Translations under genes and position numbers: made by a program | Shown: one piece after another, positions 1 to 64,000 of the stretch | Layout of the letters: each line of letters begins with the position of its first letter | Numbering within the stretch: position 1 is the stretch's first letter | Notes under the pieces: generated by a model | Told to the model about the DNA's origin: nothing | What the model saw: the letters and a program-made list of their open reading frames with translations, nothing else | Database searches by the model: none | Source of the DNA: Caldilineaceae bacterium | Lineage (GTDB): Bacteria; Chloroflexota; Anaerolineae; Caldilineales; Caldilineaceae | DNA: 64,000 nt | Direction of reading: 5' to 3' | Assembly (NCBI GenBank): GCA_022824025.1 | Contig: JAJEBF010000014.1 | Coordinates: 186,001-250,000 of the forward strand

Positions 1-1
1 C

Positions 2-385
2 GATGGAGCCGCTGAAATCCTCTTGCTCGGCGCCGTCGGCGGACGCCTCGACCAGACCCTCGCCAATCTCCTCATTCTCGCCCGACAGGCAGGGTCAGTG
101 CCCGTCGCCATCGCCGAAGGAGACCAGCTCGCACGCGTCCTGCGCGGTCCCCAAACTCTGAACCTGACCGGCCCCGCCGGCGCTTACGTCAGCGCAGTCC
201 CCCTGAGTGAGGAGGTGACCGGCGTTACCTACCGCGGACTCGAATACCCGCTTCACAACGCTACCCTCAGTCTCGGCAGCACCCGCGGCGTCAGCAACAC
301 CCTGGCCTCGTCACCCGCACAGATCACCATCGAAACCGGCATTCTGCTCGTCACCCAGCAGTTCCCATCACCGGCAGAACCGTAG
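2..385 (+). CDS. thiamine pyrophosphokinase, C-terminal part (5' end outside window)
   Basis: The frame is open from the left window edge and ends with TAG, leaving about 127 codons. The stretch [11 protein letters not shown] matches the G-G-R-x-D-x-T-x-x-N core of thiamine pyrophosphokinase, which moves pyrophosphate from ATP to thiamine to make the cofactor TPP. After it comes the small beta-rich C-terminal domain that binds thiamine, with ...[14 protein letters not shown]..., close to the family pattern GLkYpL-x-x-x-x-L. The N-terminal nucleotide-binding half lies to the left of the window. No partner gene is visible. Family assignment is firm; completeness cannot be judged. Confidence 0.85.
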
Positions 386-428
386 AGCCCTCGCCAACTT
401 GCCCGTCTCGGCTGCCGTATCTTGCGCG

Positions 429-1253
429 CTAGGCCTGCCCTGCGGACGAACTGCCTGCCCCTTCCTGTTCGGCACCCGTTTGCCCATGAACGGCGTCGCC
501 TGCCCCCCTTGCCAGGACGCTGGCGGCCCCCAATGCAACGATTAGCGCCGCCAGCTGCGTGACCCGCACCGACCCCAGGAGCCCCGCGTCCGCCGCAAAC
601 CCGTCCGCCCCCAGCCGCAGCAACGCATAGGCCAGCGCCGCCTGAACCGCGACGCGGAACGGCCTGTCCCACCTGCCCCACAGCAAGAAACCGCCCACAA
701 TGGCCATCATGCCCATCGCCCGGTACAGCGCGACGGGATGACGAACAACACTCCCCCCGGATGAGGCCAGATCGGACGTGCCTCCAAGAAGGGCCAGCGC
801 CCCCTGCATCGCGCCCCCCGGCTCGCCGGCGGCGCCCACCACTGCGCCCGTCAGAAAGTTCGAGACCTCCAACACCGCCCCGCCCGCCAGCAACCCAAAA
901 ACCGCCGCAACCCCGACCGGCTTGGGATCTGCCCCGACCCGGATCAAGTACAAATACCCGGCAACAGTTGCCCCGATAACCCCCGGCCACAACAAAAGCC
1001 CGCCGGGCCGGATGCTTGCCAGGAGCAACGGCTCCGCGCGATAGACCTCCCAGAACTGGACTGCATGCGCCAGCCGGGCTACAATGACACCCGCGGCCAG
1101 CCCAATCGTGCCCAGATTCCAGATCATGTCCAGATCCAGACGCAGACGCCTGCCCACCTGAGCCATAAAGGACAATCCGAACCAGGCCGCGACAATCGCC
1201 AGAATTTGCGCCGTTGGCAGCGAAAGCGGACCAAGAGGCAATGACGGATACAA
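429..1253 (-). CDS. Lgt-like (prolipoprotein diacylglyceryl transferase family) membrane protein, divergent
   Basis: This is a polytopic membrane protein of about 274 residues with roughly seven hydrophobic segments. Family marks are the RHPVALYRA segment, which matches Lgt RHPtqLYe, and a GGLLLWPGVIG segment where Lgt has GGxSFHGGLIG. Lgt moves diacylglycerol from phosphatidylglycerol to the lipobox cysteine of preprolipoproteins. By-eye alignment puts Trp at the usual His of the HGG motif and Glu at the Arg of the GRxGNF motif (here LEVSNF), so canonical activity is doubtful. The start chosen is a TTG at 1253 with AAGGAG (1264-1259) five bases upstream; an earlier TTG at 1298 would add 15 residues without such a site. 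It is divergent from lepA. Confidence 0.7.
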   Translation of the reverse strand: MYPSLPLGPLSLPTAQILAIVAAWFGLSFMAQVGRRLRLDLDMIWNLGTIGLAAGVIVARLAHAVQFWEVYRAEPLLLASIRPGGLLLWPGVIGATVAGYLYLIRVGADPKPVGVAAVFGLLAGGAVLEVSNFLTGAVVGAAGEPGGAMQGALALLGGTSDLASSGGSVVRHPVALYRAMGMMAIVGGFLLWGRWDRPFRVAVQAALAYALLRLGADGFAADAGLLGSVRVTQLAALIVALGAASVLARGAGDAVHGQTGAEQEGAGSSSAGQA

Positions 1254-1319
1254 AGTGACTCCTTCGCTGTAGCCGGCGCAAGAACAATGAAATACCAAGA
1301 CCGGCGCCGAACGCCATGT

Positions 1320-1327
1320 AGTATACT
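1320..1327. promoter_or_regulatory. palindromic -10-like element between the Lgt-like gene and lepA
   Basis: AGTATACT reads the same on both strands, so TATACT could act as a -10 box for either divergent gene. It lies 50 bases before lepA and about 67 before the chosen start of the Lgt-like gene. No good -35 hexamer is present at 16-18 bases on either side, so this is tentative. Confidence 0.25.
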
Positions 1328-1377
1328 ATGTTCCTGTTGAGGCCAAACTCGGACCGGCCACCGATAGCGTAAATCCC

Positions 1378-3192
1378 ATGAACCTGGAACACATTCGCAA
1401 CTTCTGCATCATCGCTCATATCGACCACGGCAAAAGCACGCTGGCCGACCGCCTGATTCAACATACAGGCACCGTGACCGACCGCGAAATGAAGGAACAG
1501 CTGCTCGATTCGATGGACCTGGAACGCGAAAAAGGTGTCACAATCAAAGCCAGCGCCGTCCGCATGATCTACCGCCGCCAGTCAGAGGGCGCACCCTCCG
1601 CCGACTTTGAATTAAACCTGATCGATACGCCTGGACACGTCGATTTCACCTACGAAGTCAAACGCGCCCTCCAAGCCTGTGAAGGCGCCGTCCTCGTCGT
1701 CGACGCCTCCCAGGGCATCCAGGCGCAGACCGTCGCCCATCTCCTGGCCGCGATGGAACTCGACCTCACTATCGTCCCGGTTCTCAACAAAATCGACCTG
1801 CCTGCCGCGGTACCCGACGAAGTTGCTCACGACATCGAGGATCTTCTCGCCGTTCCCGCCTCCGACATCCTTCGAATCAGCGCGAAAGACAGTGTCAATA
1901 TCGAAGAAGTGCTTGAAGAGGTCGTGAAGCAGGTCCCCCCGCCGCAAGGAGACGCCGGCGAGAAGCTGCAGGCGCTCATCTTCGACTGCCATTACGACCC
2001 CTACAAAGGTGTCGTCGCCTATATCCGCGTCGTCAACGGCGCAATCGGCTCCGCCCAACCCCTGCTCGCAATCTCCGGCAATCAGCGCATCGACCCCATC
2101 GAAATCGGCATCCTCACGCCAGCCCCTGCAAAGACGGCCCAACTGACAGCCGGCGAGGTGGGCTATATAGCCACCGGCCTCAAGAGCGTCCAGGACCTGG
2201 ACGTCGGCGACACGATTACGCTTGCCTCCGACCCGGCGGCGGAGCCCCTGCCCGGCTACGAGCCCATGAAACCCATGGTCTTCGCCGGCCTCTTTCCCAC
2301 CGACTCCGACAACTACCACGATCTCCGTGACGCCCTTGAGAAACTGCGCCTCAACGACGGCGCCCTCACCTTCGAGCCCGAAACCAGCCAGGCCCTCGGC
2401 TTCGGCTTCCGCCTCGGCTTCCTCGGCCTCTTCCACATGGAAATCGTACAGGAACGGCTCGAGCGAGAATACGATCTCGACATTATCTTCACCGCTCCTT
2501 CGGTAGCTTACCGCGTCGTCACAAACTCTGGCGACGAATTCCTGCTCGAAAGTCCCGCCGACCTGCCCGACACCACCGAGATCGACCGTATCGAAGAACC
2601 CTGGTGCGGGCTCCAAATCTACACGCCCGCCGACTACATCGGCCCCATTCTCGAAATGGTGACGGGCCGCCGCGGCCGCGTCAAAAACCAGCTCTGGCTC
2701 GATACCAAGCGCGTCGAGCTGACATTCCAGATCCCTCTCTCCGAAATCATCGTCGACTTCTATAACGAGCTCAAGGCCCGCACGCGCGGCTATGCCTCCA
2801 TGGACTACGTCCTGGAAGACTACCAGGCCTCCGATATGGTCAAACTTGACGTCCTCGTCAACGGCCAACCGGTTGACGCCCTCAGCATCATCACGCACCG
2901 CGAGAACGCCTATACCAAAGGGCAGCGCATGGTCAGCAAGATGAAGGATATCATCCCGCGTCAACAGTTCGTCGTGCCCATCCAGGCAGCCGTCGGCAAC
3001 AAAATAATCAGCCGCGCGAATGTGAGAGCCGTCCGCAAGGACGTCCTCTCCAAATGCTACGGCGGCGACGTAACCCGCAAGCGCAAACTGCTCGAAAACC
3101 AGAAGGCGGGCAAAAAGCGCATGAAAATGGTCGGCTCGGTTGAGATCCCGCAAGAGGCCTTTATGACTGTCCTGAGTCTGGAGGATGAATAA
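1378..3192 (+). CDS. lepA: elongation factor 4 (back-translocating GTPase LepA)
   Basis: The 604-residue length is normal for LepA. The G domain is intact: P-loop AHIDHGKSTL near residue 14, DTPGHVDF for G3 and NKIDLP for G4. Domain II, the EF-G-like domains III and V, and the LepA-specific C-terminal domain (ending in KRKLLENQKAGKKRMK... and VEIPQEAF) follow in order. LepA is a ribosome-bound GTPase that acts on stalled elongation complexes and influences 30S assembly. The ATG has no strong Shine-Dalgarno sequence but begins with the typical MNLEHIRNFCIIAHIDHGKS. The 3' end overlaps rsmA by 8 bases, so the two are probably translated from one mRNA. Confidence 0.97.
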   Translation: MNLEHIRNFCIIAHIDHGKSTLADRLIQHTGTVTDREMKEQLLDSMDLEREKGVTIKASAVRMIYRRQSEGAPSADFELNLIDTPGHVDFTYEVKRALQACEGAVLVVDASQGIQAQTVAHLLAAMELDLTIVPVLNKIDLPAAVPDEVAHDIEDLLAVPASDILRISAKDSVNIEEVLEEVVKQVPPPQGDAGEKLQALIFDCHYDPYKGVVAYIRVVNGAIGSAQPLLAISGNQRIDPIEIGILTPAPAKTAQLTAGEVGYIATGLKSVQDLDVGDTITLASDPAAEPLPGYEPMKPMVFAGLFPTDSDNYHDLRDALEKLRLNDGALTFEPETSQALGFGFRLGFLGLFHMEIVQERLEREYDLDIIFTAPSVAYRVVTNSGDEFLLESPADLPDTTEIDRIEEPWCGLQIYTPADYIGPILEMVTGRRGRVKNQLWLDTKRVELTFQIPLSEIIVDFYNELKARTRGYASMDYVLEDYQASDMVKLDVLVNGQPVDALSIITHRENAYTKGQRMVSKMKDIIPRQQFVVPIQAAVGNKIISRANVRAVRKDVLSKCYGGDVTRKRKLLENQKAGKKRMKMVGSVEIPQEAFMTVLSLEDE

Positions 3193-4057
3193 CAACCCGC
3201 CCTCCCCACTCGAACTGGTCCGCCGCTACAATCTCAACCTCAAAAAGTCCCTCGGCCAGAACCTCCTTATCGACTCCTCGCACCTCGCCCGCATCGCCGC
3301 CGCCGGCAACCTCGACTCCTCCGACACTGTTCTCGAGATAGGCCCCGGCCTCGGCGCGCTCACCCACCACCTCGCCCAACGCGCCGGCCGCGTCATCGCC
3401 GTTGAGCTCGACCAACGGTTCATCCCCATCCTGCGCGAACAGTTCGCCGGCCAACCCCGCGTCTCCTTCGTCCATGGCGACATTCTCGAGCTCAACCCCG
3501 CCGACCTCGTCCGTGCAAACGCGCCCCGAAACCCCGGCCCCGACCCGGACGCCCAGCCCTACAAGGTCGTCGCCAACCTTCCCTACTACATCACCAGCGC
3601 TGTCCTCAGGCGTCTGCTGGAAACGGGCCGTCCCCCTGCCCTGGCAGTTCTTCTGGTCCAGCGGGAAGTCGCCCAGCGCATCGTCGCCCAGCCCGGCGGC
3701 ATGTCCCTTCTCGCCGTCAGCGTTCAGTTCTACGCCCGCCCGCACGTGCTGCACACAGTGCCCGCCGGCGCGTTCCTCCCGCGTCCCAAAGTGGACAGCG
3801 CCCTCCTCCGCCTCGAACTGCGCCCGCAACCAGCCGTCCCCGATGTGGACCCGGCCCACTTTTTCCGTATCGCGCGCGCGGGTTTTGGCCAGCGCCGCAA
3901 ACAGCTGCGCAACAGCCTCAGCGCCGGCCTCTCTTCCCCCAAGGAAGACGCAAGCAGCTGGCTGCGCGCAGCCGACATCGATCCCCGACGCCGCGCCGAA
4001 ACGCTCACTTTACAGGAATGGGGCAACTTGGCGAGAACCGTGCCCGGCCCAGAATGA
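3185..4057 (+). CDS. rsmA: 16S rRNA dimethyladenosine transferase RsmA (KsgA)
   Basis: A 290-residue SAM-dependent methyltransferase of normal length. It opens with the family hallmark KKSLGQNLLID, followed by the SAM-binding loop VLEIGPGLGALT (about residues 45-56), then acidic VIAVELD, and the catalytic NLPYYIT motif near residue 130 for adenine N6 methylation. RsmA dimethylates the two adjacent adenines in the 3'-terminal helix of 16S rRNA late in 30S assembly. The start overlaps the end of lepA by 8 bases, suggesting translational coupling of two ribosome-related genes. Confidence 0.96.
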   Translation: MNNNPPSPLELVRRYNLNLKKSLGQNLLIDSSHLARIAAAGNLDSSDTVLEIGPGLGALTHHLAQRAGRVIAVELDQRFIPILREQFAGQPRVSFVHGDILELNPADLVRANAPRNPGPDPDAQPYKVVANLPYYITSAVLRRLLETGRPPALAVLLVQREVAQRIVAQPGGMSLLAVSVQFYARPHVLHTVPAGAFLPRPKVDSALLRLELRPQPAVPDVDPAHFFRIARAGFGQRRKQLRNSLSAGLSSPKEDASSWLRAADIDPRRRAETLTLQEWGNLARTVPGPE

Positions 4058-4230
4058 TTGGGCGCAACCCAGGTTTTGGGTTTTCAGGAGAAATGGGCTG
4101 CAGAATTCAGCCAATGTTCCCGGATGCAGCCTGAAATTCGCCCGAACTGAACTGCTCCTCGCGTGTACCTGTTCTTCTTTCTCCCTATTTCTATCCCCGT
4201 CCCGGCGGCGCAAACCCGCCTCGCGCAATC

Positions 4231-5220
4231 CTACGGCTGACCAGCCAACCGCTGAATCTTCTGGCCGGTTTCACGCCAGGAAACCTTGCTCAACCCCATC
4301 TTCACCCGCAGACTCTCGTCCTTCATCCCCTGCCTGTAATCCCGGACCGCACTGGTCCAACGCAGCGTCTCAAAACCAACCTGAACGCGCCGGATGGCGG
4401 CCCGCGTGCCCGCCTCGTCCAGCACGTACTCCAGATTGCGGGGCGTGCACTCAAACAGGAAATTCTCCGGCTGATATTGCTTCAGGTACTGGTCAAGCGC
4501 ACCCAGATAATACGTGTTCAACGGTAGCTGTCGATTCTTGTGCGCATACCGTTCCTCCTCGTACCGAATCGAAACGGTGGGCTGCTGCGGATCGCTGCGC
4601 CCGATATCGTCCAACAGGATCTTGACCGCCTCGCTCTTCTTGATGCCTGTCTGCAACAGCAAACTGACGAGTACATACGGCCTGGCGTCCGCCTTGTCTC
4701 TGTCCCACAACCAGTCCTGGCACACACGGAGCAGCCGGCTGGCCTCCCCGTTGCTCAGAATGACAGGCAGCGGCGTCCGCACCGAATGCTGGACAATCGG
4801 CTCAGCCGGGTCCGTGCCGATCGCGCCAGCGCCGTGCAGCCACGAAAAGAACACCTTCAGCGTCGTGATGCGCCGCGATAGCGTCTTGGCGCTGCACGGC
4901 CTCCCTCGCTCACTTTGCATCCACACCAGAAAATCCTCAAGATGCTGCGTCTGAATCTCCCGCAAAACCGCCGAACTATCCATAAACGTTCGAAGTATCT
5001 TGAGATCGTTGGCAAAGGCCTTGATCGTGTTCTCGCTGAAGCCCTTGCGAACCATCTGTTCCTCGTACTCCGCGATCGCGTCCCCAAGCGCGCTTGTCGC
5101 TCTCAATGCTGGCGCAACGCTTCCGCCAGGATCGACCTCCACTTCAGGCGTACCCTGTGTCGAATTCTCACTCATCTGGCAATCCCCCGATTCAATGCCT
5201 GTCCACAGGCGCGTCTCCAA
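4231..5220 (-). CDS. tyrosine-recombinase-fold protein with degenerate active site
   Basis: The 329-residue protein has the two-domain layout of XerC/XerD-type recombinases: a SAM-like core-binding domain (about residues 45-132, with SENTIKAFANDLKILRTFM and SRRITTLKVFFSWL) and a C-terminal catalytic fold (about 150-325). Aligned by eye with Xer proteins, the first Arg (TGLRxSE) is Lys194 in TGIKKSE, the box-II His is Glu284, Arg287 is kept, the second His is Leu310, and the nucleophilic Tyr aligns with Gly319 in MGLSKVSWRETGQK. A lysine near 228 may be kept. DNA cleavage by the usual mechanism is therefore unlikely; DNA binding is possible. The frame is intact, so it is not an obvious pseudogene. 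An internal ATG at 5175 (MSENSTQG) is an alternative start. It has no partner gene nearby. Confidence 0.75.
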   Translation of the reverse strand: METRLWTGIESGDCQMSENSTQGTPEVEVDPGGSVAPALRATSALGDAIAEYEEQMVRKGFSENTIKAFANDLKILRTFMDSSAVLREIQTQHLEDFLVWMQSERGRPCSAKTLSRRITTLKVFFSWLHGAGAIGTDPAEPIVQHSVRTPLPVILSNGEASRLLRVCQDWLWDRDKADARPYVLVSLLLQTGIKKSEAVKILLDDIGRSDPQQPTVSIRYEEERYAHKNRQLPLNTYYLGALDQYLKQYQPENFLFECTPRNLEYVLDEAGTRAAIRRVQVGFETLRWTSAVRDYRQGMKDESLRVKMGLSKVSWRETGQKIQRLAGQP

Positions 5221-5413
5221 AAAAAGACCTGCGCATAGCCATATTCAAATATATCCCCCTCCCACCAATATGGCAACCTCCCAACCACCTTCTCGGGCAG
5301 CAGTCCAAATCTGGGGATGTCAGGAAAAGCGCGTTCCAGGATTCAGTCGAATCTTCCACTCATATCCCGATCCTCACCACATTCCGCCCCACCCCACGCC
5401 CACACATCAAGAC

Positions 5414-5440
5414 CCATCCCCCAAATCCCCGCCCAGGCAA
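5414..5440 (+). repeat. dispersed AATCC-rich intergenic repeat, copy A (degenerate)
   Basis: CCCAAATCCCCGCCCAGGCAA resembles the core of copy B (CAAATCCCCGTTCAGACAA at 22355-22373), differing mainly in the last bases. It sits upstream of the oxidase promoter. The copy is short, so membership in the family is tentative. Confidence 0.35.
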
Positions 5441-5513
5441 CTGACCGCGACTGTAGGCCAAAGGCGGCCTTGAGCTAGCCCCAATTCGGACTGCACCCGC
5501 GTCCCCTACTTCT

Positions 5514-5542
5514 TTGACAGGTCTTGTGCCTTTTTGTACAAT
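5514..5542 (+). promoter_or_regulatory. sigma70-type promoter of the cytochrome oxidase operon
   Basis: TTGACA at 5514-5519 matches the -35 consensus exactly. A 17-base spacer separates it from TACAAT at 5537-5542, five of six matches to TATAAT. The predicted start near 5549 gives a leader of about 105 bases before coxB at 5654. This is the best promoter match noticed in the window. Confidence 0.75.
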
Positions 5543-5653
5543 GTCGATCGGGCGAGATACCCGCCCCTGCAACGCCTGCGCCGCGCGCCCATTTCGCGCC
5601 CCGCCAGGCACAGGATTGAGACGACCCGGACAGGGATTTCTGAGGATAACCGT

Positions 5654-6373
5654 ATGGCCAAAAACCGTCGACACTTTGGCATCGTAACCGTGTTGATCGT
5701 GATCTGTACCTTTGTCGTTTACTGGGTGCTGGATAGCGTACTCCTCAAACCCGCAGCTGCCGTCCTCGAAGCCGGCCCGATCGACTATCTATTCGATCTG
5801 CATATCTGGCTGATCGCGTTTCTCTTCGCCCTCGTTGCCGTTTTCATGTGCTACGCGCTCATCGTCTTCCGCGCCCGCGGCGACGAAGGGGACGGCGAAC
5901 ACATCCACGGCAACGGGACCCTGGAAATCATCTGGACTGTCGTTCCCTGTTTCGTCGTCATCTATTTCGCCTGGATCTCAACCACCATGCTGATCGACCT
6001 GTCCAGGCCGAATCCTGATGAATACGTTGTGAACGCTGAAGGACGGCAGTGGAGCTGGCTCTTCACCTATCCCGAATCAGGCGCCGTCACGCCCGACCTG
6101 GTCCTGCCCGTTGACACGCCCATCCGCATGGACCTGACGTCCGACGACGTTCTCCATAACTTCTGGGTGCCGGAATTCCGCGTCAAGCAGGATACCGTGC
6201 CCGGTATGGTCACACATGTGCGTTTTACCCCAACCATCATAGGGGATTATGTGCTGCGCTGCGCCGAGCTCTGCGGCACAAATCATAGCGGCATGTTGGC
6301 CACCGTTCGCGTTGTCTCTGCCGAAGATTTCCAACTCTGGCAGTCTGAACAGCTCGCCCAGGTCCAGGAGTAA
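5654..6373 (+). CDS. coxB: cytochrome c oxidase subunit II
   Basis: A 239-residue subunit II with hydrophobic segments near residues 10-28, 52-73 and 90-110 and a C-terminal cupredoxin domain outside the membrane. The CuA centre is complete: an upstream His in DVLHNFWVPEF and the cluster CAELCGTNHSGM at about 203-214 (C-x3-C-x3-H-x2-M). CuA takes electrons from cytochrome c and passes them to heme a in subunit I. No fused cytochrome c domain follows, so an external donor is needed. The start at 5654 has TGAGGA upstream and is preferred to longer in-frame extensions. It is the first gene of the oxidase operon. Confidence 0.96.
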   Translation: MAKNRRHFGIVTVLIVICTFVVYWVLDSVLLKPAAAVLEAGPIDYLFDLHIWLIAFLFALVAVFMCYALIVFRARGDEGDGEHIHGNGTLEIIWTVVPCFVVIYFAWISTTMLIDLSRPNPDEYVVNAEGRQWSWLFTYPESGAVTPDLVLPVDTPIRMDLTSDDVLHNFWVPEFRVKQDTVPGMVTHVRFTPTIIGDYVLRCAELCGTNHSGMLATVRVVSAEDFQLWQSEQLAQVQE

Positions 6374-6459
6374 ACTCACTTTCCTCGGCGGGGGCCGGAA
6401 TTTCCCGAACCCCGCCGCTTTCCGTTCTCGGCTCTGAATTTCTTGCCAGGAGATTCTCT

Positions 6460-8343
6460 ATGTCGCTCTTCACTTTAGGAATCGCCCGCGGCCTGCTTGG
6501 CCAGGTCCTTGGCATGGTCATCGGCATGCTGCTTACCTGCGCCGTGCGCATCCTGCTCGGTTGGGAAGCCTGGGCCGCCGAACCCGCCTGGACTGTCGGC
6601 GCCGTCTGCAGCATCATCGGTTTTCTCCTCGGCGTCGGCTCACTCGACGACTGGCTCAAGTGGACCAAGGGCATCCCGACTCCCCTCCACCACGGGCCCC
6701 CCGTTGATAAACCGGCCTGGACCCGCTACTTCAGCGTCGACTATAACCATAAGGTCATTGGCGTTCAGTACACCGTCTGGGGCATCCTTCTTCTCATGGT
6801 TGGCGGCACCGTGGCCATGATCTTCCGTACGGAACTGGCCCGCAGCGGCCTTCAGTTCCTCGGCCTCGACCTCTACAACAGCTTCATCGGCATGCACGGC
6901 ATGATCATGATCTTTGCCATCCTTCTCGGCGTCGGCGGCATGGCCAACTATCTCGTGCCCCTCATGATCGGCGCCGAAGACATGGCATTCCCGCGCCTCA
7001 ACGCGCTCGGTTTCTGGTTCAACGTGCCCGGCAGCGTTCTCCTCCTCCTCAGCCTCTTCGTCGGCGGCTGGGACGCAGGCTGGACTGCCTATCCGCCCCT
7101 GAGCGCACGCGGCCCGATCGGCTATCAGCTCTTCTTCCTGGGCGTTTTCGCCATCGGCCTGTCCTCTATCGTCGGCTCGCTCAACCTGCTCGTTACCCTC
7201 CTGCGCATGAGACCGGAGGGCATGAGCCTTTTCCGTATGCCCATCTTCTGTTGGGCCGTTTTCGCCACCAGCTTGATTCAGCTCACCGCCACGCAGTTGA
7301 TTGGCACAAGCTTCCTCATGGTCTCCGTCCAGCGCGCCCTCGGCATGGGCTTCTTCGACCCCCGCGGCATTCTCGGCGAAGTCAGCCCAATGGTCGGCGG
7401 CGGCGACCCCGTGCTGTTCCAGCATCTCTTCTGGTTCTACAGCCACCCGGCCGTCTACATCTTTGTCCTGCCCGGCCTGGGTATCGTCAGCGAGCTGCTG
7501 CCCGTCTTCTCGCGCAAACCCCTGTTCGGATACAAATGGATCGCCCTTTCCAGTATGGCGATCGCCATCGTCGGCTTCCTCGTCTGGGGCCACCACATGT
7601 TCGTTTCCGGCTATAACGACATTCTGCGTATCCCCTTCATGTACGCAACGCTGCTCGTAGCCATTCCCACAGGCGTCAAATTCTTCAGCTGGCTCGGCAC
7701 AATCTGGGGCGGAAAAGTCCACTTCGATACACCAATGCTCTTCGTGCTTGGCGCTATCAGCGTTTTCCTGATCGGCGGCCTCACCGGTCCCATCCTGGCG
7801 ACCGTGCCCACCGACTTCCCCTTGCACGATTCCTACTTCGTGGTCGGCCACTTTCACGCCACCATGTTCGGCGGTTTCGTGTTCCCGTTCTTCGCCGCGC
7901 TCTACTATTGGTTCCCCAAAGTGACCGGGCGCATGTACAACGAAACGCTCGGCAAAATTCACTTCTTCATCATGACGCCCGCCTTCTGGGTGCAGACCCT
8001 GGGCCAAATGGGCGTGGGCGTCATGGGGATGCGGCGCCGTATCGCCGACTACGACCCGACCTTGGGCGCCGGTCAGATTGAAAGCTGGCAGTTGGCTGTA
8101 ACCATCGCCGGGTTCGCCATCGCCTTCGGTGTCATGCTGATGCTCTGGAACTTCTTCCAAAACGCCGAAGTCGGCGCGGCGGCCGGAGACAACCCGTGGC
8201 GCTCCCGCTCGCCCGAATGGCAAATTCCGTCGCCTGTGCCCGAACACAGCTTCCCCGCCCCCCTGCACGTGGTGGGCGAACCCTACGACTACGGCCTCGC
8301 AGACGCAGGCTATGTGACAACGGCCTCCACAGGAGACGATTAA
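6460..8343 (+). CDS. coxA: cytochrome c oxidase subunit I (heme-copper oxidase, A2-like)
   Basis: A 627-residue catalytic subunit that reduces oxygen to water and pumps protons. The CuB-ligand motif is YSHPAVY (about residues 327-333): the histidine and cross-link tyrosine are present, but the glutamate of A1 enzymes (HPEVY) is Ala, and the preceding YS is the replacement described for A2-type oxidases. The K-channel lysine is at about 407 (IPTGVKFF), and heme ligands lie in GHFHATMFGG. The N-terminus is extended: about 105 residues with two extra hydrophobic segments (near 8-30 and 46-62) precede the family's usual first helix at VIGVQYTVWGILLL. Upstream, CCAGGAGATTCTCT provides a ribosome site. 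Confidence 0.96.
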   Translation: MSLFTLGIARGLLGQVLGMVIGMLLTCAVRILLGWEAWAAEPAWTVGAVCSIIGFLLGVGSLDDWLKWTKGIPTPLHHGPPVDKPAWTRYFSVDYNHKVIGVQYTVWGILLLMVGGTVAMIFRTELARSGLQFLGLDLYNSFIGMHGMIMIFAILLGVGGMANYLVPLMIGAEDMAFPRLNALGFWFNVPGSVLLLLSLFVGGWDAGWTAYPPLSARGPIGYQLFFLGVFAIGLSSIVGSLNLLVTLLRMRPEGMSLFRMPIFCWAVFATSLIQLTATQLIGTSFLMVSVQRALGMGFFDPRGILGEVSPMVGGGDPVLFQHLFWFYSHPAVYIFVLPGLGIVSELLPVFSRKPLFGYKWIALSSMAIAIVGFLVWGHHMFVSGYNDILRIPFMYATLLVAIPTGVKFFSWLGTIWGGKVHFDTPMLFVLGAISVFLIGGLTGPILATVPTDFPLHDSYFVVGHFHATMFGGFVFPFFAALYYWFPKVTGRMYNETLGKIHFFIMTPAFWVQTLGQMGVGVMGMRRRIADYDPTLGAGQIESWQLAVTIAGFAIAFGVMLMLWNFFQNAEVGAAAGDNPWRSRSPEWQIPSPVPEHSFPAPLHVVGEPYDYGLADAGYVTTASTGDD

Positions 8344-8408
8344 CGTTTCAGGCGCAGCCTGCCAGGTAGCCTTTGCATTCACGCGTCTGCATCGAGAAGA
8401 GAGTCCAA

Positions 8409-8630
8409 ATGAGTGAACAAAGCCGCACCAAACGAAAATCCGCAATTTATCGCGAAGGCATCATCGTCGCCGTCATCCTCGCTATCCTGACGCTCGTCGA
8501 ATACTATGCCGCGATTACGCCGCCTTTCGACTCCTTCGCCATTCTGATGATCCTGGCTCTGCTGAAGGGCATCCTCGTCGTGAACTACTTCATGCACATC
8601 CGCAGCATCTGGTCGGAGGATGAACACTGA
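8409..8630 (+). CDS. cytochrome c oxidase subunit IV (small, caa3-type)
   Basis: A 73-residue protein with two hydrophobic helices (about 19-37 and 43-63) and the ending ALLKGILVVNYFMHIR, which is characteristic of prokaryotic subunit IV (a K/x-x-x-V-x-x-x-F-M-H signature). It is a structural subunit of the oxidase. The ATG at 8409 follows AGAAGAGAG; a longer frame from 8373 adds 12 residues without support. Its stop overlaps the start of subunit III by one base (TGATG), implying translational coupling. Confidence 0.88.
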   Translation: MSEQSRTKRKSAIYREGIIVAVILAILTLVEYYAAITPPFDSFAILMILALLKGILVVNYFMHIRSIWSEDEH

Positions 8631-9304
8631 TGACCGCTACCGCTATCGAGCATGGCCCCGAACACGGCCACGCCGCCGACGATCATCACCACGCCGGCGA
8701 ATCCGGCCTGGCAACCTACCTCGAGAACACGCGCCGCAACCGGCTTGGCATGTGGTTGTTCTTCGCCTCGGAAGCCTTCCTCTTCCTCGCCCTGCTGGTT
8801 ACCCGCTTCTACCTCTGGCGCGGCCCCCACGGTGAAGTCGTCCGGCCCGAGTTGGACCAGTTCGCCGGCCTTGTCGTCACCGCCGTTCTCCTGCTCAGCA
8901 GCTACTTCATGAACCGCGCCGAAGTCTCTATCGCCAACGACAAAAGGACCGACTTCCTCACCAGCCTTCTCATTACAGCCTTTCTCGGCACGGCCTTTCT
9001 CGTTGGCGTCGTCGTCTGGGAATGGGGAATGTTCCCCGGCATCGTCAAAGGCCATCTCAAACCGACTGACGGCGTCTTCGGCGCTGTCGTCTTCGGCATG
9101 ACCGGCATGCACGCCCTGCACGTCCTCTCCGGCGTCATCCTGATCCTCAATGTCTGGTGGCTGGGCCGCAAAGGTCACTTCTCCGGCGAACGGCACTGGG
9201 GCGTTGAAGCCTGCGCGATCTACTGGCACTATGTGGACCTCGTGTGGATCTTCTTCTATCCGGCCATCTACCTGATCGGAACGACGATCGACGTGCCCCA
9301 CTGA
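8630..9304 (+). CDS. coxC: cytochrome c oxidase subunit III
   Basis: A 224-residue multi-pass protein with about five to six helices. Family marks include RLGMWLFFASEAFLFLALL near residues 37-55, GMTGMHALHVLSGV near 160, and the C-terminal HYVDLVWIFFYPAIYLIG. The N-terminus is His-rich (HGPEHGHAADDHHHAGE), which may bind metal loosely. Subunit III stabilises proton uptake by subunit I. It begins inside the stop of the subunit IV gene. The start and length are normal for caa3-type enzymes that have the short form. Confidence 0.95.
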   Translation: MTATAIEHGPEHGHAADDHHHAGESGLATYLENTRRNRLGMWLFFASEAFLFLALLVTRFYLWRGPHGEVVRPELDQFAGLVVTAVLLLSSYFMNRAEVSIANDKRTDFLTSLLITAFLGTAFLVGVVVWEWGMFPGIVKGHLKPTDGVFGAVVFGMTGMHALHVLSGVILILNVWWLGRKGHFSGERHWGVEACAIYWHYVDLVWIFFYPAIYLIGTTIDVPH

Positions 9305-9356
9305 TTGAAGCGCCTGCTCGGCGACGTTCGGGCCATACGACCGAACCCAATCACAG

Positions 9357-10292
9357 ATGAACCCGCTAACGAAAGCGCTCCTCCTTTCCTGGGACCTCCG
9401 CCCCGAGGTCCTGGTTCCGTTGCTCCTGCTGGCCGCGCTCCACTTCACCGGTTGGCTGAGACTGCGGCGCCGCAGCGACGGCAGATTCGCCAACCTCTGG
9501 CGCCTTGCTTCCTACACCGGCGGCCTCCTTGCGCTGGCCCTGGCGCTGCTGTCACCAATCGATGTCCTGAGCGGACAACTGTTCTCCGCCCACATGGTCC
9601 AACATCTCCTCCTGATGATGGTCGCGCCGCCCCTCCTGCTCCTGGCAAACCCGTTCCCAACCTTTCTGTGGGCCTTGCCTTCCCGCCTGCGCGCCCCTCT
9701 TTCCGCCGCCTTCCGCCGCTTGACGGCCTGGCTGGCCAGGGACGCCTTCATCAGCCATAGTCTTCTCAAGGCAACCGCCCCGTCCAGCGCCTGGGCAATC
9801 TACGTCCTTGTCTTCTTCGCCTGGCACGACGGCAACGCCTACAGTCTCGCGCTCCGCTTCCCAACTGTCCACCGTCTGGAGCATTTCACATTCGTCGGCG
9901 CGGCCCTGCTCTTCTGGTGGCACGTCACCGGGGCCGCACCCCGTTTCCATCCCAAACCGGCCCAGTGGCTGCGCGTTGCCTACGTTCTGGCCATGATCCC
10001 GCCTAACATGCTGCTTGGCGTTGCCCTATCCTTCGCCGCAACGCCTATCTATCGCTATTACGAGTCAATTCCGCGTCTCTACGGCTTGAGTGTCCTCGAT
10101 GATCAGGTCTGGGGCGGCCTCATCATGTGGATTCCGGGCAGCATGATGTATGTCATCGCCGCGCTGGCCCTGCTGGCCCGCCTCCTGATGACCGCCGAAC
10201 TCAAAGCCCAATCCCGCCGGCCTCATCCCCCCGTGATGCGCCTTCACAATCGCGCTGACGAGAGCCGCCCCACCGTCGCGGCCTGCGGTTAG
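9357..10292 (+). CDS. ctaG: cytochrome c oxidase assembly factor, CtaG (caa3_CtaG) family
   Basis: A 311-residue integral membrane protein with about seven to eight helices. The segment SGQLFSAHMVQHLLLMMVAPPLLLLANP (about 74-101) contains the SxHMxQHxLLMxxAPPLLxxG-type motif of caa3-type CtaG, with the two histidines expected to handle copper. A later histidine is in RLEHFTFVGAALLFWWHVTG. This family is unrelated to the Cox11-type CtaG of proteobacteria. It lies 52 bases after subunit III in the same operon and is probably required to insert CuB. Confidence 0.9.
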   Translation: MNPLTKALLLSWDLRPEVLVPLLLLAALHFTGWLRLRRRSDGRFANLWRLASYTGGLLALALALLSPIDVLSGQLFSAHMVQHLLLMMVAPPLLLLANPFPTFLWALPSRLRAPLSAAFRRLTAWLARDAFISHSLLKATAPSSAWAIYVLVFFAWHDGNAYSLALRFPTVHRLEHFTFVGAALLFWWHVTGAAPRFHPKPAQWLRVAYVLAMIPPNMLLGVALSFAATPIYRYYESIPRLYGLSVLDDQVWGGLIMWIPGSMMYVIAALALLARLLMTAELKAQSRRPHPPVMRLHNRADESRPTVAACG

Positions 10293-10373
10293 CGGCCGCG
10301 GCCCCGCCTTTGGCGGCCCTATCCGTGCCGCCCGATTGCGCAGGCCACAAGTCTGCGATCCCTGGCAAACAAC

Positions 10374-11042
10374 ATGCGTAAGTCACAACATACTGTCCAC
10401 ACACGACTGCTCGCGCTTCTCCTGTTGACCGGCCTCCTCCTGCCAGCCCCCCTGCTCGCCCACGGCGGCGTCGGCCTCCAACACCTCAACAACGTGCCGG
10501 CGGGCCCCTACCGCGTCTACGTCTGGTCCGATCCCGAACCCCCTCAGGTCGGCGAATACCACGTGACCATTGCCATTACCGAAAACATCGAAGGCGACAC
10601 CACCGGCCTCGACGGGGGCCCCGTCCTCGACGCATATATTATCGTTGAGCTCCTGCACCAGGAGAGCGGCGCCACCCTCAGCGCGCAAGCCACCCACGAC
10701 GACGCGCTCAACAAGCTTTTCTACGAAGCTTCCTTCGAGCCCGCGAAAAAGGGAAGCTGGGCAATTCAGGTTCGCATCGCCTCGCCCGGCTGTGGACCAG
10801 CCGGCGCCGCCCAGCAGCCCGCGTCCTCTGACTCTCCCTGTGAACCACCGCAGGTTGTCAGCTTTCAGGATGAGATTCTGCCCAAAACCTTTCCGTGGCA
10901 GGCCGTTCTCGGCGGCCTTCTCTCCCTTCTCCTGATGGCTGGCGCGGCGCTGCTCTATTTGTTGACCAGGCCACCGGCGCCAGCCGAAAGTCCCGCTCCG
11001 GGCAATGAGCATCAACCCGCCCCCGCCGGAGGCAGCTCGTAA
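10374..11042 (+). CDS. exported, membrane-anchored protein with YtkA/FixH-like beta domain
   Basis: The 222-residue protein has an N-terminal signal peptide (RLLALLLLTGLLLPAPLLAHGG), a beta-rich outer domain of about 140 residues, and a C-terminal helix (about 178-198, AVLGGLLSLLLMAGAALLYLL) followed by a short Pro-rich tail. After cleavage the mature protein would begin close to HGGVGLQHL. The pattern ...GPYRVYVWSDPEPPQVGEYHVTIAITE... resembles YtkA-like domains, which occur near copper-handling and oxidase genes; this match is by eye. Its position between ctaG and surf1, sharing one base with surf1, suggests a role in oxidase assembly or copper delivery. Confidence 0.6.
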   Translation: MRKSQHTVHTRLLALLLLTGLLLPAPLLAHGGVGLQHLNNVPAGPYRVYVWSDPEPPQVGEYHVTIAITENIEGDTTGLDGGPVLDAYIIVELLHQESGATLSAQATHDDALNKLFYEASFEPAKKGSWAIQVRIASPGCGPAGAAQQPASSDSPCEPPQVVSFQDEILPKTFPWQAVLGGLLSLLLMAGAALLYLLTRPPAPAESPAPGNEHQPAPAGGSS

Positions 11043-11893
11043 TGGCCCGGCTGCCCGATGCACCCGCGGCGCAGCGGCCTCCGGGCGCGGCCGAAGCCGC
11101 CCTGTTTGCCCGTGAAACGGCAGCCACTCTCGCGCTCCTCTTCAGCCGCCGCCGGATCCTGCCGACCCTTGTCATTCTTCTGGCCATGGCCGCGATGGCC
11201 GCGCTCGGCCTGTGGCAGCTCGACCGTCTCGAACAGAGGCGGGCCTTCAACCAGCAGCGCCGCGTCGCCCTCGCCGCGCCCCCCATACAGCTCTCCGTCG
11301 CGCCTCTGCCCCCGGGAGATCTCCGCGACCGCCAGGCCGTCGCAACTGGCGAATTCGACTACTCCCGCCAGGTCGCCATCCGCAATCAGAGCTATGCCGG
11401 CCAGCCCGGCTACCATCTCGTAACGCCCCTTCGCATCGCCGGCGCCGAAAAGGCCGTCCTGGTCAACCGCGGCTGGATCCCGCATGGCGAGGCCAATCCA
11501 GCCACATGGCGTGTCTTCGACGAACAACAGAACGGCCCGCAGTTCGGAGTCCTGCAACCCACCCGTCGCCGGCCCGATGGCGCAATCTCCGCCGTCCCGG
11601 CAGACACGCAAATCGGTTGGTACCGACTCGATGTCGAGGCCATCGATCAGACCTTGCCCTACAACCTGCTTCCTGTCGTCCTGCAGCTGACGCCTGCCGG
11701 CAGTGAGGGCGCTGGTTTCGGACACCCCCGCGCCGGAGCCGATTCAACTTCTCTTCCTCATCGCATCGAACCCGACCTGTCCTTTTCCGAGGGCAACCAT
11801 CTCAGCTACGCGCTCCAATGGTTCGGCTTTGCCATCATCGCCGCCGTCGTATATGTCTCCATCGTCCGGCGGTCCGAAGCCCGCGACACGTGA
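11042..11893 (+). CDS. SURF1 family cytochrome oxidase biogenesis protein
   Basis: A 283-residue protein with the SURF1 topology: an N-terminal helix (about 40-60, LPTLVILLAMAAMAALGLWQL) and a C-terminal helix (about 258-275, LQWFGFAIIAAVVYVSIV) around an outer domain. Family signatures are GLWQLDRLEQRR, then GYHLVTPL..., VLVNRGWIP, and YALQWFGFA near the end. SURF1 helps place heme a into subunit I. Its ATG overlaps the previous stop codon by one base, so it belongs to the oxidase operon. Confidence 0.93.
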   Translation: MARLPDAPAAQRPPGAAEAALFARETAATLALLFSRRRILPTLVILLAMAAMAALGLWQLDRLEQRRAFNQQRRVALAAPPIQLSVAPLPPGDLRDRQAVATGEFDYSRQVAIRNQSYAGQPGYHLVTPLRIAGAEKAVLVNRGWIPHGEANPATWRVFDEQQNGPQFGVLQPTRRRPDGAISAVPADTQIGWYRLDVEAIDQTLPYNLLPVVLQLTPAGSEGAGFGHPRAGADSTSLPHRIEPDLSFSEGNHLSYALQWFGFAIIAAVVYVSIVRRSEARDT

Positions 11894-12025
11894 GTTCAAA
11901 CACATGCAACCTTGCCCGCCGAGCCGGTCTCCGCGGATCAACGCGCCATCGCTACCCTTGGAATACGACATGCGCCCCCAGATTGATTCCCAATTCCGCT
12001 TAACGATTCAGTCCAGGGGTCCAGC

Positions 12026-13243
12026 ATGAGCAGCCAGCGCAAACTGCTCGTCGCTGCCATCATCTCGGCCTCCCTGGCCGTGATGATCAGCTCCGGCATC
12101 CGTTCCAGCTTCGGCCTTTTTCTCACGCCCATCACCGCAGCGCTGGGAACCGGGCGCGAAAACCTGAGCATCGCATTCGCCGTCAACAATCTGTTGTTCG
12201 GCCTCCCCCTGATTGGCCTCCTCTCCGACCGCTTCGGTCCGCGGCAGGTTGTAATCGCCGGGTCGGCCATGTACGCCGCCGGCCTGCTGCTCGTAACTCT
12301 CGTCACCACGACGATGGGCCTGTCTCTCTCCTTCGGACTGCTCGTCGGCCTCGGAATGAACGCCACCTCATTTGTCGTCGTCTTGGGCGCGGTGGCCCAA
12401 CTGGTCCCTGAAGAGCAGCGCAGCCGCGTTTTCGGCATCATCACCGCGATGGGTTCCGCAGGCATGTTCGTGGTGCCGCCCCTGGCCCAGCTTCTCCTTT
12501 CGAATCTCGGCTGGCAGGGGGCGCTCTACGCCCTCGCCGCCGTCCCCGCCGTCGTCGCGCTGATGGCATTCGGTCTCCCCCGTCGTTCGGGCAACCGGCA
12601 GGACAACGCGCATACACCGCAGGTCGACGAGCCTTTCCGCGATGTTCTGCAGAGAGCCTTCCGCCACCGCGGTTTCCTGCTTCTGACGACCGGCTTCTTC
12701 GTCTGCGGCTTCCACGTCGCTTTCATCAGCGCCCACATGCCCGCCTTCCTCGGCGACCATGGGCTGCCCGAATTCGTCGCCGCCGGCGCGATCGCGCTCG
12801 TAGGCGCATTCAACATTCTCGGCTCCATGACGTTCGGCTGGCTTGGCGACCGCTTCTCCCGCAAAAAGATGCTGAGCCTCATCTACCTTGGCCGCGCCGT
12901 CGTTATCCTCATCTTCCTGCTAACACCGGTCACACGCGCCTCCGCCTTCGTTTTCGGCGGTTCAATCGGTTTCCTCTGGCTCGCCACTGTGCCGCTGACT
13001 AGCGGTTCGGTTGCCCATTTCTTCGGGGCGCGTTACCTTTCAACCCTCTACGGCATCACCTTCTTCAGCCATCAGATCGGCGCCTTTATCGGCGTCTGGC
13101 TGGGAGGACGCGTCTACGATGTCACCGGCTCCTACACGCCGCTCTGGATCGCGGGCATCGCGCTTGGCATCTTCGCCGCGCTCGTTCACCTGCCGATTCC
13201 TGAACGCGCCGAACTCTCATCCGCCCCTGCCGCAGCCAATTGA
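12026..13243 (+). CDS. MFS transporter (OFA/monocarboxylate-like)
   Basis: A 405-residue protein with about twelve hydrophobic helices and a loop near residue 190. The cytoplasmic loop between helices 2 and 3 carries LSDRFGPRQVV (MFS motif GxLxDRxGxRxv), and the second half repeats it as GWLGDRFSRKKML. The ISSGIRSSFGLFLTPI segment at the start is like proteins of the oxalate/formate and monocarboxylate carrier group. Substrate is unknown; the following hydrolase and dehydrogenase genes suggest an organic acid or sugar derivative. It starts 132 bases after surf1. Confidence 0.85.
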   Translation: MSSQRKLLVAAIISASLAVMISSGIRSSFGLFLTPITAALGTGRENLSIAFAVNNLLFGLPLIGLLSDRFGPRQVVIAGSAMYAAGLLLVTLVTTTMGLSLSFGLLVGLGMNATSFVVVLGAVAQLVPEEQRSRVFGIITAMGSAGMFVVPPLAQLLLSNLGWQGALYALAAVPAVVALMAFGLPRRSGNRQDNAHTPQVDEPFRDVLQRAFRHRGFLLLTTGFFVCGFHVAFISAHMPAFLGDHGLPEFVAAGAIALVGAFNILGSMTFGWLGDRFSRKKMLSLIYLGRAVVILIFLLTPVTRASAFVFGGSIGFLWLATVPLTSGSVAHFFGARYLSTLYGITFFSHQIGAFIGVWLGGRVYDVTGSYTPLWIAGIALGIFAALVHLPIPERAELSSAPAAAN

Positions 13244-13334
13244 GCTGCGCCGCCTGGAGACCTCCCTTCCGCTGACCTGGAACCAAGACGATTTCAGCAG
13301 TTCACTCGCCGAAACAATGAAACAAGGAAGCCAC

Positions 13335-14603
13335 ATGTCGACAACGCAACCTCAACGAGCCGGATTCTCAGTTCATCGCCTCTCCCGCGTGGACAACCTG
13401 CTGCAACGCTACGTAGAAGGCGGCTACCTGGCAGGGGCCATCGGCCTCATCTACCGCAAGGGCCAAATCGCATACAAAAACGCCTTCGGCCATCGCGACC
13501 TCGAGGCCGATCTTCCCATGACTGAGGATACAATCTTCCGCATCTACTCCATGACAAAACCGATCACCTCTGTGGCAGTTCTGATGCTTTTCGAGGACGG
13601 TCACTTTCTTCTCGATGATCCCATCGAATCTTATCTGCCGGAATTCGCCGGCGTACAGGTCTGCGCCGGCGACCTCGCCAACCTCGTCCCTCCTATTCGG
13701 CCCCCTTCAATCAAAGACCTCCTGATGCACACCGCCGGCCTCAGCTACGGCTGGGGCGACGACTCTCCCGTCGAAAAACTCTACGGCCAGAACATCGGCA
13801 ATGTTGAACGCCTAACTCTGGAAGCCTTCGTCAGGAAACTTGCCCCGCTGCCCCTGCTATACCATCCCGGCACGCGCTGGCGCTACAGCCGCGCCACAGA
13901 CGTCCTCGGCCGCCTGATCGAAGTGATCTCCGGCCAAACGCTCGCGGATTTCTTTCAAAAGGAGATTTTCCAACCGCTCGCCATGCCCGATACCGGCTTC
14001 CACGTCCCAGCAGAGTCGGTTGACCGCTTTGCCGCCTGTTACAGCCCGCCCGGCGGCTTCAACTTCGGTGCCGATCTCGCCAACAGGGCAAACAGGAGAC
14101 CCGGCCATCGCGACGCGCATCAGGAACCCGCCGCGGGGTCGATTTCACTCTATGACGCCCCGGCTAAGAGCCTCTATACCCGGCCGCCGAACTTTCTATC
14201 CGGGGGCGGCGGTCTCGTCTCCACCCTCACCGACTACCTGCGCTTCACCCAAATGCTGCTCAATGAAGGTGTCCTGGACGGAACACGCCTTCTCGGCCCC
14301 AAAACCGTTCAACTGATGCGCGCCAACCATCTGCCGCCCGACCTCGTTCCCATCGAAATCGGCGGCGGGCCCCGCGCCGGCCACGGCTTCGGCCTTGGCA
14401 TGAGCGCCCTGGTCGATCCACATGCCTTCGGCTTCCCCGGCAGCGCCGGCATCTATGGTTGGGGCGGTCTGGCCACGACTCGATTCTGGATCGACCCGCT
14501 GGAAGACATGGCCGCCCTGTTCATGACCCAACTCATTCCCTCCGACTACTACTCAATCGAACGGGAATTTACTCTGGCCGTCTATCAAGCGCTCGTCGTC
14601 TGA
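13335..14603 (+). CDS. serine hydrolase, beta-lactamase/class C-like (first of tandem pair)
   Basis: A 422-residue protein of the beta-lactamase-related (PF00144-type) group. The nucleophile motif S-x-x-K is SMTK near residue 74. WRYSRATDVLGRLIE has the Tyr-x-x region of the second motif, and HTAGLSYGWG is a common family segment. There is no signal peptide, so a cytoplasmic esterase or amidase is more likely than a secreted beta-lactamase. The start is the ATG with AAGGAAG upstream; the frame is open further left but overlaps the MFS gene. The next gene is a close paralog. Confidence 0.88.
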   Translation: MSTTQPQRAGFSVHRLSRVDNLLQRYVEGGYLAGAIGLIYRKGQIAYKNAFGHRDLEADLPMTEDTIFRIYSMTKPITSVAVLMLFEDGHFLLDDPIESYLPEFAGVQVCAGDLANLVPPIRPPSIKDLLMHTAGLSYGWGDDSPVEKLYGQNIGNVERLTLEAFVRKLAPLPLLYHPGTRWRYSRATDVLGRLIEVISGQTLADFFQKEIFQPLAMPDTGFHVPAESVDRFAACYSPPGGFNFGADLANRANRRPGHRDAHQEPAAGSISLYDAPAKSLYTRPPNFLSGGGGLVSTLTDYLRFTQMLLNEGVLDGTRLLGPKTVQLMRANHLPPDLVPIEIGGGPRAGHGFGLGMSALVDPHAFGFPGSAGIYGWGGLATTRFWIDPLEDMAALFMTQLIPSDYYSIEREFTLAVYQALVV

Positions 14604-14686
14604 GCTGAAAGACTACGGCCGTTCACTCACAGTCCGGCATCAGCGCGCCCGTGCGCCCGGACCCCATACAAACTCAAGGAATCTCA

Positions 14687-15928
14687 ATGACTACCAATCA
14701 AACGCAACGAGCCGGCTTCTCTGTCCAACGCCTCTCCCGTATCGACAGCCTGCTTGAACGCTACGTCACTGAAGGAAAACTTGCCGGTGTCCTCGGGCTG
14801 GTCTGTCGCAACGGCGAAACCGCCTACTGCAACGCCTTCGGCCATCGCGAACTCGAGGCTGGGCAGCCCATGACCGAAGATACAATCTTCCGTATCTACT
14901 CAATGACCAAACCGATCACCGCCGTCGCCGCCCTCATGCTGTTCGAGGATGGCCGTTTCCTCCTCGACGACCCGGTGGCCGACTACCTGCCTGAATTCTC
15001 TGATGCCCAGGTCTGCGTTGGCGACCTCGACAATCTTGTGCAGCCGCAGCGCCCCCCGTCCGTCAAAGACCTCTTCATGCACACTGCCGGCCTGAGCTAC
15101 GGATGGGGCCAGGACTCCCCCGTCGAAAACCTGTATCGCCAGACCTTTGGCGAACGCCAGCAGCTGTCCCTGGAGAAATTCGTGCACAGCCTCGCGTCGC
15201 TGCCCCTGCTTTACCACCCCGGCGCCCGCTGGCGCTACAGCTATGCCACCGACGTCCTCGGACGCCTCGTCGAGGTGGTCTCCGGCAAATCGCTCGACGA
15301 TTTCTTCCGCCAGGAGATTTTCACGCCCCTCGCCATGGATGACACAGACTTCCATGTCCACGCCGACTCCGTAGACCGGTTCTCCGCCTGCTACTGTCCG
15401 CCTGGCGGCTTCACCCTCGGCAGCGATACATCACCCGACGAAAAACCACACGACAACGGATCCGCCATCGCCCTCCACGAAGCCTCTCGCGACAGCCGTT
15501 TCACCCGGCCCCCCGCATTTCTCTCCGGCGGCGGCGGTCTCGTCTCCACCCTCGGCGACTACCAGCGCTTCTGCCAGATGCTCCTCAACGGCGGCGCCCT
15601 CGACGGCAACAGGCTTCTCGGACCCAAGACCGTCGAGCTGATGCGCGCCAACCATCTGCCGCCCAGCCTGATTCCAATCGGGATCGGCGACAATGTGGAC
15701 GCAGGCTACGGCTTCGGCCTGGGCGTAAGTGTGCTCATGGATCTTCCCGCCACCAGCACACCCGGCAGCGTCGGGAACTACGCCTGGGGCGGCGCCGCCT
15801 CCACCCAATTCTGGATCGATCCCGTCGAGAACATGATCGGAATCTTCATGACCCAATTCATGCCCGCCGGTCACTACCCCATCGCTCGCGAATTCCGTGT
15901 CGCCGCCTACCAGGCTCTGATCGACTGA
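14687..15928 (+). CDS. serine hydrolase, beta-lactamase/class C-like (second of tandem pair)
   Basis: A 413-residue paralog of the preceding gene; large blocks are identical or nearly so (for example EDTIFRIYSMTKPIT, HTAGLSYGWG, ELMRANHLPP). SMTK supplies the Ser-Lys catalytic pair. The region between the catalytic half and the C-terminal lobe (about residues 245-275) differs most, which would be where substrate choice diverges. AAGGA six bases before the ATG at 14687 fixes the start; a GTG at 14651 is the longer option. No signal peptide. Confidence 0.88.
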   Translation: MTTNQTQRAGFSVQRLSRIDSLLERYVTEGKLAGVLGLVCRNGETAYCNAFGHRELEAGQPMTEDTIFRIYSMTKPITAVAALMLFEDGRFLLDDPVADYLPEFSDAQVCVGDLDNLVQPQRPPSVKDLFMHTAGLSYGWGQDSPVENLYRQTFGERQQLSLEKFVHSLASLPLLYHPGARWRYSYATDVLGRLVEVVSGKSLDDFFRQEIFTPLAMDDTDFHVHADSVDRFSACYCPPGGFTLGSDTSPDEKPHDNGSAIALHEASRDSRFTRPPAFLSGGGGLVSTLGDYQRFCQMLLNGGALDGNRLLGPKTVELMRANHLPPSLIPIGIGDNVDAGYGFGLGVSVLMDLPATSTPGSVGNYAWGGAASTQFWIDPVENMIGIFMTQFMPAGHYPIAREFRVAAYQALID

Positions 15929-15953
15929 ACCCCGACAACCGCCGGAGCTTCAT

Positions 15954-17039
15954 ATGCCCATCCGCAAGGAGCCGCGCCTGCTTCGCATAGCCGTCGTCGG
16001 CGCCGGACCAATCGCCCAGATCGCCCATCTGGAGTCCTGCCGCAAAGGACGCAATACCCAGTTATACGCCCTCTGCGAAGCCGCGCCCGATCTCCTGGCC
16101 CGCGTCGCCGCCATCCATCGGCCCCAGCGCAGCTTCACACGCTATGCCGACATGCTGGCCGATCCCCAGGTCGAGGCCGTCATCGTCGCCGCGGCCGATC
16201 AGTTCCACGTCGACCTTGCCGTCCAGGCCCTGAGAGCCTCCAAACATGTCCTGGTCGAAAAGCCCATGGGCGTCACTGTCGAGGAGTGCGAACGGCTGCG
16301 CGACGAAGCCGTCGCCTCCCAGCTCACCCTCCAGGTTGGCCACAACCGCCGTTTCGATCCAGGCGTCATCCACGCCCGCCGCTTCATTCAGGACAGAATC
16401 GGCGGCCTCATGTCCGCCCAGCTCTGGTACTACGACTCCGTCCATCGCTACACCATGACCGACGCGCTCCAGCCGCTCGTCGAGTCCAGCGCCGACGCCC
16501 TCCGCCCACCCGGCGCCCCCAAAGCTGACCGCCGCCGCTATCTCATGCTGGCCCACGGCAGCCATCTGACCGATACCACACGCTTCCTCGCAAAGAGCGA
16601 AATCGTGCAAGTGCGCGCCCGCTACCTGCACCGCTTCGACCGTCACTGCTGGTTCGTAGACGTCGCCTTCGCCGACGGCAGCCTCGGCAATCTGGAGCTG
16701 ACCATCACCGTCGCCGGCGACTTCGAAGAGGGTTTCCGCATCCAGGGCGAACATGGCAGCGTCCGCGGCCGCCTGCCCCTCTCCTGGTACCATAAGACCG
16801 GCGCGGTAGAGTGCTTCTCCACAGAGGACGACCTCTACACTCGCCCGCTCGGCCAGGATGGCCACGGCTACCGCCAGCAGCTCGAAGGCTGGGCCGACAC
16901 CATCCTCCATGGCAAGCCCCAATTGGGCGCCACCGTCCACGACGGCCTCGCTTCCATGCGCGCCATGGCCGCCATCGCCCGCTCTGCTGCCAGCGGTGGC
17001 GGTTGGGTTGAACTCGAAACAGTCAAAGGAGGAGTCTGA
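15954..17039 (+). CDS. Gfo/Idh/MocA family NAD(P)-dependent oxidoreductase
   Basis: A 361-residue protein with an N-terminal Rossmann fold (IAVVGAGPIAQIAHL near residue 12) and the family's EKP motif (HVLVEKPMG near residue 100), whose Lys takes part in catalysis. HNRRFDPGV follows and the C-terminal alpha/beta domain binds the sugar. Such enzymes oxidise or epimerise sugars, inositols or their derivatives. GGAG stands seven bases before the ATG. The stop codon is directly followed by the ATG of the isomerase gene, so both are likely to act on one substrate. Confidence 0.92.
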   Translation: MPIRKEPRLLRIAVVGAGPIAQIAHLESCRKGRNTQLYALCEAAPDLLARVAAIHRPQRSFTRYADMLADPQVEAVIVAAADQFHVDLAVQALRASKHVLVEKPMGVTVEECERLRDEAVASQLTLQVGHNRRFDPGVIHARRFIQDRIGGLMSAQLWYYDSVHRYTMTDALQPLVESSADALRPPGAPKADRRRYLMLAHGSHLTDTTRFLAKSEIVQVRARYLHRFDRHCWFVDVAFADGSLGNLELTITVAGDFEEGFRIQGEHGSVRGRLPLSWYHKTGAVECFSTEDDLYTRPLGQDGHGYRQQLEGWADTILHGKPQLGATVHDGLASMRAMAAIARSAASGGGWVELETVKGGV

Positions 17040-17876
17040 ATGGAAATCGGGATCTTCGCGCGTACCTTCGAAGCCCCTTCGTTGGCAGGCGTCCTCGACG
17101 CAGTCACCCAGCACGGCATCCGCCGCTTCCAACTGAACATCAGCTCCATGGGGGGCGCCGACATGCCCGACGGGCTGAATGCCGCGGCCTGCCGCAGAGC
17201 CCGCCAGGAAATCGACGCCCGCAACATCAGCGTCGCCTCCCTCTCCGCCACCTACAACATGATCCATCCGGACCCGTCCGCCCGCGCCCGGGGCATCAGC
17301 CGCCTCGCCCTCCTCGCCTCGCACGCCGCCGAGCTCGGCACAGACCTCCTCACACTCTGCACCGGCACCCGCAACCCGCATAACATGTGGCAGGACCACC
17401 CCCAAAACAGCTCGCCCGAAGCCTGGTCCGATCTCCTGGCCGCCATGGAACAAGCGCTCGCCCTCGCCGAAGAACACGACGTCCGTCTCGGCATCGAACC
17501 CGAAGTGTCAAACGTCGTCAGCTCTCCCGCCAAAGCCCGCAAACTGTTGGACACCATGCGCTCCGACAGACTCACCATCGTCATGGACGGCGCCAATGTC
17601 TTTCCGGCAGGGACCATCCACCGCCAGCGCGAAATTCTCGAAGAAGCCTTCCAACTGCTTGGCGACCGCATCGCCCTCGCCCACGCCAAAGACCTCAGCC
17701 GCGATGGCGAAGCGGGACACGAAGCCGCCGGCGCCGGCCTGCTCGATTACGACTACTACCTGCGCCTCCTCCGCCTAAGCGGCTACACCGGCGCTCTCGT
17801 GCTCCACAGCCTCACCCCGGCGCAAGTGCCCGGCTGCGTTCGCTTCCTGCAGGAGAAACTGCAAAGGCTTCCGTGA
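17040..17876 (+). CDS. sugar phosphate isomerase/epimerase (AP endonuclease 2-like TIM barrel)
   Basis: A 278-residue TIM-barrel protein. Metal-ligand positions of the family appear in LGIEPEVSNVVSSP (Glu), IVMDGANVF (Asp) and IALAHAKDL (His), and the last strand ends with ALVLHSL. It opens with EIGIFARTFEAP. Members isomerise or epimerise keto sugars and inositol derivatives. It begins immediately after the oxidoreductase stop, with GGAGG of that gene's end as ribosome site (AAAGGAGGAGTCTGA), so expression is coupled. The exact substrate cannot be read from sequence. Confidence 0.88.
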   Translation: MEIGIFARTFEAPSLAGVLDAVTQHGIRRFQLNISSMGGADMPDGLNAAACRRARQEIDARNISVASLSATYNMIHPDPSARARGISRLALLASHAAELGTDLLTLCTGTRNPHNMWQDHPQNSSPEAWSDLLAAMEQALALAEEHDVRLGIEPEVSNVVSSPAKARKLLDTMRSDRLTIVMDGANVFPAGTIHRQREILEEAFQLLGDRIALAHAKDLSRDGEAGHEAAGAGLLDYDYYLRLLRLSGYTGALVLHSLTPAQVPGCVRFLQEKLQRLP

Positions 17877-18009
17877 CTTTGGACATTGCAGGACTCGCTG
17901 TTCTGAAATCCCTTGCTGGAAGATTGCACAGCCATCCTGATCGCCCGTATGCTGCAGCCAACAAACTGCCGACCGAACGCCTACACCAGGGAAAGCAGGG
18001 AAACGCGCC

Positions 18010-18486
18010 ATGACCCCATCGATGTCCGTTTCAGAAGTGCTTGAATCAGCCCTCTACGTACAGGACCTTTCGGCCGCCGAACAGTTCTACACACGAATAA
18101 TGGGACTCACCCTGTACTCGAAACTTGATGGCCGCCACATTTTCCTGCGATGCGGCCAGCGAATGGTGCTCCTCTTCAACGCCAAGGCAACCGCAATTAC
18201 TGCCGGCGGCGCCAATGACGCGCCCGTTCACGGCGCGACCGGACCCGGACACCTGGCCTTTGCCGTGCCCTTAAGCGAAATCGATAATTGGAAGGAACAC
18301 CTGGCCGAACACGGAGTCGAAATCGAAAAGGAAATCCACTGGGAGCGGTGCCGCTCACTCTACTTCCGCGATCCCTCCAACAACAGCCTCGAAATCACCT
18401 CGCCTCTGCTATGGCGAATCCCCGAAGAGTCCATCCTTCCGCCCCAGGGCCGGACCCAGGCCGAAGTAGAGGACCCGCCAAGCTGA
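18010..18486 (+). CDS. VOC (glyoxalase/dioxygenase) superfamily protein
   Basis: A 158-residue protein with two beta-alpha-beta-beta-beta modules. Candidate metal ligands are His (GPGHLAFAV, about residue 79) and Glu (NNSLEITSP, about residue 128), plus the N-terminal ESALYVQDLSAAEQFYTRIMG. VOC proteins act as glyoxalases, extradiol dioxygenases, epimerases or drug-binding proteins. GCAGGGAAACGCGCC precedes the ATG. It is 133 bases downstream of the isomerase and could be part of the same catabolic set. Confidence 0.85.
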   Translation: MTPSMSVSEVLESALYVQDLSAAEQFYTRIMGLTLYSKLDGRHIFLRCGQRMVLLFNAKATAITAGGANDAPVHGATGPGHLAFAVPLSEIDNWKEHLAEHGVEIEKEIHWERCRSLYFRDPSNNSLEITSPLLWRIPEESILPPQGRTQAEVEDPPS

Positions 18487-18645
18487 GAATCCGCCGCCCC
18501 ATCAAACCATCGCCCAGGGAATGGCGGCCGTTGCGCGCGCCCGAACCTGAAACGTGGACCCAGGGGTCAAGGATGCCCCTATCCCTGTAACCACGCGGAT
18601 TACCCGCACCCGCAACCCGCTGCCACAAAATACCTCAACCCTATA

Positions 18646-19455
18646 TCAGTCTTCGTCCGTCGCGCCAGGAAACAGATCCTCCATCCACCTGCGCCAACGC
18701 GGCTCCTCACGCGCAACAACCGCCGCCGCATCCGCGCCGTATAAATAAAATCTGACCGACAGCAGTACCTTTTCGTCAACCGGCCACACAAACAAATGCA
18801 CCGCGCCGCCGGTTGGTTTGTCAATGTGCAATATAATTTCCGTCGTGTCGGGCGCGGCGTTTACCTCGCCGCCAAACTTCATTCTGCCGCCTGCCGCTTC
18901 GAACCGCTCTCCCGGCGCCTTCCCGGAAAAGCCGAGCGCGCCAGCCAGCTTCTCCCACGCCCCGGAATCGGCAACCGAGCCCATCCACTCCAGCAGCGCG
19001 CTAGGCTGACCCCGATGATGGGTCATATAGAGTTTCAAGATGCGAAAGAACGCGGGCCAGCCCGCCTCTGTCGCCTCAATGTGGCTATCGTACGTATCGC
19101 TGTCGTCGAAAAGGCTGTGCTCAACGCGCACAACGCACGTCTCACCTTCCCCCTCCGCGATGCTCCATTCCGTTGCGACCTCAGGCCCGCCCGGTATGAA
19201 CTCATCGCTCGTTACCGCAAACCCCCGCGGCGGGTTCCAGGCCGTGATCGTCGCCGCCGAATCCATCCCCATCCCAAAATAGATCAGGAGCCGCGACGGT
19301 TGCCCGTCCTCTCCCTTCTCAAATTCCGATCGTGTAAACCACGATGACAGTCCCGCGTCACTGCTGATCGCCTTCCACACTTCCTCCACAGTGCCCGGCG
19401 TCTCTACCTCCGCCCGCACCCATCTCCGCCCGGATTCATCAACTCTTACAGCCAT
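18646..19455 (-). CDS. SRPBCC/AHSA1 domain protein
   Basis: A 269-residue protein whose first half (about residues 10-160) has the START-like SRPBCC pattern (VEETPGTVEEVWKAIS-type opening: ETPGTVEEVWKAISSDAGLSSWF, and GWPAFFRILKLYMTHH near 135). The second half (about 165-265) is a further alpha/beta region with no family I can name. SRPBCC domains bind hydrophobic ligands or act as Aha1-like co-factors. TTGGAGAATCT precedes the ATG. It stands alone on the minus strand, converging on the VOC gene. Confidence 0.75.
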   Translation of the reverse strand: MAVRVDESGRRWVRAEVETPGTVEEVWKAISSDAGLSSWFTRSEFEKGEDGQPSRLLIYFGMGMDSAATITAWNPPRGFAVTSDEFIPGGPEVATEWSIAEGEGETCVVRVEHSLFDDSDTYDSHIEATEAGWPAFFRILKLYMTHHRGQPSALLEWMGSVADSGAWEKLAGALGFSGKAPGERFEAAGGRMKFGGEVNAAPDTTEIILHIDKPTGGAVHLFVWPVDEKVLLSVRFYLYGADAAAVVAREEPRWRRWMEDLFPGATDED

Positions 19456-19649
19456 AGATTCTCCAATCTGATTTCCTGGCTTCAGTTCTCACTCTCCGAT
19501 CCTCTCCCAATTCCCTGCTTCCTGCAACTTGCCAAGCTGTAGTATGCTATCTCGCGCATCACCTACTGCGTAAGCCTGCAGACTGGGAGCAGACCCTCGC
19601 CAGCAGCGAGAAATCCAGTTGCAATGTTCTACTGTCAAAGGATATTCCC

Positions 19650-20306
19650 ATGGACATCCAACTGATCTTTCGAACGTGGGCGAACGCGCTGACCCAGCCT
19701 GGTGAGGATTTCTTCGCCGCCGAACGCCAGAAGCCCTCCGCGACTCTGTCGACCGCGCTGACATGGATCATTGCGGCTTCGGTAATCGCCGCTCTGCTCA
19801 ATGCGCTCCGATCCAGCCTATTCACGTCAACAATGGGCGGGTTTGACCAATTGATGGATCTGCTTCCTCCTGACATGCAAAGCGACTTCGGCCCAGTTGT
19901 CGAATCCGGCGATGCCGGGGGAACGGCATTCAACTTCGCCTACATGATAATCGGACCCGTCAGCTTCCTCATCGGAGTAGGCATCTACCACCTTATCGCA
20001 AGGGTTCTGGGCGGAAGTGGACAGTTCGGTCGCTACACCTATCTCTATTCCACCTTTGCCGCCCCGATCATGATCGTCACCTCCATCATCGGATTCATAC
20101 CTGTGCTTGGAGGCTGTGTCAGCGCTATCCTGGCAATCTACCAGCTCGTCCTCGCCTACTATGCGACTAAGGTTGAATACAGCCTGACTGACGGCAGGGC
20201 CATCATTGTCGTCGCCGCCCCGCTCCTCGCCGGCCTCTTTTTGGCTGCCTGCCTTGTAATTTTTGCCCTCGGCGCAATTCTTTCGGTCCTGAGAGCTATC
20301 GCATGA
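19650..20306 (+). CDS. Yip1-domain membrane protein
   Basis: A 218-residue protein with about five hydrophobic helices (near 37-55, 96-116, 128-152, 156-170 and 185-215) after a cytoplasmic N-terminus, as in bacterial Yip1-family proteins. The opening IFRTWANALTQPGEDFFAAER matches the typical W-x-x-x-x-x-P-x-x-F-F start. Function in bacteria is unknown. The stop codon is part of ATGA at 20303-20306, whose ATG is the start of a decayed copy of the amidohydrolase gene, so the gene once stood directly before a coupled amidohydrolase frame. Confidence 0.75.
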   Translation: MDIQLIFRTWANALTQPGEDFFAAERQKPSATLSTALTWIIAASVIAALLNALRSSLFTSTMGGFDQLMDLLPPDMQSDFGPVVESGDAGGTAFNFAYMIIGPVSFLIGVGIYHLIARVLGGSGQFGRYTYLYSTFAAPIMIVTSIIGFIPVLGGCVSAILAIYQLVLAYYATKVEYSLTDGRAIIVVAAPLLAGLFLAACLVIFALGAILSVLRAIA

Positions 20307-20390
20307 CCATCATCGACGCCCACAACCACCCCGACTGGCTCTGACACGATTTGCCCAAATTCCTCGCCAACATGGACCGCATCGGCATCG
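20303..20390 (+). pseudogene. truncated copy of the amidohydrolase 5' end
   Basis: These 88 bases match 21332-21419, the first 29 codons of the intact amidohydrolase, with about six differences. One change turns CTCGGA into CTCTGA, making a TGA after DAHNHPDWL. The similarity starts exactly at the ATG, where ATGA also ends the Yip1 gene, and stops after GGCATCG. It is a non-functional remnant, probably left by a duplication or insertion that separated the Yip1 gene from its downstream partner. Confidence 0.85.
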
Positions 20391-20527
20391 GACTCCCTTG
20401 TCATTTGTCCTGCGCACGTCCCCCATAGCGCCCTTACGAGTTCACCCACGAATCCGGACAGCACCCCGCTCTACGATCAAGTTGCCGCGCTCACCCAATG
20501 CAGCTACAATGAACGTATGGGCTATGA

Positions 20528-20647
20528 GTGGGCCGAATGGGCACGCGCCTACATATCGTTGTCTTCACCTGGCGCGGAGCGGATATCCGTGTCATCAGCC
20601 TACGCAAAGCCAACTCTCGAGAGGAAAGAAACTATGAAAAGTGGTGA
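20528..20647 (+). pseudogene. brnT toxin remnant (C-terminal part)
   Basis: Read in this frame, the DNA encodes GRMGTRLHIVVFTWRG followed by a segment containing IRVISLRKANSREERNYEK and then TGA. This is the conserved C-terminal half of BrnT, the ribonuclease toxin of the BrnTA system. The frame has TGA at 20525 and again at 20510, while a different frame just upstream reads NERMGYE, so the N-terminal half is frameshifted or gone. The end overlaps the brnA start by 14 bases, which is the standard brnTA arrangement. It is too short to be an active toxin. Confidence 0.75.
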
Positions 20648-20960
20648 AGTCAAAGGAAAGTCATTTGAAGAAACTGCAGTCGAATATGGGGAAGATGCCG
20701 CCATCGAAGCGGGCATCGAAGCCGATCCCGAAACTCTGGAACTGGATGAAGCCTGGTTTGACAAGACGCGCCCCGCACGTGAAGTAGTTCCTACAATCGT
20801 TGAACGTTATCAGGACATGCAGAGAAAGAAGCGAGTCAGCACAAAGGTCATGCTCCCCATTCCTCTGGATGCCGATCTCGCCGAGCGCATTCGCAGCTTC
20901 GGGCCCGACTGGGAACAGGTAGTAAATGACGAACTCCGTCGAGCGTTTTCGCGCTCCTAG
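20634..20960 (+). CDS. brnA: BrnA family antitoxin
   Basis: A 108-residue protein with the BrnA layout: an acidic segment ELDEAWFDKTRPAREVVP (about 50-67), then a C-terminal ribbon-helix-helix-like part with STKVMLPIPLDADLAERIRS and GPDWEQVVNDELRRAF. BrnA binds and neutralises BrnT and represses the brnTA promoter. GAGAGGAAAGAAACT precedes the ATG. Because the brnT upstream is broken, this is an orphan antitoxin; it may persist as protection against related toxins or be decaying. Confidence 0.85.
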   Translation: MKSGEVKGKSFEETAVEYGEDAAIEAGIEADPETLELDEAWFDKTRPAREVVPTIVERYQDMQRKKRVSTKVMLPIPLDADLAERIRSFGPDWEQVVNDELRRAFSRS

Positions 20961-21331
20961 AGTCGAAATCCTTCTCTCGCCCCATGACTAAGTCCTGCCG
21001 CCGCGAAGTACATGATCAATCCACCTCGTTCTGAATCGGTGACAAAGGTGCGAGAAACTGACGCCCGGCCCATGGTTGCTGCCCGCTTTCGGTCACTATT
21101 GCGCCCCACAATGCCAGGTCTGACGATGACCGGACAGAAACTCTTTGAGGCCGAATTCCCATCGTATCCGGCATTCCTTTTCGCACCGCTTTTTCGGCAA
21201 CTTATTGTGAGAGCAGTTTCTCTCCTGGCGAGCCTCCTGTGCCCGCAACGATACTCTTACTCACCGCAAGACACGCGGCGCCAGCCAGATCCGCGGCTGT
21301 CGAATGTCCACGTTGACGGGAATAACCGCAA
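20961..21331. other. non-coding stretch between brnA and the amidohydrolase
   Basis: About 370 bases without a convincing gene. A frame at 21012-21335 exists but has no family resemblance, no ribosome site and atypical composition. It is part of the segment enclosed by the 88-base repeats. Confidence 0.5.
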
Positions 21332-22237
21332 ATGACCATCATCGACGCCCACAACCACCCCGACTGGCTCGGACACGATCTGCCCAAATTCCTCGCAAAT
21401 ATGGACCGCCGCGGCATCGACAAGACCTGGCTCCTCACCTGGGAATGCCCGCCCGACGAGTACAATCCGGCCAGCTACTACCCAGCCATGCACTTCGGCA
21501 GCGGCAGCGCATACCCGGTCCCCTTTGAATCCTGCCTGCGCTACAAGCAGGCCGCGCCCGACCGCTTCATACTTGGCTATGCCCCCGACCCCCGCCGCCC
21601 TGAAGCCATCGACCAGCTCCACGCCGCCATTGAGATTCACGGCGTCCAGGTCTGCGGTGAAATCAAGCTGCGTATGCTTTACGACAATCCCGATGCCCTG
21701 CGGCTCTTCCGTTTCTGCGGCGAGAAGGGACTGCCCATCACCTTTCACATCGACTATCCCATCCCAACCGGCCACCGCTATCCCCGCACGGACTGGTGGT
21801 ACGGCGGGAGCATCGACGCCTTCGAAAGGGCTCTGCAGGCTTGCCCCGACTCAGTCTTTATCGGCCACGCCCCCGGTTTCTGGGCCCATATCTCAGGCGA
21901 CGACCAGTTCGACAAAGTCGGCTACCCCAAAGGCCCGGTCCTGCCCGGCGGCAAACTGTTCGACCTCTTCCGCACCTATCCCAACCTCTACGCTGACCTC
22001 TCCGCCGGCTCCGCCTACACCGCGCTGACACGCGATTTCAGCCAGCTCGAACAGCCCCCATTCTCCCCTCACACCGGACCTTCCGTCGAGCCCTTCCTGC
22101 TCGAGTTCCAGGACCGCCTCCTTTTCGGCCGCGATCACTTCGACGACCGCATGCAAACGCTGCTCAACAACCTCCAACTACCCCCGCAAGTGCGCCAGAA
22201 GATCTTCAGCGCCAATGCAGAAGCTCTCCTGTCCTGA
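21332..22237 (+). CDS. amidohydrolase family protein (amidohydro_2-like TIM barrel)
   Basis: A 301-residue metal-dependent hydrolase. The N-terminal DAHNHPDW gives the H-x-H metal pair, GEIKLRMLYDN resembles the central strand, ITFHIDYP and VFIGHAPGFW each give a further His, and LLFGRDHFDDR near residue 270 gives the Asp at the end of the barrel. The group includes decarboxylases and lactonases such as the 2-pyrone-4,6-dicarboxylate hydrolase type; the substrate is not clear. Its 5' end is duplicated at 20303-20390 downstream of the Yip1 gene. Confidence 0.88.
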   Translation: MTIIDAHNHPDWLGHDLPKFLANMDRRGIDKTWLLTWECPPDEYNPASYYPAMHFGSGSAYPVPFESCLRYKQAAPDRFILGYAPDPRRPEAIDQLHAAIEIHGVQVCGEIKLRMLYDNPDALRLFRFCGEKGLPITFHIDYPIPTGHRYPRTDWWYGGSIDAFERALQACPDSVFIGHAPGFWAHISGDDQFDKVGYPKGPVLPGGKLFDLFRTYPNLYADLSAGSAYTALTRDFSQLEQPPFSPHTGPSVEPFLLEFQDRLLFGRDHFDDRMQTLLNNLQLPPQVRQKIFSANAEALLS

Positions 22238-22337
22238 AAACCAGCGGTCCCCTCTGTTCTGCATCACCCCAATGACTCCGCCTCGCCCCCACCCTGCCCC
22301 CGCGCCAATCACACACAAACCCAATGCCCATCCCCCT

Positions 22338-22374
22338 AATCCCAACAATCCCCCCAAATCCCCGTTCAGACAAC
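22338..22374 (+). repeat. dispersed AATCC-rich intergenic repeat, copy B
   Basis: The copy contains three spaced AATCC units (AATCCCAACAATCCCCCCA, then AAATCCCC) followed by GTTCAGACAAC. This is the clearest of four related sites. The layout resembles a repeat with AATCC units and a TTCAGACAA-type end that I know from many unrelated bacterial genomes. Confidence 0.5.
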
Positions 22375-22432
22375 AGCCCTGTCGTTCCTCCCAAATCCAG
22401 GTCCTTCCCGCGCGTACACATTCCTGTCCAAG

Positions 22433-22474
22433 AAAAAAACGAGGGTCGTCCCGAACCGTAAGGACGTCCCCCGT
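22433..22474 (-). terminator. intrinsic terminator of the MFS-nucleoside hydrolase operon
   Basis: ACGAGGGTCGTCC at 22439-22451 pairs with GGACGTCCCCCGT at 22462-22474, 11 of 13 positions. On the minus strand the hairpin is followed by seven T residues (A run at 22433-22439). It lies about 120 bases after the nucleoside hydrolase stop. Confidence 0.7.
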
Positions 22475-22593
22475 AAGCGGCGAAACGAGTATTCGTGTTT
22501 CTCCCTAAGCAGAGCCAAATCCAAAAGGATCCGTCGCTAGCCCGGCCAACTCCTGGCTTCGAAACGACCAGCTAAGAAAAATGCAATACTGCC

Positions 22594-23553
22594 CTAATCC
22601 GCCAAAGCCTCCGCCGCACCCAGGGCGGTCGCCATCAAGCGCCGGTAGCGGGGCGCGTCCACACCTGTGATAACATCGAGCGTCGCCCATCCGTCGGTCC
22701 CATCCTCGCGCTGCATTGCGCTGCGCCGGTCAAAGACCGTTGCCCCTCGCGTCGCGCTCCCTGCCAGCTCCACGTGCATCGACCGGCGCTCCACCGTCGC
22801 TCCCTCCGGATCGATCACCGCGGCAACCGTCCCCGCGTCCCCGATCAGCGAAAAGTCCGCCCCAAAAAAACGGCAATAATGCAACCCAATGCCGCCGGCA
22901 ATCCGCGCGCCTGCCCCCTCCGCTCGCGACAGCGCCCTCGCCTCTTCACGCGTATACCCCACCTGGATGAACGGATCCAGCGGATACAGCGTTACCGGCA
23001 GCCCGCTCTGCAGAACAACGGCAGCCGCCTCCGGATCGTACCGAACGTTGAACTCCGCCGCCGCCGTCGTATTCCCCGGCGCGGCGTATGTGCCCCCCAT
23101 CACATAGAGCCGTCCTATCTTCTCTCCAATTTGCGGATACATCCGCAGCAGCATCGCAATATTGGTCAACGGGGCAAGACAGATCAAAGTCATCGGCTCG
23201 GAAGCCTCCGACAGCGAATTCCGCAGGAACTCAACCGCATGGACGTCCACCGTTTTTCTCCGCGGCGCCGGCAGCCCCAGATCGCCCATCCCATCGCTGC
23301 CATGCAGCGCGGGCGCCGCCAGCCCCGGCGCTACCATCGGCCGGTCCATCCCTGCCGCCACCGGTGTCGTCCCTGCGCCGATCGCGTCCAGCAGCGCAAG
23401 CGTGTTCCTGATAACCTGCTCCAACGAACAGTTCCCGGCCACACATGTGATGCCCCGTACATCCAGTTGCGGCGACGCCATCGCCAGCAGCAACGCCAGC
23501 GCGTCGTCGCCGCCGGTGTCCACATCCATCAATACAGGCAGCGAATCTGACAT
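22594..23553 (-). CDS. inosine/uridine-preferring nucleoside hydrolase family protein
   Basis: A 319-residue hydrolase. DVDTGGDDALALLLA at about residues 10-24 is the calcium-binding Asp cluster (D-x-D-x-x-x-D-D). HGSDGMGDLGLP near residue 83 is the usual His-containing loop, and AEFNVRYDPEAAAVVL near 145-160 is another family block. These enzymes cleave the N-glycosidic bond of nucleosides to give base and ribose. The gene starts 16 bases after the MFS stop, so the two are co-transcribed, and an intrinsic terminator follows at about 22.45 kb. Confidence 0.93.
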   Translation of the reverse strand: MSDSLPVLMDVDTGGDDALALLLAMASPQLDVRGITCVAGNCSLEQVIRNTLALLDAIGAGTTPVAAGMDRPMVAPGLAAPALHGSDGMGDLGLPAPRRKTVDVHAVEFLRNSLSEASEPMTLICLAPLTNIAMLLRMYPQIGEKIGRLYVMGGTYAAPGNTTAAAEFNVRYDPEAAAVVLQSGLPVTLYPLDPFIQVGYTREEARALSRAEGAGARIAGGIGLHYCRFFGADFSLIGDAGTVAAVIDPEGATVERRSMHVELAGSATRGATVFDRRSAMQREDGTDGWATLDVITGVDAPRYRRLMATALGAAEALAD

Positions 23554-23569
23554 CCCGATACTCCTATTG

Positions 23570-24805
23570 CTACGACGTCCCGCGAGTCGTCTCCATCGAC
23601 AGGCCCCCGCGCCTGGTCAGCGCCAAAGCAAAGACCGCGATCAGCAGAGCCCCCAATACCGGCGCAACGACCAGGCCCTCCAGAGCCCTGTCCAGCGTCA
23701 TCTGATCCGCCAGCCATCCGGTCAAGGTGGCGCCCAGGCCCCCCGGCCACCAACCCAGCCCCATCACCAGGCCGGATGCCATCGCCAGCCCTCGCGGCCA
23801 TACCTCCTGTGCAATCACGACAGTGGTCGGGTACGTACAGCCCAGCAAAAACCCAATCGCGCCCGCGTAGATGAACTGCGCGCTGCCGCCCGCGTGAATG
23901 AACAACCAGTATGCCGGCCCCAGCAGGGCGAAACAGGCCAGCAACACCTGCCAGCGCCCAAATCGGTCTGACAGGATGCCGCCAAACAGGCTGCCCACCC
24001 CGACCAACAGCGACATGACAAAAAGCATCTGCCCGCCATACACGACCGAATACCCGCGATCCTCCAGCAGCGTCGGCAGATAGGTGATCAGGCTTAGCTG
24101 GAACCACGCTCTGGTCATCGCAAAAACTGTGATCAGGACTAATCCCAGCAGAAAGCCCTGCCCCGCCCGCGACTGCCGCTGCCGGTGCGCCTCGCGGTCT
24201 CCGCGGCTCTCGCTTCCAAGCCCGCCGACCAGCCAGATGCCCGCAATCAACACTAGCGGCAGGAGAACAACCGTCCCTCTCAGGCCCAGCAACCCTAATC
24301 CAAATGCCAGCAACAGCGGAGAGCCCGCCGAACCCAAATTTCCCCCGACCGCAAAAAAGGAGACCGCGCGCCCTCTCCTCCCGTCAACAGTGGCCTTCGT
24401 AACGACCGATGCCCCCGCCGGATGAAACGCCGCCGAGCCAAACCCGGCCAGCGCCACCCCCAAGAGCAGAGTCCAATAGTTGCTGCTGAAGCCCAGCACA
24501 GCCATGATCAGCCCCAGCCAGACCACACTCAGCGCCGTGATGCGCCGCGCATCCCACCGGTCGATGAAGTAGCCGAAAAACGGCTGCGCCAGCGCCATTG
24601 TCGTCGTCCCGACCATCGTCACCACGCCGATCTGCCCATAGCTCAGCCCATACTCAGCGCGGAACAGAGGAAAGAAGACCGGCAGGTACTGATGAAAAAG
24701 CTCCAGCACAAAGTGCCCGCCCGCGACCAGAAATACCGTGTTCGTCAAAAACTCGCGCCGGAATATAGTCTGGGGGAAGGATTGAACCCGTTCGTCTCTT
24801 ATCAT
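23570..24805 (-). CDS. MFS transporter (fosmidomycin-resistance-like group)
   Basis: A 411-residue protein with about twelve helices. GYFIDRWDARRI matches the MFS loop 2-3 motif, and GFGSAAFHPAGASVV is typical of the Fsr-like branch; GGILSDRFGRWQVL is the second-half copy of the loop motif. The nucleoside hydrolase gene follows after 16 bases, so a nucleoside or related compound is a reasonable guess for substrate; the Fsr branch also has drug exporters. It diverges from the zinc-ribbon P-loop gene. Confidence 0.85.
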   Translation of the reverse strand: MIRDERVQSFPQTIFRREFLTNTVFLVAGGHFVLELFHQYLPVFFPLFRAEYGLSYGQIGVVTMVGTTTMALAQPFFGYFIDRWDARRITALSVVWLGLIMAVLGFSSNYWTLLLGVALAGFGSAAFHPAGASVVTKATVDGRRGRAVSFFAVGGNLGSAGSPLLLAFGLGLLGLRGTVVLLPLVLIAGIWLVGGLGSESRGDREAHRQRQSRAGQGFLLGLVLITVFAMTRAWFQLSLITYLPTLLEDRGYSVVYGGQMLFVMSLLVGVGSLFGGILSDRFGRWQVLLACFALLGPAYWLFIHAGGSAQFIYAGAIGFLLGCTYPTTVVIAQEVWPRGLAMASGLVMGLGWWPGGLGATLTGWLADQMTLDRALEGLVVAPVLGALLIAVFALALTRRGGLSMETTRGTS

Positions 24806-24941
24806 TTCGCCATTTTCATCGCTACTGTCTGGCTTCAGGGCCTGAATGAACCCTCCGCCGCTTGAAGATCGCCCGGACCAACCCGTGAGGCCCGCCGCCT
24901 CAGGCCTATTCCCGGCCCCGCCGCAGACTCATAAAAGGAAA

Positions 24942-24973
24942 GAGGGATCGAAGATCAGGAATCTTCATCCCTC
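24942..24973. other. 13-bp inverted repeat in a divergent promoter region
   Basis: GAGGGAT (24942-24948), a bulged C, GAAGAT, loop CAGGA, ATCTTC and ATCCCTC (to 24973) form a 13-pair stem with one bulge. It lies between the divergent MFS gene and the zinc-ribbon P-loop gene, close to GATAAT at 24986-24991. It could be an operator or an RNA hairpin in the leader. Only a weak T run (TTTCCTTTTAT on the minus strand) follows, and no minus-strand gene ends here. Confidence 0.45.
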
Positions 24974-25094
24974 CGCCCAAGCCATGATAATATGCAAACA
25001 GGGAACTGGCAACTTGTGCCGATTCCCGCTTGCTTCCCCAATCCTCGCCCGCACCGCCAGCAATCTGGCCGCCGCAGGGGGCCGCGTATACAAC

Positions 25095-25805
25095 ATGTTC
25101 AACGTCTGTCCCAGCTGCGGCCTCTATCGCGTCGACAAGACCGTAACCGAACCGGCCGGCGTCGTCGAACCCGCCCCGCCCTATGTCCAGCCCGACCTCC
25201 GGCAGGTGACACGGTCCGCCCTGGCCGCTTGCCCGCACTGTGGACACAACCATCCCTTCCTGCGCCAGCCCCTCCTCCTGGTCGGCGGCGCCAGCGCAAC
25301 CGGCAAGAGCGCCATCCTTAAGCAGCTTACAGGCCGTGTCACCGCAGCCGTCCTCCTCGAAGCCGACCTCCTCTGGCTGCAAGAGTTCGAGAATCCAACC
25401 GACGGCCACCGCAGATTCTTCGAGACCTGGCTGCGCCTGGCAAAAAACATCGGCCAGAGCGGACGGCCCGTGGTCCTTTTCGGCGCCGGCTTTGCCGTGC
25501 CCGAAAACATCGAATCCTGCCTCGAACGACGCTACTTCAGCCGCGTCCGCTACCTCGCCCTCGTCTGTGACGAAAACGAGCTTCGCCTCCGTCTCCTCGC
25601 CCGGCCCGCATGGCGCAAGAGCAGCCAGCAGCGGCAGCTCAAAGAACAGCTGGACTTCAACCGCTGGCTCCAACAGGAGGGCCCGAATCAGACGTCCCCC
25701 TTAACCCTGCTGGACACGACCGACGCCACCATCCAAAACGCCGCTGACGCCGTCCAGGATTGGATCGCGCGCCAGCTTGAGCCTCAGGCTCCAGCCGCGC
25801 CTTGA
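25095..25805 (+). CDS. zinc-ribbon plus P-loop nucleotide-binding protein (kinase-like)
   Basis: A protein of about 236 residues. The N-terminus is a treble-clef-like ribbon: CPSC at residues 5-8 and CPHC near 46-49. GGASATGKSAIL near residue 65 is a Walker A motif and LLEADLLW near 91 could be the acidic strand, as in small-molecule or AAA_33-type kinases. Arg-rich LRLRLLARPAWRKSS (about 164-178) resembles a lid. No exact family is recognised. The frame stays open upstream to 24846, but the ATG at 25095 directly precedes the ribbon. It ends three bases before the next MFS gene, so a joint role in handling a toxic substrate is possible. Confidence 0.7.
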   Translation: MFNVCPSCGLYRVDKTVTEPAGVVEPAPPYVQPDLRQVTRSALAACPHCGHNHPFLRQPLLLVGGASATGKSAILKQLTGRVTAAVLLEADLLWLQEFENPTDGHRRFFETWLRLAKNIGQSGRPVVLFGAGFAVPENIESCLERRYFSRVRYLALVCDENELRLRLLARPAWRKSSQQRQLKEQLDFNRWLQQEGPNQTSPLTLLDTTDATIQNAADAVQDWIARQLEPQAPAAP

Positions 25806-25808
25806 CCA

Positions 25809-27074
25809 ATGACTCTCTCCGGCCCACTCTGGCGCAACCGGGCATTCACCAGGCTCTGGATCGCGCACGTCACCTCGGGCGCCGGGACAGCCGTCACCAA
25901 CGTCGCCCTGCCCCTGGCAGCCGTTCTCGTTCTCGGCGCAACGCCCGCGCAGATGGGTCTGCTTGCCGCCGCCAGCTCTCTGCCCAACCTGCTCTTCGGC
26001 CTCCTCGCCGGCGTCTGGGTGGACAGAGTCCCCCGCAGGCCAATACTCGTCTGGTCCGACCTCGGACGGGCCGTCCTCCTCCTCTCCATTCCCGCAGCCG
26101 CCTGGCTCGGCCAGCTATCCTTCTCACATATCTGGATCGTCGCATTTGCCGTCGGTACACTCACCGTCTTCTTCCAGATCGCGGCCATTTCCGTTCTGCC
26201 CGCTCTTGTCAAGAAGAGCCAGCTGGTTGACGCCAACAGCAAACTCTCCACCAGCGAGGCCGTGATCGCCATCGCCGGACCCGCCGCGGCCGGCGGTCTC
26301 GTGCAGCTCTTCAGCGCGCCCAGAACGATTCTCCTCGACGCCCTGTCCTACCTCCTCTCTGCCCTCGCCCTGAGGGGCCTCAAAGAGGAAGAAGCGCAGC
26401 CCGCAACGCAGCGCAACGACGAAGAAGCCGCCGCCGCGGGATTCCGGTCCGCCGCGATTCTGATCTATAAGGAAGTCGGGGAGGGAATAAACGAGCTACT
26501 TCGAACGCCTCTGCTGAGAGCGCTCACAGTTACTTCAAGTCTGGGGATGCTCGCCGGCTCGATCTCTTCAGCTGTGCAGATGCTTTTTCTCGTCGACCAG
26601 CTCAACTTCACGCCGACCGTCATCGGAATCGTTGCCGCCTGCGGCGGTGTCGGCTCCCTCATTGGCGCGCTGCTCGCCGGAAACCTGGCGCGCGTCCTCC
26701 AGGCCGGCAAAACACTCGTCCTGGGAAAGCTTCTGTGGATCGCCGGCAGCCTGCTGCTGGCCGGCGCCGACCTGACCGGCTTCGAACTGGCTGCCGCCGG
26801 CGTCGCCCGCGCGCTGGTCGGCTTCGGCAGCGCCATCTACTTCGTCAATCAACTCAGCCTGCGCCAGGCAATCACCTCGGTGCGCCTACTCGGCCGCGTC
26901 ACCGCAGCCCGTCGCTTCCTGCTCTTCGGTGTGGCAACCATCGGCGCTTTCATCGGCGGCGCGCTCGGCGAAACCATCGGCCTCCGCGCAACCCTTCTCA
27001 CCGCCTCCGCCGCCCTGCTCGTCGAACTGTCCCTGCTCATGCTCTCAAGAGTCAGGCGGGCACACATCGCCTAG
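25809..27074 (+). CDS. MFS transporter (MFS_3 / transmembrane secretion effector-like)
   Basis: A 421-residue protein with the MFS_3 opening LWRNRAFTRLWIAHVTSGAGTAV, close to macrolide-efflux and EntS-like proteins. The loop motif is LLAGVWVDRVPRRPIL, and a second, GALLAGNLAR, follows in the second half. Efflux of a hydrophobic compound is the most common role of this branch. It begins three bases after the zinc-ribbon P-loop gene stop, which implies a two-gene operon. Confidence 0.88.
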   Translation: MTLSGPLWRNRAFTRLWIAHVTSGAGTAVTNVALPLAAVLVLGATPAQMGLLAAASSLPNLLFGLLAGVWVDRVPRRPILVWSDLGRAVLLLSIPAAAWLGQLSFSHIWIVAFAVGTLTVFFQIAAISVLPALVKKSQLVDANSKLSTSEAVIAIAGPAAAGGLVQLFSAPRTILLDALSYLLSALALRGLKEEEAQPATQRNDEEAAAAGFRSAAILIYKEVGEGINELLRTPLLRALTVTSSLGMLAGSISSAVQMLFLVDQLNFTPTVIGIVAACGGVGSLIGALLAGNLARVLQAGKTLVLGKLLWIAGSLLLAGADLTGFELAAAGVARALVGFGSAIYFVNQLSLRQAITSVRLLGRVTAARRFLLFGVATIGAFIGGALGETIGLRATLLTASAALLVELSLLMLSRVRRAHIA

Positions 27075-27126
27075 CCGCCAGCTGGGCGCTCATCCCCGCC
27101 CCCTCCGCTGAGAGACTCTCCCCCTC

Positions 27127-28455
27127 TCAGATACGCCACCCAGTTCCTCGCGCAGTTCCCTGCAGTTCCCCGCCCCTCCCCGCAGTTCCCCTACCCTTCC
27201 ACGCCTTCGTCCCAATTTCAATGCGATACGAACGGAAATACAGCGCCAACGCCCCCGCCAGCAGCATTCCCGCAAACGACCAGAACATCCCGCCGTACCC
27301 CAATCCGCCAATCAATAGGCCCCCCAACACCGGTCCAGCCACCTTGCCGCCATTCTTGAGCGAGCCGGCCAGCCCCATCCCCGCGCCCACCTGGCCCGCC
27401 GGCGCCTGCTCCGCAATCAATGCCACCGTCGCCGGGAAGATCAACGCCTGCGCCACGCCCATTGCCGCCGCAACCGCCAACAGCCCCACCGTCCCGCCCG
27501 CCGCCAGCAGAAATGGCAGCGTTAGTGCCAGGCAGACCATCCCCAGCGATACGGCCCGCAGATGGCCCAGCCGATCGCCCAACCGCCCGCCCCACGGCTT
27601 TAGCAGGATCAAAACGCCCTCTTGCGCGCTGAAAAACAGCCCGATCTCCGCAGTCGTGTACCCCGCCGTCAGAGCGTAAATCGGCAGAAACGCCTTGATC
27701 ACGTAGGTCACCACATACACCGCCGCCTCCAACGCGCCCGAAAGCCACACCGCAGGCGTCGCCGCCACCGCCGCCTCCCGCTTGAAAGACCTCCCCACTG
27801 CCCCGAAGTCACTAACCCAGTTGCCTGCCCCCCTGCCTTCCGGCCTGGAATGCAGCGCATCCTGCCCCTGCCTCCGACGCCCATCCCCTCCCAACCAAAG
27901 CACCGGCACAAACGCCGCCATACTCAACACGCCGATCAACGTAAAGACCGCAACCGGGTCCAGCGAAAGCAGCAGCCAGCCCGCCGCCGCCGGGCCAATC
28001 AGGTATCCCCCGCTGCGCGCCATTCCGAACCACCCAAGCCTCTCCGCCTTTCGCCTGCCGCCCCGTTCCGCCACATACGCAACCGTGACCGGGCCATAGA
28101 TTGCCGTCGCCGTACCATGCAGCAGGCGAATGGCCACCAGCTGGCCCGGAGTCTCGATGAACGTGTACAGAAAGGGCACGCCCGCAAAAATGAGCGTCCC
28201 TATCAAGAGCCACAACCGTCGCCCCATCCGGTCAGAGAGCAGACCGAAGAGTGGCTTCGTCGCCATGCCTGTCAGCGTCGAGACCGAAACAATTACGCCC
28301 AGCAGGGCATCCGACGCGCCCAGCGAAGCCGCGAAGATCGGCAGCAGCGGCGTCTTGCCCATCTGATAGGCGCTGCGAACAATGAAGTCCGCGAAAGAAA
28401 TCCGCAAGAGCGCAGGGATCCCTGCGCTCTTGCGTCCGACATTTAGGTTACGCAT
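27127..28455 (-). CDS. MFS transporter with repetitive C-terminal tail
   Basis: A protein of about 442 residues with twelve predicted helices; KPLFGLLSDRMGRRLWLL is the loop 2-3 motif and LKPWGGRLGDRLGHLRAV its copy. The start is placed at 28455 (MRNLNVGRKSAG), ten bases after the upstream BNR-gene stop; the open frame extends further and would overlap that gene. The last residues (GKGRGTAGRGGELQG...) are encoded by DNA with four CAGTTCC units on the plus strand (27142-27190) and have no membrane or family character. Substrate is unknown. Confidence 0.83.
   Translation of the reverse strand: MRNLNVGRKSAGIPALLRISFADFIVRSAYQMGKTPLLPIFAASLGASDALLGVIVSVSTLTGMATKPLFGLLSDRMGRRLWLLIGTLIFAGVPFLYTFIETPGQLVAIRLLHGTATAIYGPVTVAYVAERGGRRKAERLGWFGMARSGGYLIGPAAAGWLLLSLDPVAVFTLIGVLSMAAFVPVLWLGGDGRRRQGQDALHSRPEGRGAGNWVSDFGAVGRSFKREAAVAATPAVWLSGALEAAVYVVTYVIKAFLPIYALTAGYTTAEIGLFFSAQEGVLILLKPWGGRLGDRLGHLRAVSLGMVCLALTLPFLLAAGGTVGLLAVAAAMGVAQALIFPATVALIAEQAPAGQVGAGMGLAGSLKNGGKVAGPVLGGLLIGGLGYGGMFWSFAGMLLAGALALYFRSYRIEIGTKAWKGRGTAGRGGELQGTARGTGWRI
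27140..27192. repeat. short CAGTTCC repeats at the 3' end of an MFS gene
   Basis: Four CAGTTCC units occur within about 50 bases at irregular spacing, separated by C-rich sequence. They encode the low-complexity C-terminus of the MFS protein on the minus strand. Confidence 0.5.
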
Positions 28456-28465
28456 CTGGAAGATT

Positions 28466-31400
28466 CTACACGACGACCGGAGGCACGTTAGCCGCCTGCA
28501 CCGCCGCATTGAAGTCTGACACACTCTCTCCCAAAATCGACTCCAGCTTGTCAAACTGGGAATCCACCTGTATGCTCAGTTCCTCGAAAACATCATGGGC
28601 CTGGCGCGGCGGGGCCGCGTCCGCAGCGGCAATCACGCTGATGAGATTGTGCAGCTTGGCGTTGAGCATCGTCCGCAGCCGCAACCGGTCAAAGGCCACC
28701 TTTGCCTCCGGCTGGACGAGCTCAGACTCAACCTCGCCCAGCTGCTCAGCGATTTGGTCCGCCCTCTCCTGGACCGCGCGCTTCGTTTCCTCGTCGGCTT
28801 CACTCTCCGCCACCATCTCCGCCATCGTCTTCACACGCGCCCGCGCCCGCCGCAGCCGCTTGACCGCCCGGTGCGTCTCCGACAGCTTTCCGTTCACCTC
28901 CTGCCACATGTCAAACTGGGCCTGCATTGCTTCCTCGCTGGCATTCACGCCTGGGTCGATGTAAATCTCAAACGTCTCCGTCTGGCTCACGCCGTCAACC
29001 GTCAGCCGCGCCTGGTATTCCCCCGGTGGCGCCAGCGCCCCCGTGATGCTCTTCTCCGTGAAGGGGTCTCCCGGCAGCTCCTCGGCATCGGCATAGCGCA
29101 TACTCCAGACAAATCGATTCAGTCCGGCATTGGTGGTGACGTACTGCGCAGAGGGGGCTTCCTCCTCCTCCGAGTCAGACTCCGCCGGCCTGGGCCCATA
29201 GGAACGGATCTCATTGCCGTCAGCGTCCAGAAACGTCAGGCAGACCTCCTTCGCGCCTTCCGGCAGGGTATAGTGGACAAGCACGCCCTGCGGCGGATTT
29301 TCGCCGCCGTCAATGATCCGCCGCACGTAGTCCCCGTTCACGTCCTTCTCGTCCCTGTACGTGATCAACTGGCCGAATGCCAGCCCATAGCTGCGCCCTT
29401 CCCCGCGCGCCGGCCCAACGCTCCAGGGCAGCCACCTCCGCAGAGTCCTGCGCGGGGGGAACAGCCGCGCCCCTTCTTCCTCGCTTTCGTCCAGCGAACT
29501 GACCTCCCGCAAAGGCGTGAGATCATCGAGAACCCAGAAGGCTCGACCGTGCGTCGCCACCACAAGGTCATCGTCCTTGACCGCCATGTCGTAGACCGGC
29601 GCAACCGGCAGATTCCCCGGCATCCTCTGCCACGAAGACCCATCGTCGAAGGAAACGAATACACCCGATTCCGTCCCCACGTACAGCAGGCCCTCACGCG
29701 CCGGGTCCGCACGCAACATGCGCGTGATCTCCCCCTGCGGGAACGCAGCGTCCAGCCGCTGCCAGCTCCGGCCCAGGTCCGTCGTCTTGAACAGATACGG
29801 GCTATAGTCGTCCAGCTTGTAACGCGTGGCCGCCACATAGACCGTGGCAGGATCGTGCGCGCTCGGCTCTATCACCGTCACGAAGCTCCACTCCGGCAAA
29901 TCCGGCGGCGTCACATCGCGCCAGTTGTCTCCGCCGTCCTCGCTGATATGCACCAACCCGTCGTCGCTTCCGGCCCAGAATAACCCCTTCTGATGCGCCG
30001 ACTCGATAAACACCGAGATCGTGCAATAGTGCTCTGCCCCGCTCGTATCCAGCGTAAGCGGCCCGCCCGAAGCCTCCAGTTTGCTCTCGTCGTTGCGCGT
30101 CAGATCCGGGCTCAGGACCTCCCACGAACTGCCCTCATCCGTCGTGCGGAAAACGTGGTTGCCGCAGGTATACAGAACATTGCTGTCATGGGGGCTGAAC
30201 AGAATCGGAAACGTCCACGGAAAACGGTACTTCATCGTCTTGGCGCCGAACCCGCTGAACGGCTCCGGCCACACCGTCACCAGCCGAATCTGCTTCGTGC
30301 GGTGATCGTACCGCTGCAGCGCGCCCCCGCCCCCCGGCGAAGACCCCACCGCTCCCACGTAAACAATGTTGGGATCATCCGGCTTGACGGCGATGTACCC
30401 GCTCTCCCCCGTGCCCGCCGGGTAGCAGTCTCCCCACGGGATCGCGCCTTTCTCCGTCGCGCTCGGCACTGAGATGCTCGAGTTGTCCTGCTGCGTGCCG
30501 TAAACGCGGTACGGCAGCTGATTGTCCACGTCCAAATGGTAATACTGCCCCGTCAGCTGATTGTAGATCGTGCTCCACGTGTCGCCGCCGTTAAAGCTGA
30601 CACAGGCGCCGCCGTCGTTTCCGTTGATCATCCGCTGCGGGTCCGCCGGATCGATCCACAGATCATGATTGTCCCCGTGCGGGGTCGCAATATCTTCCCA
30701 ATTCTTGCCGCCGTCAATGCTCTTCCACATCTTCAGATTATTTACATAGACGGTGTCCGGGTCCTGGGAATCCGCAAAGATGTGCATGTAATACCACGGC
30801 CGGTTGAGCAAATCCTGGTTATTGGTCAACTGCTCCCAGTTCGCCCCGCCGTCATCAGAACGGTAAACGCCCGACTTGTCCCCCTCCGCTTCGACGATCG
30901 CCCACACCCGCCGCGGCTGCGCCGGAGAGACCGACACACCAATCTTCCCCAGGACCCCCTCCTGCGGCAGGCCTGGGTTGCGGCTGATATCCGTCCAACT
31001 GTCCCCGCCGTCAGACGACTTCCACAGCCCGCTGTCCGGGCCGCCGCTGATCAATTCCCAGAAGTGACGGTGTACCTGCCATATCGAAGCATAGAGTATG
31101 CGGGGATTGTTCACATCCAGCGCCAGGTCCACCGCCCCCGCCCTCTCGCTCACATGCAGGACGCGCTCCCAGGAGGCGCCTCCGTCAGTCGTCCTGTACA
31201 CGCCGCGCTCGTCGTTCGGCCCGAACGCATGCCCCAGCGCCGCCACATACGCCACGTCGGGGTCGCGAGGATGGATGCGGATCTCCCCAATATGGTGGCT
31301 GTCCCTCAACCCTACGTTCTTCCACGTCTCACCGCCGTCAGTGGACCTGTATACCCCGTCCCCCCAGCTTACATCCAGCCGGATCGTCGACTCACCCGTC

Positions 31401-31654
31401 CCCGCATAGATGACATTCGGGTCCGCCTCCGATACCGCCAGCGCGCCCACCGAAGACACAGCGAACTGCCCGTCCGTAATGTTCTCCCAGTACTGCCCGC
31501 CGTCAACCGTCTTCCAGACCCCGCCGGCCACCCCGCCAAAATAGAAAACATTCTTATCGGTCGGATGTCCTGCCGCCGCCACCACGCGGCCGCCGCGCGG
31601 TGGTCCAATACAACGAAACTTGAGTGCATCCCACGCCGACAGTTCGTTCTTCAT
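28466..31654 (-). CDS. BNR/Asp-box (VPS10/sortilin-like) beta-propeller protein
   Basis: A 1062-residue protein. About residues 1-720 carry many Asp-box repeats of type S/T-x-D-G-G-x-x-W (KTVDGGQYW, RSTDGGETW, RTTDGGASW, KSSDGGDSW, RSDDGGANW, KSIDGGKNW, RTTDEGSSW, FVSFDDGSSW), which make one or two large beta propellers. The region after about 760 is a beta domain followed by a helical, charged segment (about 930-1040, with coiled-coil-like spacing). There is no signal peptide, which is unusual since related proteins are mostly secreted. Related proteins are often labelled glycosyl hydrolase, but the repeat alone does not show catalysis. It is followed closely by the MFS gene. Confidence 0.85.
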   Translation of the reverse strand: MKNELSAWDALKFRCIGPPRGGRVVAAAGHPTDKNVFYFGGVAGGVWKTVDGGQYWENITDGQFAVSSVGALAVSEADPNVIYAGTGESTIRLDVSWGDGVYRSTDGGETWKNVGLRDSHHIGEIRIHPRDPDVAYVAALGHAFGPNDERGVYRTTDGGASWERVLHVSERAGAVDLALDVNNPRILYASIWQVHRHFWELISGGPDSGLWKSSDGGDSWTDISRNPGLPQEGVLGKIGVSVSPAQPRRVWAIVEAEGDKSGVYRSDDGGANWEQLTNNQDLLNRPWYYMHIFADSQDPDTVYVNNLKMWKSIDGGKNWEDIATPHGDNHDLWIDPADPQRMINGNDGGACVSFNGGDTWSTIYNQLTGQYYHLDVDNQLPYRVYGTQQDNSSISVPSATEKGAIPWGDCYPAGTGESGYIAVKPDDPNIVYVGAVGSSPGGGGALQRYDHRTKQIRLVTVWPEPFSGFGAKTMKYRFPWTFPILFSPHDSNVLYTCGNHVFRTTDEGSSWEVLSPDLTRNDESKLEASGGPLTLDTSGAEHYCTISVFIESAHQKGLFWAGSDDGLVHISEDGGDNWRDVTPPDLPEWSFVTVIEPSAHDPATVYVAATRYKLDDYSPYLFKTTDLGRSWQRLDAAFPQGEITRMLRADPAREGLLYVGTESGVFVSFDDGSSWQRMPGNLPVAPVYDMAVKDDDLVVATHGRAFWVLDDLTPLREVSSLDESEEEGARLFPPRRTLRRWLPWSVGPARGEGRSYGLAFGQLITYRDEKDVNGDYVRRIIDGGENPPQGVLVHYTLPEGAKEVCLTFLDADGNEIRSYGPRPAESDSEEEEAPSAQYVTTNAGLNRFVWSMRYADAEELPGDPFTEKSITGALAPPGEYQARLTVDGVSQTETFEIYIDPGVNASEEAMQAQFDMWQEVNGKLSETHRAVKRLRRARARVKTMAEMVAESEADEETKRAVQERADQIAEQLGEVESELVQPEAKVAFDRLRLRTMLNAKLHNLISVIAAADAAPPRQAHDVFEELSIQVDSQFDKLESILGESVSDFNAAVQAANVPPVVV

Positions 31655-32065
31655 CTTGAGTTCTCTCTCTTTTCTGTGCCTTCAATCTGGAAATCGTACA
31701 ACCCCGACCGAATCCGCCCTGCTCATCCTCGCGCCTCTCGGAAGTTGGCAAGCGCCGTCCCGAAAACGCCAATCTGACCCTGCCCGAATTCCCGTGCGCT
31801 GAGACGGAACGGCTCCCGGGCGCTCGACAAGGGCCGACAAAGACGCAAGGTCCAAGTCGGTTCACCTGAACCGAGTCCGCGGTCGCCGCAAAAAAAGTCC
31901 TCTGGTAACACTACGCAAGTGGGAATTCAGCGCCCGACCAAAACGCGCATATCCTACCCGATTCTTCCCCACTGGTCAAAACCGCCCCGCCAGTTCCCGC
32001 GCCGCCAACCCACTGTAAACCGACCATCGACCACCGACCACTGGCCACTGCTCTTTTGGGCGGTC

Positions 32066-32106
32066 GCCCGCAAGCGGGCTCCCTTGTGCGGGGGGATTCC
32101 CCCCGC
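32066..32106. repeat. two adjacent perfect hairpins in intergenic DNA
   Basis: GCCCGC-AA-GCGGGC (32066-32079) is followed by a 19-base palindrome, GCGGGGGGA-T-TCCCCCCGC (32088-32106). Neither has a T run. They may be part of an intergenic repeat or a termination-like structure. Confidence 0.5.
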
Positions 32107-32342
32107 AACGCCCCCCTATGGTCACGCCCCGCTGCGACTGTGCGGTAAGGTTACAAAGTGGCCCCCCGCCCAACCCGTCTTGAAACCCAGGCAGTCGTGC
32201 CCTGCCCCGACACGGTTGGCGGCCCAAGATCATGCTGCGCCGCGCACCCCCTTTTCGTCCCAGGCCCCTTTCCGCTTCCTTCCACTTCCTTCTGCCCACC
32301 GGTTTGCAGTCTACGCCCATCTGACGCGACAATACAAGCGCC

Positions 32343-32371
32343 GCGCTGCTATTACACTGCATCAGCAGCGC
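32343..32371. promoter_or_regulatory. inverted repeat upstream of the esterase gene
   Basis: GCGCTGCT at 32343-32350 and AGCAGCGC at 32364-32371 are perfect arms with a 13-base centre that contains TTACACT. It ends about 35 bases before the esterase ATG, a suitable place for an operator, although eight-base arms could arise by chance in GC-rich DNA. Confidence 0.35.
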
Positions 32372-32406
32372 CCATCGGTCCCTCCACTCATGCAAAGGAA
32401 AACACC

Positions 32407-33372
32407 ATGCCTCTGCTCTTTGACATGCCGCTCGACAAACTCACTACCTACCAGGGCACCAACCCCCGTCCCTCAGACTTCGACCAATACTGGGACGCCG
32501 CTCTCGCTGAGCTCGCCTCAGTCGATCCTGACGTGGAGCTCGTCCCCGCCGACTTCCAGGCCCCCTACGCCGAATGTTTCCACCTCTACTTCACGGGGAC
32601 CCGCGGCGCCCGCGTCCACGCCAAACTGCTGCGACCCCGCGCCGCCCAGGAACCCCATCCCGCCCTTCTCATGTTTCACGGCTACAGCGGCAACGCCGGC
32701 GACTGGCAGTGCAAACTCGGCTACGTTGCCGCCGGCTTTACCGTCGCTGCCCTCGACTGCCGCGGCCAGGGCGGCGGCCGCTCCGTCGACGTCGGCGGCG
32801 TCCCCGGCTGGACGCTGCGCGGACATATCGTGCGCGGCCTCGCCGGCGAACCTGAAGACCTGCTCTACCGCCACACCTTCCTGGACACCGCACGCCTCGC
32901 GCAAGTCGTCATGGACATGGACGACGTCGATTCCGAACGCGTCGGCGCAACCGGCGGCAGCCAGGGCGGCGCGCTGACCCTCGCCTGCGTCTCCCTCGAA
33001 CCACGCGTCAAACGCGCCGCACCCATCTACCCCTTCCTCTGCGACTACAAAAGAGTCTGGGACCTCGACATGGACCAGAACGCCTACGCCGAACTGCGCG
33101 AATGGTTCCGCAACTTCGATCCGCGCCACGAACGCGAAGAAGAGGTCTTCACCCGCCTGGGCTATATCGACGTGCAGAACCTCGCGCCCCGCATCCGCGC
33201 CGAAATCTTGATGGGCGTCGGCCTCATGGACCAGGTCTGCCCGCCCTCCACCCAATACGCCGCATACAACAAGATCACGTCGCCCAAGCGCACCGTCATC
33301 TACCCCGACTACGGCCACGAAAAACTGCCCGACATTGACGACATTATCTTCGAGTGGATGGTCGAGCTCTAA
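32407..33372 (+). CDS. acetylxylan esterase / cephalosporin-C deacetylase-like hydrolase
   Basis: A 321-residue alpha/beta hydrolase of the AXE1 type. HGYSGNAGDW is the oxyanion-hole region, GATGGSQGGALTLA carries the nucleophile Ser in G-x-S-Q-G, Asp lies in GLMDQVCPP and His in YGHEKL. The N-terminus (LTTYQGTNPRPSDFDQYWDAAL) is the family's lead-in. The enzyme probably removes acetyl groups from sugars or short oligosaccharides in the cytoplasm; there is no signal peptide. CAAAGGAAAACACC supplies the ribosome site at 32407. It diverges from the BNR gene and converges on the mannonate dehydratase gene. Confidence 0.93.
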   Translation: MPLLFDMPLDKLTTYQGTNPRPSDFDQYWDAALAELASVDPDVELVPADFQAPYAECFHLYFTGTRGARVHAKLLRPRAAQEPHPALLMFHGYSGNAGDWQCKLGYVAAGFTVAALDCRGQGGGRSVDVGGVPGWTLRGHIVRGLAGEPEDLLYRHTFLDTARLAQVVMDMDDVDSERVGATGGSQGGALTLACVSLEPRVKRAAPIYPFLCDYKRVWDLDMDQNAYAELREWFRNFDPRHEREEEVFTRLGYIDVQNLAPRIRAEILMGVGLMDQVCPPSTQYAAYNKITSPKRTVIYPDYGHEKLPDIDDIIFEWMVEL

Positions 33373-33385
33373 CATGGGAAACTAA

Positions 33386-34366
33386 CTACGCCGCGTACAC
33401 CGCCTGCCGCAATCCGCGTATATAGCCGATCGCGTACAACCTGCCAATCGAAGAATAGCCGGCGTGATCGTTGCTGTCCCCTTCCATCGTCGGCACATGA
33501 TCCGGCCGCAGCACGCCGTCGAAGCCTATGTCGCGATAGGCCTCCATGCAGGCCAGCATATCCGTCTTCCCGTTGTCGTGGAACGTCTCGTTGAACTTCT
33601 CCGGCACGCCCCGCACGTCGCGGAAGTGGACGAAGTATATCCTGTCCTGCTCGCCAAATTGGCGGATCGCCGCCGGCAGGTCGTCGGTCATCAACGTGAA
33701 GTTGCCCTGGCACAGACAGATGCCATTGGCCGGGCTGGGAACCAGGTCGATCAGGCGCTGGAAATTCTCTACGCTGCGCATAATCCGCCCCAGGCCCCGG
33801 ATCGGCGACAGGGGCGGGTCGTCCGGATGCATCGCCATCTTCACGCCCGCCTCTTCCGCCACCGGCACAACTGCTTCCAGGAAATACTTCAGATTGTCCC
33901 ACAGCTGCGCCTCGCTCACCTCGCCGTATTCGGTGAGCGGCGCGTTGCGCATCACGTCGTAGTCAAAACCCGTCACCAGGGCGCCGCCCCGCTCCGGAAT
34001 CGTCGTCGCCGTCCGCATCCAGTTGAATATCGGCATCCACTCGCTGCACCACACCGGAATCTCCAGGCGGCCCATGTTGCGGAGCAGCTCGCGCACCGTC
34101 TCAATCTCCTCGTCCCGCCCCGGCAGCCCCAACTTCGCCTTGTTCAACGGCGGCCTGCTCTCCAATACCTCCAACCGAAAACCGGCGTTCTCGTACGCGC
34201 TCTTCACCCGCGCCAGGCTCATGAATCCCCACGGCCTCATATCCGCGTCCGGGTGATCGATCGTCGACATGTCCATCGCCCCCACCGCCTTGTTGACCCC
34301 GCACTGTTTGACAAGCGTCCACAGCGGCGAAGGCTCCGGCGGCAGCATCTCAGCAAGTTGAATCAT
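33386..34366 (-). CDS. mannonate dehydratase family protein (UxuA-like)
   Basis: A 326-residue TIM-barrel protein of the UxuA family. Metal-ligand and substrate blocks are visible: [20 protein letters not shown] (His, Asp), [10 protein letters not shown] (Cys), [10 protein letters not shown] (His) and [10 protein letters not shown] (Asp, His). UxuA converts D-mannonate into 2-keto-3-deoxygluconate in hexuronate breakdown. AAGGAAGGGGACAG precedes the ATG at 34366; the longer frame to 34552 is unlikely. Uronate isomerase and KDG kinase genes are not next to it, so the true substrate could be another sugar acid. Confidence 0.88.
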
Positions 34367-34502
34367 CTGTCCCCTTCCTTTATTCACGTGATCGCGAGCG
34401 CCGTCCATTTCCCGCCCGCGCCAGAAACATATCACAGATCGTCCACATAGCAAGCAGAAGCCATCCCCCAACCCAACCGAATCGCCCCAACCTTGCTCCC
34501 AC

Positions 34503-34539
34503 CAATCCTGCAAATCCCCAAAATCCCGATCCCGGTTGG
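34503..34539 (+). repeat. dispersed AATCC-rich intergenic repeat, copy C
   Basis: CAATCCTGCAAATCCCCAAAATCCCGATCCCGG keeps the AATCC units at regular spacing like copy B but lacks a clear GTTCAGACAA end. It overlaps the -35 box of the putative msrA promoter. Confidence 0.4.
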
Positions 34540-34564
34540 ATTCCCGCTCCACCTGCGGTAAGAT
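34536..34564 (+). promoter_or_regulatory. putative sigma70 promoter of the msrA operon
   Basis: TTGGAT at 34536-34541, a 17-base spacer and TAAGAT at 34559-34564 match the consensus at four and five positions. It is about 95 bases before the msrA start and is the only good candidate for the four-gene plus-strand run to 39135. Confidence 0.5.
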
Positions 34565-34665
34565 ACATCCATCAGCCTCCGTGCCCTTAACCTGCCCGCC
34601 GCGTCAACAACGCGCATCGTGAGAAAGCTGCCCATCGTGGGTTCAATAGTGAGGGAGTGCCTGCA

Positions 34666-35220
34666 ATGACCGAGAATAACGGAAGTGCCCAGGAAGTCGC
34701 CACCTTGGGCGGAGGCTGCTTCTGGTGCCTTGAGCCCCTCTACGAAGAGCTGCAAGGTGTAAGCCAGGTCCTGTCCGGCTACGCCGGCGGTCACCTGCAT
34801 AACCCAACCTACGAACAGGTCTGCTCCAAGACCACCGGCCACGCCGAGGTCATCCAGATCACCTTCGACCCGGCCATTGTCTCGTTTCGCGAAATCCTCG
34901 AAGTCTTCTTTACATCCCACGACCCCACCACACCCAACCGCCAGGGCAACGACGTTGGACCCCAGTACCGATCCATCATCCTCTACCATGACGAGCGGCA
35001 GAAAGCCGTCGCTGAGGAGATGATCCGCGAAGACGCCCCCCAGATCTGGGACGCCCCCATCGTGACCGAACTCGTCCCTCTCGTCACCTTCTACGTCGCC
35101 GAGTCCTACCATCAGAACTACTACCGAGACAACGGATTCCAACCGTATTGCCTCTTCGTGATCCGGCCCAAAGTGGCCAAATTCCGTAAGCAATGGCAGG
35201 CCAAACTGAAAGCGAGTTGA
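34666..35220 (+). CDS. msrA: peptide-methionine (S)-S-oxide reductase MsrA
   Basis: A 184-residue protein with the catalytic motif [10 protein letters not shown] near residue 16 (the Cys is nucleophile), then [24 protein letters not shown] and [23 protein letters not shown], all family hallmarks. It repairs methionine-S-sulfoxide in proteins with thioredoxin. AGGGAG eight bases before the ATG at 34666 favours this start over GTG at 34657. No msrB is adjacent. It leads a plus-strand run with an amidohydrolase gene beginning eight bases after its stop. Confidence 0.97.
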
Positions 35221-35228
35221 AACCGCCC

Positions 35229-36530
35229 ATGACTTCACAGACAGATATCGCCGCCTTCATCCAACAGACGCCACTCGTCGACACCCACGAGCACATGTGG
35301 CGCGAAGAAGCCTACCTCAACGAGAGCCCCGACATCCTCTGCCAACTCTTCCAGAACTACGTCGGCGCCGATCTCTTCGTGGCCGGAGCGTCCCAGGAGG
35401 CCCTCAACAAACTGTCCGACCAGGACGACCCCGACGTGGCCGCCCGCTTTGCCGGCGTCCAGGAGGCCTGGTCCCGCGCCCAGCATACCGGTTATGGCGA
35501 AGCCGTCAGCATCATCGCCAAAGAGCTCTACAACCTCGATGAACTGACGCCCGACTCCATCGCCGCCGCCCAGGAGCGGAACGCCGCCCTCAACCGGCCC
35601 GGCGATCGCCTGCGCCTGCTCCGCGACGAGGCAAATCTGGACCACATCCAAACCGACGCCTTCTCAATCCAGGTGACGCCCGACCTTTCAGGTCCAGACT
35701 TCTTCTTCAACGACATCTCCTGGGCCGCCATGTGTTCCGGGCAACCCAACCACGAGGAGATCGCCCAACACACAGGCCAGGAAATCACCGACCTTCACTC
35801 CTTCAAGCGGGTCATGGAAACCATTTTCCAGAAATTCTCTACTCCCGCCATCGCCGTCAAAGCCCAGCACGCCTACAACCGCACCCTGCGCTGGCAGGAA
35901 CGCAGCGACCGGGAGGCCGCCGCCGCCCTCGACGTCTACCTGCGCGATGGCGAAGAGATCGAAGAAAGCGCCAGGCTCTGCCTCGGCGACTGGTGCTGGG
36001 CCCGCGGCGTCGAACTGTGCATCGAACATGACCTGCCCATGAAGCTGCATACCGGCTACTACGCCGGCCACAGCCGTATGCCCGTCGACTACATCCGCAG
36101 CGGCAACCTCTGCCCGCTACTCGCCAAATACCCCGACGCCCGCTTCGTTCTCATGCACATCGCCTACCCCTACACCGAGGAGCTGGTCGCCCTGGCCAAG
36201 CACTACCCCAACGTCTATGCCGATCTCTGCTGGGCATGGAGCATCAACCCCTACAGCTCCATGGAGTTCGTGCGCCGCTTCATCCATGCCGCCCCCGCCA
36301 ACAAACTGTTCCTCTTCGGCGGCGATACCGGCTTCCCAGGCGCCGCCCTCGCCTACGCCAAGCAGGCCCGAAACTGGTTCACCAGGACAATGCAAGCCGA
36401 GATTTCCGAAGGCCTCCTCACCGAGTCCCAGGCCATCGACCTGGCCCGCCGCTTCATGCGCGACAACCAGTATGAATGCTTCCGCGTCGAAGAAAAGAAA
36501 GAGACCCTTCGCGCCGCCGCGGCGCAGTAA
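35229..36530 (+). CDS. amidohydrolase (TIM-barrel, metal-dependent)
   Basis: A 433-residue protein. VDTHEHMWRE near residue 17 has the H-x-H metal pair, MKLHTGYYAGHSRM gives the next His, FVLMHIAYPYTEE the fourth, and FGGDTGFPGAAL near 375 the terminal Asp. The order matches amidohydrolase/uronate-isomerase-like barrels, and the size is intermediate between the two. Substrate is not known; its place before a sulfatase and a sugar-acid dehydratase suggests a carbohydrate derivative. It begins eight bases after msrA. Confidence 0.85.
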   Translation: MTSQTDIAAFIQQTPLVDTHEHMWREEAYLNESPDILCQLFQNYVGADLFVAGASQEALNKLSDQDDPDVAARFAGVQEAWSRAQHTGYGEAVSIIAKELYNLDELTPDSIAAAQERNAALNRPGDRLRLLRDEANLDHIQTDAFSIQVTPDLSGPDFFFNDISWAAMCSGQPNHEEIAQHTGQEITDLHSFKRVMETIFQKFSTPAIAVKAQHAYNRTLRWQERSDREAAAALDVYLRDGEEIEESARLCLGDWCWARGVELCIEHDLPMKLHTGYYAGHSRMPVDYIRSGNLCPLLAKYPDARFVLMHIAYPYTEELVALAKHYPNVYADLCWAWSINPYSSMEFVRRFIHAAPANKLFLFGGDTGFPGAALAYAKQARNWFTRTMQAEISEGLLTESQAIDLARRFMRDNQYECFRVEEKKETLRAAAAQ

Positions 36531-36552
36531 CCCCCTTCTGGAGCCCACCCGC

Positions 36553-37983
36553 ATGGCCGTCAGCCGTCCCAACATAATCCTCATCATCACCGACCAGCAG
36601 CGCTTCGACACCATTAACGCGCTGGGCTTCGACTACATGGACACACCCAACCTCGATCGCCTCGTCCACGAAGGGGTGAGCTTCACCAACTGCCACATCA
36701 CCGCGCCTTCTTGCGCGCCCGCACGCGCCAGCCTCTTCACCGGCTACTACCCCCACACCACCGGCATCCTCAAGAACGGCGACCGCTGGACACGCTCCTG
36801 GGTCGAAGACCTCAACGCCGGCGGCTACCACTGCGTCAACGTCGGCAAAATGCACACCTCGCCCTTCGAAACGCCCCTCGGCTTTCACGAGCGCTACGTC
36901 GTCGAGAACAAGGATCGTTACCTCGAAGGCCGCTACTACTTCGACGAATGGGACAAGGCCCTCCGTGCCCGCGGCCATGTGAAACAGCAACGCGTCCTCT
37001 ACCGCCAGCGCGACGACTACAACGAATCCCTCGGCGCCTTTGACTGGGAGCTGCCCGAAGAACTGCACTCAGACATGTTCGTCGGCGATTTCGCTACCTG
37101 GTGGCTTCGCAACAAACCCAAACCCGACGGACCCCTCTTCCTTCAGGTAGGCTTCCCCGGCCCCCATCCTCCTTACGACCCGAGCCCCCGCTTCAGCCAG
37201 CCCTACATGGAAAAGGAGCTGCCCGTCCAGGAAGTGACCGAGGAAGAACTCGACGGCCAGCCTCCCCCTTTCCAGGAGATGCGCGTCCACAACTCCGAGG
37301 TGGATCACGACTCCGTCATGCACCTCCTCGACCCGGCGCCTGAGCAGCGCCAGCGCCAGCGCGCATATTACATGGCCAACGTCTCCATGATCGATGAAAA
37401 AGTGGGCGAGCTACTCACCGCGCTTGAAGAACAGGGCTACCTTGATAACGCCGTCGTCATCTTCACGTCGGACCACGGCGATTGCCTGGGCGACCACGGG
37501 CACAGCCAGAAATGGACGATGTACGACATCATCACCCGCGTTCCAACCATCGTCTGGGCGCCCAACCGTTTCCCCGGAGGCCGCACGCTCAACCAGCTCT
37601 GCTCCCTCTTCGACCTGGGACCCACCATTCTCGACCTGGCAGGGCTCGAGACGCCGGAGGACTTCGCGGCCGAATCCCTCCTGCCCGCCCTCGAAGGCGC
37701 CGATTGGCACGGCCGGGAAACAGTTTTCGCCGAGCACTGCCGCGATGGGCTCCTTCCCGCCGAGTACATGTCCATGGCGCGTACGAAAGACTGGAAACTG
37801 GTTCACTTTGTCGGCGAACAGTACGGCCAGCTCTTCGACCTGGCCAATGACCCGCAGGAAGTCGTAAACCTGTGGGATGACCCTGCCCACGCGGCGCGCA
37901 AAGAGGAGCTTCTCCACACTCTGCTGACCTGGCGTATCCGCAACGGCCTGACCGCCCGCAATTGGGCGATTGACAGCCGCTAG
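36553..37983 (+). CDS. sulfatase (type I formylglycine-dependent)
   Basis: A 476-residue protein. It opens with RPNIILIITDQQRFDTINALG (DQ metal ligands), and SCAPARASLFTG near residue 55 is the C-x-P-x-R motif whose Cys is turned into formylglycine. VIFTSDHGDCLGDHG near residue 300 gives the second metal group and the catalytic His region. It hydrolyses sulfate (or phosphonate) esters, often of sugars. There is no signal peptide. No formylglycine-generating enzyme gene is in the window. The start, at 36553, follows CTTCTGGAGCCCACCCGC. Confidence 0.93.
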   Translation: MAVSRPNIILIITDQQRFDTINALGFDYMDTPNLDRLVHEGVSFTNCHITAPSCAPARASLFTGYYPHTTGILKNGDRWTRSWVEDLNAGGYHCVNVGKMHTSPFETPLGFHERYVVENKDRYLEGRYYFDEWDKALRARGHVKQQRVLYRQRDDYNESLGAFDWELPEELHSDMFVGDFATWWLRNKPKPDGPLFLQVGFPGPHPPYDPSPRFSQPYMEKELPVQEVTEEELDGQPPPFQEMRVHNSEVDHDSVMHLLDPAPEQRQRQRAYYMANVSMIDEKVGELLTALEEQGYLDNAVVIFTSDHGDCLGDHGHSQKWTMYDIITRVPTIVWAPNRFPGGRTLNQLCSLFDLGPTILDLAGLETPEDFAAESLLPALEGADWHGRETVFAEHCRDGLLPAEYMSMARTKDWKLVHFVGEQYGQLFDLANDPQEVVNLWDDPAHAARKEELLHTLLTWRIRNGLTARNWAIDSR

Positions 37984-37995
37984 AGGGAGATCAAC

Positions 37996-39135
37996 ATGCA
38001 AATCACCGATGTCCGGACCATCTTTGTTGACCGCTACCTGTTCGTAGAAGTGGAAACGGACGCTGGCATCACCGGCCTCGGCGAATCCGGCGCCTGGGGC
38101 TTCCTCGAAGCGTCAGCCGGCGCAGTCGAAACCTTCAAGCGCTACCTGATCGGCCAGGACCCCCTCCGCATCGAGCACCACTGGCAGTACCTCTATCGCT
38201 GGAGCCACTTCCGCGGCGCCGCCGTCATGGGCGCGCTCAGCGCCGTCGACATCGCCCTCTGGGACATCGCCGGCAAGCATTTCGGCGTCCCCGCCTACCA
38301 GCTTCTCGGCGGAAAAGTGCGCGACAAAGCCCGCGTCTACTACCACGTCTTCGGCCAAACCAAGGAAGAGCTCATCGCCGGTTGCGCCGACGCCCGCAAG
38401 CGTGGCTTCACCGCCGTCGGCCACCTCACGCCCTTCCTCGACGACAGCCGCGACCTGCCCTACTTCAAGACCCACGTCGACATGATCGAGGACGCCATCG
38501 AAACCGTTGCCGCCTACCGCCAGGCTGTCGGCCGCGACGTCGACCTATGTATCGAAATCCACCGCCGCCTCACCCCCAGCGAAGCCATCGTGCTCGGCCG
38601 CGGCATCGAGCCCTACCACCCCTTCTTCTACGAAGATCCCGTCACGCCCGACAACCTGGACGAAATGGCGCTCGTCGCCTCAAAGATCGGCATCCCCATC
38701 GCCACCGGCGAACGCCTCCACAGCATCTGGGAATTCCAGGCCCTCCTGCAGCGCGGCGCCGTCCAATTCGTGCGCCCCGACGTCTGCATGGTCGGCGGGC
38801 TGAGCCACGCCAAAAAGATCGCCGCCCTCGCCGAAGCCTTCCACGTTCAGGTCGTCCCCCACAACCCGCTCAGCCCCGTCAGCACCGCCGCCTGCATCCA
38901 ACTGGCCGCCTGCATCCCCAACTTCGCCCTCCAGGAGTACCCCATCGGCGAGGACGTGCCGCCCAAGAGCGAAATCGTCAAGACCGCCCTGGCCCAGGAA
39001 GACGGCTTCCTCACTGTCCCCGACGCCCCCGGCATCGGTATCGAGCTGGCCGAGGGCGCTGCCGAGCGCCACCCTTACGTCCCGCGCGCAGTCAAAACGC
39101 GCCTCCACGCCGACGGCTCAGTGGTCGACCAATAG
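37996..39135 (+). CDS. enolase-superfamily sugar-acid dehydratase (galactonate dehydratase-like)
   Basis: A 379-residue mandelate racemase/muconate lactonizing enzyme family protein. Metal ligands and catalytic residues align with D-galactonate dehydratase: CIEIHRRL (Glu in place of the usual Asp, plus His), FFYEDPVTPDN (Glu), ATGERLHSIWEF (Glu) and VPHNPLSPVSTAA (His). The protein likely dehydrates an aldonate to a 2-keto-3-deoxy acid; the exact sugar is open. GAGGGAGA precedes the ATG. It starts 12 bases after the sulfatase stop. Confidence 0.92.
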   Translation: MQITDVRTIFVDRYLFVEVETDAGITGLGESGAWGFLEASAGAVETFKRYLIGQDPLRIEHHWQYLYRWSHFRGAAVMGALSAVDIALWDIAGKHFGVPAYQLLGGKVRDKARVYYHVFGQTKEELIAGCADARKRGFTAVGHLTPFLDDSRDLPYFKTHVDMIEDAIETVAAYRQAVGRDVDLCIEIHRRLTPSEAIVLGRGIEPYHPFFYEDPVTPDNLDEMALVASKIGIPIATGERLHSIWEFQALLQRGAVQFVRPDVCMVGGLSHAKKIAALAEAFHVQVVPHNPLSPVSTAACIQLAACIPNFALQEYPIGEDVPPKSEIVKTALAQEDGFLTVPDAPGIGIELAEGAAERHPYVPRAVKTRLHADGSVVDQ

Positions 39136-39198
39136 GCTGCCGGTCCCGTAGCCAAAAAACAGGCTGACGACACTGCGATCCCGCGCGGCCGCAGAGCG

Positions 39199-40056
39199 TC
39201 AGCGCCGGTCCTGCAGGACGAACCGTCTTACGGCCCAGGCCACCCCCTCATCATCATTCGACGGCCCAACCACTGTGGCCGCGGCCTTGACTTCAGGCGG
39301 CGCGTTGCCCATCGCTATGCTGACGCCAGCTGCGCCAAACATCGGCGCGTCATTCGGGTTGTCGCCGATGGCGAGGACCTGCTCGAAAGGAATCTCCAGC
39401 CTCCCGGCCACGAACCTGAGCGCCGTTCCTTTATCGGCTCTGCGCGGCAGTATGCACAGAGAATGCAGCCGTCCGTCCGGCTCGAAGTACGTTTCGGTCC
39501 GGCATGCCTGCGGGAACTGCGCGGCGAGTTCCTTCGCCGCGACTATCGCCTCCGGTTCATGCAAGAGCATCCGCTTCGGCTCTGCAACGAGAGCTTCCTC
39601 GTTCTGTCGCACGACGATCACCTGGGTCTGGCTCTTCGCGCCTTCCCCGCCTGGGGACGAACCCAATTCAACGGGCCCGAGAGCCTGCCCCGGCCTCTGC
39701 CGAAAATAGCTGTTGCTGCCCACGCTGGTGCTGATCTCCCAGCCGTGGCGATCCGCGAGCCGGGCAACTGAGCGGGCAACAACCATTGGGATCGTATACG
39801 ACGCCCACACCGGGCCTTCCGGCGCCGCAAAGATCTGCGCCCCGTTCGTACAGATCAGCGGATCGCGCGACCCCAACTGCGCGCACACATGGCCGACACT
39901 GCCCGCGTTGCGCGTCGTGTTGATGACGACCCGCACACCTGCCCGCCGAGCAGCCTGCAACTGCCGCAACCCGTCGGGCGCCGGCGTCCCATCACTGCGA
40001 TAAAGTGTGCCGTCAAGATCGACAGAGATCAGTCGAATCGAGTGAGTCCGAGCCAT
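39199..40056 (-). CDS. HAD-superfamily hydrolase, Cof/SPP type
   Basis: A 285-residue protein. Motif I is VDLDGTLYRSDG near residue 12, motif II INTTRN near 48, motif III the Lys in RADKGTALRFV, and motif IV IGDNPNDAPMFGAAGVSIAMGNA, the classic ending of type IIB Cof phosphatases. It likely dephosphorylates a small sugar phosphate or nucleotide. GGAGAG seven bases before the ATG at 40056 supports that start; a TTG at 40071 is the longer option. It converges on the enolase-superfamily gene. Confidence 0.93.
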   Translation of the reverse strand: MARTHSIRLISVDLDGTLYRSDGTPAPDGLRQLQAARRAGVRVVINTTRNAGSVGHVCAQLGSRDPLICTNGAQIFAAPEGPVWASYTIPMVVARSVARLADRHGWEISTSVGSNSYFRQRPGQALGPVELGSSPGGEGAKSQTQVIVVRQNEEALVAEPKRMLLHEPEAIVAAKELAAQFPQACRTETYFEPDGRLHSLCILPRRADKGTALRFVAGRLEIPFEQVLAIGDNPNDAPMFGAAGVSIAMGNAPPEVKAAATVVGPSNDDEGVAWAVRRFVLQDRR

Positions 40057-40522
40057 ACTTAATCTCTCCAACGGAACTGTTCAATAGAAGGAGCCAAATG
40101 TCTGCCTCCCCTTGACCGCGACTTCATTCGATAGCCCAGTCAAGTACACTGTAGTACACTGTACACGTCTTCATCATGTTCGAGGCAATCTCAGCCCGTC
40201 TGTTCCAGGCATTTCGAAGTCGATCAGCAATGCAACGCCTTCTCAGTCTTTTGCGCAATCGTCACATGACTTGGGTGCTCAGCCTTTCTGGAATTTTCGG
40301 CTTCTCGACTTCCCTTTTGGTAAGTCGTCCGACCGCAAAGATTCTCCCGCCCGCAAAGTTGCAACCAAATTGATTCGTAGCGACAACTGAGTCGCGCCTG
40401 GAGGGAATGAACTACGGTTCGACTTCTGAATGAGTTGCGTCGCCAGGCGGCGCCCTACTCAGTTGCCTGGCATCAATGTACTGAATGCCGGACCGCATGA
40501 AGTTCACCGCGAAAGGTAGAAC
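40057..40522. other. intergenic region with paired TACA-N-TGTA palindromes
   Basis: This 466-base stretch lies between the HAD gene and the DUF433 gene and appears less GC-rich than most of the window. It contains two adjacent palindromes near 40.15 kb. A small frame at 40176-40373 (65 codons, one hydrophobic run) has no ribosome site and atypical codon use. Confidence 0.5.
40143..40163. promoter_or_regulatory. tandem TACA-C-TGTA palindromes (operator-like)
   Basis: AGTACACTGT occurs twice in a row (40143-40152, 40153-40162). Each repeat contains the nine-base palindrome TACACTGTA (40145-40153 and 40155-40163), so two sites sit one helical turn apart. They are about 90 bases upstream of the HAD gene start. 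This is a plausible repressor site; the regulator is unknown. Confidence 0.45.
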
Positions 40523-40753
40523 ATGGAAGCGTTTCCAAGAATTACTTTCGACCCGAACGTGATGGGAGGCAAAGCATGCATTCGAGGGCTGCGCGTGACG
40601 GCTGGAACTGTCGTCGGACTCCTGGCAGCCGGGCGAACGACCGAAGACATTTTGGCAGCCTACCCGTACCTTGAGCGCGAAGACATCGACCAGGCCTTAG
40701 CATACGCGGCATGGAGGCTGGAAGAACGGGAAGTTCCCCTTTCACTCCCGTGA
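40523..40753 (+). CDS. DUF433 domain protein (antitoxin-like)
   Basis: A 76-residue protein with the DUF433 core: FDPNVMGGKACIRGLRVTAGTVVGLLAAGRTTEDILAAYPYL, read in pieces as I-x-x-D-P-x-x-x-G-G-K-x-x-I-x-G-x-R, then the E-D-I-x-x-A-L-x-Y-A ending (REDIDQALAYAAW). This small helical domain is often paired with a PIN-like protein, as antitoxin. CGCGAAAGGTAGAAC precedes the ATG. Its stop overlaps the next gene's GTG by four bases (GTGA), so the two are translated together. Confidence 0.85.
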   Translation: MEAFPRITFDPNVMGGKACIRGLRVTAGTVVGLLAAGRTTEDILAAYPYLEREDIDQALAYAAWRLEEREVPLSLP

Positions 40754-41124
40754 TCCTCACAGTCGTGGTCGATATGAGTTTGTCTCCCCTCTGGGTGCCG
40801 TTTCTGGAGGCTCATGGGCTGACAGCCATTCATTGGTCAAGCGTCGGCGACCCTCGGGCCAGCGACGAGACGATCATGGAATGGGCTGCGGCGCACGACT
40901 CAATTGTGTTCACGCACGACCTTGACTTCAACGCAATGCTGGCTCTTTCCCATGCAACTGGACCAAGTGTACTCCAGGTTCGCGCTGCCGACGTACTGCC
41001 TGACAGCCTCGGTGAAGGGATTCTGGCTGCCTTAAACCAGCACGGCAATGACCTTGCAACAGGCGCGCTGGTCGTTGTGGACGAAGCCAGAAGTCGAGTC
41101 AGGCTCTTGCCTATTGTCCGCTGA
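40750..41124 (+). CDS. DUF5615 PIN-like protein (putative toxin)
   Basis: A 124-residue protein starting at GTG within the overlap. The layout is DUF5615/Mut7-C-like: an early Asp in VVVDMSLSPLWVPFLEAHG, then WSSVGDPRASDETIMEWAAAHDSIVFTHDLDFNAML with the conserved D-E-x-I and T-x-D-x-D-F blocks. These acidic residues make up a PIN-type metal site, so RNase activity is a fair prediction. Together with the DUF433 gene it forms a VapBC-like pair. The first Asp follows an unusual T-V-V-V strand; the site looks complete. Confidence 0.82.
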   Translation: MILTVVVDMSLSPLWVPFLEAHGLTAIHWSSVGDPRASDETIMEWAAAHDSIVFTHDLDFNAMLALSHATGPSVLQVRAADVLPDSLGEGILAALNQHGNDLATGALVVVDEARSRVRLLPIVR

Positions 41125-41226
41125 GCTCGATCAAGGAGTCCCTTTCCTCTTCATCGTTCCTAAAATTCTCTTTACGTGCATATGTATTAACCCCTCGCGG
41201 CTTTTCGCGACCAGAAAAAGACGTGG

Positions 41227-41232
41227 TATACT
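41227..41232 (+). promoter_or_regulatory. -10-like element before the leuS leader ORF
   Basis: TATACT matches TATAAT at five positions and is 10 bases before the mini-ORF ATG. The hexamer 17 bases upstream, TTCGCG, is a poor -35. If used, the transcript would start almost at the ATG, so the mini-ORF would be nearly leaderless. Confidence 0.3.
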
Positions 41233-41242
41233 TGCCCGCAAT

Positions 41243-41329
41243 ATGAGATACGACGCGCGTAAACCCCGTATTCCAGTCCCTTTCGCCATCGGCGGGCTCT
41301 CTGTCGGCGGCCTCCTCGCTCTTACTTAG
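41243..41329 (+). CDS. candidate 28-residue leader peptide upstream of leuS
   Basis: The ORF encodes 28 residues. Four of the last ten are Leu (GGLSVGGLLALT, codons CTC, CTC, CTC, CTT) and the stop is TAG. It sits 184 bases before leuS, right after a TATACT box, and its stop codon overlaps the first base of an inverted repeat. That order fits a leucine-sensing attenuator, where ribosomes slow at Leu codons when charged tRNA is scarce. There is no Shine-Dalgarno sequence, and the same Leu-rich run could be a hydrophobic tail by chance. Tentative. Confidence 0.35.
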   Translation: MRYDARKPRIPVPFAIGGLSVGGLLALT

Positions 41330-41375
41330 CCCGCGCCAGGGAACTGAGTTCCACATTCCTTGCGTCCGAGCGGGC
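41329..41375 (+). other. nested inverted repeats in the leuS leader
   Basis: GCCCGC at 41329-41334 pairs with GCGGGC at 41370-41375. Inside it, GGAAC (41340-41344), TGA, GTTCC (41348-41352) form a smaller hairpin. The outer pair begins within the stop codon of the mini-ORF. No T run follows, so it is not a simple terminator. Confidence 0.4.
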
Positions 41376-41512
41376 CCAACACCAAACATGATTCAGGCAA
41401 CATGATCCGCACTGACGCGCGCATGTCTGCCCTGTGCCGCGTCGCCAATACCTTCTGACAACCGCCGAAAGATACATACAAGCCCAAAATCCCTCCGTGA
41501 CAGGAGACTTCT

Positions 41513-44053
41513 ATGATGTCTGACAGATATAGACACGCAGAGATCGAACCAAAATGGCAGGCCGCCTGGGATGAACAGGGCCTCTACGACACGGCCGAAA
41601 TCCCCGGCAAACCCAAGTGGTATGCCCTGACCATGCTGCCCTACACCTCCGGCGACCTGCACACCGGCCACTGGTATGCCATGACGCCCAGCGACGCAGC
41701 CGCACGTTTCCGCCGCATGAGCGGTTTCAACGTCTTCTTCCCCATCGGCTTTGACGCCTTCGGCCTGCCCGCCGAAAACGCTGCCATCCAGAACAACGTC
41801 CATCCCCAGGAATGGACCTACGACAACGTTGAACGTATGCAGGGCCAGCTGCGCCGCATGGGCGCGATGTGGGCCTGGGATCGCGAAGCCGTCAGCTGCG
41901 ACCCCGAATACTACAAGTGGTCTCAGTGGTTCTTCCTCAGACTCTACGAAATGGGGTTGGCCTACCGCGAATTCGCCCCCGTTGACTGGTGCCCGAAATG
42001 CAACACAACCCTGGCGCGCGAGCAAGTCTGGGGCGAAGACCGTCACTGCGAACGCTGCAACACACCCGTCATCAAAAAAGATCTGAACCAGTGGAAGTTC
42101 CGCATCACCAACTACACCGAAGAACTGCTCGACGATCTGGACAAAATCGACTGGCCGGAACCGGTGAAGATTATGCAGACCAACTGGATCGGGCGCAGCG
42201 ACGGCGCGCAAGTGACTTTCCTCACCGAAGAAGGCGATCCGATCGAGATCTTCACCACCCGGCCAGACACGCTCTGGGGAGCCACCTTCATGGTCCTCGC
42301 GCCGGAGCATCCGCTGGTCGACAAAATCACCACTGCCGAGCAGCGCGGCGCGGTCGACGACTGCGTCGAACAGGCTGCCCGCCTGGATGAAATCGCGCGC
42401 ACTGCCGAAGACAAAGAGAAGACCGGCGTCTTCACCGGCGGCTACGCCATCAACCCGGTCAACGGCGAACGCATCCCCGTCTGGGTCGCGGACTACGTGC
42501 TCATGGGCTATGGCACCGGAGCCATCATGGCCGTGCCCGGCCACGATGAACGCGACTTCGAGTTCGCCAAAAAGCACGAACTGCCCATCGTCCTCGTTGT
42601 CCAGCCGCCGCCTGACAGCGAGGCCGGTCACGTTCGCAGCGCCGACGACCTGGAGTCCGCCTGGCCCGGTGATGGCGTAATGATAAACTCCGGGCCCATC
42701 AACGGCGCCGCCGTGGGCAAAGAAGAAGGGCAAAGCGTCAAAGCGGCCATCGCCTGGCTGGAGGAAAATGATAAAGGAACCGGCGCCGTCAACTACCGCC
42801 TGCGCGACTGGCTGATCAGCCGCCAGCGCATGTGGGGCACACCTATCCCCATGATCCATTGCGCCAGCTGCGGAACCGTCCCGGTTCCCTACGCCGACCT
42901 GCCCGTCCGGCTTCCCGACGATGCCCAGTTCAAACCCACCGGCGAAAGCCCGCTCAACTATCACGAAGGCTTCCGCTACGTCAAGTGCCCCCAATGCGGT
43001 GGCGGCGCCGAACGCGAAACTGACACCATGGACACCTTCATGTGCTCCAGCTGGTACCAGTACGCCTACGTCGACCCCTACCACAAAGCCGGCCAGCCCT
43101 TGGCGGCAAATGACATGCCCTGGGACAGCGGCCGAGGCAGCTACTGGCTGCCGGTTGACCAGTACACCGGGGGCATCGAACACGCCACCATGCACCTGCT
43201 GTACACGCGATTCTTCACCAAAGCGCTGCGGGACATGGGCGTCGTCGACTTTGACGAACCCATGCTGCGCCTCTTCAATCAGGGCATCATTCTCGGCCCC
43301 GACGGCGAGCGCATGTCAAAGAGTCGCGGCAACGTCGTCAACCCCGACGATTACGTCGACCGCTACGGAGCCGATACAGTCCGCGGCTACCTCATGTTCA
43401 TCGGCCCCTGGGAACACGGCGGGCCCTGGGACCCCAGCGCCATCGAAGGGGTCAGCCGCTTCCTCTACCGCGTCTGGGGTGTCGTCCTTGACGCGCCGAG
43501 CCCCAATGGATCCGCCGCGTCCGCAGCCGCAGACGATATTCGCTCCCTGGAGCGCAAACTGCACCAGACCATCCTGAAAGTGTCCGAGGACTTCGGCAGC
43601 TTCCGCTTCAACACCGCGATCGCCGCCATGATGGAGTTCAATAACCATCTCATCAGAGTAAAGGATGCCTTCACCGGCCCCAACGCCGGCGATGAACAGA
43701 CCGCCATCTGGCAGGAGTCCGTGCGCGCCCTGCTACTGATGATGGCGCCCGTCTTTCCCCATATCAGCGAAGAGCTCTGGCAGCGGCTGGCCGCCGGCGC
43801 GGAAACTGCAAGCGTTCACCTGCAGGAATGGCCCCAGGCCGACCCGCAGAAGGCCAAAGAGGACGAGATCACTGTCGTCGTTCAGGTGAATGGCCGCGTG
43901 CGCGACAAACTGATGGTAGCCCCCAATACCGCCTCCGACGACCTGGAGACCAAGGCCCTGGCCTCCAACAACGTTCAACGCTGGACGGACGGCAAGCAGA
44001 TTCGCAAAGTCGTCGTCGTGCCCGATAAACTGGTAAACATCGTCATCGGATAG
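41513..44053 (+). CDS. leuS: leucyl-tRNA synthetase
   Basis: An 846-residue class I synthetase of normal size. The HIGH-like motif is LHTGHWY near residue 50, and the KMSKS loop is RMSKSRGN near 600. The CP1 editing domain is present (TTRPDTLWGATFMVLAPEHPLV and GYGTGAIMAVPGHDERD carry the Thr-rich and Asp sites). Zinc-binding cysteines appear in WCPKCNTTLA and HCERCNTPVI. The anticodon-binding domain and C-terminal extension follow. ACAGGAGACTTCT precedes the ATG. It is the first gene of a run with the DUF77 and HIT genes. Confidence 0.98.
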   Translation: MMSDRYRHAEIEPKWQAAWDEQGLYDTAEIPGKPKWYALTMLPYTSGDLHTGHWYAMTPSDAAARFRRMSGFNVFFPIGFDAFGLPAENAAIQNNVHPQEWTYDNVERMQGQLRRMGAMWAWDREAVSCDPEYYKWSQWFFLRLYEMGLAYREFAPVDWCPKCNTTLAREQVWGEDRHCERCNTPVIKKDLNQWKFRITNYTEELLDDLDKIDWPEPVKIMQTNWIGRSDGAQVTFLTEEGDPIEIFTTRPDTLWGATFMVLAPEHPLVDKITTAEQRGAVDDCVEQAARLDEIARTAEDKEKTGVFTGGYAINPVNGERIPVWVADYVLMGYGTGAIMAVPGHDERDFEFAKKHELPIVLVVQPPPDSEAGHVRSADDLESAWPGDGVMINSGPINGAAVGKEEGQSVKAAIAWLEENDKGTGAVNYRLRDWLISRQRMWGTPIPMIHCASCGTVPVPYADLPVRLPDDAQFKPTGESPLNYHEGFRYVKCPQCGGGAERETDTMDTFMCSSWYQYAYVDPYHKAGQPLAANDMPWDSGRGSYWLPVDQYTGGIEHATMHLLYTRFFTKALRDMGVVDFDEPMLRLFNQGIILGPDGERMSKSRGNVVNPDDYVDRYGADTVRGYLMFIGPWEHGGPWDPSAIEGVSRFLYRVWGVVLDAPSPNGSAASAAADDIRSLERKLHQTILKVSEDFGSFRFNTAIAAMMEFNNHLIRVKDAFTGPNAGDEQTAIWQESVRALLLMMAPVFPHISEELWQRLAAGAETASVHLQEWPQADPQKAKEDEITVVVQVNGRVRDKLMVAPNTASDDLETKALASNNVQRWTDGKQIRKVVVVPDKLVNIVIG

Positions 44054-44057
44054 CGCT

Positions 44058-44369
44058 ATGAAAGTGATGATCGACCTCTGCGTCGTCCCCATCGGTGTCG
44101 GCGTCTCAGTCTCAAAATACGTCGCCGCCTGCGAACACATCCTCGAAGACGCAGGTCTCAGCCACCAGATGCACGCCTACGGCACCAACGTCGAAGGCGA
44201 GTGGGACGAGGTCTTCGCCGCCGTGAAACGATGCCATGAAGTTGTGCACGAAATGGGGGCGCCCCGCATTACGACCAGCCTGAAGGTCGGCACGCGCTGC
44301 GACCGCGAACAAAGCATGAAGGACAAAATAGAAAGCGTCAACCGGAAACGAGGAAGAGGTGCCCAATGA
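44058..44369 (+). CDS. MTH1187/YqgV (DUF77) thiamine-binding-like protein
   Basis: A 103-residue ferredoxin-like protein with the family's opening MIDLCVVPIGVGVSVSKYVA and TNVEGEWDEVFAAVKRCHE, matching the DUF77 pattern P-x-G...S-x-x-V and T-x-x-E-G-x-x-D/E-v. Members bind thiamine or a related pyrimidine in crystal structures; a physiological role is not settled. It begins four bases after the leuS stop and its stop codon overlaps the HIT ATG by four bases (ATGA). Confidence 0.9.
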   Translation: MKVMIDLCVVPIGVGVSVSKYVAACEHILEDAGLSHQMHAYGTNVEGEWDEVFAAVKRCHEVVHEMGAPRITTSLKVGTRCDREQSMKDKIESVNRKRGRGAQ

Positions 44370-44716
44370 ACGAGAACTGCATCTTCTGCAAAATCGTCGC
44401 GGGGGACGTGCCTTCGCAACAGTTCTATCAGGATGAGCTGGTTACCGCCTTTCAGGACATTTCGGCCCAGGCGCCCGTTCACGTGCTGATTGTCCCCAAT
44501 CAGCATTTCAATGATCTTGGCGAAATGGGGGACGCTCAAGCGAAGATCCTGGGGCGGATCGTCCAGGTCGCCGGGCAACTTGCCGCCAGTGAGGGAATCG
44601 CTTCTGAAGGTTGGCGCCTCGTCACCAACATCGGCAAACATGGCGGCCAGGAGGTCTTCCACACCCATTTCCATCTTCTGGGCGGGCGCCCTCTCGGGCC
44701 GCTTCTGGCCCGCTGA
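44366..44716 (+). CDS. HIT (histidine triad) nucleotide hydrolase
   Basis: A 116-residue HINT-type protein. It starts with ENCIFCKIVAGDVPSQ, which has the usual C-x-x-C pair, and ends with VFHTHFHLLGGRPL, the H-x-H-x-H-x-x triad whose middle His is catalytic. These proteins cleave adenosine phosphoramidates and can act on aminoacyl-AMP by-products, an interesting fit with leuS upstream, though this is only an inference. The start overlaps the DUF77 stop by four bases, and a strong hairpin follows. Confidence 0.95.
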   Translation: MNENCIFCKIVAGDVPSQQFYQDELVTAFQDISAQAPVHVLIVPNQHFNDLGEMGDAQAKILGRIVQVAGQLAASEGIASEGWRLVTNIGKHGGQEVFHTHFHLLGGRPLGPLLAR

Positions 44717-44741
44717 ACCCGAAATAACGCGCCAAGAAAAG

Positions 44742-44776
44742 CGCCGGGGCCTAACGTCTGACGTTAAGCCCCGGCG
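44742..44776 (+). terminator. strong hairpin terminator after the leuS-HIT run
   Basis: CGCCGGGGC (44742-44750) pairs with GCCCCGGCG (44768-44776), and TAACGT with ACGTTA, a stem of 15 pairs plus one mismatch around the loop CTG. TCGTATTT follows, a weak T run. It lies 26 bases after the HIT stop. Confidence 0.65.
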
Positions 44777-45040
44777 TCGTATTTCAGTATGATTTCCTGT
44801 CGCGAACCTGCAGTCGGGCTTCTGGTCTATCCGCGGCGCCGCCAACCATAACCCACTGACTCAAAATGCAAGTCTGCAGCTGTTCCGCCCCGCCGCCAGC
44901 AGGCAAATGGCCGGAACGCGCAACGACGGCTGTCGTTTCTGCCCAGGCGCATCATTGGCAAAGGGTTACACGGAACCGCATGTAGCGCCCTGCAACGCCC
45001 CTGACGTCCGGCGCCGTTCAACGCCCCTTCTCAGGCGCCC
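44777..45040. other. convergent intergenic region, nothing recognised
   Basis: About 264 bases between the terminator and the minus-strand O-methyltransferase gene, with no frame of family resemblance, no repeat and no further hairpin that I could see. Confidence 0.5.
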
Positions 45041-45691
45041 TCACTTCACCACGGCCATCGCCAGCCCGTCCGAATACGGAACGACCGTGCTCATGAGCCG
45101 CTCGTCTTGGCTGAGCGTTCGCGCAAAACTGCGCATCCCCTGCACCCACTCTGAGTCCTGCCTCTCCGGATCGACCACGCTTCCGCCCATATGAACGTTG
45201 TCCCCCAGAATCACCGTGCCCGGGCGGCTATACCGCACTGCATATTCCAGGTATGCCGGGTAGTTCCCCTTGTCCGCGTCTATGAAAATCAGGTCGAACG
45301 GCGCTTCGCCCGCCAGCTCCGGCAGCGAATCCAACGCCGGACCGACTCGTACTTCAATCCTGTCGGCCAGCCCCATCCGCTTCCACTGCATGCAGGCGAA
45401 GTCGGCGTGCTTCCGCTCCAGCTCCAGCCCGATCAGCTTGCCTCCCTCTGGCAGCGCCCGCGCGATCCACGCCCCGCTGTATCCCCCCAGTACACCAATT
45501 TCCAATGCCTTCCTGGCCCCTGTCAGCTGCACCAGCAATTGAAGGAACTTGCCTTGCTCCGGCCCAATGCTAATCTTCGGGAGCCCCTCGGCCTCTGCCT
45601 CTGCTTGCAGCCGGGACAGATCCGCGTCGTCACTGTGAAAAAGGTCGCGTAGATACGCTTGATATGGATTCACTTCGGTCAACTTGGACAT
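45041..45691 (-). CDS. O-methyltransferase (caffeoyl-CoA / catechol type)
   Basis: A 216-residue SAM-dependent protein of the Methyltransf_3 group. ALEIGVLGGYSGAWIARALP near residue 62 is the SAM loop (E-I-G-x-x-x-G-Y-S), LIFIDADKGNYPAYL near 133 carries the metal-binding Asp and Lys, and VILGDNVHMGG near 157 the second Asp-Asn pair. These enzymes methylate vicinal hydroxyls with a divalent metal. The gene is the last of the glyA-radA run, 23 bases after radA, with GGAGAGAAG before the ATG. Substrate is unknown. Confidence 0.93.
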   Translation of the reverse strand: MSKLTEVNPYQAYLRDLFHSDDADLSRLQAEAEAEGLPKISIGPEQGKFLQLLVQLTGARKALEIGVLGGYSGAWIARALPEGGKLIGLELERKHADFACMQWKRMGLADRIEVRVGPALDSLPELAGEAPFDLIFIDADKGNYPAYLEYAVRYSRPGTVILGDNVHMGGSVVDPERQDSEWVQGMRSFARTLSQDERLMSTVVPYSDGLAMAVVK

Positions 45692-45714
45692 CTTCTCTCT
45701 CCGTGTTCGACAAT

Positions 45715-47133
45715 TTACTTCAACAGCGCCGCATCCAGCGCCTCGGATACCGTGCGCGCGCCGATGACTTCGATTTCCGGCGGCAGGTCCGATGAACCTG
45801 CTCCGTCTCTGCCGCTGCTCGCCTCCTGTCCTTTCCGCCGCAGCGCATGGCGCGGCACGATCGCACGCGCGAAGCCGAGCTTTGCCGCCTCATGCAGCCG
45901 CAACGCCAGCTGGCTCACGCTGCGCAACTCGCCGCTCAAACCAATCTCTCCGATCAGCGCCGCATCCGCGGCTAAGGGTACATTGCGGTAGCTGCTCGTG
46001 ATCGCCGCCGCGATGGCCAGGTCCGCCGCCGGCTCACCGACCCGCAATCCGCCAATCACGTTCACGAATATGTCCTGCGCGCTCAGCGAAAGGCCCATCC
46101 GCTTGCTCAACACCGCAGTCACCAGCAGCAGGCGGTTAAAGTCGATCCCGTTCCCCGTCCGCCGCGGTTGGCTGAACGCAGTCGGGCTCGCCAGCGCCTG
46201 TACCTCCACCAGCAGCGGCCGGCTCCCCTCCAGCGGCACGGCGATCGCGCTCCCCGCCGCATTCGGCAACCGCTCCGCCAGAAACATCGCCGACGGATTC
46301 GAAACCGGCGTCATGCCCCGCCCCGTCATCTCGAACACACCGACCTCATTCGTGCTGCCAAAACGATTCTTCACCGAGTGCAATAGACGGTAGGCGTGAA
46401 AACGCTCACCCTCCAGCTGCAGCACGGCATCCACCATGTGCTCCAGCACGCGCGGGCCTGCAATCGCGCCCTCCTTCGTGACATGCCCGACCAGAAAAAG
46501 CGGAATGTTGAGCTGCCGCGACTGCCGAAGCAAATGCCCTGCGCAGTCTCTCACTTGCGAAACTGAGCCGGCCGCGCTTGCGCTGGCATTGCTGTGGATC
46601 GCCTGCACCGAATCAACGATTACCAGGGCCGGCCTCACCCGCCCGATCTCTTCCAGGATCGTCTCCAGAATCGTGTCGGCCAGAATCAGCAGCCGCGCCT
46701 CGTCCAACCCCAGTCGTGACGCCCGACGTCCGATCTGATAGGCGCTCTCCTCCGCGCTGACGTACAAGACCTTGCCAACATGCCGCGCCACCTCTGCCGC
46801 CGTCTGGATGAGCAGCGTGCTCTTGCCAATGCCGGGGTCGCCACCAACCAGAATCCCCGCGCCGGGCACGATCCCGCCCCCCAATACGCGATTCAGTTCA
46901 GAATTCTTGAGGACGAGGCGGCGTGATGGCTCATCCGGGATCTCCGGCAGCGAGACGGGCCCGGGCGCGCCGGCAGGCCCTGCGCTGCCGGCGGCAACAC
47001 CCGTCGTCCTCGCCTGCACCCGGCTTTCCTCGAGCGTGTTCCACTCCCCGCACTCCGGGCACCGTCCCATCCACTTCATCTGCGCGCCGCCGCACTTCGT
47101 GCAGATGAACTGCGTTCTGACCTTGGTCGCCAC
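45715..47133 (-). CDS. radA: DNA repair protein RadA (Sms)
   Basis: A protein of about 472 residues with the three RadA parts: an N-terminal zinc finger (CTKCGGAQMKWMGRCPEC), the RecA-like ATPase (Walker A GGDPGIGKSTLL near residue 95; the RadA-specific KNRFG in VKNRFGSTNEVGVF) and a C-terminal Lon-protease-like domain. RadA drives branch migration in recombination. The start is placed at GTG 47133, which reads (M)ATKVRTQF as in other RadA; a TTG at 47157, overlapping the glyA stop by four bases (TTGA), would add eight residues. It is transcribed with glyA. Confidence 0.96.
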   Translation of the reverse strand: MATKVRTQFICTKCGGAQMKWMGRCPECGEWNTLEESRVQARTTGVAAGSAGPAGAPGPVSLPEIPDEPSRRLVLKNSELNRVLGGGIVPGAGILVGGDPGIGKSTLLIQTAAEVARHVGKVLYVSAEESAYQIGRRASRLGLDEARLLILADTILETILEEIGRVRPALVIVDSVQAIHSNASASAAGSVSQVRDCAGHLLRQSRQLNIPLFLVGHVTKEGAIAGPRVLEHMVDAVLQLEGERFHAYRLLHSVKNRFGSTNEVGVFEMTGRGMTPVSNPSAMFLAERLPNAAGSAIAVPLEGSRPLLVEVQALASPTAFSQPRRTGNGIDFNRLLLVTAVLSKRMGLSLSAQDIFVNVIGGLRVGEPAADLAIAAAITSSYRNVPLAADAALIGEIGLSGELRSVSQLALRLHEAAKLGFARAIVPRHALRRKGQEASSGRDGAGSSDLPPEIEVIGARTVSEALDAALLK

Positions 47134-47153
47134 AACCCCCTGCCTTTGCCGAA

Positions 47154-48470
<1,317 letters not shown>

Positions 48471-48827
48471 CAGTATCCGCTCCAGTGCCGCACTATCGAA
48501 AAAGACACAGTAACTGTAGAAATCACACCAGCAGAGAACCTTAGCACGCGCCAACCCATTCGTCAATTTTAGCGTGCATATCGCAGGGCCGACTCCCCGC
48601 GAAGACGTCTGGTCTCCCCGCCCGAAACCAACGCCCCACCCTTTGGTCCGCGCCCCCCTTGCAGCCGATATCGCCTCGTCAATTCGGCCTATGGTAGAAT
48701 TGCCCTGGCAAATCAACAGCAAACCTTCACCTCTAAAATGGAAGCATCGATCCAGTCCACTGCAATTGACGTTAAAGAAGCGGAGTTCCAACCGCGCCCC
48801 AAACTCCAACAGTGTACGACCGCGACC

Positions 48828-49523
48828 ATGGCCGCCATCCACATCAGCAGCAGGCCTACGGGCCTGTCAATCGACCCGCTGGCGGCATTGCAACGCCATA
48901 CCGCGACCCGGAGACGCCTCAAACGGATTTCGCCTCTCGCCCGGAACTGTCTGCTTCTCTTCGCCGTATTCCTTTGCGCCGCCTGCGCCCGCCATCAGTA
49001 CACCGGCACAGTGTTCGAAGAAAACCGACCGGCTGCGCCAATTCGCGGCCAAAACTATGACGGCGCGCCTTTTATCCTCGCCGACCTGAAAGGGTTCCCC
49101 GTCCTCCTCTTCTTTGGCTATACCTTCTGCCCCGACATCTGCCCCCTGACCATGATGGAGATCGCCGCCGCCCAGCGCGCCCTGGAGCAGCAGGCTCCCG
49201 CCCTGGCCGCAGACCTGAAGGTCGTCTTCGTATCCGTCGACCCCCAGCGCGACACGCTCGCCCGCCTGGAGCCCTACATCCACGCATTTGACCCCCGGTT
49301 CTATGGCGTTCGCGTGACGGAAGCCGAGCTGGGTCTGCTAAAGCCCGCGTACGGTCTGTACACCGAAGCCGCCGAAGGTCACAGCCTCTCCGATGACTAC
49401 TATCTGCTCGACCACACCTCGCGCGTCTTTCTCGTCGACCGTGAAGGGAACTGGCGCGCCCTGTTCAGCGCCGATGTAACCGCAGAAGCGCTCGCCGCAG
49501 ATCTGCAGGCCCTGTTTCACTGA
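48828..49523 (+). CDS. SCO1/SenC-type copper chaperone lipoprotein
   Basis: The C-terminal thioredoxin-like domain of about 175 residues has the copper motif [12 protein letters not shown] (C-x-x-x-C) and the distal His in [12 protein letters not shown], plus SVDPQRDT. A lipobox-like [10 protein letters not shown] follows a basic stretch (RRRLKR), so the protein is likely lipid-anchored outside the membrane. SCO1 proteins deliver copper to CuA of subunit II, which is encoded far away at 5.7 kb. The start is uncertain: ATG at 48828 is chosen and ATG at 48738 would add 30 residues without family similarity; neither has a good ribosome site. Confidence 0.88.
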
Positions 49524-49568
49524 CAAACCGCTGAAGTAGCCTGAACTCCGTGGCCGCCATTCCATACC

Positions 49569-50174
49569 ATGCGAACCTTTGTCGCCATAGAAATCCCTCC
49601 CTCAGCAAAGCAACAGCTTCGAGCGCAGCAGGACCGCCTGCGTAACCTTCCCGCCTTGCGCGCCCGTCCCTCTCCTTTCCGCTGGACCGATCCCGAGAAA
49701 ATGCACCTGACGTTGCGGTTTCTGGGCGAAACGGAAGCCTCCCAGAGGCGTCAGATGCAAGAAGGGCTGGCGTCCACTGGCAATAGACATGCCCCCTTCC
49801 GGATAGCCCTGTCAGGACTGGGCAGTTTCAATTCCTGGACCAATATGAGAGTCTTGTGGGTGGGAATTACGGGCGACACAGACGCGCTGCAGGCAGTCCA
49901 GTCAGAGGTCGAACTGCTAGCCCGCCAAGCGGGATTCGCCCCCGTCACCAAGCGGTTTTCGCCTCACATTACCTTGGCTCGAACGGCCCGCCGTGCGCCG
50001 CGCGACGCGTTGCGCGCAGCCGCAAATCAGCTGCGCTCTGCAGCACAGGATGATGATCGCCAGATTAAGTTGGAATGGAGGGTAAACGAGCTGCTTTTCG
50101 TACGCAGCGTCCTGGGCCGGGGGGGCGCCCAGTACTTCAATCTTGCTACCTGCCCTCTCTCTGTCAGAAACTAA
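49569..50174 (+). CDS. thpR: RNA 2',3'-cyclic phosphodiesterase (2'-5' RNA ligase family)
   Basis: A 201-residue 2H phosphoesterase. It has the two H-x-T-L/x motifs: HLTLRFLGE near residue 45 and HITLARTAR near 134, plus RTFVAIEIP at the N-terminus and the RxxLGRGGAxY-like ending SVLGRGGAQYF. It opens 2',3'-cyclic phosphates on RNA ends; ligase activity is seen in vitro for relatives. It converges on the Amt gene, with only five bases between the stops. Confidence 0.93.
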   Translation: MRTFVAIEIPPSAKQQLRAQQDRLRNLPALRARPSPFRWTDPEKMHLTLRFLGETEASQRRQMQEGLASTGNRHAPFRIALSGLGSFNSWTNMRVLWVGITGDTDALQAVQSEVELLARQAGFAPVTKRFSPHITLARTARRAPRDALRAAANQLRSAAQDDDRQIKLEWRVNELLFVRSVLGRGGAQYFNLATCPLSVRN

Positions 50175-50179
50175 CTACC

Positions 50180-51664
50180 CTACTGGAAACGGTGTTCATC
50201 CACAGGCGCCTCAGCCGCCGACCGCGCGGCCATCACCTGCGAGTGCGGGCCATCCTCTCGCTGTGCCCTCGACTCCTCAGCCCGATATTGCGGCCGCCTC
50301 CGGACCTGCTCCTGCGGGGCTGCATCGTCACTGCCCCCGACCGCCCTGCCAATTCCATAGAAGAACAGCCCCAATGGGACGCAAATCAGGCTGCCGCTGA
50401 CAAAACCCCACAGGCCCAACCCGACAATACCAATGACCTGCGCCTGGATCTGACTGAAAAAGTCAGGGCGAAATCCCTGCGCCGCCAGCAACCCCGTCAC
50501 GCCCTGCCCCTGAACACCCAGATAGCTGTCCGCGCCTACCTGCTGCCAGCCGGCTCCGGCCGCGCCGTCGGCAAATAGGCCTACACCCAGCAGCCCAATC
50601 GCAGCCGGCAATCCCGCCACGGCGAAAATCCCGGCGCCGTCATCAAGGCGGAAAACTCTGTTTAGCGTGAAAGTCACAAAAGGAACTATGCCCCCGGCCA
50701 GCAGTCCAATCAACAACGCGCCTGTATGTCCGGGAAACGGCCCCGCGGCCAGTCCTGCAATCGCGCCCGCCGCCAATCCTCGGGCGCTCATCCCCGGGTC
50801 GCTTGTTCCCGTCACGAACCACGTGTAGAGCAACGGTACGGTCACACCGCCGGCGGCATAGAGCAGCCCATTGACCGCAGTTCGCACAGCCGTGAAGGCA
50901 TCCATGCCCGGCTGCTGAACAGGGCTCGCCCAAGTCCAGGCCAGCACCCCGGACATCACGAACATGGCCCCCACAACCGAGAGCAGCGGCAAATGCGCGG
51001 CCGGCAAGCCAGAGTGCGCGGCATCCGTCGGCGCATGCCTCCGCGGCGGCCAAACGAGCAGCGCGGCAAGAGACGCTGAAGCCGAGACCAGAAACACGGT
51101 GCCCCCGCCGCCAAAGTCGACCAATCCGTGCCCCAGGCCGGCATTCCGTCCCAGCGCTGCCAGCCAGCCTCCCCCCTGCACCCAATTGCCCGCCAGCGGA
51201 TAGACAATCCCGCCGAGTGCCAGCGCCACAATCAAGGTCGCGAGCGCCGGCGCCCGCCCCCGCAACGCCAGCATCGGCAACAACGCTGCCGCCGCCGCCC
51301 ACGGCGCATGGGCCAGAAACAGACCCATCGCTGTCGGCGTCGCTGCAGGACCCGTCAGAAACCAGCCCTCCAGCCCCGCTGCAATCCAGCCCACTCCCCA
51401 TCCTTCCGGAAGCGGGGTCCACCCCCGTAACAAGGTCGCTAGCTCAGGGTGATCTGTGTAAAGGAATCCAACGCTTCCGAACTGAAAGGCAAAGCCGAGA
51501 GCCCAGTATCCCACCCCCCCAAGACAAAAGGCAGCCAGTCCTCCCAGCGCTGCATCCCACGCCGTTTCTGCTCGCATCCCAGAGGCCGCGACCAGAATCA
51601 AGCCGGCCGGCAGCAGGAATGCAAAACCCGCCGCGGTCAGATGCCAGAAAAAAGTGCTGTCCAT
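50180..51664 (-). CDS. ammonium transporter (Amt) family protein without pore histidines
   Basis: A protein of about 494 residues with some eleven helices. Amt-like blocks are VQGGGWLAALG, GLVDFGGGGTV and DDGAGIFAVAGLPAAIGLLG, matching E. coli GGWLxxLGxxDFAGGTVVH and DDxxDVFGVHG. By-eye alignment puts Phe191 where the first pore His (H168) should be and Ala350 where the second (H318) should be. Both are normally needed for ammonium conduction, so function may be changed. The C-terminal 60 residues are polar and Arg/Glu/Gln-rich. No glnB/glnK gene is adjacent. The start is set at ATG 51664; a longer frame runs to 51721. Confidence 0.8.
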   Translation of the reverse strand: MDSTFFWHLTAAGFAFLLPAGLILVAASGMRAETAWDAALGGLAAFCLGGVGYWALGFAFQFGSVGFLYTDHPELATLLRGWTPLPEGWGVGWIAAGLEGWFLTGPAATPTAMGLFLAHAPWAAAAALLPMLALRGRAPALATLIVALALGGIVYPLAGNWVQGGGWLAALGRNAGLGHGLVDFGGGGTVFLVSASASLAALLVWPPRRHAPTDAAHSGLPAAHLPLLSVVGAMFVMSGVLAWTWASPVQQPGMDAFTAVRTAVNGLLYAAGGVTVPLLYTWFVTGTSDPGMSARGLAAGAIAGLAAGPFPGHTGALLIGLLAGGIVPFVTFTLNRVFRLDDGAGIFAVAGLPAAIGLLGVGLFADGAAGAGWQQVGADSYLGVQGQGVTGLLAAQGFRPDFFSQIQAQVIGIVGLGLWGFVSGSLICVPLGLFFYGIGRAVGGSDDAAPQEQVRRRPQYRAEESRAQREDGPHSQVMAARSAAEAPVDEHRFQ

Positions 51665-52048
51665 ACTTGTGAAATTCCTACGTCGGCCGTAATGATCAAA
51701 CAACTGTAGACCGGCAACCACCCCAGACAGTCGTGCATCGGGACACTCCCTTCCTCACGCCCGCGCCGCCAACATCATGCCGCGCGAACGCCTGCCCTCC
51801 AGCAGTCGTCCCGCGTATCCTGCTCACGCTGACAAGGATCGCAACCGGTATCGAATCAAATCATCCAGGAATGGCTACTCACCGCTTCAAGCATATCAGA
51901 CAATCAGAGCCCGAACAAAGCGCCCTCCCCGTCGCTCCGCCGTACGCCCGCCCCAAGGCGCCTCTCCGCCACGCCATCCACTGACCTCTAACCCTTGCAG
52001 TACACACCGCCGTCCCTCCAAACAAGAAACCCCGCCCAGACAGCAACC

Positions 52049-52091
52049 AATCCCCAAATCCCTTAAAGCCCCCAAAACCCTGTCCGGACAA
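52049..52091 (+). repeat. dispersed AATCC-rich intergenic repeat, copy D
   Basis: AATCCCCAAATCCCTTAAAG, then CCCCCAAAACCCTG and TCCGGACAA, shows spaced AATCC-like units with a CTGTCCGGACAA end, comparable to the GTTCAGACAA end of copy B. It stands about 45 bases before the mltG promoter. Confidence 0.4.
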
Positions 52092-52135
52092 ATGCCCCAC
52101 CGCCCCATCCCCGGCGCTTCCAAAACCTTCGCCCG

Positions 52136-52164
52136 TTGGTCTATGTTCAGCCAAGTGGTACAAT
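52136..52164 (+). promoter_or_regulatory. putative sigma70 promoter of mltG
   Basis: TTGGTC at 52136-52141, 17 bases, then TACAAT at 52159-52164. The -10 box is identical to that of the oxidase promoter. It predicts a start near 52171, about 36 bases before the mltG ATG. Confidence 0.55.
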
Positions 52165-52206
52165 TCGCTGGCTGCCAGACTGCTGTTGAAGCGGCTTCCC
52201 GCCACA

Positions 52207-53475
52207 ATGCCCGGAAAACTGCCTGTGGAAAGAGTTGTCCCAACGCATCCCGCCTACGAAAAGGATCAAAAGAATCCCCTGCTCTTCAATCTGATTCGGG
52301 TTTCCTTCCTGATTCTGGTTCTTTTTGTTCTGTGGAACGTGTTCAGTGTGACGCGCGCGCATCTGACCGAGCAGTTCCTGGCTGTCGAATATCAGTCCGC
52401 CGCGCTCATCGATCCGGACGAAGGCGAGGACGCTCTGACACCGGAAAATATCGAGGCCTATATACTGGCCTTGACTCTGCGATTGCGTGAAGAGCAACTC
52501 CGGATTCCCGCCGGCGACGACCCCCGTCCGCGCGCCTTTACGATCAATCCCGGCGAACCTGCCCGCTATATCGCCGCCCGTCTCGCCGCAGCCGGCTTCA
52601 TCAGCGATGCCGACCTGTTCAACCTCTACCTGCGCGTCAACCGGCTCGACAGAAATATCGAAGCCGGCAACTTTATGCTCGCCGAGTCAATGACCATTCC
52701 TGAAATTGCCGGCGAACTGCAGCAAGCCCGTTTCGAAGAGGCGCTCGTAACCATCCCCGAAGGCTTCCGTGCCGAAGAAATCGCCGAACGGCTGGCCGCA
52801 AACTTCGTTATCGACAGCGAGCGCTTTCTCACAGCCGTTCGACAGCCCCATTCCCTCGACCTGTTTTCCGACTACGACTTTCTGTCCGATCTGCCTCCCG
52901 GAGCCTCGTTGGAAGGCTACCTGTTCCCCGATACCTACCGCTTCCCTGTCAATGTCAGCGGGCCCGAAATCGTCCTGGCCTCCATGTTGGATAACTTCAG
53001 CAATCGCGTCGGCGCAGACGGCCTGACCGGGGGAACCAGCGGCATCAGCGGCCATGACCTGATTACCCTGGCATCTATCGTGGAAAGAGAGGCCGTCCAG
53101 GATGACGAACGCCCTCTGATCGCAAGTGTCTATCTCAATCGACTCGCCCAAAGCTGTCGGGACGTCGGCGGCACCTATCTACAGGCCGACCCAACCGTGC
53201 AGTACGCGAAAGGCGCAACCGGCAACTGGTGGTGGAAGCCGCAAACTATCGAAGAGTACAGCCAGGTCGATAGCCTCTACAATACCTATCTTCATCCCGG
53301 ACTGCCGCCAGGCCCGATTGCCAGCCCTGGCCAGCGCGCCATCGAGGCGACCAGAAACCCAGGTCAAACAGTCTACTGCTTCTTCCTGGCAACAGGCGAC
53401 GAAGGAAGGCATGTTTTCGCGCAAACGCTGGCCGAACACGAGCGAAATCTGTCGATCTATGGCTACCAGCCCTAG
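52207..53475 (+). CDS. mltG: endolytic murein transglycosylase MltG (YceG family)
   Basis: A 422-residue membrane-anchored protein with one N-terminal helix (about 26-44, [18 protein letters not shown]) and a LysM-like then YceG domain. [30 protein letters not shown] (Glu near residue 293 is the expected catalytic residue), [10 protein letters not shown] and [18 protein letters not shown] are the family signatures. MltG cuts nascent glycan strands and sets chain length. The start is ATG 52207; an upstream TTG at 52186 adds seven residues. It is followed by a solute-binding lipoprotein. Confidence 0.95.
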
Positions 53476-53531
53476 GCTGTCGCCCTTTTGCGACCGGATG
53501 TGTCGAGAATGCGCGCCGGCGCCGCGCTAAC

Positions 53532-54551
53532 ATGAACTGTCAGAGCCATACAAGAGTGACCGCCCCCTATTGCGGGCTGGCGAAGAGTTGGGCCAGTACG
53601 GTTCTCGCCAGATTCCCATCGGCCCATTTCGTTGTCATTCTCTTCTTCACCCTGTTGCTGTCATCCTGCTCCCCCACCAGGCCCGTCCTGAAAATCGGCC
53701 TGCTGGCTCCCTTTGAGGGGCTGCACCGGGAGAGCGGATACAATGCGCTGGCCGCCATGCGCTCCGCCCTCAACGACTATCCACTGGACGGGGTTGACGT
53801 CCTGCCCCTTGCGTTGGACACTTCGGCCAGCCCGTCGCAAGCGCGCCGCGCCGCTCTGAAAATGCTCCGTGACAATTCTGTCGTTGCGGTCGTCGGGCCG
53901 CTGCAGACTAAAGATGTCTCCGCTGTGGCAGACATAATGGCAGCTTCGAATGTGGACTGGCAGCTGCCCGCAATCCCGGCCTCGCAAGGGGAGGCCCGTG
54001 TGTTTGTCGAGGCCCTGATCATCGAGATCGACGGCCAGAACATCGCGGTCGCCGGCCTGGATGCCGGCTGGCCGCGCCTGTCCCCAAGCGAATGGTCCTC
54101 TGCCACCGGCAAGACGGTGACCGCTGGATCAGACGAGAGCGACGCCGGAAAGGCAGACGGTGTTCTCTGGCTGGGGGATGCCCCGGGCGGCGCTGCGTTC
54201 CTGGCCAACCTGAGAGCCCGCAACCATAACGTTCCCTTCTGGACAACAACCGTTGCCGCCGACACGGTCTTTTCATCCCTTGTCCAGGACTACCTGGCAG
54301 GTGATCCGCCCGGCCCCGTCTACTGGGCAGCGCTACTGGACGAAAATCCCAGCCTGTACGCGCGCTGGGCTGATAGGAACGCGCAGGACGCGCCTGCCGC
54401 GTTCGCCGTTTACCTTGCTACGCGTAAGGCTCTGACCAACTTAGCCGGTCAGCCGGTCCTCTCGAACAACACGGGGCTGGCAGTCTTTACTTTCGACAAC
54501 GAGGGAAGTAGCCACTTGGCGCGTTTTGTGCCCCTGCATCCAAGTCAGTGA
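53532..54551 (+). CDS. solute-binding lipoprotein, type 1 periplasmic-binding fold
   Basis: A 339-residue protein with a long N-terminal signal and lipobox LLLSSC near residue 46. The mature part starts KIGLLAPFEGLHRESGYNALAAMRSALND, the Peripla_BP_6/LivJ-like opening, followed by VVAVVGPLQTKDVSAVADI. The C-terminal lobe looks short for LivJ, and the typical glycine-rich or acidic substrate contacts are not obvious. No ABC permease or ATPase gene follows, so it may be a sensor or an orphan binding protein. It lies 56 bases after mltG. Confidence 0.78.
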   Translation: MNCQSHTRVTAPYCGLAKSWASTVLARFPSAHFVVILFFTLLLSSCSPTRPVLKIGLLAPFEGLHRESGYNALAAMRSALNDYPLDGVDVLPLALDTSASPSQARRAALKMLRDNSVVAVVGPLQTKDVSAVADIMAASNVDWQLPAIPASQGEARVFVEALIIEIDGQNIAVAGLDAGWPRLSPSEWSSATGKTVTAGSDESDAGKADGVLWLGDAPGGAAFLANLRARNHNVPFWTTTVAADTVFSSLVQDYLAGDPPGPVYWAALLDENPSLYARWADRNAQDAPAAFAVYLATRKALTNLAGQPVLSNNTGLAVFTFDNEGSSHLARFVPLHPSQ

Positions 54552-54607
54552 AACTTTAGTCTTCTACAGCAGCGGAGAGACCCCGCTGTAACCACCGCAG
54601 AGTTCGA

Positions 54608-55816
54608 ATGCGACTTCTCTTGATTTCCTGGGAGTACCCCCCAAACGTTGTCGGCGGAATCGGCAGACATGTGCCCGAGCTTGTCGGTGCATTTACAGTC
54701 CTCGCCGAACGGCTCGCCGAACCCTTCCATCTGGACGTGCTTACGCCGCACACTGCCAACGCGCCTTTCGTCCAGCAACTTTCAAGTGTGGCCGCGGTCC
54801 ACAGGGTGGAGACGCCCTCAGTCTATCCCCCCGATCTCTTCAACAGCGTTGTCGACAACAACCGCTATCTCGTGCAAAAAGCCCGCGAGTTGCACGACGC
54901 GAACCCCTATTCGCTGATCCACGTCCACGACTGGCTGACCGCTTCAGCCGGGATCGAACTGAAACACGACTGGAAGATCCCCCTTGTCGCTACTATCCAT
55001 GCCACTGAAAGGGGACGGCACCAGTCCCATCTGCCCAGCGAAACCAGCCGCAATATCAATCAGTTGGAGTGGCAGCTATGTTTCGAAGCCTGGCGCATCA
55101 TCGTCTGCAGCTCCTATATGGCCGGCGAACTGGGAAGATTCTTCAACGTGCCTCTGGACAAAGTCTCCCTGATTCCGAACGGCGTAAATGTAGCCCCCTT
55201 CCAATCCTGCTCAGAAAAACTTATTGAGGAACTTCGGGCCAGATACGCCCCCAATGGAGAAAAACTTCTCTATTACGTTGGGCGCATCACGCCCGAAAAA
55301 GGTGTGCAGGTCCTCCTGCGGGCCCTCCCAGCCATACGCGAATCCTATCCCGACGTGCGGCTCCTTGTGGCAGGCAGAAACAGCGAGCAACTGCTGCCGC
55401 TCGTCAATGAACTGGGAGTCGAGGACGCGGTGGAACTACTGGGTTTCATCGACAGCGAAACACGAGACTGCCTCTACTGCAGCGTCGACGCAGCCATCTT
55501 TCCCAGCCTTTACGAACCCTTTGGCATCGTTGCGCTTGAGGCCATGGCCGCCGGCTGTAACGTCATAGCAAGTGATATTGGCGGCCTCAGCGAGGTTGTC
55601 GATCACAGACGCACGGGCCTGACTTTTCGCGCCAATGACCCGCCCAGCATCGCCGGCGCGGTGCGCCAGCTGTTCTCGGATCCCGTCCAGGCCCGCGCCA
55701 TGCGCGCCCGCGCTTTGCAGGAAGTGACCCGCTCCTACAACTGGGTTACGATCGCAGATTCAACCCTGAGAACATTTGCGAATGTGGTGGCGCAGAGGCA
55801 GAACGTCAGTTGGTAA
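54608..55816 (+). CDS. glycosyltransferase, GT4 family
   Basis: A 402-residue GT-B protein. The N-terminal loop [15 protein letters not shown] (G-G-x-G) resembles glycogen/sucrose-type synthases. [17 protein letters not shown] near residue 220 opens the nucleotide-sugar lobe, and [19 protein letters not shown] near 300 carries the E-x7-E motif. It transfers a sugar from a nucleotide donor to a glycan or lipid; the product is unknown. It overlaps the end of the convergent thymidine phosphorylase gene by 11 bases. Confidence 0.92.
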
Positions 55817-57230
55817 TCCGTTCCAGGACAATCGGACGCTCCGCCAAAGATGAGCTCGCCGCACCCCCCGCGCCGCTCCTCACCCCGTCTCCCGGTTGCC
55901 CTGCTCTATCTGACCCCCCGCCCGGCGCGTCCAGAAAGCTGTATGCTTCCCGGATCCGGGCCGCTGCCGCTTCAGCCGCCTCCGTGTCCGCCGCGTGAAT
56001 TGTGCAGAGTGTATCGCCGGCCGAAACCGTCTCCCCCACTTTGGCAGCCAGAACCACGCCAACCCGGTGGTCGATGGTGTCTCCCTTCTGCTGCCGGCCT
56101 CCTCCCATTGCCGCCACCGCAACACCGATTGCGCGCGCATCCAACCCGCTGACTATGCCGCCGCAGTCCGCTTCCAACGCCTGAACAACCGGCGCCGCGG
56201 CCAGGCCGACCGGACTCGTAACCGCAGTCGTATCCCCTCCCTGGGCCGCGACAAAGGCAACAAATTTCTCAAAGGCTGCCCCGGAGTCAACTGCCTCCTG
56301 TACCCTTCGCTTGGCGGCCTCGCGCGCCGCCTCCTCTCCTCCGGCTTCCCCCTCGCGACGATATGCCGGCTCCCCCAAAATCAGCATCTCGGCAGCCACC
56401 GCCTGCGTCAACTCCTGGAAGTCGGATGGCCCGCCCCCCTTAAGTGTCTGGATCGCCTCCCGCAGTTCAAGATTGTTGCCAATCGCCCGCCCGAGCGGCT
56501 GTTCCATCGCAGTCACCAACGCCGTCACCCGGCGGCCCGCGCCCGTGCCGATTGAGACCATCAGCTCTGCCAGTTGTCTCGCCTCGTCCACTGTTTCCAT
56601 AAAGGAGCCGCGCCCGCACTTTACGTCCAGCACAATTGCGTCCGCGCCTGCCGCCAGCTTCTTGCCCATGATGCTGGCGGCTATCAGCGGCAAACTCGGA
56701 ACCGTGCCCGTGACGTCCCGTAACGCATACAGCATCCGGTCCGCCGGCGCAAGTGTAGCAGTCTGCGCCGCCACCACCAGGCCCACCTCCTTCAACTGGC
56801 CGCGGAAACGCGCCATGCTCAGCTCAGCGCTCCATCCCGGTATGCCCTCCAGCTTGTCAATCGTCCCGCCCGAAAAACTCAGCCCCCGCCCGCTCATCTT
56901 CCCGACCGGCAAACCGCATGCAGCCGCGATCGGCCCCACCGTCAAGGTAGTTTTATCCCCGACGCCGCCGCTTGAGTGCTTGTCCACCACCAATTTGCCC
57001 GGCGGGGCAAGGCCCTGCAGATCGAGCGTCTCGCCGCTCGCAGCCATCGCCAAAGTGAACGCGGTCGCCTCTGCCCTTGTCATCCCTCGAAAGTAGACGG
57101 CCATCGCCCATGCCGCAATCTGATAGTCAGGTATCGTTTCCTGGACGATCCCCTGCATGAGAAAGCTCAGCTCTTCGGCGTTGTGCTCGCCCCCGTCTCT
57201 CTTCTTTATGATCAGGTCAACTGCATTCAT
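55806..57230 (-). CDS. deoA: pyrimidine-nucleoside (thymidine) phosphorylase
   Basis: A 474-residue protein. [20 protein letters not shown] near residue 80 is the family signature for phosphate and substrate binding, [17 protein letters not shown] and [26 protein letters not shown] (Arg and Lys contacts near 170-190) follow, and [12 protein letters not shown] is typical. The C-terminal PYNP domain is present (about 345-430), with a longer Gly/Ala-rich tail than usual. It splits thymidine or uridine to base and deoxyribose/ribose 1-phosphate. It shares its last 11 bases with the end of the GT4 gene. Confidence 0.95.
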
Positions 57231-57254
57231 GATGATATTCTTTGGCGCTATACT
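57226..57254 (+). promoter_or_regulatory. putative promoter of trmFO
   Basis: TATACT at 57249-57254 is a good -10 box, with TTCATG (three of six matches to TTGACA) 17 bases upstream at 57226-57231. It lies about 150 bases before trmFO and overlaps the start of the divergent deoA. Confidence 0.35.
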
Positions 57255-57402
57255 CGATGGTGGTAAACTGGCAAATGCCTTGTCGGCGCCGCTCGCGCCG
57301 TCGGCCGCTTGGCGCCGGCAAAGACGAAACGCGTTGCGCCAAGCCCTGCCTCTTCACGCCTGCAGGCGAGGGCAGCGCTTCATTATCCAATCAGGGAGAA
57401 AA

Positions 57403-58746
57403 ATGGGCAAGACAGTCACAGTCGTAGGAGGGGGCCTGGCAGGGACCGAGGCGGCTTGGCAGCTCGCCCAGCGCGGCTTTCAAGTCCGGCTCTACGAAAT
57501 GCGGCCGGTTCGCCCCACACCTGCCCACGTCACCGACCGCTTGGCAGAGCTGGTCTGTTCGAACTCGATGGGCAGCACACTGCCGGATCGGGCGCTGGGC
57601 ATGCTCAAAAACGAAATGCTCTCAATGGGCAGCTTTGTCATTCGGACAGCCTTCAAACACGCGCTGCCCGCCGGGCAGGCCCTTGCCGTTGGCAGAGACG
57701 AGTTTGCCGAGGACATCACGGGCAGCATCGCCGCCCATCCCCGGATCGAGCTCGTCCGGCAAGAGGTGACCGCCATCCCCGACGGTCCGGCAATCCTGGC
57801 AACCGGCCCCCTGACCAGCGACTTACTTACAGCCGCGGTTCAGTCCCTCACGGGGCCATACCTTTACTTCTACGATGCCATGGCGCCGATCGTAACGTCC
57901 GAAAGCATCGACAGGACCATCGCCTTCCGCCGCAATCGATGGGACAAGGCCGGCAGTGAAGGTACCGACGAAGGCGACTACCTGAACTGTCCCCTCAATC
58001 AGACTGAATATGAGGCGTTTGTCGATGCTCTCCTGGCTGCCCCCAGACTCGAACTGTCGAACGCCGACAAGGAGCTTGAGCGTTACTTTGAAGGCTGCAT
58101 GCCCATTGAAGCGCTGGCGCGGCGGGGCAAGGATGCTCTCGCATTCGGGCCGATGCGTCCGGTTGGACTGCACGATCCAACCACCGGAAAGCGTCCCCAT
58201 GCCGTCGTCCAACTCCGCCAGGACAATGTGGCCGGCACGTTATACAATCTTGTCGGCTTCCAGACAAACGTCAAATGGGGCGCCCAGGCCGAACTGCTGA
58301 GGATGATACCCGGCCTGCAAAATGCTGAGTTTGTGCGTCTTGGGCAAATGCACCGAAACACATTCATCAACAGCCCCACGCTTCTCAGGCCTACGCTTCA
58401 ATTCAAGGAAAGGGACGACCTGTTCTTCGCGGGCCAAATTACCGGGACGGAAGGCTATGTCGGCAGCGCATTGGGAGGCCTGATGGCCGGGATCAACATG
58501 GCCCGCCTTCTGCAAGACGGGCCGCTTCTGCGCTTGCCGCGCGCCGCCATGAGTGGCGCGCTGTTCCACTACATCACCCATGCCGCGGCGGACGATTTTC
58601 AGCCGATGAAATCCAATATGGGACTGCTGCCGCCGCTCCCCGTTCGCCAACGCAACAAACAACTGCGCTACGCCGCCTATGCCGACAGGGCGAAACGGGA
58701 ACTGGAATGCTACCTCCGGCAAATGGAGTTCAGTCCCGTTCCCTGA
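57403..58746 (+). CDS. trmFO: folate-dependent tRNA uridine-54 methyltransferase TrmFO
   Basis: A 447-residue flavoprotein. It opens [23 protein letters not shown] (FAD-binding), then [15 protein letters not shown] and [12 protein letters not shown] (the conserved Cys is catalytic), and [14 protein letters not shown] (second Cys), finishing with [19 protein letters not shown]. TrmFO makes m5U54 in tRNA using methylene-THF and FAD. GGGAG stands just before the ATG at 57403; the longer frame to 57157 is not supported. A hairpin follows the stop. Confidence 0.97.
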
Positions 58747-58753
58747 GCCGGAT

Positions 58754-58786
58754 CGGAGGCCGCATCAGAGTCCTGTCCGGCCTCCG
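58754..58786 (+). terminator. hairpin after trmFO
   Basis: CGGAGGCCG at 58754-58762 pairs perfectly with CGGCCTCCG at 58778-58786, loop 15 bases. It is eight bases after the trmFO stop. There is no T run, so it could be a Rho-independent-like hairpin or a processing end. Confidence 0.45.
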
Positions 58787-58843
58787 TAATGCTTAACCAG
58801 ACAAAAAACGGCAGTCACCCTTCAACACCGGCTCCCATCGCTC

Positions 58844-59989
58844 CTACTCACCCACCCTCGCATCGACGACGGCGAGCAAGGCATTCGTCTGGTCCAGCTT
58901 GACCTTGTAAACTTCGAAATCGCCAAAATAGGCGCGGTCGTAACGATCCCCCTCAAACTCCCCGGTAAAGAACCAGCGCTTCGTATACTGCATAGAGACC
59001 AGCATTCCTGTGCGCACGTCGTGGCACGTCAGGCCATGATAAACAGTCGTCCAGCCGCTTTCCTCCGCCACTTCCGCTTCCTGCTCATCGCTGCACCAGA
59101 CCGAAACCTCTTCGCCGGATTCCAGGTGGAAGAGCGCGTTGGCATTCCCCGGGCGGGGCCCTAGCCAGTAGTTGAAAAAGAACAGACCGGTGGAGTTGGG
59201 ATAGCGTTCCGTTCCTTCGATCCGGTCAATCTGGTGCGGCCACGTGGAATCTTCTCCGCAAGCCTCCTCCCACGTGACGACGCGATTGATCTCCAACCAG
59301 CGCAGATCGCGATTGCTATGGATCTCCGTCCTCGAAACAGCCGCGCACTCATTGACCGCGCAACGCCGCGAACCACACTCGTATTGGACATCCCAGGAAG
59401 CCGCCAAATCCTCGGGAAAGAGCGGAATCAGAGCTGGCAATGCTTCTGCGGCCTTGTCCGGCGCCACCACTATCTGTGAAATCCAGGCTGTCTGCATGCG
59501 CTCTACTTCCGACTCGTCAGAAACATCAATACAGCAAATGCGCCACCAGCCCTCTTCCGTCCTGCCCGTAGTTGTGAACGTATCTCCCTCAGAGGCCTTG
59601 GCCAGAACCTGAAAATCGATGCTAGGCCCGCTGCGTATATTGACAGTAGGCCTTCTAACGGTTAGTGTCGCCGTTTCCGCTTCTGCCTGGCCCGCTTCCT
59701 CGTCCTCACCTTCGCTCTGCAAGCCGCTTTCCCCGTCCTGTCCGGCCATCGAAACGATGCCTGGCGGGAGAGCATTCACCTCTTCAATCGCCTCAGTGAT
59801 TTCGGCGATCTTTGCCTCGGCCAAGGCAGGATCCTCATCAGGAATCGGCACGCACGCAGCAAGCCCAAAAAGACACAAACCCAACGCGACCCACAGGGAA
59901 ATGACTCTCCTCCGCGAGACGATCCCGACGCGATTCCCCTCCCGCTGGCCGTGTACTGGTTTGCTGCTGTTCCTTACGGCATTTCTCAT
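58844..59989 (-). CDS. lipoprotein with bacterial SH3 domain
   Basis: A protein of about 381 residues. SRRRVISLWVALGLCLFGLAAC is a lipoprotein signal (lipobox L-A-A-C). A linker rich in Glu and Ala (about residues 50-105) precedes an SH3_3-like module: TVRRPTVNIRSGPSIDFQVLAKASEGDTFTTTGRTEEGWWRI. The C-terminal 200 residues are Cys-containing (CGSRRCAVNECAAVSR, several Trp and Tyr) and unlike any family I recognise; the Cys pairs suggest disulfides outside the cell. The start at ATG 59989 is a choice; a GTG at 60037 would lengthen it by 16 residues. It converges on trmFO. Confidence 0.72.
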   Translation of the reverse strand: MRNAVRNSSKPVHGQREGNRVGIVSRRRVISLWVALGLCLFGLAACVPIPDEDPALAEAKIAEITEAIEEVNALPPGIVSMAGQDGESGLQSEGEDEEAGQAEAETATLTVRRPTVNIRSGPSIDFQVLAKASEGDTFTTTGRTEEGWWRICCIDVSDESEVERMQTAWISQIVVAPDKAAEALPALIPLFPEDLAASWDVQYECGSRRCAVNECAAVSRTEIHSNRDLRWLEINRVVTWEEACGEDSTWPHQIDRIEGTERYPNSTGLFFFNYWLGPRPGNANALFHLESGEEVSVWCSDEQEAEVAEESGWTTVYHGLTCHDVRTGMLVSMQYTKRWFFTGEFEGDRYDRAYFGDFEVYKVKLDQTNALLAVVDARVGE

Positions 59990-60222
59990 CTCTGGATTCG
60001 CCCCTGTCTTTAGAATCGGGCAATCTTCCGGATTCACGAAGGTCCCTGAGGAAGCTATCGGCGGCCAGATTCGGGCCGCCGAGAAATTCCAATATGCGCC
60101 ATCTCTACGCTTTCAAGTATAGCGATGTTGTGGCGGATTGCCAACAGTTGTGTTCTAATAAACGTCGCCTACTCGGCTTCCGAAGGCGGCCCGAACGCGA
60201 ACTGTCCAGAGTTCGTAGGCCA

Positions 60223-60245
60223 AACGTTTCCTAACGTTTTCTAAC
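60223..60245. repeat. short tandem AACGTTTYCT repeat before a glycosyltransferase gene
   Basis: AACGTTTCCT (60223-60232), AACGTTTTCT (60233-60242) and AAC (to 60245) form a ten-base tandem repeat containing the palindrome AACGTT twice, one helical turn apart. It is 25 bases before the ATG at 60270. It could be an operator. Confidence 0.35.
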
Positions 60246-60269
60246 CCGAAAGCGCACCCGAGCCGGAAT

Positions 60270-61226
60270 ATGCACCAGCCTGAAACCCAGTCGGTTTCTC
60301 AAGAGCATTCTTCCCGGACATCCGGCAAGTCAGTCACACACGCGCCCCCTGCGCAGTCAGCCAGACAAGGCCGGCCCAACAGGCCCAGACATCTCGTCTT
60401 CGAACAGCCAGACTGCCGGCGGGCAACTGTTGCGGTTGTCGTGCCCACCTACAACGAAGCCAGCAATCTGGAAGAGTTGATCGATTCCCTCTTCTCCCTG
60501 CCGCTGCCAAACCTGCGACTGGTGATCGTCGACGATAATTCGCCCGACGGCACGGGCGAGCTGGCAGAGAAACTGGCGCGACGGTACAACCAGGCTCGCA
60601 GCCGGATAACCGTCATTCATCGCCCGCGCAAAAGCGGATTAGGCACCGCCTATGTGGCTGGCTTTCAGCACGCGCTCGCCGATGGCGCAGATTTCATCGT
60701 ACAAATGGATGCCGACTTCTCCCACTCTCCCTCATACATTATGCAGATGCTTGGCGTCATCTGCGCCACCGGGATGGACGTAGTAATCGGCAGCCGCTAC
60801 GTCCCGGGCGGTTCCCTCGACGAAAACTGGAACTGGTGGCGAAGCCTGCTCAGCAAGTGGGCAAACATATACTGCCGTTCCGTATTGAAAATCCGCGTGC
60901 GCGATATGACTGCCGGCTTCAAACTGTGGCAGCGAGACGCCCTGAGGGAAATCCAGATGGAGTCCATCCGCAGCAACGGCTACATCTTTCAGGTCGAAAT
61001 GGCCTACCTCAGCGAAAAACTGGGCTTCCACATCATCGAACTGCCGATCCACTTTGAAGATCGACGCGTGGGCCAGAGCAAAATGGATGTGTCAGTAAAA
61101 CTGGAATCAGTCTGGCGCGTTTGGGAGCTACTCTGGCGGCATCGCAAGCGGGTTGCTGGAAACACAGGATCCTCCGCCCGACCTCACCCCCCTGTGGGCA
61201 GTGAACGTCACGCCGCCCACCGCTAG
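60270..61226 (+). CDS. polyprenol-phosphate mannosyltransferase (GT2, DPM1-like)
   Basis: A 318-residue protein. After a Ser/Pro/Arg-rich lead of about 48 residues, [20 protein letters not shown] begins the GT-A fold; [11 protein letters not shown] is the nucleotide-binding Asp, [10 protein letters not shown] is the D-x-D-like metal site, and GSRYVPGGS plus [26 protein letters not shown] complete the DPM1 pattern. It likely loads mannose or a related sugar on polyprenol phosphate for use outside the membrane. No membrane helices follow, so it is the soluble type. The YfhO-like gene follows after 27 bases. Confidence 0.92.
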
Positions 61227-61253
61227 GTTTCTCCATTCGGAACTGCCGCCACA

Positions 61254-64000
61254 ATGCACCGGCTCCAAAAGCTTCGCCCCGATCTGCTCCCCCTCGCCCT
61301 TCTCTTTGTCCTTCCCCTAATCTGGTTTGCGCCTGTCCTTCTCACCGGCAAAACGCTGCTGCCCTACGACAATCTATATCAGTTCGAACCCTGGCAATCG
61401 ATGAGGCCGGACGTTGCCCCACACAACGGCCTCTTGAGCGACCTCGTTCTTGAAAACGCCGTCTGGAAACTGCACGTGCGTCAGACCTTGGCCCAACGTG
61501 AGCTCCCCCTTTGGAACCCGCAACTGTTCACAGGCGCCCCCTTCTTCGCCGCCGGCCAGGCCAGCGTCGCTTACCCCCTGAGCGCGCTCTTCTACCTCCT
61601 TCCCATCGAAGCCGCCTACGGCTGGTTCACGGCAATTCAGCTGGCCATTGCTGGCATGAACGCCTATCTGTTTGCAAGAGCGCTTAAGCTGCGTCCCGTC
61701 GCAGCCCTGTTCAGCGGCGTCGCCTTCCAGTTCAGCGGGTTTCTTGTCGTAAGTGTTGTCTTCACCATGGTCATCGCTGCCGCTTCCTGGCTTCCTTTAC
61801 TGCTGGCCTCCATTGAAAAAGTCATCCGGAAGCAGGAAGAGAAAGGCAATCAGGCTTTCCGTCCGGTGCCTTATGTAGTGGCCGGCGCGGCCGCAGTAGG
61901 ACTCGTCACCCTGGCCGGTCATCCTGAGTTTCTCTACTACACCCTTCTCGTTGCAGGCATCTATACCGCGGCGCGCCTGTTCGCGGCAGGGCGAAGACTC
62001 TCCCAACCCTCCAGCAACGGCAGCCAGGAATCTCCATCCGGTGACGGGCCGCGCCCGTCCCGGCCTGCAAACCCCGCCCTGCTGACGCTCGCCAAAATCG
62101 CCGGATGGCTCCTGCTCATGCCGCTTTTGGGCCTAGCCGCCGGGGCAGTACAGCTCCTCCCGCTCCTCGCGCTGGTCCAGCAGAACTTCCGCGAGGGCTC
62201 CGCCACCTACCGGCAAGTGATCGGCTGGGCCTGGCCGGACCGTCACATCCTTACCTTCTTCCTCCCCGACGTCTTCGGCAACCCAAGCCATCATCACTGG
62301 TTCGACCTGTGGGCCCTTCGCTGGCAGCCGGCCGCGCTGAACTACCTGGGAGAGGCCAGAGATACGATATTCTGGGGCATAAAGAACTATGTGGAGGGCG
62401 GAAACTACCTTGGCATCGCCGCCTGGTTGCTGGCTGCGCTGGCGGTCGCCGCCTCAGTCGCGCAACCGGCAGCCAGTGAAAACGCTAAGGCCTCACAGGG
62501 CACAACCGGCGCGCGCGCCCCGTTCCGCCTGCCTACCATCCTCTTCGCCCTCCTGGCATTCGTCTCCCTCCTCTTCGCATTCGGGACACCCCTTTACGCC
62601 CTCCTGTTCTTCGGCCTACCCGGCTGGGACCAACTTCACAGCCCCTTCCGCTGGGTTTTCCCCTTCACGCTCGCGATGTCCGTCCTGGGCGGGATCGGGC
62701 TGGAACAGGCGCTCGCTCTGAGCGCGCCGGGCAAGGCGGATCGATCCATTGCCTTCGGGCCTCTCCGGTTCCGGCTCAAATGGCCTGCCGGCCTCCTCGC
62801 GCTCGCGACCATCGCCGCCGGTCTGGCCGCCCTTCTGGCAGTCGCGGCCAGCTACTTCATTCCCGCCCCATTCGTAGAAGCCGCCCAGCGGATTGTTGTA
62901 GCATCCGATCTTGCGCAGGCGGCATTCTCAGACGGCCGCATGTTCTGGGGCTATCAGAGTCCGGGACTGGCGCGTTTCGGACTGTTCGCCGTTGCCAGCG
63001 GCTTGGGCCTGTGGCTGCTTCTCCGGGCCGGCGCCAGCCCTGCCGCATCTCCGAATCGCGGAGACAATTCGATGCGGCGGCAGTCTCTCCCGGTTCGCCT
63101 CGCCTCCATCCTTCCCTTCGCATTCGTTGCCGTTCTCGCCCTCGATCTCTACCTTGCCCACGGCTCATTCAATCCAGCTGTCGACACGAACCTGTCGCCG
63201 CTCAAAAATGTCCCACCTGTGGTTCAGTTCATCAACCAGAGAGAGAAAGCAGGATCGAACAGCGAGATTCAATACCCTCTGTTCAGGTTTACGACCTTCG
63301 ACGCGCCCGGCAGCAAGACCTTCGACGCGCCCGGCAGCAAGACCTTCAACGCCAATGTCGGCATGTACTACGGCTGGCAGGATATCCGGGGCTACGACTC
63401 CATCATCCTCAAGCAGTACGTCGACCTGATGAACCGCGTCGCCGACCAAAGCAATGAGCTGCTCTACAACCGCATCGCGCCCATCTACGCGTCCTCTACG
63501 CCGGAAAATCGCGGCAATCCTTTCGCTGCGCTGGAAAATCCCCTTCTGGATCTGCTGGGCGTCAAGTACATCTTGTCAGAACTCGTGGTCCCCAACACCG
63601 ACTCCTGGACCAAGGTGTACGAAGACGACGCCATGCGCGTCTACGAAAACCTTGAGGCGTTGCCCCGAGCATTCATCGCCCCGGAGGCAGTCGTCCTCCC
63701 CCCTGCGGAGCAGCCGCTCCAGGATACCGACCTGCGCACGACCGTATTCATCGAAAGTCAGCCGAACGACCCCAACGCTCTCATTCCAGCCAGCCCACAA
63801 TTGGCGGAAGCGACCATCAGCCGCTACACCGCGAACACCGTCTTCGTCGACCTAAACGTCAACGACCGTGGCTGGCTGGTCCTCACCGATGCCTACTTCC
63901 CCGGCTGGAAAGCCTACCTGCGCCCCTTTGCCTCCGATGAATCGGACGAGCGGGAGTTGACCATTCATCGCGCCAACTCAGCCTTCCGTGCCGTCTATCT
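61254..64000 (+). CDS. YfhO-like polytopic membrane protein, 3' end outside window
   Basis: The frame begins with ATG at 61254 and is open to the window edge (915 codons visible). It has a first helix (about 10-28), then a luminal-loop-like TLLPYDNLYQFEPW and LPLWNPQLFTGAPFFA, which are the usual YfhO/GT-C opening, followed by about ten further helices. The C-terminal part, WLVLTDAYFPGWKAYL, is a signature of YfhO proteins. Such proteins handle polyprenol-linked sugars, consistent with the DPM1-like gene 27 bases upstream. An in-frame 24-base repeat occurs at about 63.3 kb. Confidence 0.9.
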   Translation, partial: MHRLQKLRPDLLPLALLFVLPLIWFAPVLLTGKTLLPYDNLYQFEPWQSMRPDVAPHNGLLSDLVLENAVWKLHVRQTLAQRELPLWNPQLFTGAPFFAAGQASVAYPLSALFYLLPIEAAYGWFTAIQLAIAGMNAYLFARALKLRPVAALFSGVAFQFSGFLVVSVVFTMVIAAASWLPLLLASIEKVIRKQEEKGNQAFRPVPYVVAGAAAVGLVTLAGHPEFLYYTLLVAGIYTAARLFAAGRRLSQPSSNGSQESPSGDGPRPSRPANPALLTLAKIAGWLLLMPLLGLAAGAVQLLPLLALVQQNFREGSATYRQVIGWAWPDRHILTFFLPDVFGNPSHHHWFDLWALRWQPAALNYLGEARDTIFWGIKNYVEGGNYLGIAAWLLAALAVAASVAQPAASENAKASQGTTGARAPFRLPTILFALLAFVSLLFAFGTPLYALLFFGLPGWDQLHSPFRWVFPFTLAMSVLGGIGLEQALALSAPGKADRSIAFGPLRFRLKWPAGLLALATIAAGLAALLAVAASYFIPAPFVEAAQRIVVASDLAQAAFSDGRMFWGYQSPGLARFGLFAVASGLGLWLLLRAGASPAASPNRGDNSMRRQSLPVRLASILPFAFVAVLALDLYLAHGSFNPAVDTNLSPLKNVPPVVQFINQREKAGSNSEIQYPLFRFTTFDAPGSKTFDAPGSKTFNANVGMYYGWQDIRGYDSIILKQYVDLMNRVADQSNELLYNRIAPIYASSTPENRGNPFAALENPLLDLLGVKYILSELVVPNTDSWTKVYEDDAMRVYENLEALPRAFIAPEAVVLPPAEQPLQDTDLRTTVFIESQPNDPNALIPASPQLAEATISRYTANTVFVDLNVNDRGWLVLTDAYFPGWKAYLRPFASDESDERELTIHRANSAFRAVY
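63294..63341 (+). repeat. in-frame 24-base tandem duplication in the YfhO-like gene
   Basis: ACCTTCGACGCGCCCGGCAG (first 20 bases of the 24-base unit) is present at 63294-63317 and again exactly at 63318-63341, then ACCTTCAACG begins a third, altered copy. It encodes TFDAPGSK twice and TFN. The exact copy suggests a recent slip. Confidence 0.9.

Follow-up and report, generated by a model that had tools for sequence, protein, structure and literature searches.

In the Amt/Mep/Rh superfamily, a pair of pore histidines (twin-His; H168 and H318 in AmtB) is treated as the family signature. AmtB variants that lack both histidines do not support growth on ammonia (PMC3647058), and the H168A/H318A variant binds NH4+ but does not transport it (PMC7447429). 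Variants with a single His become channels for hydrated NH4+ and K+ (PMC7447429, PMC9040831), and transport is abolished by the F215W substitution (PMC10433425). According to a 2020 paper on the two-lane mechanism, the pair varies in nature in one way only, with Glu replacing its first member in a number of fungal Meps (PMC7447429). In vertebrate Rh30, transport activity was lost and the proteins became antigens (PMC10433425). Ks-Amt5 has an ammonium site in its membrane core, comprising Q24, E31, N47, D50, and T51 (PMC5764959).

The window, by which we mean the whole stretch of 64,000 nucleotides analyzed here, encodes a 494-residue protein in an intact reading frame on the minus strand (Table 1). 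It was described in an earlier note, made from the DNA letters, as an intact Amt-family gene, and the frame, the domain profile, the fold, and the landmark motifs all agree with that description. Pfam PF00909 (Ammonium_transp) matches the protein at 102 bits (cut-off 23.2), placing it in the Amt/Mep/Rh superfamily, and GGWLxxLG, VDFGGGGTV, and DDGAGIFAVAG are all present. The score against the TIGR00836 Amt subfamily, 110.4 bits, lies below the cut-off of 343.3 and places the protein outside that subfamily. The AF2 model, whose input alignment had 18 rows and used distant viral-contig Amts only as filling, has 11 TM helices at moderate confidence (pLDDT 69.7, pTM 0.78). The low-E-value Foldseek matches of this model are Amt/Mep/Rh structures only, with Ks-Amt5 as the best (E 6.7e-13, TM 0.71/0.78), so the modeling proposed in the earlier note recovers the expected fold. 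The start MDSS/MDST is common to the orthologs, and the same intact frame in 16 of the 17 searched genomes of the genus rejects mis-assembly or a frameshift.

Table 1. Window positions of the Amt-like gene, its convergent neighbor, and the residues discussed in the text
Feature	Position	Strand	Basis
Amt-like gene, 494 aa, 11 predicted TM helices (ATG at 51664; stop codon ends at 50180)	50180..51664	-	ORF + AF2 model + Foldseek
AGGA, ribosome-binding-like motif, 11 bases before ATG	51676..51679	-	read from sequence
Codon TTT, Phe191, AmtB H168 position	51092..51094	-	MAFFT, PDB-chain profile, hhalign
Codon GCG, Ala350, AmtB H318 position	50615..50617	-	MAFFT, PDB-chain profile, hhalign
Trp122, AmtB F107 position (outer Phe gate / S1), invariant in Caldilineaceae	51299..51301	-	alignment
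Trp243, AmtB F215 position (inner Phe gate), invariant in Caldilineaceae	50936..50938	-	alignment
Gln163, AmtB W148 position (S1 site)	51176..51178	-	alignment
His119, AmtB Q104 position, invariant in Caldilineaceae	51308..51310	-	alignment
Asp183, AmtB D160 position, kept in 125/127 lineage members, Glu in 2	51116..51118	-	alignment
His179, GHG motif before D160, 98% in lineage	51128..51130	-	alignment
thpR/LigT, RNA 2',3'-cyclic phosphodiesterase, convergent	49569..50174	+	profile match

Four alignment methods were used to place the pore sites: MAFFT with AmtB, phmmer against Sd-Amt1 and Ks-Amt5, a family profile against PDB chains including AmtB, and hhalign, whose profile-profile match has a probability of 100% (E 1.7e-60). 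All four put Phe191 on AmtB H168 and Ala350 on H318, the assignment that the earlier note had reached by eye. None of them places a His at either pore site and no frameshift was found; given the agreement of four methods, misalignment is rejected as the cause of the missing pair. The pore is changed more broadly than at the twin-His, as F107, F215, W148, W212, N216, T273, and Q104 are replaced too, with Val240 for W212, Thr244 for N216, and Leu305 for T273 among the further swaps. Both Phe gate positions (F107/F215) carry Trp, and of the S1 residues F107, W148, and S219 (here W122, Q163, and S247) the Ser alone is kept. The D160 and D310 equivalents are retained as Asp183 and Asp342, and the C-terminal GLD motif is absent from the tail.

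Searches among Chloroflexota genomes found orthologs in the genus, the family, and throughout the class. Of the 395 genomes sampled from the class, 182 match the family profile at 1e-60 and about 151 at 1e-85, a level at which no ordinary Amt was seen. We extracted and aligned 160 distinct sequences, covering the lineage and ordinary Amts. Of the 127 distinct members of the lineage, 87 lack the pore His altogether, 16 retain a single one, and 24 keep the pair, and ordinary Amts in the same alignment are H/H in 31/31. All 31 also carry F107, W148, D160, W212, F215, N216, S219, and T273 in addition to H168 and H318. The commonest H168/H318 pairs in the lineage are F/A, F/F, F/T, and F/L, and an ionizable residue occurs at either site in none of the 87 His-less members. 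An isolated mutant is therefore rejected, since the His-less state is widespread in a Chloroflexota Amt lineage. Where the earlier note had asked whether relatives share Phe and Ala, the loss of both histidines is indeed shared but the pair itself is not fixed: Phe191 is constant in the genus, and position 350 is A, V, I, T, or C there and also S, G, or Q in the family. D160 is kept in 98% of the lineage and D310 in 95%, and the near-fixed hallmarks P19 (100%), H179 (98%), R295 (94%), and W373 of GxGW (95%) are all found in this protein. The GLD tail motif is present in 31/31 ordinary Amts versus 5/129 lineage members.

When the pore columns are left out of the tree, the lineage forms a group separate from the ordinary Amts (88 rows, SH-aLRT 99), and a mixture-model tree with fewer rows gives the same separation (SH-aLRT 98). 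The minimum number of state changes is 16 at the first His site and 12 at the second. Among the members that keep the twin-His, F107, F215, N216, S219, and T273 each occur in 0/24; because these members already lack the gate, the Phe gate was altered earlier and more widely than the histidines. The loss of both His is late, a single step in a longer series of pore changes, and the pore His were lost repeatedly in this old, vertically inherited lineage of the Chloroflexota class. Two deep-branching Amt-like proteins from other Chloroflexota classes, L070 (G062) and L071 (G071), branch off close to where the lineage begins and carry Q/H and V/Y, respectively, in place of the twin-His, so pore loss may reach outside the class. 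Viral contigs (L203–L228) carry distant marine Amts of about 25%–30% identity, and the pore His are retained in all eight of those included in the alignment (L203, L204, L205, L206, L208, L212, L214, and L222). Plasmid sequences gave no match to the Amt-like protein.

Pairwise dN/dS within the genus is 0.06–0.18, with a median of 0.08. A relaxed, decaying paralog with no remaining function would account for the many drifted pore residues and for a close relative with a stop in its tail, but it is scarcely credible against these dN/dS values, the intact frames found class-wide, and the near-fixed clade-specific residues (P19, H179, W373, Q405, and Q409); for Caldilineaceae, pseudogene or decay is rejected by dN/dS. 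As purifying selection persists, the protein still has a job. That selection, together with the shared loss of His, gives good support to the altered function proposed in the earlier note. The stop concerned lies within the C-terminal tail only of a 94% identical ortholog (L004 7375–7482; also L014), so the tail looks dispensable. Tails of the lineage are usually 30–50 aa, and long C-terminal extensions (140–237 aa past the Amt core) occur in L041, L072, and L194.

Conservation within Caldilineaceae is uneven along the pore. The mouth residues H119, W122, H179, D183, and W243 are invariant, which gives the outer mouth a new but conserved form. For the outer-mouth set (equivalents of the S1 site, Phe gate, Q104, and D160), the mean conservation percentile is 24, a degree of conservation reached by 1.1% of randomly drawn position sets. 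The mean percentile for the inner-pore set is 71.5, i.e., more variable than average, and 98.5% of random draws equal or exceed its conservation. The corresponding means in ordinary Amts are 8 (outer) and 18 (inner). Although both sets of sites are based on the literature, they were picked with the per-site table already in view, and the comparison is accordingly descriptive. Since it is the mouth, rather than the inner pore, that selection preserves in Caldilineaceae, we favor a reading in which the protein binds at its outer site and does not transport.

The same conservation data bear on a second reading, in which the protein is a conducting pore for another species and works without proton-relay His. 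It could pass a neutral or apolar molecule (NH3, CO2, another gas, or methylamine-like amines) or hydrated monovalent cations. Such a pore is consistent with the passage of hydrated NH4+ and K+ through single-His AmtB variants (PMC7447429, PMC9040831), with the non-ionizable nature of every replacement, with the retention of D160 and the scaffold, and with the frequent status of the lineage protein as the sole Amt in its genome. However, translocation is lost in AmtB when both His are changed, conservation in Caldilineaceae is close to its lowest at the inner-pore positions, unlike those of a selective pore, and bulky Phe/Trp residues at three pore positions suggest blockage. We consider a conducting pore unlikely, though it is the strongest competitor of the favored reading.

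The gene neighborhood was compared across 94 lineage loci. A convergent thpR lies downstream at 50 of these, a divergent Mut7-C gene upstream at 26, and a convergent phosphoribosyltransferase downstream at 23. As all are on the opposite strand, these neighbors show that the locus has been passed down vertically at a fixed position, and they do not form an operon with the gene; thpR is a conserved positional neighbor of the Amt-like gene rather than a functional partner. An operon or a PII partner is rejected, since the three neighbors mark position only, and no conserved neighboring signaling gene was found among the 94 loci. The genome that contains the window has two further Amts (L001 and L002) with complete twin-His pores. 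Both of its PII genes adjoin one ordinary Amt and none is beside the Amt-like gene; the tandem PII-type genes lie at G000:C39:235436-236254, directly beside the ordinary Amt at 236462-237637.

A sensor of the known Ks-Amt5 or Sd-Amt1 kind would fit the closest folds and sequences, which are those of Ks-Amt5 and Sd-Amt1. Both of these proteins keep the two His, though, and in the phmmer alignment the Ks-Amt5 site residues Q24, E31, N47, D50, and T51 fall on P19, A26, G42, A45, and F46. The tail is ∼50 aa and Pfam finds PF00909 alone, without a fused signaling domain; there is no fused kinase or cyclase and no conserved neighboring signaling gene. As both the site residues and a fused or neighboring signaling module are absent, a known-type sensor is unsupported, and we regard it as highly improbable. 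The three options offered in the earlier note (a different conduction mode, a sensor, or another substrate) therefore do not stand equal, and the sensor of known type drops away.

The distribution of ordinary Amts bears on whether the lineage still moves ammonium. Caldilineaceae that carry the His-less gene mostly also have ordinary Amts, and one group in this family, g16 (G031, G036, G540, and G598), has two or three ordinary Amts and no His-less protein. Outside Caldilineaceae, in genomes at least 90% complete and with an ordinary Amt defined by PF00909 at 1e-70, an ordinary Amt is absent from 29 of 44 genomes with a both-His-less copy and from 13 of 21 with a twin-His lineage copy (Fisher p 0.79), counts from which a few ordinary Amts may have escaped where contigs are fragmented or lacking. 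Absence of an ordinary Amt is thus independent of the His state, so a backup transporter does not explain the His loss, and the idea that such a backup allowed it is unsupported.

These counts lend some weight to an ammonium transporter or ammonia channel without twin-His chemistry, in which H119, H179, and D183 at the mouth would carry out deprotonation: the lineage protein is the sole Amt in 29/44 near-complete genomes outside Caldilineaceae, ordinary Amts occur independently of the His state, and D160, mechanistically central in AmtB, is kept in 98% of members. The F215W and double-His changes, however, each abolish transport in AmtB, ordinary Amts coexist in Caldilineaceae, and there is no GlnK-type tail, so that we rate this reading as improbable. 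A class-wide version, in which a lineage that is often the sole Amt moves its substrate without pore His by means of the Trp gate, the mouth His, and D160, is fairly improbable. Because the changes at both His and at F215 combine with a new S1 site, the AmtB mechanism is unlikely here, and we infer that deprotonation-coupled NH3/H+ transport is impossible for this protein. The role of the lineage in Chloroflexota is probably different from textbook ammonium transport.

Considering these results as a whole, we tentatively prefer, at somewhat less than probable, a non-transporting, outer-site-binding protein of the Amt fold, left after the ammonium path of AmtB had been dismantled. The residues of the Phe gate and its S1/S2 partners (F107, F215, N216, S219, and T273) went first, and the twin-His followed, many separate times. 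The selected part of the trimer would be its periplasmic mouth (H119, W122, Q163, H179, D183, and W243), which may bind a small ligand, ammonium or another small cation, by cation-π contact, while Phe191 and the two tryptophans would block the mid-pore; the protein would then have a binding or regulatory role in the membrane. Lack of both His in 87/127 members with no ionizable replacement, the missing gate residues in His-keeping members, the repeated loss, a median dN/dS of 0.08, conservation of the outer mouth beside a variable inner pore, loss of the GLD tail, the absence of a PII neighbor, and the behavior of the double-His and F215W variants of AmtB all speak for this model. Against it, no output domain was found and the tails are short and unconserved. 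A sole Amt homolog in many genomes would also be odd for an accessory protein, which leaves room for retained transport, and AmtB mutants need not predict the behavior of a pore rebuilt over long evolution.

The Amt/Mep/Rh fold family is known. A literature search of limited coverage found no bacteria in which a lineage has naturally lost both His time after time, and priority for this observation is not proven. The lineage shows at least 12–16 natural changes at the two signature sites. Its orthologs with both, one, or no His, in which the fold and D160 are kept, form a natural series for testing the roles of the histidines, the Phe gate, and D160, and group g16 would suit a natural comparison. 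For this lineage, the annotation “ammonium transporter” is unsafe, above all where the protein is the sole Amt in the genome.

With E. coli AmtB, the protein shares the 11-TM fold, the D160 and D310 equivalents, the glycine scaffold (GGGWL, DF.G), and Q..Q in TM11. It differs in having no twin-His, Phe gate, or N216/T273, in a Gln for W148, in an extra LGHG loop before D160, and in the absence of a GLD tail and a glnK partner. The AmtB H168A/H318A laboratory mutant likewise has neither pore His, and it binds NH4+ without transport, but all its remaining pore residues are intact. Ks-Amt5 (6eu6) and Sd-Amt1 (8qj3), the closest PDB matches by both fold and sequence, are named sensor or receptor Amts that keep both His, and the membrane-core site and kinase domain of Ks-Amt5 are absent here. 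Fungal Mep1 and Mep3 also depart naturally from the twin-His, but at the first His only and with an ionizable Glu in its place. Vertebrate Rh30 (RhD/RhCE) probably also lacks the pore His. It is a branch of the superfamily reported to be without transport activity (PMC10433425), and although it belongs to the Rh proteins of vertebrate red cells and not to bacterial Amts, this loss of activity makes it a precedent for a non-transporting branch.
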